A stretch of 34,029 nt of DNA from positions 1-34,029 of the forward strand of contig PCXC01000042.1 in assembly GCA_002796345.1 (NCBI GenBank), in the 5' to 3' direction. This DNA comes from Deltaproteobacteria bacterium CG11_big_fil_rev_8_21_14_0_20_42_23 (lineage in GTDB: Bacteria; UBA10199; 2-02-FULL-44-16). The translations under genes and the position numbers were made by a program. Below the pieces are notes generated by a model. It searched no databases. It worked only from the letters and a program-made list of their open reading frames with translations, and was not told the origin of the DNA. Shown here piece by piece: positions 1-34,029 of the stretch. Numbering within the stretch: position 1 is the first letter of the stretch; each line of letters begins with the position of its first letter.

Positions 1-50
1 ATCGAACTCCTGCTGAGGTCTTCTTGAACCAAGTGTTGCACTTCGAATGT

Positions 51-82
51 GAATCCACATCCCCGCCTTCGCGAGGATGACA
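51..82. repeat. Partial dispersed repeat ending in GGATGACA
   Basis: This is the second half of a dispersed palindromic element. It has a small CGCCTTCGCG-type hairpin and ends in GGATGACA. The matching first half (TGTCATCC) is not visible in the first 50 bases. The element recurs at 105-192, 20505-20599, 22075-22143 and 28784-28966. Confidence 0.5.
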
Positions 83-104
83 AAAAGCAAAATTGGGAGA
101 TCAC

Positions 105-192
105 TGTCATCCTCTGGCTTGACCAGGGGATCCACAACTCAAGCTCAATTTCAAAATTGCTAGATCCCTCCGCCTAAGGCGGAAGGATGACA
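105..192. repeat. Dispersed palindromic repeat TGTCATCC...GGATGACA
   Basis: The outer ends TGTCATCC and GGATGACA are inverted. Each arm holds a smaller hairpin (CTGGCTTGACCAG on the left, TCCGCCTAAGGCGGA on the right) next to a GGGATCC/GATCCC motif. It lies just downstream of rsmA and could form a large RNA hairpin. Repeats of this style are common in intergenic regions of many uncultured bacterial genomes. I see no coding capacity in 1-206. Confidence 0.6.
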
Positions 193-206
193 AAGATAGT
201 GCGTTC

Positions 207-1058
207 CTATTTTTCAATGAGTTGCTGCGCCAAGCAAACAAAGTCTGAAATGTCTAAATCTTCAGCGCGAGAAGTGAGGGGGATGTTGCAAGTATCTGCA
301 GCTTTTTCTAGATTTTCTGCAGCAAGAGATAATCCTCCTTGCAAAAGTGCATTGCGCAAAGTTTTCCGGCGTTTTCCAAATGCAGCTTTCACAATTTGCT
401 TAAACCATTTTTCATTCTGCAGCATAAAAGGGCTTGAAGTGAAATCGATGCTGATAACACTTGAATCAACTTTTGGGGCAGGAATAAAACTTTGTCTTGA
501 AACATCAAAGCATTTTTTACAAACGCTTTGCACGTTAAGTAAAATACTCAAGATGCCGTATTCTTTTGTGCTTGGTTTGGCTATTAAACGCAGTGCAACT
601 TCTTTTTGCATCAGCAACACCGCTTTGCCAATGATGTTCCGCGATTCAAGCAAATAAAACAAAATGGGAGAAGTAATTTCGTAAGGGATATTTCCAATGA
701 CTTTGAGCGATTTTATTTCTTTATGCGTTTGGAGAAATTGATCTAAATGTACTTTTAAAATATCGGCATGAATCCAGGTGATGTTTTTGAGATGTCCAAA
801 TTCTTCTTTTGCAATGGCCACCATATCGTCATCGAATTCTACAGCGTAGACGTGTTTACATTTTTCCGCTGTGAGAGCTGTCATTAAACTCAAGCCTGGT
901 CCTATTTCTACGACGATGTCGTTGGTAGTGAGTTCAAGTTGTGCAATAATTTTTTCGAGTGTTGGACGTGGAGTTAAAAAATTTTGACCAAATTTTTTCT
1001 TTGCTCGAACGGAATATTTTTTAAGAAGAGATTCAATGGAAGGAAAAGTTGTATTCAT
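207..1058 (-). CDS. rsmA: 16S rRNA dimethyladenosine transferase RsmA (KsgA)
   Basis: Predicted to dimethylate the two adjacent adenines of the 3'-terminal helix of 16S rRNA, using S-adenosylmethionine, late in 30S assembly. The 283-residue length is normal for the family. Visible motifs are FGQNFL at residues 23-28, the SAM-binding EIGPG at 51-55 and the catalytic NIPY at 123-126. A basic C-terminal segment with GKRRKTLRNAL is typical of the family's small helical domain. It is the last gene of the minus-strand run cpoB-tsaD-rsmA, starting 2 nt after the tsaD stop, so it is probably co-transcribed and translationally coupled. Nothing is unusual in the sequence. Confidence 0.96.
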   Translation of the reverse strand: MNTTFPSIESLLKKYSVRAKKKFGQNFLTPRPTLEKIIAQLELTTNDIVVEIGPGLSLMTALTAEKCKHVYAVEFDDDMVAIAKEEFGHLKNITWIHADILKVHLDQFLQTHKEIKSLKVIGNIPYEITSPILFYLLESRNIIGKAVLLMQKEVALRLIAKPSTKEYGILSILLNVQSVCKKCFDVSRQSFIPAPKVDSSVISIDFTSSPFMLQNEKWFKQIVKAAFGKRRKTLRNALLQGGLSLAAENLEKAADTCNIPLTSRAEDLDISDFVCLAQQLIEK

Positions 1059-1060
1059 AT

Positions 1061-2080
1061 TTATGAGTGAGTTCCAATTTCCATGTTTGCAATGGCGTTG
1101 GTGTCGAGGCTACTTTGCTTTCCCATTTTCAAATATTGTTCACCAACATAAGCAATCATAGCAGCGTTATCGGTGCAGTATTCAAATTTTGGAATGGCAA
1201 GTTTCAAGTTTCTTTTGTCAGCTTCAGTTTGAAGTGTGCTGCGCAAAAGTGAGTTGGCAGCTACTCCGCCAGAGATGACAACGCCTTTAGCGTTGTGTAT
1301 TTTAGCAGCTTCAAACACTTGCTTTACCACAATTTTTATCACGGTTGCTTGAAAGCTTGCGGCGAGATCTTGCTTGAATTTCTCATCAAAAGTGTTGGTG
1401 TTTTTTGCTTCTTTCACTTTGAGCAGTACCGCAGTTTTTAATCCAGAAAAACTGAAGTCGAGTTGGTTTCCGCTTCCAAAACGTGGAAGGGTAAACGTGT
1501 AGGCATGAGGATTTCCCTTTTGTGCCAGTTTGTCCACCAAAGGTCCGCCGGGATAACCTAGTTCAAGTAGCTTTGCTACTTTGTCGAAAGCTTCACCTGC
1601 CGCATCGTCACGTGTGGCGCCAAGAAGCGAGTAGTCGCCAAATGCTCTCACCAAATAGAGGCTTGTGTGTCCGCCAGAAATAACAAGTCCAATACTTGGA
1701 GCGGGAAAATCAGGCGTATCAATAAGATGCGCGTTAAGGTGTGCTTCAAGATGATTGACCGCAATAAACGGAAGGTGCTTTGCAAGAGCAATGGTTTTTG
1801 CGCTTGTAAGTCCAACCAAGAGAGAGCCAATGAGGCCTGGAGCATAGGTGGCTGCAATGCCCTCAAGGTTTTCCCAAGTAACATTGGCTTTTTCCATTGC
1901 GGTTTGAATCATGGGGATGATGACTTCTAAATGTCTGCGCGAAGCAAGCTCTGGCACAACGCCGCCAAAGCGAGCGTGAACTTCTTCTTGTGTGGCCACA
2001 ACGTTGGAAAGAATTTTTCCATCGCAAATAACAGCCGCACCTGTTTCGTCACAGGATGATTCAATGGCAAGAATATTCAT
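1061..2080 (-). CDS. tsaD: tRNA N6-threonylcarbamoyladenosine transferase TsaD
   Basis: Transfers the threonylcarbamoyl group from TC-AMP to A37 of ANN-decoding tRNAs, working with TsaB and TsaE. The length of 339 residues is standard. The N-terminus is the family's typical start (MNILAIESSCDET). The metal-binding HLEAH (His110, His114) is present, as are the later glycine-rich nucleotide-fold segments (ISGGHTS, ISGGVAANS). The start lies 2 nt after the cpoB stop, with no Shine-Dalgarno site of its own, which suggests translational coupling. TsaB and TsaE are not in this window. Confidence 0.97.
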   Translation of the reverse strand: MNILAIESSCDETGAAVICDGKILSNVVATQEEVHARFGGVVPELASRRHLEVIIPMIQTAMEKANVTWENLEGIAATYAPGLIGSLLVGLTSAKTIALAKHLPFIAVNHLEAHLNAHLIDTPDFPAPSIGLVISGGHTSLYLVRAFGDYSLLGATRDDAAGEAFDKVAKLLELGYPGGPLVDKLAQKGNPHAYTFTLPRFGSGNQLDFSFSGLKTAVLLKVKEAKNTNTFDEKFKQDLAASFQATVIKIVVKQVFEAAKIHNAKGVVISGGVAANSLLRSTLQTEADKRNLKLAIPKFEYCTDNAAMIAYVGEQYLKMGKQSSLDTNAIANMEIGTHS

Positions 2081-2082
2081 GG

Positions 2083-2937
2083 CTAATGTTTATTCTCCTC
2101 GGGAGTTTGAGGAGCTTCGTCTGCTTGCCTTTGTTGTTCAAGGGTTTGCGAGGGGTAGCTGCTTGCTTCTGGTGCAGAAGGTGCAGGTGCATTTCTTACT
2201 TGATCCATTTCGGTAATGATTTCTTTTGCTCTTAAAGCTTCAGCAGAATTTGGTGCTGACTGAATAAGTTTGTTGAAGAAAATTTTTGCATCTTCATTGA
2301 GTGAAAGTTCTTTAAAGGATATGCCTTGTTTTAACAGAGCTTCATTTCCCTTTTCGTTTTTTGGATGTTTGGTAAGAAACGACTGAAATTCTTTAATCGC
2401 TTTTTGCCAATCACGAAGAGAAAAATATGATTCCGCTATCCAATAGCGCGCACCAGAAGCAAAAGAACTTTTGGGAAATTTGGTAAGAAAACGCTGAAAC
2501 TCTGCAACGGCTTCAAGATAACTTCCTTCTTCAACTTTTGAAAGAGCTTGCTGATAGAGTTTTCCTTCTTGAGCAGTTTTTGGAGAGATGCTTGAGATGG
2601 CTTTTGTCACTTGTTTCGAAACAACATGCATGCGCTCTTCCAAAATTTGCATGCGGTGAGTAATATCCAGAAAAAGTTTTTGAAGTGTTAGCTGTTGTGT
2701 TTGCAAAAGATGTCGATTGGCATCAATTTCACCATTAATTTTTTGAAGTTCTACATCTGATGCATTCACCTTTGCAATGGCAGATGCAAGCCCAGCATTG
2801 TTTTGCAAGTAGGTCAGTTCAATGTCGTGCAAACGTTTTTCGAGTTCGTCAATTTTTGCAGTGTCACTTTTTGAGTGAGCAGAAAATGAAGAAAAAAGAA
2901 GAAGAGCTAAAAGGGAAAGTGAAAAAAAATTTTTCAT
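2083..2937 (-). CDS. cpoB: Tol-Pal system TPR protein CpoB/YbgF
   Basis: A periplasmic protein of the Tol-Pal cluster, 284 residues. A signal peptide is visible (lysine, then a leucine/serine-rich core, cleavage near residue 22). A heptad-like coiled-coil region follows at about residues 25-120, then tandem TPR-like helices from about 125 to 245 that match the YbgF C-terminal pattern (FPKSSFASGARYWIAESYF). The tail is rich in Pro, Ala and Glu. In E. coli CpoB links outer-membrane constriction to peptidoglycan synthesis. A strong GGAGGAG ribosome site lies directly after the terminator hairpin downstream of pal. The gene leads straight into tsaD. Confidence 0.88.
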   Translation of the reverse strand: MKNFFSLSLLALLLFSSFSAHSKSDTAKIDELEKRLHDIELTYLQNNAGLASAIAKVNASDVELQKINGEIDANRHLLQTQQLTLQKLFLDITHRMQILEERMHVVSKQVTKAISSISPKTAQEGKLYQQALSKVEEGSYLEAVAEFQRFLTKFPKSSFASGARYWIAESYFSLRDWQKAIKEFQSFLTKHPKNEKGNEALLKQGISFKELSLNEDAKIFFNKLIQSAPNSAEALRAKEIITEMDQVRNAPAPSAPEASSYPSQTLEQQRQADEAPQTPEENKH

Positions 2938-2951
2938 AAAATGTCTCCTCC

Positions 2952-2988
2952 AAAAAAATACGCCCTTTCGCTTTAGCTAAGGGCGTAT
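2952..2988 (-). terminator. Intrinsic terminator/attenuator between pal and cpoB
   Basis: On the minus strand a 9-bp stem TACGCCCTT/AAGGGCGTA (2979-2987 with 2959-2967) is followed by seven T residues (complement of 2952-2958). The cpoB ribosome site GGAGGAG comes immediately after, at about 2944-2950. The hairpin should end much of the abundant pal transcript while letting some read through into cpoB-tsaD-rsmA. Confidence 0.8.
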
Positions 2989-3009
2989 GAGAAAGAAAAT
3001 GGCATGTGT

Positions 3010-3423
3010 TTATTTTGCTACGAAATCGTCACGGCGATTTTGCCACCAGCAGCTTTCATCATGGCAAGTTGCAACTGGTTTTTCTTCACCGTAACTTACA
3101 GTGTTAAGACGGCTTGAAGAAACCCCCAAGTTTTGAAGGTAAGATTCTGCAGATCTTGCACGGCGATCGCCAAGAGCAATGTTGTACTCAAATGATCCGC
3201 GCTCATCGCAATGGCCTTCGATGGTTACGCTTTTTTTGCTGTTGTTTTGCATCCAAGTAGCATTGTCTTTAAGGATTGCAGCAGCATCAGATTTGATGTT
3301 GGATTTGTCATAATCGAAATGGATAGTTTTCAATGCTGTTTTTGGTTTTTTCTGTTGTTGTGAACATGCAGACACGAGAGCGAGACAGGTAACGGCAACG
3401 ACGAGAAGCGACTGTTTTTTCAT
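3010..3423 (-). CDS. pal: Peptidoglycan-associated lipoprotein Pal
   Basis: An outer-membrane lipoprotein that binds peptidoglycan and TolB. The 137 residues begin with a lipoprotein signal and lipobox LVSAC (acylated Cys20). An OmpA-like peptidoglycan-binding domain follows: the FDYDKSNI strand, then IEGHCDERGS, then the ALGDRRARSAESYL helix. The C-terminal CHDESCWWQNRRDD fits the DAP-binding end of Pal (NRRD/V motif). The ribosome site is GGAGG about 5 nt before the ATG. The gene has its own promoter (3473-3501) and a terminator after it. tolQRAB are not upstream here, since the next gene is divergent. Confidence 0.95.
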   Translation of the reverse strand: MKKQSLLVVAVTCLALVSACSQQQKKPKTALKTIHFDYDKSNIKSDAAAILKDNATWMQNNSKKSVTIEGHCDERGSFEYNIALGDRRARSAESYLQNLGVSSSRLNTVSYGEEKPVATCHDESCWWQNRRDDFVAK

Positions 3424-3472
3424 GTATTCCTCCGAAGAATTAATAAGATATCTGCCCTAAGCAGTTGCGCGG

Positions 3473-3501
3473 AAAGTAAGGAAAGCACCCTAAAAAGTCA
3501 A
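3473..3501 (-). promoter_or_regulatory. Promoter of pal
   Basis: On the minus strand TTGACT (complement of 3496-3501) is separated by exactly 17 bp from TACTTT (complement of 3473-3478). A 5' leader of about 40 nt with a GGAGG ribosome site leads to pal. This is an ordinary sigma70-type promoter with a normal leader, in contrast to the divergent promoter next to it. Confidence 0.6.
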
Positions 3502-3532
3502 GAGAGAAAAGGGAGAAAAGAAGAAAGATTTC

Positions 3533-3561
3533 TTGTCAGATGGAATTCCTTTGCATAGCAT
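3533..3561 (+). promoter_or_regulatory. Promoter with -10 box only 6 nt before the start codon
   Basis: TTGTCA at 3533-3538, a 17-bp spacer, then TAGCAT at 3556-3561. The ATG of the downstream gene is at 3568. Transcription would start at or within a few bases of the ATG, giving a leaderless mRNA; no Shine-Dalgarno site is present. Confidence 0.55.
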
Positions 3562-3567
3562 GCGCGC

Positions 3568-3972
3568 ATGTTGGAAAAAACAAAAATTCTTGTTTGTGAT
3601 CGTTCTTTACTTTCGGTGAACATCCTCAACTTGCTTTTGAAGCGACCTGATTTTCAGTATGAACATCTCTCTTCCTTTCAAAACCTTGAGGCCTTAAAGT
3701 CTCTGCTGCTTCAATCTCATGTGGTGTTTCTCAATGCCAATGTTTTGCCCAATTACTTTGAGACTGTGTTTAAGGTTTTTTGCGACGACGCCAGGTCTAG
3801 AGCGCTTCCGAAATTTTTGTTTTTGGAAGAAGGTCAGCAAGAGCAATATGCTGCTTTGAGAGATATTCCCCACCTCGAGTTTATCTTCCGCCCCTTTTAT
3901 CCAGCTGATTTTGCGAAACGTGTTTCGGCTTTCCTTCCATCAGAAAGGAGAGATGCGCATGCAAATAACTGA
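3568..3972 (+). CDS. Degenerate receiver-like (pseudo-REC) protein
   Basis: A 134-residue protein with the layout of a response-regulator receiver domain: a beta-strand KILVCDRS near the N-terminus, then an alpha helix, a strand VVFLNANV where the phosphoacceptor Asp would be, a strand KFLFLEE, and a final FIFRPFYPADFAKRV resembling the KPF-alpha5 end. The usual Asp is replaced by Asn and the Lys of KPF by Arg, so phosphorylation is unlikely. It overlaps the PilZ gene, which suggests they act together, perhaps in a c-di-GMP-linked response. The call rests on pattern resemblance only; it could be another small alpha/beta fold. The mRNA appears leaderless. Confidence 0.6.
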   Translation: MLEKTKILVCDRSLLSVNILNLLLKRPDFQYEHLSSFQNLEALKSLLLQSHVVFLNANVLPNYFETVFKVFCDDARSRALPKFLFLEEGQQEQYAALRDIPHLEFIFRPFYPADFAKRVSAFLPSERRDAHANN

Positions 3973-4294
3973 ACTTCATCACGAGCGCAGGCTTTACGAA
4001 AGACATGCTTTTCGTGAGAAAATAATTTTTGAAAGTGAACACGGCGAGCCATTTTTTTATGTTTACTCCAAAGACTTAAGTTTTGGAGGAATGAGTCTAG
4101 AAGCGGATATCCCGGCAGCGCCAGGTTCTCTTGTGATGATTTCTTGCTCTCTTCCCAATCAGGTGAAAAGTTTCAGGGTTACAGCTGAGGTGATGAGGGC
4201 AAAGCCCGAAGACCGGTTTATGGCGCTTCGGTTTTTGGGGCTTTCTGAGGAGCAGCAGATAAGCTTGAAGGCGCTTTGTGAGCAGAGTTGTTAA
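3959..4294 (+). CDS. PilZ-domain protein
   Basis: A single-domain PilZ protein of about 111 residues, a family that binds cyclic di-GMP. The binding signature is visible: an N-terminal arginine cluster (ERRLYERHAFR) followed about 35 residues later by DLSFGGMSLE, matching RxxxR...D/NxSxxG. The ATG at 3959 is chosen because AAGGAG (3945-3950) sits 8 nt before it; the ATG at 3953 would be only 2 nt away. It overlaps the end of the pseudo-receiver gene by 14 nt, so it is translationally coupled. Its 3' end overlaps the convergent gene at 4218-5006 by 77 bp. Likely targets (motility, polysaccharide, adhesion) cannot be read from the sequence. Confidence 0.85.
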   Translation: MQITELHHERRLYERHAFREKIIFESEHGEPFFYVYSKDLSFGGMSLEADIPAAPGSLVMISCSLPNQVKSFRVTAEVMRAKPEDRFMALRFLGLSEEQQISLKALCEQSC

Positions 4295-5006
4295 TCACTT
4301 GATAAAGTTTCCAAGGATAATGATCGTCTTCTCGTCGTATCCAAAAAGGTTTGCTTCCGTTTCTCCAGCCATCAACAATAATTGAATTTTCTATTGTCTC
4401 GCCTTTTTTGGCAATGGCGAGCGTGTTGTGTTCTCGATATTTTCCAGAATAAGCTTCAACCCAAGCGAGGGTGAAAAAATTCCAATTCTGGCTTCCTAAG
4501 TCGCGCTTCAAATTTTCAACATAATGATAGCAGTAGCCACGTGCATTTTTTGAAAGCTTGATAAAGGTGTTGTGAAGAAGCGGCCAACTTTTAATCTTAA
4601 ATTCGCGTGAAGATTTGTAGAGACTTAAAATGGTTTCGCGTGCCAAGAGGTCAGCCTCATTTTTTATGTTGTTTGTTTTTATTTCGTGCAGGTTGAGGAT
4701 GTCTTGTTTCAGTCTAAAAACGTATGTCCAAAATTCTAAGTTTGGAAGTAGTTTAGCAAAACCAGCAGCAGCAATGCGTTCCTGCTTGTTGAGGCGGAGC
4801 TTTGGATTTTTTTTATATTCCTCATATTTTGAAAAAGAAAGTGAGTTTGAAAGCGAGCTCTTTTGTTTCAGCAAATCAGAGTAATGGTGATCTGCAGAGA
4901 GCTGAAGATCAGTTTGGGAAAGATGTATTTCAGGAAGGATGTAGGCAAAGGAGACGAGTGGAAAAAGAAAAAGAAAAAAGAAAATGAAGGCGCATTTTAT
5001 TCTCAT
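4218..5006 (-). CDS. Secreted protein with possible Cys-His-Asp (transglutaminase-like) triad
   Basis: A 262-residue protein with a clear signal peptide (hydrophobic FFLFLFPLVSF, cleavage near residue 21). I do not recognise a family with certainty. The second half has a conserved-looking order RGYCYHYVENL (Cys159), EHNTLAI (His193) and IIVDGWRNG (Asp212). That is the order and spacing expected of a transglutaminase or papain-like fold handling a peptide or amide bond in the envelope. The start overlaps the phaR stop as ATGA, so it is the last gene of a four-gene overlapping operon. Its 3' end lies antisense to the PilZ gene. Assigning enzyme activity is inference. Confidence 0.6.
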   Translation of the reverse strand: MRIKCAFIFFFLFLFPLVSFAYILPEIHLSQTDLQLSADHHYSDLLKQKSSLSNSLSFSKYEEYKKNPKLRLNKQERIAAAGFAKLLPNLEFWTYVFRLKQDILNLHEIKTNNIKNEADLLARETILSLYKSSREFKIKSWPLLHNTFIKLSKNARGYCYHYVENLKRDLGSQNWNFFTLAWVEAYSGKYREHNTLAIAKKGETIENSIIVDGWRNGSKPFWIRREDDHYPWKLYQVINNSAHKAPSSLSAAPQKAPKTEAP

Positions 5007-5437
5007 TTTAATTTTTTTTCGAGAGCAGCTATTTTTCTTTTGAGTTCATTCATTTCATCTATAAGAGGAGAAGGCCGTTTTGCTTCTGTGTTTTTTCGCT
5101 TTTCATCCATAATTTCTTTTACATGGCTAAATTCTCGAACTCCTGTTTCTAAGGTTTTGCTCATAATTTCTTTGAACATGCCGCCACCAGTTCTGATGAT
5201 ATCAATGAAGGTATCCAGCGGAAGTTCGTTTCGCTTCTTTTTTTGCTCTTCAAAAATAATTTGAGCCAAAGTTACAGCTGTAATGTCTTCTCCGTTTGCG
5301 TTTTCAACGACGTGAACTTCATCTCCCATTTTAATCATTTCGGCTATGTCTTCTAACGTGACATAACAGGAATCTTGAGTGTCGTAGAGCTTTCTATTGC
5401 GATAGCGTTTAATGATTTTTTTTTGTTTTTTTGTCAT
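5003..5437 (-). CDS. phaR: PHA synthesis regulator-type DNA-binding protein (PhaR-like)
   Basis: A 144-residue protein whose first 60 residues match the PHB/PHA accumulation regulator DNA-binding domain: NRKLYDT at 14-20, YVTLEDIAEMI at about 25-35, and DITAVTLAQIIFEEQ after that. The C-terminus is a charged coiled coil. In polyhydroxyalkanoate producers PhaR represses phasin and granule genes and binds the granules, but many deltaproteobacteria-like genomes carry such proteins without an obvious PHA locus. No PHA synthase is in the window. It overlaps the upstream gene by 29 bp and the downstream gene by ATGA. Confidence 0.8.
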   Translation of the reverse strand: MTKKQKKIIKRYRNRKLYDTQDSCYVTLEDIAEMIKMGDEVHVVENANGEDITAVTLAQIIFEEQKKKRNELPLDTFIDIIRTGGGMFKEIMSKTLETGVREFSHVKEIMDEKRKNTEAKRPSPLIDEMNELKRKIAALEKKLK

Positions 5438-5681
5438 GTTGATTTTTTTTGCTTGGTTTTGTTTTTCCTTTTGAGTTCTCTAAACCTTGGCACAAGTCTT
5501 GGGTAACGCTGAGAGCTCGATCGAAAAAATGAATTATTTTTTCATTTTTCATTTCGTGTTTATTTTTTTCTGCGTAGTCCTTGCAAAATGAAAACATGAA
5601 GTTGCTAAGATGTAATAAATCTCTTCCAAGATTTAAAACGTGCTCTTCGATTTTTGTTTGGCTTTGTTTTTTTTTGGTCAT
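5409..5681 (-). CDS. Small basic protein, second gene of the phaR operon
   Basis: A 90-residue hypothetical protein. The ATG at 5681 overlaps the stop of the upstream 40-codon gene as ATGA; a TTG at 5699 is the only longer start and is less likely. Residues 8-70 look helical, with a hydrophobic stretch (LLHLSNFMFSFC). The last 25 residues are lysine-rich. I do not recognise the family. Its place directly before phaR recalls small granule-associated or phasin-like proteins, but the sequence does not show this. Confidence 0.6.
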   Translation of the reverse strand: MTKKKQSQTKIEEHVLNLGRDLLHLSNFMFSFCKDYAEKNKHEMKNEKIIHFFDRALSVTQDLCQGLENSKGKTKPSKKNQHDKKTKKNH

Positions 5682-5800
5682 TTTTTTCTGGTAAACCAAC
5701 GTTTTAGTTTTGGGCCTTCATTAATGCCAATCATGGCAGCGATGGCCAGAAGAATAAGAAGTATTTCTTTCCATCCGAAGTGTGAGAGGAAGTTTTCCAT
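5678..5800 (-). CDS. 40-residue single-pass membrane peptide, first gene of the phaR operon
   Basis: A short ORF of 40 codons that is easily missed by length cut-offs. The peptide starts MENFLSHFGW, carries one strong transmembrane helix (EILLILLAIAAMIGI, residues 12-26) and ends with a basic tail (KLKRWFTRKK), suggesting an N-out/C-in orientation. Its stop codon overlaps the start of the next gene as ATGA. No Shine-Dalgarno site precedes the ATG; a TATATA box lies 9 nt upstream, so it may be leaderless. The basic ending and helix resemble small Tat- or holin-like peptides, but I make no functional assignment. Confidence 0.6.
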   Translation of the reverse strand: MENFLSHFGWKEILLILLAIAAMIGINEGPKLKRWFTRKK

Positions 5801-5918
5801 GCGGGCGTGTATATAGACTGCGTCATAACTTGTCTAGGAATTTAAAAATATTTTAAAAAAAATGCATGTAAAACAACTTGTTATAGAAATATTTTTTTAT
5901 GACGCATAAAAAGTTGTG

Positions 5919-6350
5919 TCATGAAAAAGGCTTTGCCTTGCTGTAATGATTTGCAGGGGTGTTGTCTTTATCCCGTAGAAAAAAGACAATCATAATGACA
6001 TTGATGGCGGAAAAGAGAATCAGAATGATGCTTGAAAAACTTAAAGGAAGTAAGGGGTGGAAAATCAGCGAAGATCCTAAAGCAAGAAAAAGTGAATAGA
6101 GGCAAATTAAAAAAGAGTGATCAAAATGATTTTCTATTCCCAGTTTTTGGGTTTGTTGCGGGTACCATTTTTTTGAGAAGCAAAAACGTTGAAAAAGAAA
6201 AAGGCAAAGAAGAAAAAACAGAATGAAATGTGCAAAAGAAAATTTTTCATCTTTTATATGCCAGAAGTGAAAGGCAAAAAGAAGAAAAGTAAGAGCCTCA
6301 AGAGAAGCTACAAGCCAAGAATTTGAAGTGAAAAGTAAATTTATTCTCAT
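5919..6350 (-). CDS. Four-helix integral membrane protein
   Basis: A 143-residue protein with four predicted transmembrane segments (about residues 12-30, 38-58, 80-98 and 101-123) and few charged residues. No family motif is recognised. Its ATG follows directly on the TAA stop of the phosphoesterase gene, so the two form an operon and are probably translationally coupled. It may anchor or assist the exported enzyme; that is inference. The 118-bp AT-rich gap to 5800 holds the upstream region of the phaR operon, with GCGTCATAACTTGT at 5820-5833 and an inverted GTCAT core near 5898-5905. Confidence 0.65.
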   Translation of the reverse strand: MRINLLFTSNSWLVASLEALTFLLFAFHFWHIKDEKFSFAHFILFFLLCLFLFQRFCFSKKWYPQQTQKLGIENHFDHSFLICLYSLFLALGSSLIFHPLLPLSFSSIILILFSAINVIMIVFFLRDKDNTPANHYSKAKPFS

Positions 6351-8372
6351 TTAAAAGGTTTCGCACACTGGTTGGCTGTTGCTTCTACATTTGGTCAAGA
6401 GAAGAAGTATGTCGTTGAGTCGATTTGTATTTTCTCGAAGTGTGCTTATCTGATGAGAGAAAATGAGTTTGTAGTCTTTGAGTTGTTTTTTGGAAATAAT
6501 TCCCATTTTTACTAATTTCTTTGGTTCCGTTTCCAATGCTTTCTGTGCAGCGGTAAGATTATTGAGTGATTTTGTTTCTTCTTTCAGTTCATTTTGAACC
6601 GCTTTTTTCAGCTCTTCAAGATTTGTTTTTCTGATAAGAGGAAAAAACATGCTCTTTGCAAAATCTTCAACGCCAATCATTTTGAGAAGAGGTGGATGCT
6701 GAGAAAAAAGAATATCAAGTTCGGCAAGTATTTGAAGGTATTTTTCTTCTTTTATATTTGGAGCAAACGGATTGACTCCGTCGTGTTTTGCATTTGATGA
6801 TGAGAGCCCAAACCATGAGCTGATCAAAGGGTAGCTGTCTACAAGCCTTGCGGTTTCAATGTTTTGCTGGGGAATGTTTGGCCCCGAAAAGACAAAGGGG
6901 ATCAGCATGTCGTCGGCAATGATGGAGCCGTGGGTTGCAAGTTTTTCCTTTTTGAAGGTGTGTTCTCTATCTGCAATGAGAAAAATGTCGCCCGAGCGTG
7001 AGTTGTCAAAAATGCTTCCCACTTGAATGGGAAGATCAGGATAGTCACTTGAAAAGCTAGCCATCCACTCTTTGGCCGAATGAGCTTTTCCATCGCTGAG
7101 ATGTTTTGTGGATTCGTGGGTGAGGTAACCCAGCGGATCTGTATCGGTGATGGAAGTGTAGCTACACCACAGTTGGTGGTGCACGCTTGAACAGTGAATG
7201 TCGGCAAGTTCGCCTCTTCGCGAAAGAATTTGAGCTTGTGCGCTTCCATTTCGGACAAGGACAAATTCTATTCCTGGAAGAGTGAGAAAATAATGGAGCA
7301 AGTTTTTTTCGTCAGCATTTTTAAATTCAAATTTATCTAAAGGAAAATTGCCTTGTAACGGTTTCCAATAGTTCGTTTGGAGATCGATATATGACTTAAG
7401 GTAAATTTGGCTTGAACTCACTCCGCGCTCAGAAACGTAGAGGTTAAAATTGCCTTCTTTCGGATTGTTTGGTTTTATCGCCAGTGCATTCCACATTTTC
7501 TGCTTCAACGCCAAATGCGCAGTAGTATTGTGTCCGCCATGATCCGCTGTGACAACCAGATATGTTTTGTTGTAAATATCTTGCTGATGAAGAAGATTGA
7601 TAAACTCACCAACAAACTGATCAAATTGATGGAGAATTTTTCTTACTTCCTGCGAATCAACTCCATTTTTATGACCGGCGAGATCAACCGCTGGAAGAGC
7701 AACCAAGCTGTATCGCGGGAATTTATTTTTGTTCTTAACGGTGAAAAGTTTTTTCAGCTGGCGATAGGAGAGTTTGTCTACTTTGGCATAATCGTCAGTG
7801 ATAAACGAAGCCCACAAGGCCCGAAGAGGAAGGCGTTTGGGTTTTGCAATGCTAGCACCTTTGCGAAAGCTGGAATAGAGTGCTGCCGTTTTATATCCCC
7901 GTGCTTCAAGTTGTTCGAAGAGAGTTTGAGGCGCTGTGAGGCTTTCAAGGCCATCTTTTTGCAAGGCCAAAAGATTGATGAAATCATCGTTTACGCTAAG
8001 GGCTTTGCCAGGGCTAAGATAGCTCATTTCTTTTTGTGAAGTTCGATCGAAACGGCCAAGGTGCGGTATGCCGCTGTGTCCCGGATGGAGACCGCTCACA
8101 ACGCTTTGATAATTTGTGGTGGAGACAGTTGGAAAGCTGGCAATGGCGGTTTTTACTTGGTTTCCTCTCGCCTCCAATTCTGCTTTGAGGTGAGGGAGTT
8201 TTCCGCTGCTCAGTTCTTCGTCGAAGACTTGTTTGTTGATGCCGTCGATGAGGAAATGGATAACATAGACATCATTGAGCTGAGAGGCGTTTTCCATTTC
8301 TTCGGCGTGAAGAGAAAAAATGTGCGGAAAAAGAAAAAAGAAAAAAAGAAAAAAAAGTGAGAGTCGTTTCAT
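6351..8372 (-). CDS. Secreted type I phosphodiesterase/nucleotide pyrophosphatase family protein
   Basis: A 673-residue protein of the alkaline-phosphatase superfamily, NPP type, exported by a signal peptide (KRLSLFFLFFFFLFPHIFS, residues 2-20). Metal-site landmarks appear in the right order: LIDG with Asp43, the FPTVSTTN nucleophile loop at about 80-87, DLAGH (Asp229, His233), TADHGGH (Asp276, His277, His280) and a late THG with His481. These enzymes hydrolyse phosphodiester or pyrophosphate bonds in nucleotides, lipids or other alcohol phosphates; the substrate cannot be told here. The C-terminal 150 residues are helical and charged and lie outside the catalytic core. The promoter has its -10 box 9 nt from the ATG. 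Confidence 0.88.
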   Translation of the reverse strand: MKRLSLFFLFFFFLFPHIFSLHAEEMENASQLNDVYVIHFLIDGINKQVFDEELSSGKLPHLKAELEARGNQVKTAIASFPTVSTTNYQSVVSGLHPGHSGIPHLGRFDRTSQKEMSYLSPGKALSVNDDFINLLALQKDGLESLTAPQTLFEQLEARGYKTAALYSSFRKGASIAKPKRLPLRALWASFITDDYAKVDKLSYRQLKKLFTVKNKNKFPRYSLVALPAVDLAGHKNGVDSQEVRKILHQFDQFVGEFINLLHQQDIYNKTYLVVTADHGGHNTTAHLALKQKMWNALAIKPNNPKEGNFNLYVSERGVSSSQIYLKSYIDLQTNYWKPLQGNFPLDKFEFKNADEKNLLHYFLTLPGIEFVLVRNGSAQAQILSRRGELADIHCSSVHHQLWCSYTSITDTDPLGYLTHESTKHLSDGKAHSAKEWMASFSSDYPDLPIQVGSIFDNSRSGDIFLIADREHTFKKEKLATHGSIIADDMLIPFVFSGPNIPQQNIETARLVDSYPLISSWFGLSSSNAKHDGVNPFAPNIKEEKYLQILAELDILFSQHPPLLKMIGVEDFAKSMFFPLIRKTNLEELKKAVQNELKEETKSLNNLTAAQKALETEPKKLVKMGIISKKQLKDYKLIFSHQISTLRENTNRLNDILLLLTKCRSNSQPVCETF

Positions 8373-8381
8373 GGGAGAAGG

Positions 8382-8410
8382 CTGCTAGCACTTCTTTTTC
8401 TTGAGGTCAA
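8382..8410 (-). promoter_or_regulatory. Promoter of the phosphoesterase gene, near-leaderless
   Basis: On the minus strand TTGACC (complement of 8405-8410), a 17-bp spacer, then TAGCAG (complement of 8382-8387). Nine bases separate the -10 box from the ATG at 8372, and there is no Shine-Dalgarno site in them. Confidence 0.5.
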
Positions 8411-8496
8411 TTGAAGTGCCAGTGTTTTTTTGCTCCAATTTGTTTGGTTTGGAAAAAGGACTTGCACAAAAATGAGGCACAATCCATACATGCGGG

Positions 8497-8997
8497 ATGA
8501 GTCTTTTCCCCTGGCAGCGCGGCCTGAAGGCCTTGGAGCAAGCTGAAATGCTTCTTACCGAATGTTGTGAGTTACTTTCGCTTGAGCCGAAAATATTTTC
8601 AGCTGAGGCAAAAGAATGGATTCGCCGCAGAAGATGGAGCGACGAGCTCGCTGAAATGAAGCAAGTTGTTTTTCAAGCTGCTCTTATGGCTCACGCTGCA
8701 GTTGTTGATGTAGTTCACTTTCCGCCAAAATATAAACATGATCATGCTGCTCTTAACAAAACGCATTTCGATGATTTGGCGTTGGAAGAAGTGGTGCATG
8801 ATAAGATCGCTCATTTTTTTGTTCGACTTGGCCACTATGATATTACCGGTATTCATAAATCTGTGTTGCAACAAGTGGAACGTCCGCTCATTCGCTTGGC
8901 ACTTCATCAAGCGGGTGGAAATCAAATGAAGGCAGCGCGTATTTTGGGAATCAATCGAAATACTCTTCGCTCGAAAATGAAAAGTTTGGGGCTCTAA
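8497..8997 (+). CDS. Fis-family DNA-binding protein derived from a sigma54 activator
   Basis: A 166-residue protein. Residues 121-164 form a Fis/NtrC-type helix-turn-helix (GNQMKAARILGINRNTLRSK). Residues 34-76 resemble the helical lid at the end of the sigma54-activator AAA+ domain (WxxxLAEMKQVVFQAALMA... HFPP, compare WPGNVRELxN...LP). The AAA+ core with Walker motifs and the GAFTGA loop is absent, so it cannot activate sigma54 and more likely acts as a plain DNA-binding factor. thiD starts 1 nt after its stop. A TTGCAC box at 8462-8467 and a weak -10 close to the ATG suggest a short or absent leader. Confidence 0.75.
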   Translation: MSLFPWQRGLKALEQAEMLLTECCELLSLEPKIFSAEAKEWIRRRRWSDELAEMKQVVFQAALMAHAAVVDVVHFPPKYKHDHAALNKTHFDDLALEEVVHDKIAHFFVRLGHYDITGIHKSVLQQVERPLIRLALHQAGGNQMKAARILGINRNTLRSKMKSLGL

Positions 8998-8998
8998 T

Positions 8999-9772
8999 AT
9001 GGAAGATGTGAAAAAGTTTGTCTTAACTATTGGCGGAAGTGATCCATCAACACATGTGGGCGTTCATGCAGATTTGGCAGCGCTGGCAAATTGTGGTGTA
9101 GAGGCACTTTCCGCAGTTACCGTGATTACAGGGCACGATGAAAATGGCGCGTTAACTTTACATCCAACACCCGCTGATGTGCTTTCCCAGCAGCTTTCCT
9201 CGGCATGCAGAAATCAAAAACCAAATGCAGTAAAAATTGGACTTCTTGTTACTCAAGCCAATACTCGTGTTTTAGTTTGGTTTCTCAGAACCCTTAAACC
9301 AGAGCATGTGGTGATTGATCCTATTCTTCATTCTTCATCTGGTATTGCGCTTATGGAAAAGAAAGCGGTCGATTTTTATCGTCAACAGCTTTTGTCCATG
9401 GCAACGCTGATTACGCCAAATCTGCAAGAAGCATCCATGCTTGCCGGTATGCAAGTAAACACTACAGAAACCATGCAAACGGCGGCGAAAATTATTTATA
9501 CAGAACTCGTTCGATTTAAGTCTGACAAAACCTTGCCCTTTTATGTGTTGATAAAAGGTGGGCATTTGGAAGGTGACCCCATCGATGTTTTATACGGTGG
9601 GAAAAGTGCTATTTTATTTTCGGGAAAACGCTTTTCTTCAGAAGGCAGAAGAGGAAGCGGCTGTAGATTTTCCTCCGCATTAGCCGCTTCACTCGCAAAA
9701 GGTGACGACCCAGCAGTTGCGGTGAAGAAAGCGAAAGATTATATGACGGATCACGTTTATGTTTTATCCTAA
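8999..9772 (+). CDS. thiD: Hydroxymethylpyrimidine/phosphomethylpyrimidine kinase ThiD
   Basis: Predicted to phosphorylate HMP and HMP-P in the pyrimidine branch of thiamine synthesis or salvage. The 257 residues have the ribokinase-like family's landmarks: GGSDPS at 12-17, AVKIGLL in the middle, VVIDPIL, LITPNLQEA, VLIKGGHLEGD, and a late GSGC in place of the usual GTGC anion-hole motif. The substrate loop is slightly unusual: GVHAD instead of GIQAD, and THV after GSDPS where glycine/alanine are common. Substrate preference may therefore differ. It sits 1 nt after the Fis-type regulator gene. No other thi gene or TPP riboswitch is visible. Confidence 0.85.
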   Translation: MEDVKKFVLTIGGSDPSTHVGVHADLAALANCGVEALSAVTVITGHDENGALTLHPTPADVLSQQLSSACRNQKPNAVKIGLLVTQANTRVLVWFLRTLKPEHVVIDPILHSSSGIALMEKKAVDFYRQQLLSMATLITPNLQEASMLAGMQVNTTETMQTAAKIIYTELVRFKSDKTLPFYVLIKGGHLEGDPIDVLYGGKSAILFSGKRFSSEGRRGSGCRFSSALAASLAKGDDPAVAVKKAKDYMTDHVYVLS

Positions 9773-9841
9773 GTTTTTTTCCAAAAATCTTTGATAACAG
9801 TGATTTAAGGAAAGTGCATGTATTTGGAAGTGAAAAAGTGC

Positions 9842-9870
9842 TTGTAATATTGTAATAAATTATGCAATAT
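9842..9870 (+). promoter_or_regulatory. Possible promoter of the AAA ATPase gene
   Basis: TTGTAA (9842-9847), a 17-bp spacer, and CAATAT (9865-9870), 10 nt before the ATG at 9881. The surroundings are AT-rich. Two near-identical sequences, AAGTGCATGTA and AAGTGCTTGTA, are spaced about 24 bp apart just upstream and could be an operator. Confidence 0.3.
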
Positions 9871-9880
9871 ATCAGTTACT

Positions 9881-11074
9881 ATGCACCATCGAAAGCGTCA
9901 TATCCTTCACATTATCTCCAAGCGGGCGAAGATTTTTCCGGTGCTGGGCATTGTGGGGCCACGTCAGGTGGGAAAAACTACCTTTTTAATGCAGGAATGG
10001 AAAAAGCTGAGTAAGGCCCAGTACGTCACTCTGGATAAATCGGAAATGGTTAAGCGTGCTAAACGGGAACCTGAAAATTTTTTATTATCTGCATCAGAAG
10101 ATCTCGATAAAAAGCTTATCATTGATGAAGCGCAAAAGGTGCCTCAGCTTTTTGATTCGATCAAATCCATTATTGATGAACGAAGACGAGTCGGTCAATT
10201 TACGTTATCTGGTTCTGTAGAATTCTCCGATAAATCGGGAGTGCGCGAATCGCTGGCAGGTAGAATGGGAGTGTGCCGTCTCTATCCCATGACGCTGAGT
10301 GAATTGGCGCAGAAACCACTTCGAACTCCATGGGTTAAAGGATGGAATAAATATAAGCCACATACAACTGCCAGAGATATTGATGTCTGGTTGAAACGGG
10401 GCGGAATTCCAATTTTTTGCTCTTTGCATAATGAAACAGAGATGCAGCTTGCTGTTCAAAGTTGGTTGGAGGCGCTCTGTTATCGTGATTTGCAGCAACT
10501 CAAGGGAGCGCGGTTGGACGGTGATGTGGCCATGGCTATACTTGGTGCACTTGTGCGTCATCCCACCCTCAATGCAAGCGCAATCGCTGAAGATGCCGGG
10601 GTGAAGAGAAATACGGTTCAAAAACATTTGGCTGCTCTTGAAGCGCTTTTTATTCTCTATCAATTGCCCTCTTTTAATAACCGGAGGGCAGCGCCTGATT
10701 ATGTTTTTTTCGACACGTCTTTGGTGCATTATTTTTTAGGCAATCGAGAGGATGCATTTATACGTCATCAGACCCTGAGGACATTACTGATCAGCGAAAT
10801 TCTTGCTCAGCATGAATACAGCGGAGCAGCTCGTCCGGGCTTGTTTGCCTATCGCTCACGAGGAGGTGCTGAAATTGATCTTGTTCTGCAGGATAAAAAG
10901 AGAACTTTGGGAATTCAGCTCAGTATTACCAGTGACATTTCTTCCTATTCACTACGAGGTCTAAAAAGTTTTTTAAGTAAGCAAAGGTCAGCTCAAGGTA
11001 TTGTGTTTGCACCGGTTACCGAGGAATTCACATTAGACGGAATACGCATCATGCCTTGGACATATATCGGATGA
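9881..11074 (+). CDS. AAA+ ATPase with DUF4143 domain
   Basis: A 397-residue protein of the widespread ATP-binding/DUF4143 family. The Walker A motif GPRQVGKTT is near residues 26-34, the Walker B KLIIDEAQKVP near 85-95, followed by a SGS sensor region. The C-terminal half has a winged-helix-like stretch (ASAIAEDAGVKRNTVQKHLAAL) and the nuclease-like DUF4143 ending with RSRGGAEIDLVL. These proteins often occur singly, are frequently exchanged between genomes and lack a settled function. It stands alone between a thiamine gene and an RNA nuclease, next to a possible gene remnant at 11108-11230, which fits insertion as a unit. It has no Shine-Dalgarno site. Confidence 0.88.
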   Translation: MHHRKRHILHIISKRAKIFPVLGIVGPRQVGKTTFLMQEWKKLSKAQYVTLDKSEMVKRAKREPENFLLSASEDLDKKLIIDEAQKVPQLFDSIKSIIDERRRVGQFTLSGSVEFSDKSGVRESLAGRMGVCRLYPMTLSELAQKPLRTPWVKGWNKYKPHTTARDIDVWLKRGGIPIFCSLHNETEMQLAVQSWLEALCYRDLQQLKGARLDGDVAMAILGALVRHPTLNASAIAEDAGVKRNTVQKHLAALEALFILYQLPSFNNRRAAPDYVFFDTSLVHYFLGNREDAFIRHQTLRTLLISEILAQHEYSGAARPGLFAYRSRGGAEIDLVLQDKKRTLGIQLSITSDISSYSLRGLKSFLSKQRSAQGIVFAPVTEEFTLDGIRIMPWTYIG

Positions 11075-11107
11075 AGTCAGAAAAACTTCAGGGAAGCATC
11101 AAGACTA

Positions 11108-11230
11108 TTATCGCACCTCTATCACTTTAGAATCTGCATCGGTGACTGTCTTCACAACGGTATCAGCGTAGTTTAAGATGATTTTTTCTTCATTAAATAA
11201 GTACTCTGCCCACCAGTCTGTGAGAGATAA
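11108..11230 (-). pseudogene. Possible orphan C-terminal coding remnant
   Basis: The minus strand of this 157-bp gap holds a 40-codon open stretch reading LSLTDWWAEYLFNEEKIILN and onward to DADSKVIEVR before a TAA. Its composition is protein-like (DWWAEY, mixed charge), but no start codon belongs to it: upstream the frame merges with an alternative frame of the nuclease gene. It may be the tail of a gene lost when neighbouring DNA was exchanged. The family is not recognised. Confidence 0.25.
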
Positions 11231-11231
11231 A

Positions 11232-12620
11232 TTAGAGTTCCACTTTTTGCATATACTTCGGAATTTCCACGTGCCAGTTGAGTTCCCGCTCGATTCTTTC
11301 TTTTAGAGCCTGCGCTGATTCAGGTTCCCCATGCACAAGAAAAGTAGTTTTTGGAGGCTGACGAAAGCCTTTTAGCCATCGCATAATGTCTTTGTAGTCG
11401 CCGTGTGCAGAAAGAGATTCGATGTGTTCAAGTTGCGCTTTCACCGGAACGCTTGAACCGTGAATGTTGAGGCTTTTTATTCCATCCAGCAACATTCGGC
11501 CTTTTGTACCCATGGCTTGAAAACCCGTAAGCACAATGGTGGAGAGCTTATCCGGGAGATAAGCTTTAAGGTGATGGAGGATTCTTCCGCCGGTAAGCAT
11601 GCCAGAAGAGGAAAGAATAATTGCTGGTTCTTCGAGATAGTTTAATTTTTTTGAATCTTCAGATTCATGAATTTGCTTTAAACGGCTTGGATGAAAAGCG
11701 GCTTCGGTGAGGTTTCCGTTTGAACCATTTTTGAAAAAATCGTGTTCATCAAGGTAGTTCATGTAAATAGCGGTGGCATCAATGGCCAGTGGGCTGTTGA
11801 GGTAGATGGGAACGTCAGGAAGTCTTCCAGCTTTTTCAAGTTCCTGTAAAATATATAAAACTTCTTGCGTTCGATTGACGGCAAATGCTGGTATGATTAC
11901 CTTTCCGCCACGAGATATTGTTTCGTTGATAATTTTTTCGAAGCGATCAAACACATTTTCGGCAATGTGTTCTTTGTTGCCATAGGTTGATTCCAAAACG
12001 AGATAGTTCACCGATTTTACGGCGCCCGGGTCTGAAGTGAGCAGCGAATCATAGCGACCGATGTCACCCGCAAACATAACGTTGTAGTGGTGATACCCTT
12101 CTTTAATTGAGATGTTAATAAAACGTGATCCCAAAATATGGCCCGATGGGCGAAGCATCATGCGCACATTGTCTGACAGCTGATGCCACTCTTTATCGGG
12201 AACTACTTTAAGTTGCTGCAATGTCTTTATGGCATCTTCATAGGTATAGAGAGGAATGGGTTGCTTGTGTCGAGAAAAGCCTTTTTTAGATGCAAATTTT
12301 GCATCTTCTTCTTGAAGGTAGCCAGCATCGGGCAATAAAATTTTGCAGAGTTCAACACTGGGCTCCGAAGCTAAGATGCTTCCGGTAAAGCCGTTTTTGG
12401 TGAGCACTGGAAGATATCCAGAATGGTCGATGTGCGCATGTGTAAGAATGACGGCCTCAAGCGCTCGTTCATCAATGGGAAGAGCTTGCCAATTTCTTCG
12501 CTTCAAATCACGAAGGCCTTGAAAAAGTCCGCAGTCGATGAGCCAAGAATGAGTTCCATCAGTGAGGTGGAATTTTGAGCCAGTGACGGTTCCAGTTGCT
12601 CCTAAAAATTGGATTCGCAC
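11232..12620 (-). CDS. Beta-CASP metallo-beta-lactamase RNA-processing nuclease (YSH1/CPSF-like)
   Basis: An RNA-metabolising metallo-hydrolase of 463 residues. The family's usual N-terminus (RIQFLGATGTVTGSKF) follows a GTG at 12620, so the 38 extra residues of the longer ORF are not used. The zinc motif HAHIDH is at 61-66, then FAGDIGRYD. The beta-CASP part has ESTYGNKEH, SSSGMLTGGRILHHL and the final VHGEPES. Such proteins act as RNA exo- or endonucleases, but bacterial members are poorly characterised. It diverges from uvrC with about 140 bp between start codons. The start codon has no clear Shine-Dalgarno site. Confidence 0.87.
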   Translation of the reverse strand: MRIQFLGATGTVTGSKFHLTDGTHSWLIDCGLFQGLRDLKRRNWQALPIDERALEAVILTHAHIDHSGYLPVLTKNGFTGSILASEPSVELCKILLPDAGYLQEEDAKFASKKGFSRHKQPIPLYTYEDAIKTLQQLKVVPDKEWHQLSDNVRMMLRPSGHILGSRFINISIKEGYHHYNVMFAGDIGRYDSLLTSDPGAVKSVNYLVLESTYGNKEHIAENVFDRFEKIINETISRGGKVIIPAFAVNRTQEVLYILQELEKAGRLPDVPIYLNSPLAIDATAIYMNYLDEHDFFKNGSNGNLTEAAFHPSRLKQIHESEDSKKLNYLEEPAIILSSSGMLTGGRILHHLKAYLPDKLSTIVLTGFQAMGTKGRMLLDGIKSLNIHGSSVPVKAQLEHIESLSAHGDYKDIMRWLKGFRQPPKTTFLVHGEPESAQALKERIERELNWHVEIPKYMQKVEL

Positions 12621-12763
12621 GTGTTGGGAGGACCTTTCTGTAGTTTTTGGCGTGTGCAAAAACGAAACAGTACCAGTATACGCGCTCTTGGTAAGAAGCG
12701 CAAACAGAATATCGCCGAAGACTCTCCTCGACAAGTTTTTGGCTTCGTGTCATTTCAAAACTG

Positions 12764-14446
12764 ATGAAGAAGATGCAAGAAACCATTGATGCCTTCCCAA
12801 ATACGCCGGGAGTTTATCTGTTTAAAGATAAAAAAGGCGCGGTGTTGTATGTAGGGAAAGCAAAAGACCTTAAAAAAAGAGTGAAGTCGTATTTTCTTGG
12901 CCAAGATGAAAGAGCAAGTGTTGTCTTTTTGGTAAAACGCACCTGCTCGCTAGACTATATTATGACTGATTCAGAGAAGGAAGCTTTGCTGCTTGAAAAT
13001 ACGCTCATCAAAAAATATCGGCCGCGTTACAACATTCACCTCAAGGATGACAAAACTTACATTAGCATTCGCATGAATGTGCAGCATGAGGCGCCGGGTG
13101 TGTTTGTGACGCGAAGAGTGGTGAAAGATGGTTCGTTTTATTTTGGTCCCTATGTTTCATCGCAAGCAGCACGTGAAGCGGTGGAGCAAATCACAAGATT
13201 TTTTCGAATCAGAACGTGTAAAGACAATGAATATGCAAACCGTGTTCGACCTTGTTTAAAATATGACATCGGCCGCTGTACCGCACCCTGTGTGAAGTAT
13301 GTAAGTTTGCAACACTATGCAGAACAAGTGGAAGAAGCGAGTTTGTTTTTGAAAGGGCGATCAAAAAAACTTCTTCATGTTTTAGAAGAAAAAATGAAAC
13401 GTGCTTCCGAAAAAATGGATTATGAACTTGCGGCAAGATACAGAGATGCACTTCGACTTTTAGATGATGTTCAAGAAAAACAAAAAGTGGTTGCGCAACA
13501 TGGTGAAAGCTTTGATGCTATTGGATTTGCAAATGATGAAGGTTTTTTTGTCTTGTGTGTGATGATGATTCGAAAGGGCATTTTGCTTGATACTGCGATC
13601 TTCCAACTTGGCGAAACAAGCAGCAATGCAGAAGAAGTGGTTCACACTTTTTTGCTTCAACGATATCTTGGAAATACAGAAATGCCGCCAGAAATTTATC
13701 TTCCTCTTTTGGGAGAAGATGCAGAAAATATTCAAGATATTCTGATTGCGAAGCGAAAACAAAATGTAAAACTGCTGGTTCCGCAACGAGGATTGAAAAA
13801 ATCTTTTATTGAACTTGCAGAAAAAAACGCGCAGCAACAACTTCCTCAAAAAATGAAAGAGGAAAAATCTTTTGAAGAGGTGTTGTTTCAATTGCAGCAA
13901 AAGCTGCATTTATCAGATCTTCCCGAGACCATTGAATGTGTGGACATATCACACCTTCAAGGAAAAGATGCTTATGGTTCGCTTGTGTGTTTCAGACGCG
14001 GGAAACCTGCAAAAGAAGCATACCGTCTTTTTACGATTAAAAGTCTGAGTACGCCGGATGATTATGCCATGATGTATGAAGTGTTGATGCGAAGGTTTGG
14101 CAGTTTTCAGTTAGAGCGCGGTGAAAAAAATATTCATCTTCCACCTCCAGATTTGTTGCTTGTAGATGGAGGAAAAGGGCAGCTTGCAATTGCAATGCGT
14201 GTGCTTGAAGAGCTTGGTCTGTCTTCACTTCCGGTTTGTGCACTCGCAAAAGGTTCTGAAGAAGATCGCGGAAATAGAGCGAAAGGAAAAATGGATGATC
14301 GTGTTTTTGTGCCTGGACGAAAAAATCATTTAACCTTCAAAAGAGGATCAAAAGAGTTGCTCTACTTAATGCGCATTCGTGATGAGGCTCATCGTTTTGG
14401 AATAACGGCGCATCGGAAAAAGCGACAGAAAATATTTCGGAATTAA
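12764..14446 (+). CDS. uvrC: Excinuclease ABC subunit UvrC lacking the C-terminal (HhH)2 domain
   Basis: The incision subunit of nucleotide excision repair, making both cuts with UvrB. Residues 14-40 are the GIY-YIG nuclease (PGVYLFKD...YVGKAKDLKKR). A UvrB-binding UVR motif is at about 207-240. The RNase H-like 5' nuclease follows, with CVDISHLQG, DDYAMMYEVL, LLVDGGKGQL and RDEAHRFGIT. At 560 residues the protein ends right after HRKKRQKIFRN, and the usual tandem helix-hairpin-helix domain of about 50-60 residues is missing. The stop codon merges into a terminator, so no frameshifted HhH lies downstream. Either ATG (12764 or 12773) could be the start. Confidence 0.93.
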   Translation: MKKMQETIDAFPNTPGVYLFKDKKGAVLYVGKAKDLKKRVKSYFLGQDERASVVFLVKRTCSLDYIMTDSEKEALLLENTLIKKYRPRYNIHLKDDKTYISIRMNVQHEAPGVFVTRRVVKDGSFYFGPYVSSQAAREAVEQITRFFRIRTCKDNEYANRVRPCLKYDIGRCTAPCVKYVSLQHYAEQVEEASLFLKGRSKKLLHVLEEKMKRASEKMDYELAARYRDALRLLDDVQEKQKVVAQHGESFDAIGFANDEGFFVLCVMMIRKGILLDTAIFQLGETSSNAEEVVHTFLLQRYLGNTEMPPEIYLPLLGEDAENIQDILIAKRKQNVKLLVPQRGLKKSFIELAEKNAQQQLPQKMKEEKSFEEVLFQLQQKLHLSDLPETIECVDISHLQGKDAYGSLVCFRRGKPAKEAYRLFTIKSLSTPDDYAMMYEVLMRRFGSFQLERGEKNIHLPPPDLLLVDGGKGQLAIAMRVLEELGLSSLPVCALAKGSEEDRGNRAKGKMDDRVFVPGRKNHLTFKRGSKELLYLMRIRDEAHRFGITAHRKKRQKIFRN

Positions 14447-14471
14447 AAAACCGGCAAAGAGCCGGTTTTTT
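14445..14471. terminator. Bidirectional intrinsic terminator after uvrC
   Basis: AAAAAACCGGC, loop AAAGA, GCCGGTTTTTT: a perfect stem with A and T runs on both sides. It overlaps the uvrC stop codon and can also end transcripts of the minus-strand gene at 14515. Confidence 0.9.
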
Positions 14472-14514
14472 AGTAAGGAAAAAGGAGAGGCCCTTTTACA
14501 GGTCTCATGAAGAA

Positions 14515-14778
14515 TTAATTCAGTGATTCTTTGATTAAAACTTGAGACAAAATGCTTCTTGATTTTGCACCAGTGACTAATTTCACGGGTTCGTCTTGAT
14601 TGGGAGTGATGAGGATTTCGCAGAGAATTCCTTTTCGCTCGCGGCATTTTCTGGGAATAAAAATTCCACCACATGACAAAACGCTTGGGTGTTGCTGCTG
14701 TGCAGCTCCCCCATGCTTACTTAAAAGTTGCCTTGCGATTGTTTCGGTTGTTGAAGCTTTTTTCATCATTTCCCACAT
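14515..14778 (-). CDS. Small cysteine-containing hypothetical protein
   Basis: An open frame of 87 codons from the ATG at 14778; a TTG start at 14853 would add 25 residues. The sequence reads as protein-like: a helical start (MMKKASTTETIARQLL), a middle with three cysteines (LSCGGIFIPRKC...GILC) and a polar end (ITPNQDEPVKLVTG). The cysteine spacing could bind metal, but no family is recognised. A TATAAT box lies on the minus strand at 14858-14863. It would share the uvrC terminator. Overlapping frames at 14366-14674 and 14717-14998 look less natural. From 14779 to 15027 I see only this promoter region. Confidence 0.4.
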   Translation of the reverse strand: MWEMMKKASTTETIARQLLSKHGGAAQQQHPSVLSCGGIFIPRKCRERKGILCEILITPNQDEPVKLVTGAKSRSILSQVLIKESLN

Positions 14779-15027
14779 CCCCTGTTGATCTCTCTGACAA
14801 GTATTGCAATGCCAGTGCCAAAAATGAGGAAGGAAAATAATGGTGATAACCAATTGAATTATAATGTTTTTTCAAGATTCCGAAGAGAAGCTTCAAGAGC
14901 AAAAATGGTTTACTTTCACCCCCTTTGAGAAGGTGTTGGCGTGATTTTGACTGATTTGTCGGATAAGGGACAAGAAAGAGGAAGAAGTGAGGGCACATTC
15001 TAAAGCAAATTTTTTGTCCGAGTCTAA

Positions 15028-15053
15028 CAGACCTTGTTTTTAAGCAAGGTCTG
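15028..15053. terminator. Strong hairpin downstream of hydrolase copy 1
   Basis: The inverted repeat CAGACCTTG/CAAGGTCTG, a 9-bp stem with an 8-nt loop, starts about 32 bp beyond the stop at 15086 that closes the extended frame of the copy-1 hydrolase. No T run follows directly on either strand, so it is a weak terminator or an RNA 3' stabiliser. Its position fits a gene that once ended at 15086 rather than 15275. Confidence 0.5.
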
Positions 15054-15085
15054 GTGTTCTTTATCTGCAGTTTTGTACCTTACTG

Positions 15086-15274
15086 CTAACGGGGAAATCG
15101 TTCTACTCCGCCTTGCCATGTTCCATCAATTGCAGCCTGAGCAAATTCAATGATTCTTTTTTCAGCGATGGCAATAACTTTTCTTCCTTCTGGTGTTCTT
15201 GTATCTAGCCATGGGTTATGCGCTACTCCTTCAAAAATGCTGATTCCAACAGGATGACCTTCTGCACTGCGCTT
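15086..15274 (-). pseudogene. Detached C-terminal segment of hydrolase copy 1, after an in-frame stop
   Basis: Reading on in the same frame past the TAA at 15275-15277 gives 62 codons and then TAG (15086-15088). The peptide (starts KRSAEGHPVG, includes FEGVAHNPWLD, ends QGGVERFPR) aligns without a gap to the C-terminus of copy 2 (ERERQGFQVG, IEGAGHNPFL, NGGVTRLN). The histidine of HN-P, codon 1000 of the joined frame, is the expected third member of the Ser-Asp-His triad. One base change from CAA, GAA or AAA would create the TAA. Confidence 0.85.
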
Positions 15275-18217
15275 TTATGCTAGGTTTTCCCAGAAACGTT
15301 CACTGCCCTCAGGATAGCTGGTGTCACTATCGCCCACAATATAAGTGGTGGGTGATGGCCTGCCAGTGTAGGGGCGACTTAGATCGTGGTAATCATTGAA
15401 ATGCAAAAGTTGTCCAGCAACTGATTTGCGCAGTGCCCACATAAGCCCTCTTGGGTCATAACGATTTTCGGCAATGGTTGAAAGCCTTGCGAGGTCACGC
15501 ACATTGTATCGAATCCAATCAGGTTTAAAGCCAGAAAGACCAATTTTTCCGGCAAGCAACCTTGGGTATCGATAATCCAACTCGTCAACCACTACCGCTC
15601 CAAAACTTCTTCCCATAACAATGAGAGGTTTCTCGCTTCCATCGTCATTGGGATACTGTGCCTTAAGATAAGCTATGTAAGTAGCAAGGCTGTGAGTGAA
15701 GCTTGTCATGCTCGAGGTAGCGCTACCTCGATCTCCTAAAACGTGATGAGGAGGATCGATGGAAACACCAAAGACACCTTTGCGCGCCAATGTGCGTAAA
15801 ATGGGAACTCCAGAGCCGCCAGAAGACCAGGCACCACTACAACCTGGAAGAAAAAGAAAGAGGTATGGAGATGTTCGTGGATCAACAAGCATTGACTGAA
15901 AGTGTGCGGTGTTAAATCCCGGATGTACAAATCGCTCGATACCATATTCGGCAAGTTTTGTTTCAGCATACACACGTTGGTATGCTTGTGGAATAGGCGT
16001 TGGAGTTGTGCGGTCTGGGATAACATCAAGAAGAGTAAAGAAAATCTTGTCTCCATTTTCTCCAAACTCATATCCCTCTTGAAAAAGATCTCGAATACGT
16101 TCACTTTGTGCGAGTGTGATAAAGTTTTGTGAACATATTTTTTGCAAGAGTTCTAGCAATTCTATTCGATCATTCTCGTTTCCAGACGGAGTTAATTCTA
16201 GCGTTTGCGCATCAAATCGCACAGCAAGCTCTGTGTTATCGGGGAGCATGGTTAAGGCTATATGCAAGCGTTCGAAACTAGTGACAGGGTTTCCCGTGCT
16301 TCCAGTGAGCCAGGCGGCTACTTCGGTGGGAAGTTTTTTCAAAGGTGATCCGTCTTTTGTAACTGGAACCAAATCGATATATGCGCTTCTATCTTCCACA
16401 GGAGGAGGCGCGATGACTAAGCTTGCTCCTTCTGCCATGTGATATACGACGTGCCTGGCCGCAGCGTCAGCAATAATCAAGTCTTCCGGTCTTACAAGAG
16501 TATGATAATGGTTTGAGAGTGACAACTCAAGAGAAGCCAAGGCTTGGGTTAACAGGCCCAATTCAGATGAACTTAGAAAATTCAGGCGATGAAGTTGTGT
16601 ATCATCAATACCGCGTTCTCTTAAGAGAGCCGCTATATCATTTTTTGCATTGGCGATTTCGCTGAAAGAAAGAGAAGTGAGCGTCGTTAGATCTCTAATG
16701 CCCAGTCTCGCCAAAGTGCGAAGCAGCCTTTCTTTAGTTTTAAACCCAGCATTTAAAGCTGCGACAATGTGCTTTTGAAGCATTGCTCTTTCTCTTTGAA
16801 GTTCTTCCAAGGGGCGATCATATCCTTGAGGATTTTCAGCTGAACCCTTATCAAAGTGCCGAGAGAAATAGGCAAGCACAGCATCCAGTTCATCTAACGA
16901 AGCTGCAAGAGTTTTTAGCTCATCTGCCTTTATCTGTGCAGGCGTTTCAGCTTTATGAGGAGAAAGGTTGAATGGTGTAAATGCTGGAGGAGCTTCGCCT
17001 ATGGTTGTTGTTGGTCTTTCGTTTATGTAAGCATGATATGCTTTCCAGAATGCTTCTACTTGTTGGCGGAAAGTTTTTTTCCTTTGAGCTGGTTTTGAAA
17101 GTGTTGCAGCTGCCTCCAGCCAATCAAGAGGGAGGCGTTGAAGGGAGTTGTCATCAGGTTTTTTCAACTGCACATTGTGAAGAGCTAAAACGCGAGTTAT
17201 TTTTTGCACTGCAGCGAAGCTGTCTATCCCGGGTATTGCAAATAGTTCATCTGGAGTAAGAGTTCCCATGCTGCTTATGGTTCGGAGGCCTTGGGGTGCA
17301 AGTAACAAAGCTCTCACTTGTGTTTCCGAAAGGAAAACGTCTTTGCTTGTGTCTCCTAAGTTTTGGATGTCATCATTGCTTGCATCAGCAAAGTCCGCAG
17401 ATGAAAAAGAGGCTTGATTAAGAGCTGATATGTCGAAGGCGAGTAAAGCTTGATTTAACTGCCGAAAGGTCTCTGCGCCATGTAACTCAAGCCTTTTCAT
17501 TGCGCGCTCTTCTATGCCACCAGGTTTTTTTATCAGTGTAGTAAGTGCATGTCTTTGAAAGCCATTGCTTTGAAGGGTACGGAGCTCATCGAAGAGAGAA
17601 GCTGTTTTTTCATTTTTTCTAAACTCTAGTGCTTCAATAAGAGAATGCACTCCGTGTACGGCTAACTCATTTGCAAGGGCGTCCAGCTTTGTTTGAAAAG
17701 CTGAACTGCCTGGGTTGAATTCTAAGCGAAATGCTTCAGTCAAACCTAACCTTATTGGTGTGGTAAGTTTATTTATAAGCTGTGCGCGGTCCCGGTCGTT
17801 GGTATCAAGAAGCCGAGGTGCATTGTTAACAACATGTGCCCGTATTGCGAGGCTCACAGCTTTTTGTGCTAGCTGTGTGTAGTGTGTTTCCATGAGAAGG
17901 CCAAACTGAGCCTGTGTAAAAGAAGCAAGGTGTTCTTTTGTTTGGATTCCGCTCTCCAGTATTCTCTTCGCTGTAGGTGTAGCAACGTCAGCTATGTGTT
18001 GTGGTGATGCAACAGAAGTTGAAAAACGAAGTGGTCCAGCAAGATTTGTTCCTTGAGCGAAAACAGAAAGCCTAGCTCTGAATGTTTCCGTGCAACGTGC
18101 GCCATCAACGATGTGCGCGGCAATAGAACTTCGAGCAAAAGGAACAGAGGTCATGCCGCTGGGTAAGGTAACCCTTGTAAGAAGTGGAGTTGGAAGGGGT
18201 GGAAAATTTGTATTCAT
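15275..18217 (-). CDS. Giant alpha/beta-hydrolase protein, copy 1 (truncated by an in-frame stop)
   Basis: A 980-residue protein, homologous to the protein at 23492-26506. The N-terminal 600 residues are mostly helical and contain at least two HhH or alpha-CTD-like modules (LAPQGLRTISSMGTLTPDEL; LARLGIRDLTTLTSLSFSEI). Residues from about 780 form an alpha/beta-hydrolase: LFLFLPGCSGAWSSGGSG as the oxyanion region, the nucleophile elbow GRSFG with Ser871, and VGDSDTSYP with Asp965. The TAA at 15275 removes the histidine segment, so the product is probably inactive unless the stop is read through. No signal peptide is evident. Its start overlaps the upstream small gene as ATGA. Substrate unknown. 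Confidence 0.75.
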   Translation of the reverse strand: MNTNFPPLPTPLLTRVTLPSGMTSVPFARSSIAAHIVDGARCTETFRARLSVFAQGTNLAGPLRFSTSVASPQHIADVATPTAKRILESGIQTKEHLASFTQAQFGLLMETHYTQLAQKAVSLAIRAHVVNNAPRLLDTNDRDRAQLINKLTTPIRLGLTEAFRLEFNPGSSAFQTKLDALANELAVHGVHSLIEALEFRKNEKTASLFDELRTLQSNGFQRHALTTLIKKPGGIEERAMKRLELHGAETFRQLNQALLAFDISALNQASFSSADFADASNDDIQNLGDTSKDVFLSETQVRALLLAPQGLRTISSMGTLTPDELFAIPGIDSFAAVQKITRVLALHNVQLKKPDDNSLQRLPLDWLEAAATLSKPAQRKKTFRQQVEAFWKAYHAYINERPTTTIGEAPPAFTPFNLSPHKAETPAQIKADELKTLAASLDELDAVLAYFSRHFDKGSAENPQGYDRPLEELQRERAMLQKHIVAALNAGFKTKERLLRTLARLGIRDLTTLTSLSFSEIANAKNDIAALLRERGIDDTQLHRLNFLSSSELGLLTQALASLELSLSNHYHTLVRPEDLIIADAAARHVVYHMAEGASLVIAPPPVEDRSAYIDLVPVTKDGSPLKKLPTEVAAWLTGSTGNPVTSFERLHIALTMLPDNTELAVRFDAQTLELTPSGNENDRIELLELLQKICSQNFITLAQSERIRDLFQEGYEFGENGDKIFFTLLDVIPDRTTPTPIPQAYQRVYAETKLAEYGIERFVHPGFNTAHFQSMLVDPRTSPYLFLFLPGCSGAWSSGGSGVPILRTLARKGVFGVSIDPPHHVLGDRGSATSSMTSFTHSLATYIAYLKAQYPNDDGSEKPLIVMGRSFGAVVVDELDYRYPRLLAGKIGLSGFKPDWIRYNVRDLARLSTIAENRYDPRGLMWALRKSVAGQLLHFNDYHDLSRPYTGRPSPTTYIVGDSDTSYPEGSERFWENLA

Positions 18218-18429
18218 GCCTTATCCCTTCTGCGAAACCCATTTTGGATGGTGGCTTTATCCATAGTTTTCTTATCGCTTAAAGCTTGGAAAAGTTGCGT
18301 TTTCTTTTTTTCGAGATTGGATGGGGCTTTAAGAAGCGATGACAAGATAAAAAGCTGAGGGCAAAAGGCTCTCTTGGTGCTTGTCTTTTGAAGTAATAGG
18401 CTGATTGTATGTGCCAAACTGCATGTCAT
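18214..18429 (-). CDS. Small protein translationally coupled to hydrolase copy 1
   Basis: A 71-residue ORF. The ATG at 18429 has AGGAG 6 nt upstream; the longer frame to 18501 has no such site. The peptide is basic, with an N-terminal hydrophobic part (MTCSLAHTISLLLQK) and a polar end (FRRRDKA). Its stop overlaps the ATG of the large gene (ATGA), so ribosomes ending here would start the hydrolase. Copy 2 has a 20-codon ORF in the same place with the same ATGA join but no clear sequence similarity. That suggests the coupling matters more than the peptide. No family recognised. Confidence 0.6.
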   Translation of the reverse strand: MTCSLAHTISLLLQKTSTKRAFCPQLFILSSLLKAPSNLEKKKTQLFQALSDKKTMDKATIQNGFRRRDKA

Positions 18430-18499
18430 GGTGTGCTCCTTGAGCCTGAGATAAAAGAATTCAAGCAAGGTTCTACGGGTGTGTAACGAAAGAGACTCC

Positions 18500-18540
18500 A
18501 AATTGTAGGGGAGGGGGTTATTTAGGGGTAGGAACCCCTA
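18500..18540 (-). promoter_or_regulatory. Conserved hairpin and C-rich tract in the leader of hydrolase copy 1
   Basis: On the minus strand TAGGGG, a 6-nt loop and CCCCTA form a hairpin, continued as CCCCTAAATAA, then CCCCCTCCCC and TACAATTTG. The same order, GGGG-loop-CCCCTAAA-ATA-CCCCCC-AA-CCCCCC-TTAATTTG, is at 23337-23378 before copy 2 and in the same orientation. Its opposite strand has four G runs and could fold as a G-quadruplex. It is probably a cis-acting RNA or DNA element. Confidence 0.6.
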
Positions 18541-18628
18541 GCAGACCTAGGTTAAGCAGGGCGCGAAGAGACAGAGAAAGCACAAGAGTTTTGCTGAAAG
18601 AGAGAGAGTTGTTCGTTAAATGTGCCAT
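18518..18628 (-). CDS. Leader ORF of hydrolase copy 1 (36 codons)
   Basis: A 36-codon ORF starting MAHLTNNSLSFSKTL and ending GLLGVPTPK, with leucine- and serine-rich content. Its ATG is 12 nt from the -10 box of the TTGACA promoter, and its stop falls inside the conserved hairpin/C-rich element. The 29-codon ORF before copy 2 shares Met-X-His at the start and an SFS motif encoded by the same TCTTTCAGCAA block. The ORF could be a leader peptide or be incidental to a conserved RNA. Confidence 0.4.
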   Translation of the reverse strand: MAHLTNNSLSFSKTLVLSLSLRALLNLGLLGVPTPK

Positions 18629-18640
18629 GTCTTGCGGAGA

Positions 18641-18670
18641 GCCCTAACAAGAAAAGAAATTCCTTGTCAA
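18641..18670 (-). promoter_or_regulatory. Promoter of the hydrolase copy 1 leader
   Basis: On the minus strand TTGACA (complement of 18665-18670), an 18-bp spacer, then TAGGGC (complement of 18641-18646). The promoter before copy 2 has the same TTGACAAG start and the same 18-bp spacing, which argues for shared origin and function. Confidence 0.6.
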
Positions 18671-18693
18671 ATTTTTTTTGAAATGACTTCTGC

Positions 18694-18722
18694 TAGACAT
18701 GAAGCCACCGTCATGTTAGCCA
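18694..18722 (+). promoter_or_regulatory. Possible promoter of gatC, leaderless
   Basis: TAGACA (18694-18699), a 17-bp spacer, TAGCCA (18717-18722), then 7 nt to the gatC ATG at 18730. No Shine-Dalgarno site lies before the ATG. The -35 box is imperfect, but spacing and -10 type match other promoters in the window. Confidence 0.35.
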
Positions 18723-18729
18723 GCCTCCC

Positions 18730-19023
18730 ATGTCAGAAATAAAGGAAATTATCCGAAAAACGACAACGCTCGCAAGGCTTGAATTAAGCGAGTCCGAGTT
18801 ACAACCACTCATTTCAAAAGTGGAATCCATTTTAGCTTTCGTAAAAAAACTCGAAGAGCTTGATGTGAGTGCGGTGGAACCTATGTCGCATGCCGTCTCT
18901 GTTTCCGGAGTACTTCGAGAAGATGTGGTGAAAACTTCCACGCATGCCGAAAACATTAAAACACTTTTCCCCGAAAAAGATGGTCCTTATCTTCAAGTTC
19001 CAAAGGTTTTAGATCATGAGTAA
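18730..19023 (+). CDS. gatC: Aspartyl/glutamyl-tRNA amidotransferase subunit C
   Basis: The small scaffold subunit of GatCAB, which turns misacylated Glu-tRNA(Gln) or Asp-tRNA(Asn) into the correct aminoacyl-tRNA. The 97 residues show the family pattern: an N-terminal helix ending [12 protein letters not shown], then [24 protein letters not shown] and the C-terminal [14 protein letters not shown]. Its stop overlaps the gatA start by 8 bp. The presence of the full gatCAB set implies that this organism lacks GlnRS, AsnRS, or both, which cannot be checked here. Confidence 0.95.
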
Positions 19024-20479
19024 TCTTACATCGTCCACGTTGGCAGAAACAAGAGATCTGCTTCGAAAAAAAGAAATCACTTCAGAAGAAGTCACTCGCG
19101 CTTACCTCGATGCGATTCGTGCAAAAGATGAAACACTCAACTGTTTTGTGCATGTGTGCGAAGATCTTGCTCTTGAGAGAGCCAGAGAAACAGATGCTTT
19201 GCGGGCGACAGGAAATGATAAGCCTTTGCTTGGTTTGCCTTTTGCGTTGAAAGATATTTTTCTCACCGAAGGTATTCCCACAACCTGCGCTTCAAAAATG
19301 TTGAAAAATTATACTGCAGCTTACACCGGAACAGCAGTGAAAAAACTACACGATGCCGGAACAGTATTGCTGGGAAAACTGAACATGGATGAGTTTGCCA
19401 TGGGGTCCACAAACGAACATTCTGTTTTTGGACCGGTTAAAAATCCATGGAATCCACAGTATATTCCTGGAGGTTCAAGCGGTGGTTCTGCAGCAGCAAC
19501 CTCCGCAGACCTTTGTGTGGCAAGCCTTGGAACGGATACTGGAGGTTCCATTCGTCAGCCGGCAAGCATGTGCGGTGTTGTGGGAATAAAGCCAACCTAT
19601 GGCAGAGTTTCTCGTTATGGCGTCATTGCCTTTGCGTCTTCGCTTGATCAAGTTGGTCCACTTACGAAAGATGTTCGCGATGCAGCCCTTGTGCTGGAAG
19701 CTATTGCGGGCCACGATGAAAACGATGCCACTTCACTCAACGTGCCTGTCCCAGAATATTCTAAAGTGCTTGGCAAAGATATTGCGGGAATAAAAGTGGG
19801 GATTCCTAAAGAATATTTTATTGATGGAATTGATAAAGACGTGAAGGCCTGTGTTCATGCGGCTTTGAAGCAACTAGAAAATCTTGGTGCAAAGCTTGTG
19901 GACATCTCACTTCCACACACTGAATATGCAGTCCCAACGTATTATATTCTAGCTCCAGCCGAAGCATCTTCCAACTTAGCGCGCTATGATGGCGTACGTT
20001 ACGGTTATCGTCATAACGCACAAGACTTAAACGATATGTACAAGCTTTCCCGCAGCGAAGGTTTTGGCGACGAAGTAAAGCTTCGTATCTTACTTGGAAC
20101 ATTTGTTCTTTCAAGTGGATACTACGATGCCTACTATTTGCGTGCACAAAAAGTGCGTCAGTTGATTAAGCAAGATTTTGATAAGGTATTTAAAGAAGTT
20201 GATGTGATTGTTTCTCCGGTTGCTCCAACAGCTGCATTTAAATTTAACGAAAAAAGCGAAGATCCAGTACAGATGTATTTGAATGACATTTTAACTATTC
20301 CAACAAGTTTGGCTGGTCTTCCGGGAATGTCGGTTCCATGCGGGTTTACGGGTGATGGCCTTCCAGTTGGAATGCAAATTATTGGAAAAGCGCTTGATGA
20401 AGAAACATTATTTCAAGTGGCTTATGCTTATGAACAATCAAGTGAATGGCATTTGAAAAAGCCGTCTTTGTCATTGTGA
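19016..20479 (+). CDS. gatA: Aspartyl/glutamyl-tRNA amidotransferase subunit A
   Basis: The amidase subunit that releases ammonia from glutamine for the GatB active site. The 487 residues carry the amidase-signature triad at the family's standard positions: Lys79 (PFALKD), Ser154 in [10 protein letters not shown], and Ser178 in DTGGSIRQP. Length and ending are typical. It overlaps gatC by 8 bp. The 148 bp to gatB contain a palindromic repeat (20505-20599), which may affect the ratio of A to B subunits made from one message. Confidence 0.97.
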
Positions 20480-20504
20480 AGGTAGCCATTCAGTAATATT
20501 TTTT

Positions 20505-20599
20505 TGTCATCACGAGGAGTGAGTCGACGTGGTGATCTCGATTTTTCAATTGTTCGAGTAGATTGCCACATTTTTGTTTCACAAAAACTCGCAATGACA
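20505..20599. repeat. Dispersed palindromic repeat between gatA and gatB
   Basis: Begins TGTCATCACGAGGAG and ends CTCGCAATGACA. The inner arms GGTGATCTCGA and TAGATTGCCACA follow the family layout TGTCAT...GATCT...AGATTGCCAC...ATGACA. It separates two genes that need equal expression. Confidence 0.65.
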
Positions 20600-20627
20600 G
20601 ATTAACATTTTTTTTGAAAGTGATCAC

Positions 20628-22058
20628 ATGAAGTATGAAATTGTAATTGGCCTTGAAGTTCATGCGCAGCTTAATACCAACACCAAAATGTATTGCTCGT
20701 GTTCAACTGCGTTTGGCGATGAGGCAAATATTCACATCTGTCCTGTCTGTACTGCGCAGCCAGGTGCTTTGCCGGTGGTGAACCGCCAGGCTATTGAAAA
20801 AGCCATCAAGGCTGGTTTAGCGCTAAGCTGCGAAATTCATCACACGAGTGTTTTTTCCAGAAAAAATTATTTTTATCCCGATCTTACGAAAGGCTATCAA
20901 ATTTCTCAGTTTGATTTACCTCTTTGTACCAATGGAAAATTAGAAATCGCGCTTGAAAACGAAGAAATAAAATCAATTCACCTTCAACGTATTCACTTGG
21001 AAGAAGATGCAGGCAAGTTGCTTCATGACGAAGGCCATGCCGATAAAAGCCATGTTGACTACAATCGCTGTGGCACGCCGCTTATTGAAATTGTTTCTGG
21101 CCCCGATATGCGCAGTGCTGAAGAAGCAAGTTTATACCTTAAAAAACTTCATGCCGTTTTGGTGTACCTCGATGTGTGCGACGGAAATTTACAAGAAGGC
21201 AATTTTCGATGCGATGCCAATGTTTCCATCAGACCAGTTGGCGAAAAAAAGTTTGGCATGAGAACGGAAATGAAAAATTTAAATTCATTTCGTGCGGTGG
21301 AAAGAGCTATTCGTTACGAAGCGCTACGACATCAAAAAATTATTGAAGAAGGTGGAAGTATTGTTCAAGAAACAAGGCTTTGGGATGATGCAAAAGGTTC
21401 AACGCATTCTATGCGCAGCAAAGAGGAAGCTCATGACTACCGCTACTTTCCCGACCCCGACTTATTGCCGCTTGAAGTAAATGTGGCTTGGATAGAAAAA
21501 GTGAAAGCCGAACTTCCAGAACTTGCCACGGAAAAAGCGAAGCGCTTTGTTTCTGAGTATGACATTCCAGAATATGATGCCCAAGTGCTTACAGCCGATA
21601 AACACCTTGCGCATTATTTTGAAAAAGTAGTGAGCATTTACAATGCCCCGAAAAAAATTTCAAATTGGATCATGACTGAGTTGCTTCGGGAATTAAATCT
21701 TGAAGGTATTTTCATTTCCAACTGCAACATAAAACCAGAGTCACTGGCCGCACTTGTAAAAGCAGTAGAAGAAAAAGAAATTTCAGGAAAAATTGGAAAA
21801 GAAGTTTTCTTGCTTATGTACAAAACAGGTTCATCCCCAAAGCAAATCATTGCAGAGCAAGGGTTTGCCATGGTGAGTGATACAGGTGAGCTTGAAAAAT
21901 GTATCGACGAAGTTCTAAGCGAAAATCCAAAACAACTTGCAGATTATAAATCTGGAAAAGATAAACTTTTCGGTTTTTTTGTGGGTCAGGTTATGAAAAA
22001 AACAAAAGGTCAAGCAAGTCCAGATCTTGTGAATGAACTTTTAAAAAAGAAGCTCTAG
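20628..22058 (+). CDS. gatB: Aspartyl/glutamyl-tRNA amidotransferase subunit B
   Basis: The tRNA-binding and transamidase subunit, which phosphorylates and amidates the misacylated residue. The 476 residues start with the family's EIVIGLEVHAQLNTNTKMYC. The four zinc-binding cysteines are Cys23, Cys25, Cys38 and Cys41. Later landmarks include FYPDLTKGYQISQ, DYNRCGTPLIEIVS, ANVSIRP and RTEMKNLNSF. The C-terminal helical YqeY-like tail ends VMKKTKGQASPDLVNELL. The gene follows gatA after a repeat and is followed by another repeat, then mtnA. Confidence 0.97.
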   Translation: MKYEIVIGLEVHAQLNTNTKMYCSCSTAFGDEANIHICPVCTAQPGALPVVNRQAIEKAIKAGLALSCEIHHTSVFSRKNYFYPDLTKGYQISQFDLPLCTNGKLEIALENEEIKSIHLQRIHLEEDAGKLLHDEGHADKSHVDYNRCGTPLIEIVSGPDMRSAEEASLYLKKLHAVLVYLDVCDGNLQEGNFRCDANVSIRPVGEKKFGMRTEMKNLNSFRAVERAIRYEALRHQKIIEEGGSIVQETRLWDDAKGSTHSMRSKEEAHDYRYFPDPDLLPLEVNVAWIEKVKAELPELATEKAKRFVSEYDIPEYDAQVLTADKHLAHYFEKVVSIYNAPKKISNWIMTELLRELNLEGIFISNCNIKPESLAALVKAVEEKEISGKIGKEVFLLMYKTGSSPKQIIAEQGFAMVSDTGELEKCIDEVLSENPKQLADYKSGKDKLFGFFVGQVMKKTKGQASPDLVNELLKKKL

Positions 22059-22074
22059 AAACCAGTACGTTAAC

Positions 22075-22143
22075 TGTCATCCTGAACGAAGTGAAGGATC
22101 TCCGCGTAAACACAGTAGATTCTTCGCTTTGCTCAGAATGACA
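22075..22143. repeat. Dispersed palindromic repeat between gatB and mtnA
   Basis: TGTCATCCTGAACGAAGTGAAGGATCT at the left and AGATTCTTCGCTTTGCTCAGAATGACA at the right form one long imperfect hairpin. This is the classic form of the repeat. It ends just before the mtnA ribosome site AAGGAAG. Confidence 0.75.
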
Positions 22144-22154
22144 AGGAAGTGATT

Positions 22155-23189
22155 ATGCTCATCAAAACCATTCAGTGGAAAGAAAATAAAATTATTCTTC
22201 TCGATCAACGAAAGCTTCCACACGAGGAAGTGTATCTCGAATATGAAGATTACGAATCACTTGCCCGAGCTATTGAAATTATGGTGGTGCGTGGAGCTCC
22301 CGCAATTGGTGTAGCTGCGGCTTATGGTGTTGCACTTGGAAGTTTTGGCATCGGGGTAAAAACGTTTGCCGAATTTTTTGATCGCATTGCTGTTATTTGT
22401 GATAGGCTTGCCAGCACACGTCCAACGGCAGTAAATTTATCTTGGGCTTTGGAACGCATGAAAAAGTGTGTTGTGGAAAATGCAAAACTTCCTTTGGAAA
22501 GTATTAAGCAAAAATTGAAAGAAGAAGCTGTCCTCACTCATGAAGAAGATATTTCAAATTGCAAAAAAATGGGCGAATTTGGCGCAGCACTTTTTTCAGA
22601 TGGTGATAATGTGCTCACGCATTGCAATGCCGGCGGCTTAGCCACCGGTGGTTTTGGAACGGCGCTTGGTGTTCTTTATACTGCCGAACAACATGGAAAA
22701 AGTTTGTCAGTCTATGCAGATGAAACGCGTCCACGTCTTCAAGGCGCAAGCCTTACCGCATGGGAGCTTCAGAAGTATGGCGTTCATGTAACGGTGATTA
22801 CAGATAACATGGCTGCAAGTTTGATGAAGGCAGGAAAGGTAGACAAAATCATTGTTGGTGCCGATCGCATTGCCAAAAATGGAGATGTGGCCAACAAGAT
22901 TGGCACCTACAGCCTTGCTGTACTTGCACACTATCACAAGATTCCATTTTACGTAGCTGCACCGCTTTCTACGTTTGATCGAAATGCAAAAACGGGTGAA
23001 GATATTCCTATCGAAGAACGTGCCGAACAGGAAGTGAGCCATATAGGCTCATTTCACGTCACTCCAAAACACGTGTCCATTTATAATCCTGCATTTGATG
23101 TGACTCCACATGGTCTTATTACTGCCATCATCACGGAAAAGGGAATTTTAGAGGCACCCTTTGTGCGTTCGATTTCAGAACTTTTTTAA
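22155..23189 (+). CDS. mtnA: S-methyl-5-thioribose-1-phosphate isomerase MtnA
   Basis: Converts 5-methylthioribose-1-phosphate to the ribulose form in methionine salvage. The length is 344 residues from the ATG at 22155, which has AAGGAAG 5 nt upstream; a GTG at 22149 would overlap that site. Landmarks are VRGAPAIGVAAAYG, NLSWALERM, the catalytic Cys157 in THCNAGG, YADETRPRLQG and the catalytic Asp237 in VGADRIAKNGD. The IPIEER motif near the end is present. No other salvage gene (mtnK, mtnB, mtnN) is nearby. The fold is shared with eIF2B-like proteins, but the Cys and Asp support the enzyme. Confidence 0.95.
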   Translation: MLIKTIQWKENKIILLDQRKLPHEEVYLEYEDYESLARAIEIMVVRGAPAIGVAAAYGVALGSFGIGVKTFAEFFDRIAVICDRLASTRPTAVNLSWALERMKKCVVENAKLPLESIKQKLKEEAVLTHEEDISNCKKMGEFGAALFSDGDNVLTHCNAGGLATGGFGTALGVLYTAEQHGKSLSVYADETRPRLQGASLTAWELQKYGVHVTVITDNMAASLMKAGKVDKIIVGADRIAKNGDVANKIGTYSLAVLAHYHKIPFYVAAPLSTFDRNAKTGEDIPIEERAEQEVSHIGSFHVTPKHVSIYNPAFDVTPHGLITAIITEKGILEAPFVRSISELF

Positions 23190-23217
23190 AAAAATAAGCT
23201 CAGTTTGTTTTTTTTCT

Positions 23218-23247
23218 TTGACAAGAAAGCCTTGTTGCTACTAGCTT
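23218..23247 (+). promoter_or_regulatory. Promoter of the hydrolase copy 2 leader
   Basis: TTGACA (23218-23223), an 18-bp spacer, TAGCTT (23242-23247), then 7 nt to the ATG of the leader ORF at 23255. It matches the copy 1 promoter in its -35 box, the following AAG and the spacer length. Confidence 0.65.
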
Positions 23248-23254
23248 GGCCGTG

Positions 23255-23344
23255 ATGTCACACAATATGAAAAAACAAGCCTCCTCTTCTTTCAGCAATG
23301 CGTTTGCTTGTTCTTTCTATTTCTCTTTCTATTTTTGGGGCTAA
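23255..23344 (+). CDS. Leader ORF of hydrolase copy 2 (29 codons)
   Basis: A 29-codon ORF, MSHNMKKQASSSFSNAFACS then an aromatic-rich end FYFSFYFWG. It begins 7 nt after the -10 box and stops in the loop of the conserved hairpin. Compared with the copy 1 leader it keeps Met-X-His and SFS, but the second half differs. The ending is rich in Phe, Tyr and Trp, which might matter if it is an attenuator peptide; that is speculation. Confidence 0.4.
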   Translation: MSHNMKKQASSSFSNAFACSFYFSFYFWG

Positions 23345-23378
23345 TCCCCTAAAATACCCCCCAACCCCCCTTAATTTG
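23337..23378 (+). promoter_or_regulatory. Conserved hairpin and C-rich tract in the leader of hydrolase copy 2
   Basis: GGGG (23337-23340), a 5-nt loop, CCCCTAAA (23346-23353), then two CCCCCC runs (23357-23362 and 23365-23370) and TTAATTTG. It matches 18500-18540 in order and orientation. The complementary strand could form a G-quadruplex. Confidence 0.6.
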
Positions 23379-23432
23379 TCTGTTTTTTTCAATCTCACTC
23401 AGAGAGAAGTTTTTAGCGTTTAGGAGTTTTTT

Positions 23433-23495
23433 GTGTACATTCATTCATTACCGTTTTTCCCTGTTACCCAAGGCTGCATGAGAGGTTGCCGATGA
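23433..23495 (+). CDS. 20-codon ORF coupled to hydrolase copy 2
   Basis: A GTG-started ORF of 20 codons (VYIHSLPFFPVTQGCMRGCR) with AGGAG 6 nt upstream (23422-23426). Its TGA overlaps the ATG of the large gene (ATGA). Copy 1 has the same arrangement with a 71-codon ORF. It may serve only to load ribosomes onto the hydrolase start. Confidence 0.4.
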   Translation: MYIHSLPFFPVTQGCMRGCR

Positions 23496-26400
23496 CAACA
23501 GGTCTTCCTCTTTTTCAGGTTTTTTCGACAGCTCTTGCTCCAACTCCGTCGCAAATGAAGCCAAGCTTACTTCTCCCAGCTATACGCGGTGGTGTTCCTG
23601 GCACAGCAGCGAGTAGCATCTATCTTCATCCCACACATTCTTTGGCCTTTTTAGTACTTACTCACACCAGATTGCGCGTGCCAGCTCCTTTGCGTGAAGT
23701 GGGAAGCGCAACTCAAAGTTCACCGGCTTTCATGGTGTTAGAAAAAGCGGGAATGAACGACCGTGCTTCTACCCATCTTTATACTGAAGCTCAGATAGCA
23801 TTTTTAATCCAAGAACCCATTGATCATGAGCTTCGCGTGCAGTTGAGAGATAAACTCCAAACACATATTGCTGCACAACTTAATGACGATGAAATACATT
23901 CCGACGCTTTTTCGTCAGTGCAACTCACAGGAGTTTTAACTGAAGTGTTAGATGTATTTGAAAACAATGAACTTGCACATCAGCTTTCCGTCGATATTTC
24001 CGAAGCTTTACAAAGTGATGCTGTAAGAAAAAAGTTGCTTGCAAAAGGAAAACAAAAAAATCCAGCTCAACAAGTGGCTTGTGATATTGCAGCCAAATAT
24101 TTTCAGCGTGATCATAGAGCTTTTGTAGAGCTTGCCGATGAAAAAAAGAAAGCAATTCTTTCTGAGATGAAAACTCACTTGGCAACACAGGATAAAGCGT
24201 TTGCCTCTGAAATTGAACATTCTGTTGAACGCTTACTTGAAGGTGAGCAAGTGCATGCAGCACACATGAGAAAAGCAGTGAATGCTTTTTTGGTGCATGG
24301 TTTTCGAACTCTTTCTGATCTTTCGTCTTTGTCTGAAATTGACTGTTTATCACTTTTTGGTTTTCCCAATTATCATAGCGCAGTGCTTGAGGTAAAAAAA
24401 CAGCTTGCTTCGCTTGGATACACGTTAAGAGAAGTGAGTGAGGATGATTTAGAGCAGCTTCCACTTAATGCGATTATTGTTCGTTCTCTTTTAGACGAAC
24501 TTCAGCTTTCAGTTTCTCATCCAGGTGGAGTAAATAAATATACATTCGCTGCATTGCTCACAGAATATGCTGCAAACTTAAAAGCTTACCTTGAAGAAAG
24601 ATTGAGTGATGAAGCTGCTCCAAGTCTTGTAATTCCTGCTCTTGCGGGTGGATTGATAGAAAATCTATACCGTCAACTTGCTGAGAGCGAATCTGTTTTG
24701 CTTCAGCATCAAAAGCAAGAAGGTTACGATGATACTTTCGAAGCTCGCAGACGAGAGCTTCAGGCTTTGATGAAAGCTTTGGACCTCACAATTGCAAAAG
24801 CAAAAATACAGCATTCGCAAGTGATTACAAAACTGCGTCAGCTTGGTGTAAGCAATATTCATGATCTCACGCAAGTTTCTGCAAGTGAATTGCAAATGTA
24901 CAAAAAAGATCTCGATCGGCTTTTGAAAGCAAAAGATAAGTCGCTTGAACTTCAGCTTCCAAACTTCTCTCTAGCAGAAACTGAAATGATTCAGTTTGCA
25001 TTGCACCTCGTGGGAAAAGAATTTTCTTCTCTTTATCATACTACTTTTTTGCCAGCAGATTTAGAAGCTCCGGCAGAAAATTCGGCTCAGGTTTTTTTTG
25101 AAGGTGCTGGCTTGTATTTGCTCCCACCTGAAAATTCAGATCCAATTTCTTTTGATCGTGTGCCATTGCTTCGCGAAGGTTCTCCGCTTGCAAGTCTTCC
25201 TTCCGAAGCGCTTGCATGGCTCACGCAAAAGGGAAGTACAGCAGAAGTTTCTTTTGATCGCTTGTTCCTTTCACTGACACTTCTTCCAGCTTGGACAGTG
25301 TATACGCCTGAACGAAATAATACGCATTTACAGGTTCATGTGGCTAAGGTTGAGCTCGTGGATGATGGAAACGCTGAACGTCATCAAACTCTTCGTGCTG
25401 TGCTCTCACGCATTGAATCACAAGGCTTCATTTCACTTGAAGAAGCTGACATCATTCGTGCGAACATTCGTGAACCTCATGGTGAAGAACGTGGAGATGT
25501 CATTCAGTTTTTGCTTCCGGATATAAGGGTTGGCGAAACGCAAGACATTGCGCTTCGTCCTGAATACCAAGTGGATTACACCGCTTCGCGTTTATCTGCT
25601 TATGGTTTAGAGCGTTATTACGATGGACGTTTTGGACATTCCATTTGGAGAAGTGGGCTGGTTGATCCAGCTGCGTCGCCGTTTCATCTTGTCTTTCTTC
25701 CAGGTTGTGGTGGAGCTTGGTCGTGCGGTGCTTCGGGTGCTGTCTTGATTGAAGCCTTTGCAAAAGCGAAAGCTTCGGTGTTCTCGCTTGATTTGCCGTA
25801 CCATGGTTTGAGTTCTCAGGGTGAAAGTTCATCTAGTATGGATGCCTTCATGCAATCTCTTTTTCTCTACTTGAGTGCATTGAAACAAGAATATAGGAAA
25901 CCGATTTTTCTCATGGGAAGAAGTTATGGAGCAAACTTGGTGGAAGAGCTTGATTGGAGATATGGTGATCGTAATGTGATTGCCGGAAAAATTCCACTTT
26001 CTGGTTTTCGATCAGAATGGATTCGTTACAACATGAATGATATGTCTGATTTATCGCGAAGAGGGTTAACGCGGTTGAATATGGATGGCCTAATGTGGTC
26101 GCGTCGAAAAGCTATCGAACATGGTTTCCAACACTTTGGAATGTTTTCTGATTTTTCACAATTACCAGCTCATAGAAGAGTAAGCCCAACGTTATATCTT
26201 GTTGGTGATGGTGACAGTTCTTACCCTGGTGCAAATGAACAGTTATGGGTGAATGCTGCAAATGAACGGGAGCGTCAAGGTTTTCAAGTTGGTACAACCG
26301 TAATAGAAGGTGCTGGGCACAATCCTTTTTTAACTCCAACTGCTGATGATCCAGAAGCAGAGATAAAAAGAGCCGCTGCGTCGCTTGCGATGAAGCAAAT

Positions 26401-26506
26401 TTTTGGTTTTGTTGGGAAAGTTTTAGGAAATGAATGGAATGGCGGTGTGACTCGTTTGAATGTTGCAAATGAAATGGCTGCAGGTGGAAGAAAAAAGAAA
26501 AAATAA
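23492..26506 (+). CDS. Giant alpha/beta-hydrolase protein, copy 2 (intact)
   Basis: A 1004-residue protein from the ATG at 23492. No signal peptide is clear, although the N-terminus has weakly hydrophobic stretches. Helical region to about 560, with HhH or alpha-CTD-like modules near 260-310 (HGFRTLSDLSSLSEIDCLSL) and 448-485 (LRQLGVSNIHDLTQVSASEL). A linker domain follows, shared with copy 1 (RVPLLREGSPLASLPSEALA against LVPVTKDGSPLKKLPTEVAA). The C-terminal alpha/beta-hydrolase has VFLPGCGGAWS, GRSYG with Ser811, VGDGDSSYP with Asp908 and GAGHNP with His943. The tail is basic (GGRKKKK). A serine ester, amide or thioester hydrolase is likely; substrate unknown. Confidence 0.8.
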   Translation: MTTGLPLFQVFSTALAPTPSQMKPSLLLPAIRGGVPGTAASSIYLHPTHSLAFLVLTHTRLRVPAPLREVGSATQSSPAFMVLEKAGMNDRASTHLYTEAQIAFLIQEPIDHELRVQLRDKLQTHIAAQLNDDEIHSDAFSSVQLTGVLTEVLDVFENNELAHQLSVDISEALQSDAVRKKLLAKGKQKNPAQQVACDIAAKYFQRDHRAFVELADEKKKAILSEMKTHLATQDKAFASEIEHSVERLLEGEQVHAAHMRKAVNAFLVHGFRTLSDLSSLSEIDCLSLFGFPNYHSAVLEVKKQLASLGYTLREVSEDDLEQLPLNAIIVRSLLDELQLSVSHPGGVNKYTFAALLTEYAANLKAYLEERLSDEAAPSLVIPALAGGLIENLYRQLAESESVLLQHQKQEGYDDTFEARRRELQALMKALDLTIAKAKIQHSQVITKLRQLGVSNIHDLTQVSASELQMYKKDLDRLLKAKDKSLELQLPNFSLAETEMIQFALHLVGKEFSSLYHTTFLPADLEAPAENSAQVFFEGAGLYLLPPENSDPISFDRVPLLREGSPLASLPSEALAWLTQKGSTAEVSFDRLFLSLTLLPAWTVYTPERNNTHLQVHVAKVELVDDGNAERHQTLRAVLSRIESQGFISLEEADIIRANIREPHGEERGDVIQFLLPDIRVGETQDIALRPEYQVDYTASRLSAYGLERYYDGRFGHSIWRSGLVDPAASPFHLVFLPGCGGAWSCGASGAVLIEAFAKAKASVFSLDLPYHGLSSQGESSSSMDAFMQSLFLYLSALKQEYRKPIFLMGRSYGANLVEELDWRYGDRNVIAGKIPLSGFRSEWIRYNMNDMSDLSRRGLTRLNMDGLMWSRRKAIEHGFQHFGMFSDFSQLPAHRRVSPTLYLVGDGDSSYPGANEQLWVNAANERERQGFQVGTTVIEGAGHNPFLTPTADDPEAEIKRAAASLAMKQIFGFVGKVLGNEWNGGVTRLNVANEMAAGGRKKKK

Positions 26507-26510
26507 AATT

Positions 26511-26762
26511 CTATTCATCAGGAAAAATTTGATCTTTTTCAGAAACTTTGAGGCCAAGTGCTAAAAGCATTTTTCGTTTTGTATCCATGCGACATGAATA
26601 TCCTTTTTCCACACGATCAACAGTGAGAGGAGAAATTCCTGCTTTGCGTGCAAGTTCCGCTTTGCTCATCAAAAGTTGCTCACGAAATTTTCGTAAGTTA
26701 TTTTGAATACGGCCCTTTTTTTGCTTCTGAGGCGCTACTGGTTGTGCTTCGTGATGATTCAT
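26511..26762 (-). CDS. XRE/Cro-C1-type helix-turn-helix regulator
   Basis: An 83-residue protein. A basic, disordered start is followed by an HTH at residues 22-60: LRKFREQLLMSKAELARKAG, then ISPLTVDRVEKG. The end is short and acidic. It is convergent with hydrolase copy 2, with 4 bp between them. Upstream on the minus strand is a TATAAT box with TTGACC about 19 bp before it, and a partly palindromic CTTTTAAGGTTAAAG lies between it and the gene, a possible autoregulatory operator. The target genes are not known; the prepilin peptidase gene lies upstream in the same direction. Confidence 0.85.
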   Translation of the reverse strand: MNHHEAQPVAPQKQKKGRIQNNLRKFREQLLMSKAELARKAGISPLTVDRVEKGYSCRMDTKRKMLLALGLKVSEKDQIFPDE

Positions 26763-26998
26763 GGTCGCTTCTCTTCTCTACTTTTAAGGTTAAAGTCAAG
26801 GTATATGCCCTCATTATACACTTATATCCTTAAGATGGGTCAAGAGTTTTCTTAATTTTTTATATTTAACATGTATTTTATATTTAAATTATATATTAAA
26901 TATATATAATTATGCATGATAATAAAGTTGAAAGAGGCTTATTTTTTGCTTGATTTGGTTTTATGGCGCATAAGGCCGGAAAGAAGGAGGTTGAAGGC
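26763..26998. other. AT-rich intergenic region
   Basis: 236 bp without a gene. Positions of about 26855-26925 are nearly all A/T with repeated TATATT/AATATA words, probably melting or bending easily. It holds the XRE gene promoter and the 3' end region of pilD. GGCTTATTTT occurs twice (near 26936 and 26995). No convincing terminator is seen. Confidence 0.5.
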
Positions 26999-27811
26999 TT
27001 ATTTTACGTAAAAGCCTAAATACCAGTGGAGAATTTCTCTTCCAAAATAGAGATAGAAGAGCGCTGCTGCCGAAAGAAATGGCCCAAAGGGTAAAGCGAG
27101 CTTCATGTTTTTGCGTTGAACGATCATGATGAAAATTCCAACAATACTTCCGATGATGGAACTGAAAAGAAGAATAAACAAAACTCCTTTCCATCCAAAA
27201 AATGCTCCAAACATTGCCGCAAGTTTTATGTCTCCACCGCCGAGGCCTTCTTGTTTTTTTATTTTTTCGTAGAGGAACGCGATAAGAAAAAGAAACCCAG
27301 CACCAATGAGAATGCCCAAGCCAGAGGAAATAAGTTGCGCGAAATGTGTTCCTGGCGCGCTCAGAATTTGGGTGATGATGATGCCTGCAGCAATTCCCGG
27401 TAGCGAAAACACATCGGGAATAATAAAATGTTCAAGGTCGATAAAAGTAATTGCAATAAGTGGCGCCACAAAAAAACAAAAGTAGAGCAAAAAGTGAAGC
27501 GGACTTGCTGCGAGATGCCAGGTAAGCAATGCCAAAAGTAAGCTGATGAGTTCAACCAGTGGATAGCGAAGGGGAATGCGCATGCCGTTGTGGCGCGATT
27601 TTCCGCGGAGTAAAAGATAGCTGACAAGCGGAATGTTTTCCCACCACGCAAGTGGTTTTCCAGTGTGAAAACATTTTGAGCGCGGTGTAACAATGGATTC
27701 ACCTTTGGGAATGCGAACAATGCACACGTTAAGAAAGCTCCCAAAAATGGCGCCAAAAATGGCAACGAGAAAATAAAGATACCACGTTGGAAGTGAAGAA
27801 AGTGCCTGCAT
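26999..27811 (-). CDS. pilD: Prepilin peptidase / N-methyltransferase (PilD type)
   Basis: The membrane aspartyl protease that cleaves type IV prepilins or pseudopilins and methylates the new N-terminus. The 270 residues have about seven to eight transmembrane segments. The N-terminal domain starts GAIFGSFLNVCIVRIP. The catalytic aspartates are Asp125 in FIDLEHFIIPD and Asp194 in GGGDIKL. The zinc-binding tetracysteine motif is mostly lost: only Cys47 remains in RSKCFHTGKPLAWWENIP, and the second pair is replaced by GKSRHNGMRIP. Variants without the cysteines are known to work as peptidases. The TPR gene before it runs in the same direction, 13 bp away. Confidence 0.93.
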   Translation of the reverse strand: MQALSSLPTWYLYFLVAIFGAIFGSFLNVCIVRIPKGESIVTPRSKCFHTGKPLAWWENIPLVSYLLLRGKSRHNGMRIPLRYPLVELISLLLALLTWHLAASPLHFLLYFCFFVAPLIAITFIDLEHFIIPDVFSLPGIAAGIIITQILSAPGTHFAQLISSGLGILIGAGFLFLIAFLYEKIKKQEGLGGGDIKLAAMFGAFFGWKGVLFILLFSSIIGSIVGIFIMIVQRKNMKLALPFGPFLSAAALFYLYFGREILHWYLGFYVK

Positions 27812-27824
27812 GAAATAACCTAAC

Positions 27825-28688
27825 TTATTCTAATTCAGCAAGCGCTGCTTGCGCTGCAGTGTTTTCAGGATTTTTGTGCAACAACAGCTGGTAGATTTTT
27901 TTTGCACGCTCGGTGTGACCTTGAGATTTAAAAATGTTGGCCATGGTGAGGGTGCGCCACGCAGCTGGAATTTCGGTTTGAACTTCAAGTTCTTTATGGT
28001 TGTCTGATGTTGATTTCTCTTGAACCCTTTTTTCTTCTTGTGCAGTTTTTAGATTTTGTGTTGGCGGGGTAATTTCTGGAACAGAATGAGTGCTTTTCTT
28101 TTCCGAAGTGGAAGGAGCGATCGTTTCTGTTTCAGATTTTGTTTCTAGCGCAGGTTCGCAATCGGAAGAAATGTTTTCATCTTGCGCCTGAGACTCTTGC
28201 TGTACTTCAACTTCCCGTTCAAGCCTTGCAATGATGGCATCGTATTTGAGTTGTACTTCTGGAGAAATTTCTTGAGGGGGTTCTTTTCTTTTACTGCTGA
28301 GTTTTTTCAACTCTTCACGTTTGCGCTCTTCTTTTTCGAGGCGAATTTGTTTTGCGATGTGGCTTTCGACATTCAGTTTTTCTTCAACTTTTGTGGCAAG
28401 TTCAAGAGCTTCTCTATTGTGAGGATGGCGTTCCAAAATAAATTCTAAAGTGTCGAGAGCTTTTTGCCATTTGCTTTGCTGAATAAAAATTTTCGCCATC
28501 ACAATGCGGCCGGTAACCAAGTAGGGATGGCGCTCTAAGCCTTCTTTGCAAATATCGTAAGCTTCATCAACTTGCCCGTAGCGCAAAAGAAAATCTGCGA
28601 TAGAAGCAAAGACAATTGACTGCGGATTGTTTTGCCATTGCTGATAATAGCGAAGAAAGAGCGAATTATTCATGAGTTCGGGATGCAT
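27825..28688 (-). CDS. TPR-repeat protein upstream of pilD
   Basis: A protein of 287 residues from the ATG at 28688 (MHPELMNNSL). The longer ORF starts at 28748, but a promoter lies inside that extension with its -10 box 10 nt before 28688. Three TPR-like helix pairs at the start (ASIADFLLRYGQVDEAYDIC; VMAKIFIQQSKWQKALDTLE). A charged, poorly ordered middle rich in Glu, Lys, Ser and Thr spans about 110-220. A last TPR is at the C-terminus (MANIFKSQGHTERAKKIYQL). No signal peptide. A scaffold role, perhaps with the secretion or pilus machinery because of pilD next to it, is inference. Confidence 0.8.
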   Translation of the reverse strand: MHPELMNNSLFLRYYQQWQNNPQSIVFASIADFLLRYGQVDEAYDICKEGLERHPYLVTGRIVMAKIFIQQSKWQKALDTLEFILERHPHNREALELATKVEEKLNVESHIAKQIRLEKEERKREELKKLSSKRKEPPQEISPEVQLKYDAIIARLEREVEVQQESQAQDENISSDCEPALETKSETETIAPSTSEKKSTHSVPEITPPTQNLKTAQEEKRVQEKSTSDNHKELEVQTEIPAAWRTLTMANIFKSQGHTERAKKIYQLLLHKNPENTAAQAALAELE

Positions 28689-28698
28689 AGATTGCGCG

Positions 28699-28727
28699 AA
28701 GCTAATGAAAGTTTTTTGCGAAGGCAA
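28699..28727 (-). promoter_or_regulatory. Promoter supporting the 28688 start
   Basis: On the minus strand TTGCCT (complement of 28722-28727), a 17-bp spacer, TAGCTT (complement of 28699-28704), and 10 nt to the ATG at 28688. There is no Shine-Dalgarno site. Confidence 0.4.
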
Positions 28728-28783
28728 GCGAATTTCAATTTTTATCATTCTCGAATGAACTTATAAGGAGTCAAACAATTTGC

Positions 28784-28966
28784 TGTCATTGCGAAGAAGC
28801 GTAGCGTATGTGGCAATCTCCTCTGACAATTCTGATTTTGCTATAGTCAAATACTTAAATTGTCCGAGGAGATCCTTCCTGCCCGTCCGGCAGGCGGGCG
28901 TTACACTCAGGATGACAAAAAATAAAATTGATCGAGGAGATTGCTTCACTGCGTTCGCAATGACAG
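28784..28966. repeat. Composite dispersed repeat (nested)
   Basis: The outer element starts TGTCATTGCGAAGAAGC with GGCAATCTCCTC and ends GAGGAGATTGCTTC...CGCAATGACA. Nested inside, reading on the other strand, is a second element, TGTCATCCTGAGTG...GGATCTCCTCGGA, which includes a CTGCCCGTCCGGCAGGCGGGC palindrome at about 28880-28900. The nested structure suggests insertion of one copy into another. It fills most of the 399-bp gap between the two TPR genes; the rest, 28967-29087, holds only a weak TAGCTC box near 29071. Confidence 0.75.
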
Positions 28967-29087
28967 AGAGTCGTGGAAATGACAAAAACAGAAAAACTAA
29001 ATTCTTGCACTTTTGAAAAAATCCTGAATGTATGAGCTCCGCAATTTAGCGTAGGAAAAGACTTTAACCTTAGCTCCTTAAAAAAGT

Positions 29088-30548
29088 ATGAACATTCTCA
29101 ACAAGGAAAGTATTCTCGAGCAAGCGGCTCTTTTTTTAGAAGAGGGAAAAATTGATCGTGCTATTCGAGAATACGAAAAAATTCTCGCCATCGATGCCGA
29201 TGACACCCGCGTACACTTGAAACTTGCCGAGCTCTACAGCAAAAACAAACAATTGAACCAAGCCATCAAGAGTTACTGCGAAGTGGCAAAAACCTACGCC
29301 AAACAAAAATTCTACCTCAAAGCTGTAACCGTTTACAAAAATGTGTTGAGGCTCAATCCCTCTTTGATGGAAATCAATCTTGAGCTTGCATCCCTTTACG
29401 AAAAAATGGACTTGAATACAGATGCCGTAAAACAGCATCAAATTATTGCCAGCGCTTATGAAAGAAGAGGGCAAACGAAAGACCTCATCAAAGAACGTGA
29501 AAAAATTGTACAGCTTCTTCCCGATCACATTCCTTCCAGACTTTTGCTTGCTGAACTGTATCAACGCAACGCTGAAACCGATCTTTCCATCGATCAATAT
29601 GAAGCTATGGTTGCGTTGCTGGAAAAACAAGAAGGCACAGAAACAAAGCGTGCTGAATATTACGAAAAAATTCTGCATCATCGTCCGGATCGCGTTAAGA
29701 TGTTTCGTGACTTAGTTGCCATTTATCACGAGCAGAAAGAATTTAAAAAAGCGCTTAAGTGGTTGGAAGAAAAAAGTGACATCACTCCTTACGATGTTGA
29801 TCTGCTTTCTATTCAAGCTGAAATTTATGCTTCTTTGAATCAGCTGGAAACAGCCAGAAATACTTACTATGCGCTGGCCGACTTATATTTAGATCAACAT
29901 GATATTGACGCCGCTTTAAATGCCTATGCTGAAGTGTTGGTGTTTTTGCCAGAAGAAGAAGAAAATATTCGCAAACATACCGAAGAGTTTGAAGAAGGCA
30001 CTTTCGACATTGTGCTTTCCAGAGTGCAAGAACGTCGCGCGCAAATTGATGAGCAAGTGAAACAAAAAGAAGAAGAAGAGCGGAAAAAAGCGGAAGCAAA
30101 ACAAAATTTAGCGGATGAAGCAAAACGTGAAGAGGAAGAAGAATTTAACCGACAACGTTTGGAACGTATCAAGCAAATTCAAAGTAAACTTGGAAAAAAA
30201 GCAGATGCTAAGCCTTTGGAAAAAAAGAATGAAAAAATAAAGCAGAAAAAAAATGTCAATGTGGAAAAGAAAGAAACAAAAACGCCGCAGAGTAAAGAGA
30301 AAGAAATCACTTCGCCAGATATTGTCCTTTCTCCTTCGACAGATTTTTTACCGTCGCAGAAAAAAGTGCTCTCTACTATAGATGCCAGTCTCAAGCTTGC
30401 CAAAGCCTACAAACGCATGGGGTTAAAAGACGAAGCCAAAAATGAACTTCAGCAGTCGAAGGCGGATGTGCAAGAATTGCTGCAAAAAAACGACACCGAA
30501 GAACTTCGCAAAAAGCTAGAAGAAATCGAAAACCTGCTTGAGTCTTAG
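29088..30548 (+). CDS. Tetratricopeptide-repeat protein with coiled-coil tail
   Basis: A 486-residue cytoplasmic-looking protein with no signal peptide. About seven TPR pairs span residues 5-300 (LEEGKIDRAIREYEKILAID; LAELYSKNKQLNQAIKSYCE; LDQHDIDAALNAYAEVLVFL). From 320 to 400 it is a highly charged Glu/Lys coiled coil, then a Ser/Pro linker and a final helical region beginning LKLAKAYKRMGLKDEAKNEL. It resembles TPR scaffold proteins found in deltaproteobacteria-like genomes; the partner is unknown. The organisation (TPR, charged middle, TPR) is shared with the divergent TPR gene at 27825-28688, so the pair may be distantly related. Confidence 0.85.
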   Translation: MNILNKESILEQAALFLEEGKIDRAIREYEKILAIDADDTRVHLKLAELYSKNKQLNQAIKSYCEVAKTYAKQKFYLKAVTVYKNVLRLNPSLMEINLELASLYEKMDLNTDAVKQHQIIASAYERRGQTKDLIKEREKIVQLLPDHIPSRLLLAELYQRNAETDLSIDQYEAMVALLEKQEGTETKRAEYYEKILHHRPDRVKMFRDLVAIYHEQKEFKKALKWLEEKSDITPYDVDLLSIQAEIYASLNQLETARNTYYALADLYLDQHDIDAALNAYAEVLVFLPEEEENIRKHTEEFEEGTFDIVLSRVQERRAQIDEQVKQKEEEERKKAEAKQNLADEAKREEEEEFNRQRLERIKQIQSKLGKKADAKPLEKKNEKIKQKKNVNVEKKETKTPQSKEKEITSPDIVLSPSTDFLPSQKKVLSTIDASLKLAKAYKRMGLKDEAKNELQQSKADVQELLQKNDTEELRKKLEEIENLLES

Positions 30549-30576
30549 TGCGACCTCCCGCAAACATGCTTTTTTA

Positions 30577-30604
30577 TTGACTTTCCGGATGGTGTGAATA
30601 CTTA
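30577..30604 (+). promoter_or_regulatory. Promoter of the tandem membrane-protein genes
   Basis: TTGACT (30577-30582), a 16-bp spacer, TACTTA (30599-30604), followed by a short leader with AAAGGAG (30616-30622) 7 nt before the ATG at 30630. This is an ordinary promoter with a leader. Confidence 0.5.
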
Positions 30605-30629
30605 CAAAAATTCACAAAGGAGAGGGCGT

Positions 30630-31541
30630 ATGTTTTTAGATCGTACAGGTGTTTCAAGGTTAGTAGCTCCCGTTCAAGCTCCACTTGGTGTGCAGATGGT
30701 GCAAGGCTTAACGCTTGCAACGACGGAGGACACAGATACAGCATTTCAAGCTTGGAGTTCCTTAAGAGCGAGCTTCGGTGACAATCATTCTGCCTTTCGT
30801 GGTTATGTGTTTCCAAACCAAGGTTCAATTCAAAATGTGCGAGATGTTGTTGGTGCCTATGCACTTAAGCCCCTTCAAACAGCCTTCGACAGAAGTTTAG
30901 AGCGCTTAGTGGTAAAGCAAGCTCAAGTGAGAACTCCAAGCGACTTCATGCTTCTTGCAGGTGCAGAGCTGTTGGTTTCACCTCCAGCAATACTTACAGG
31001 TGAAAATGGAAACCTTCCTTTCGAAGGTGAAGTGATTCCTTTGATTCAGCTTGCGAATGCTGGCTTACTTTCAAAAGAGCGCGCGTTGGCTTTTACGCGC
31101 GCTTTAGAGCCTGCGCGAGCATCTTATGAAAAAGCATTGCGGCGTCGCATTGGACTTGAAACTCACTGGAAATTTCGATGGGGAAACGCTCATCCAAATC
31201 GAATTGCAGAACTTCATGAAAATGACAGTGATGCAATTAATTTGCTTAATGTCCATCGCTGTCTTCAGGCTGGTATTTTGGGAGTTGCTCTTTCTCTTTT
31301 CGCTTCCTATCCTCTATTTTTTGGCAATCAATCACTCCAAGAAAAAATATCAATTTTATTGATCGATGCTTGTATGGGGGTTGGCGGTGGTGCTCTGCTT
31401 GACGTGATGAATGAGATGCGAGCTCCTGTAACAGTAAGTGAACGCAGGAGAAGTGAAGCCTTGAAGCACGTGCAAAGGATGGGTGACACTTTGAAAGTTT
31501 TTGAACAAGAGCTCAGCAGAAATGCAGCAGGAGAAGTGTGA
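30630..31541 (+). CDS. Hypothetical membrane protein, tandem paralog A
   Basis: A 303-residue protein from the ATG at 30630, chosen for the AAAGGAG site 7 nt upstream; an in-frame start at 30594 lies inside the promoter. It aligns with the next gene, most clearly at AGAELLVSPPAILTGENG then LPFEGEVIPLIQLANAGLLS (paralog B: AGAELMLTIPAVLKRQNR then VPFDGEVIPLVDLVTYDLLS). Two predicted membrane helices lie near residues 213-231 and 243-260, about 40 residues before the end. The rest is helical with many Arg and Glu. No family or active site is recognised. Paralog B begins about 1 nt after its stop. Confidence 0.7.
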   Translation: MFLDRTGVSRLVAPVQAPLGVQMVQGLTLATTEDTDTAFQAWSSLRASFGDNHSAFRGYVFPNQGSIQNVRDVVGAYALKPLQTAFDRSLERLVVKQAQVRTPSDFMLLAGAELLVSPPAILTGENGNLPFEGEVIPLIQLANAGLLSKERALAFTRALEPARASYEKALRRRIGLETHWKFRWGNAHPNRIAELHENDSDAINLLNVHRCLQAGILGVALSLFASYPLFFGNQSLQEKISILLIDACMGVGGGALLDVMNEMRAPVTVSERRRSEALKHVQRMGDTLKVFEQELSRNAAGEV

Positions 31542-31542
31542 A

Positions 31543-32553
31543 GTGGGAATAGGTGGCATCCCAACTGCGCCAGCTGCTCATCATCCGCTTGTGCTTCCGC
31601 GCCCGCTTGGCCCCACGATGATGTATGCGCTCCACCTTGCTAAGGCAAAAACTCCTTTGGCAATCGAAACGTCTTTTCGTTCTTTGTGTGCTTTACTTGG
31701 AAGATCCAATCGTTTTCATTTCCCTCCTCATCTTTCTTCTTTTCAAGCAAGAGATATCCAAGAAGTGCAGACAGAACTTTTGGATGGCGTGGCATCTGCT
31801 GTTGAAGGCGCTTTGGAAAGCCGTGTTTTCCAAGATCCAAGAGAACATGGTGAAGCCTCAAGTATGATTGTGAGAGCTGGCGCAGAGTTGATGCTTACAA
31901 TTCCTGCTGTTCTAAAAAGACAAAATCGCGAAGTGCCTTTTGATGGTGAGGTCATACCTCTTGTTGATTTGGTTACCTATGATTTGCTTTCTGTTGAAAC
32001 AGCCCTCCGCTTTGTAAGTGGCTTGCAGTCTGAGCTTCCCGTGTATCTACGAGAACTTCACAGAAGAATTGACCTGGAAGGTTATGGCAGTTTTGATTTG
32101 AACAGATTCCGAGGAAGTGTTCCCAGGCCAGGAAAAGTGAAAGCATGGCTTGCAGAAAATCCCGTTGAAAAAGGAATGAAACTATATCACGGCGATTACC
32201 AGGCGGATCGTTTGAAGACTGCTCGCCCGGCTCGTCATGCTTTTGCTTTTTCGGCTCTTACCTTCCTTTCGTTTGCTTTTGGATATACACAGACTGATTT
32301 TATGCAAGCTTTGCAATTGCAGTTTTCTATGAGTCTTGCTGCATATGCTGGTGTGTCATGGCTAGACGCGAAAAGATGGAGAGAGAATGCTAAAACATCA
32401 ACAGATCTGTCTGCGATGCTGTATGTCTTGCCACAAGTGCAAACCTTATGGGGAAAGCTTTCAGACATTCATCGAGTTTTAACAGATATGAAGGAAGCTG
32501 CAGATTTAGAAGCAGCATTAGAAGCTGGAACTGTTTCAGTAGCCATCCACTAA
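31543..32553 (+). CDS. Hypothetical membrane protein, tandem paralog B
   Basis: A 336-residue protein from the GTG at 31543, which has AGGAG (31529-31533) 9 nt upstream and follows the stop of paralog A; an ATG at 31522 is the alternative and has no ribosome site. It shares with paralog A the AGAEL...PFDGEVIPL block, a following ELHRRIDLEGYGSFDLN (A: ALRRRIGLETHWKFRWG), and two membrane helices near the C-terminus (FAFSALTFLSFAFGY; LQFSMSLAAYAGVSWL). Unlike A it has an extra segment before the helices. Probably arose by tandem duplication. Function unknown. It is convergent with the lipoprotein gene, 2 bp apart. Confidence 0.7.
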   Translation: MGIGGIPTAPAAHHPLVLPRPLGPTMMYALHLAKAKTPLAIETSFRSLCALLGRSNRFHFPPHLSSFQARDIQEVQTELLDGVASAVEGALESRVFQDPREHGEASSMIVRAGAELMLTIPAVLKRQNREVPFDGEVIPLVDLVTYDLLSVETALRFVSGLQSELPVYLRELHRRIDLEGYGSFDLNRFRGSVPRPGKVKAWLAENPVEKGMKLYHGDYQADRLKTARPARHAFAFSALTFLSFAFGYTQTDFMQALQLQFSMSLAAYAGVSWLDAKRWRENAKTSTDLSAMLYVLPQVQTLWGKLSDIHRVLTDMKEAADLEAALEAGTVSVAIH

Positions 32554-32555
32554 AA

Positions 32556-33602
32556 TTACAACACATCACTCACACGAATGTTGGTATCGTTGGGAAGTGA
32601 GCGGGCGAAGATGAAGCTGGCTCTGCCGTCAGAGTAGGTCCAAATTTCTGGAAGAATCAAAATTTGCAAAGGGGAGAGAGTTGGGAAAGTGGCGTCAGTA
32701 AAGCCGATGCCGTCTGGAAGGTTTTCGGCTTCATTTTCAAGTGCACTTGAAACCAAACCCCATTGAAAAGCATTTGGTGAACGAAATCCAAACGCATTTC
32801 CGGTGCTGTCACTTAAATCTCCATTAAATATTTGCGCAGCTGTTAACACAGCTTGATCGTAAGCCGTGTGAAAACTGCTTGAAAGAAAATTTCGGTCTTG
32901 CGCATTTGTGTACACCGCATGCGAACTGTCATCAGTGTTGACGGGAGAAAACTGATTTGGCGCTTCAATCACAGCATTATAATACGAGACTGGTGCGTTG
33001 GCTTCAAAGTCAACTTGATCTGCACCAAATAAACCTGCGTTTCCATCTTCTAAAATTAAATCAATTCTGTTTTTAACCACACTCGCCAAAGCTTGTGCTG
33101 TTGTGCTTTGGCTGGCAAGCGTTACAAAACCAGATTCCGTTTCAGCTTCATCTGCAATTTGAGTTGCAGCTTCTGCCACTAAAATTTGAATGAGTCGTTG
33201 CGGTGGAATAGTGACTTCATAAACTGAATCAAGCTCAGTGCCATTTTCTGTGCAACGAATTTCAGCAACGCCTTCTGCTGTTGGAGTTAACTTTGCACCA
33301 GCGCCTTTAGCTATGCTGGAAAAATTGTCTCTGGCTGCAATGGTGATTATATCAGGATTTGCGGTGCAGCTCACTTCTATCTCATCGGCAAAACTTAACT
33401 CGTTTCCGCTTGCATCGATGAGTAAAAGTTCTTCCCGCCCGGGCGCTACTCCGCCAAGGGCAAGCGAAAGCTTTAAAGTGGGATCGCTCACGCGGCTAGG
33501 CGAGCTTGAACCGCGATCAAAAAGATCGAAGGGATTGTAGGTGAGGTAACCGCACGCCGGAAGGGAAAAAAAGAGAAGGGTGAGAAGGAAAATTCGTTTC
33601 AC
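32556..33602 (-). CDS. Lipoprotein with Ig-like and SleB-like cell-wall hydrolase regions
   Basis: A 348-residue lipoprotein with a GTG start. The signal and lipobox LPAC (acylated Cys17) are clear. Residues 40-130 look like a bacterial Ig-like beta domain with two Cys (EVSCTANPD and AEIRCTENG). The rest, from about 138, resembles the SleB/hydrolase-2 fold: VAEAATQ with a possible catalytic Glu, ALASVVKNRIDLI, then YYNAVIEAPNQFSPVN, compare AVxxVxLNRV...VxxQFSPV. It may cut peptidoglycan at the outer membrane, but the match is partial and the call is tentative. The promoter has its -10 box 9 nt before the GTG. Confidence 0.7.
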   Translation of the reverse strand: MKRIFLLTLLFFSLPACGYLTYNPFDLFDRGSSSPSRVSDPTLKLSLALGGVAPGREELLLIDASGNELSFADEIEVSCTANPDIITIAARDNFSSIAKGAGAKLTPTAEGVAEIRCTENGTELDSVYEVTIPPQRLIQILVAEAATQIADEAETESGFVTLASQSTTAQALASVVKNRIDLILEDGNAGLFGADQVDFEANAPVSYYNAVIEAPNQFSPVNTDDSSHAVYTNAQDRNFLSSSFHTAYDQAVLTAAQIFNGDLSDSTGNAFGFRSPNAFQWGLVSSALENEAENLPDGIGFTDATFPTLSPLQILILPEIWTYSDGRASFIFARSLPNDTNIRVSDVL

Positions 33603-33611
33603 GAGAGCCTA

Positions 33612-33640
33612 GCTATAAAGCACTTGTGTGAAGATGTCGA
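33612..33640 (-). promoter_or_regulatory. Promoter of the lipoprotein gene
   Basis: On the minus strand TCGACA (complement of 33635-33640), a 17-bp spacer, TATAGC (complement of 33612-33617), and 9 nt to the GTG. A shifted -10, TAGCTA, would leave 7 nt. No Shine-Dalgarno site. Confidence 0.45.
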
Positions 33641-33731
33641 ACACTTTAGAAGCGCTTGCATTCTGCCCATGGCTGCACTAGGGGAATTACGCTTTGGCGC
33701 GACAGATCACTTTCAACATGGATTACAGACG

Positions 33732-34029
33732 ATGGCAAAACATGAAAAAATAGCAGGTATTCGTGGCATGAATGACATGTTCCCGGAAGAGTGTCTTTAC
33801 TGGGCGCAACTAGAAGAGACCGCGAGACGGCTTTTTGCCAGCTATGCTTACGGCGAAATTCGCACGCCCATTGTGGAACCAGCAAAACTGTTTAAGCGCG
33901 GCGTTGGTGAAGGCAGCGAAGTGGTGATGAAAGAAATGTACGAATTCACCGATCGCAGTGGAAATGAGTTATGTCTTCGCCCAGAAGGAACAGCATCTGT
34001 TGTTCGCGCTTATGTGAATGCAGCAGTGC
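33732..34029 (+). CDS. hisS: Histidyl-tRNA synthetase, 5' part
   Basis: The first 99 codons of a class II aminoacyl-tRNA synthetase that charges tRNA(His); the gene runs off the window. The ATG at 33732 gives the family's usual start (MAKHEKIAGIRGMNDMFPEE). Motif 1 surroundings (RTPIVEPAKLFKRGVGE) and the start of motif 2 (LCLRPEGTASVVRAY) are present. It is divergent from the lipoprotein gene. No clear ribosome site is seen before the ATG. Confidence 0.93.
   Translation, partial: MAKHEKIAGIRGMNDMFPEECLYWAQLEETARRLFASYAYGEIRTPIVEPAKLFKRGVGEGSEVVMKEMYEFTDRSGNELCLRPEGTASVVRAYVNAAV

Follow-up and report, generated by a model that had tools for sequence, protein, structure and literature searches.

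An in-frame TAA ahead of the catalytic histidine in a putative alpha/beta-hydrolase gene of a deltaproteobacterial draft genome

Introduction

Stop codons lying inside an apparent bacterial gene can have several origins. In nonsense pseudogenes, which are products of ordinary bacterial gene decay, the stop interrupts a sequence with homology on both of its sides. In programmed stop-codon readthrough, the stop is conserved among family members and is accompanied by a stimulatory RNA element or a suppressor tRNA. In stop-codon reassignment, the codon is no longer in use as a terminator, and either a cognate tRNA is present or a release factor has been lost. As a reference for bacterial readthrough, values of 0.005-0.01% measured at UAG in Pseudomonas are given in PMC9481147.

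The window considered here, meaning the whole stretch of DNA that was analysed, is a complete contig of 34,029 bases (C42) from a draft genome of 81 contigs and 2.03 Mb. It contains two related hydrolase genes, named copy 1 and copy 2, and the first of them carries an in-frame TAA (Table 1). This stop most likely reflects either a recent inactivating mutation of an ordinary kind or a mistake in the assembly, and not a novel form of gene decoding.

The interrupted gene and its tail

Copy 1 is encoded on the minus strand, where the codons surrounding its stop read ...GAA AAC CTA GCA TAA AAG CGC AGT... The original prediction had located this TAA exactly, and the frame beyond it is indeed open for 62 codons up to a TAG, as had been claimed.

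Table 1. Coordinates of the interrupted hydrolase gene, its intact paralogue and the neighbouring repeat in the window
Feature	Position	Strand	Remarks
Hydrolase copy 1 as it stands	18217 to 15275	minus	980 codons + TAA
In-frame TAA of copy 1	15277-15275	minus	codon 981 of the read-through frame
Copy 1 tail past the TAA	15274-15089	minus	62 open codons, homologous to the end of copy 2
TAG closing the tail frame	15088-15086	minus	presumed ancestral end of the copy 1 gene
Hydrolase copy 2	23486-26506	plus	uninterrupted; Ser/Asp/His triad present
11-bp inverted repeat (CAGACCTTG...CAAGGTCTG)	15028-15053	.	~33 bases beyond the TAG

An open stretch of this length is unremarkable by itself, and the tail is judged to be coding because of its homology and its coding score. 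When aligned to the C-terminus of copy 2, the tail reaches a score of 95, compared with a maximum of 53 among 2000 shuffles of the tail, and 21 of the 59 aligned residues are identical (~36%). The alignment to the end of copy 2 that had been predicted is thereby borne out, but its description as free of gaps is not, since copy 2 has extra residues after HNPFL that open one 5-residue gap. Copy 2 also runs about 15 residues longer at the C-terminal end. Upstream of the stop, the two copies are identical in 115 of 283 columns (41%) and, judged from these identities, the tail does not appear visibly more diverged than the sequence that precedes the stop.

The coding score, based on codon usage and trained on long ORFs from the same genome, is +10.2 for the tail in frame and negative in all five remaining frames. 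For reference, 62-codon coding windows of this genome average +9.0, and the 99th percentile of non-coding frames lies at +0.64. The tail is thus real coding sequence. A family profile of 290 positions matches copy 1 over positions 1-290, straight through the TAA, and the stop has homologous sequence on either side. An independent start within the tail was considered and ruled out, as neither ATG nor GTG nor TTG occurs among its 62 codons. The tail could therefore be produced solely by passing the TAA.

The inverted repeat that follows the TAG is a possible transcript end beyond the tail; its T-rich side favours the plus strand, which makes its role for copy 1 uncertain. The 600 bases from the end of copy 1 to uvrC hold just two short, overlapping and doubtful ORFs (14515-14998, minus strand), and no gene was identified in this interval. 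Elsewhere in the window, at 30594-31541 and 31501-32553 (plus strand), two genes overlap in tandem; their products are related to each other, with 34% identity over 168 residues, and no Pfam family match was obtained for them.

Domain architecture and residues lost by the cut

Copy 1 consists of an N-terminal helical region of about 740 amino acids, with weak HHH/SAM-like segments, followed by an alpha/beta-hydrolase domain. The domain was aligned across seven family members, two of them encoded in the window, a third on contig C17 of the same genome and the remaining four in genomes belonging to the same class. Ser871 (of the GRSxG motif), Asp965 and His1000 are invariant in 7/7 of these sequences, and so are Gly997 and Phe1025. 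Truncated copy 1 keeps Ser871 and Asp965, while Gly997, His1000 and Phe1025 all lie in the tail. The domain profile matches the monoacylglycerol lipase of PDB entry 6qe2 (E 1.3e-7), and the two line up at the Ser, Asp and His motifs, in agreement with the earlier proposal that the part cut off holds the presumed histidine of the triad. Judged from this conservation, the cut would cost copy 1 a residue needed for function, His1000.

Every Pfam score for the hydrolases of the window falls under the curated cut-offs; for Hydrolase_4 (PF12146), with a cut-off of 27 bits, the scores were 13.0 and 22.8 bits. A structural model of the copy 2 domain is of low to middling confidence (mean pLDDT 57.7), and its topology alone was therefore used. 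Foldseek searches of the PDB with this model returned alpha/beta hydrolases, human monoglyceride lipase (E 1e-4) among them. With an invariant GRSxG elbow, Asp and His, and with fold matches that come from a model of such confidence, the intact copies fit the alpha/beta-hydrolase superfamily. The position equivalent to the cut lies inside helix 253-266 of the model, ahead of strand 271-277, His281 and helix 294-316.

As the gene stands, translation would be expected to terminate at the TAA once residue 980 has been added, part-way through the helix that lies between the catalytic Asp and the His. The product would then have only half of this helix and would lack everything that follows: the final core strand, the loop bearing the His and the C-terminal helix. 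Without these three elements, the 980-residue protein should be inactive as a hydrolase, its domain either failing to fold properly or, at the least, being unable to catalyse. Synthesis of the N-terminal ~740 residues may continue, and copy 2 and a third copy of the genome, located on contig C17, presumably maintain the family's function.

Family members and distribution

Copy 2 is 36% identical to copy 1 across residues 308-980 of the latter, and the N-terminal region is partly common to copy 1, copy 2 and the C17 copy. A lipase-like domain together with a long N-terminal region (~700 amino acids in the window copies), in which weak helix-hairpin-helix or SAM-like segments occur, was observed at 15275-18217 (minus strand) and 23486-26506 (plus strand) of the window, and at L010 1489-5226. 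This architecture matched no curated family, and the genomes in which it was found were few, all within the class.

When 46 genomes of the class were searched with a family profile built from seven C-terminal domains, 14 matches were obtained. An in-frame stop is present in one of the 14, copy 1 itself, and absent from the other 13, among which there is no close orthologue; the picture was the same with copy 2 as the query. Neither the three same-family genomes nor the five same-order genomes contain the hydrolase gene, and a search for close relatives in genome and viral contig collections found none. A narrower alignment query returned four loci, all from class-level members already in the set. 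Based on these searches, the family appears to be small, patchily distributed and lipase-like, with two intact paralogues of copy 1 in the genome.

Genetic code and decoding of the stop

In a 472-kb sample, ORFs with 250 codons or more number 262; of these, 132 end in TAA, 69 in TGA and 61 in TAG, which makes TAA the commonest normal stop of the sampled genome. The genes for both release factors, RF1 and RF2, are intact, and the anticodons TTA, CTA and TCA are missing from the 35 tRNA genes found. TAA is hence a codon in use as a terminator, with no cognate tRNA and no release factor lost, and both reassignment and a tRNA suppressor are excluded to the extent that the tRNA genes of the draft genome were recovered. 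This is a firmer statement than the original prediction, which had considered reassignment unlikely. An internal UGA frameshift site in prfB is known from many bacteria; here, prfB (L012 1429-2532) is one unbroken frame without such a site. The stop noticed within the prfB match is its normal terminal TAG and not an interruption.

A readthrough-stimulating hairpin was sought 3' of the copy 1 stop, where folding was no better than in shuffled sequences (z +0.57 and +0.89). Neither a stimulatory RNA element nor a suppressor tRNA accompanies the stop, and no other member of the family, close orthologues not being among them, carries a stop at this place.

Age and isolation of the lesion

Across the 1042 sense codons of copy 1, no second lesion is present. 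Given the codons of the gene, 3.4% of random substitutions would create a stop; if the number of indels is taken as 5-10% of that of substitutions, the neutral-drift bound on the age of the lesion is ~1-1.4% divergence, a rough value that assumes no selection and a gene drifting freely. The lack of further damage suggests a lesion of recent date, one that most cells do not carry, or a mistake in the consensus. In a survey of interrupted genes over stretches that total 472 kb, roughly one quarter of the genome, no second long ORF was found with a coding-like, start-less extension in frame, suggesting that the stop of copy 1 is an isolated event.

Alternative explanations

Copy 1 is probably an accessory alpha/beta-hydrolase gene with a single nonsense lesion, presumably recent and presumably present in the DNA of the cells. 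The undecayed tail fits a recent lesion, an assembly error and a gene that is whole in most cells equally well. An error of consensus or assembly, or a minor-strain allele picked by the assembler, would leave the gene whole in the living population and nothing truncated. This is possible, if clearly less likely than a true lesion: the draft is fragmented into 81 contigs and is probably a metagenome bin, as the related records are, and a single codon is damaged in a gene otherwise clean over its whole length, the sole such case in the sampled sequence. Against an error, no signs of low quality are seen nearby, the adjacent genes being open with no second interrupted frame, and a base substitution is required, whereas homopolymer errors are typically indels.

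The remaining explanations are much less probable. That readthrough of the UAA makes a little full-length active enzyme, perhaps the regulated long form that had been offered as an option, is very unlikely. A fully preserved, coding-like tail that has no starts of its own and keeps the catalytic His would suit it, but the same tail is also predicted by a recent lesion. The idea fares poorly with the lack of a suppressor tRNA and of stable RNA structure past the stop, with the use of TAA to terminate half of the long ORFs, with paralogues that have no stop at that place, and with the low readthrough measured at UAG in Pseudomonas. Context-dependent readthrough at a low level is remotely conceivable. 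A regulated passage of the UAA, by which one gene would give a dead 980-residue form and a rare active form of 1043 residues, its triad completed only by readthrough, is more improbable again. Ranking between these two readthrough proposals in likelihood is a short form that is functional itself, as a non-catalytic protein using its N-terminal helical region. The reading frame is open over the 740 N-terminal residues, parts of which recur in copy 2 and the C17 copy, yet the hydrolase domain is complete in every other aligned member, the truncation point lies inside the fold and not at the edge of a domain, and the discarded tail is undecayed. Finally, the in-frame TAA itself would be expected if TAA were reassigned to an amino acid in the source genome, an explanation whose probability is close to nil in view of the 132 long ORFs that TAA ends, the two intact release factors and the lack of a TAA-reading tRNA. 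The single recent nonsense lesion is the preferred reading of copy 1.

Significance and comparison with known systems

As it stands, the case is a minor one, in which one gene of a draft genome appears broken and its paralogues are whole. It also holds a caution, because a preserved tail behind a stop looks identical whether it stems from a fresh mutation, from an assembly error or from readthrough; telling these apart needs reads or close relatives, and not further sequence analysis. If readthrough were true, copy 1 would be a rare bacterial case of a UAA whose passage turns catalysis on.

Among the known systems, programmed stop-codon readthrough shares with copy 1 a preserved in-frame extension past the stop, and differs from it in that the UAA of copy 1 is found without a stimulatory structure, a suppressor tRNA or conservation of the stop in other members. 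The encoded domain resembles the monoacylglycerol lipase/Hydrolase_4 branch in its match to 6qe2, with the triad in register, and in its Foldseek matches; it departs from this branch in its sub-cut-off Pfam scores and in the helical region of about 700 amino acids ahead of the domain. Although its TAA may not be a true mutation, copy 1 is like a nonsense pseudogene in having one in-frame stop, downstream homology that continues in frame, and intact paralogues.
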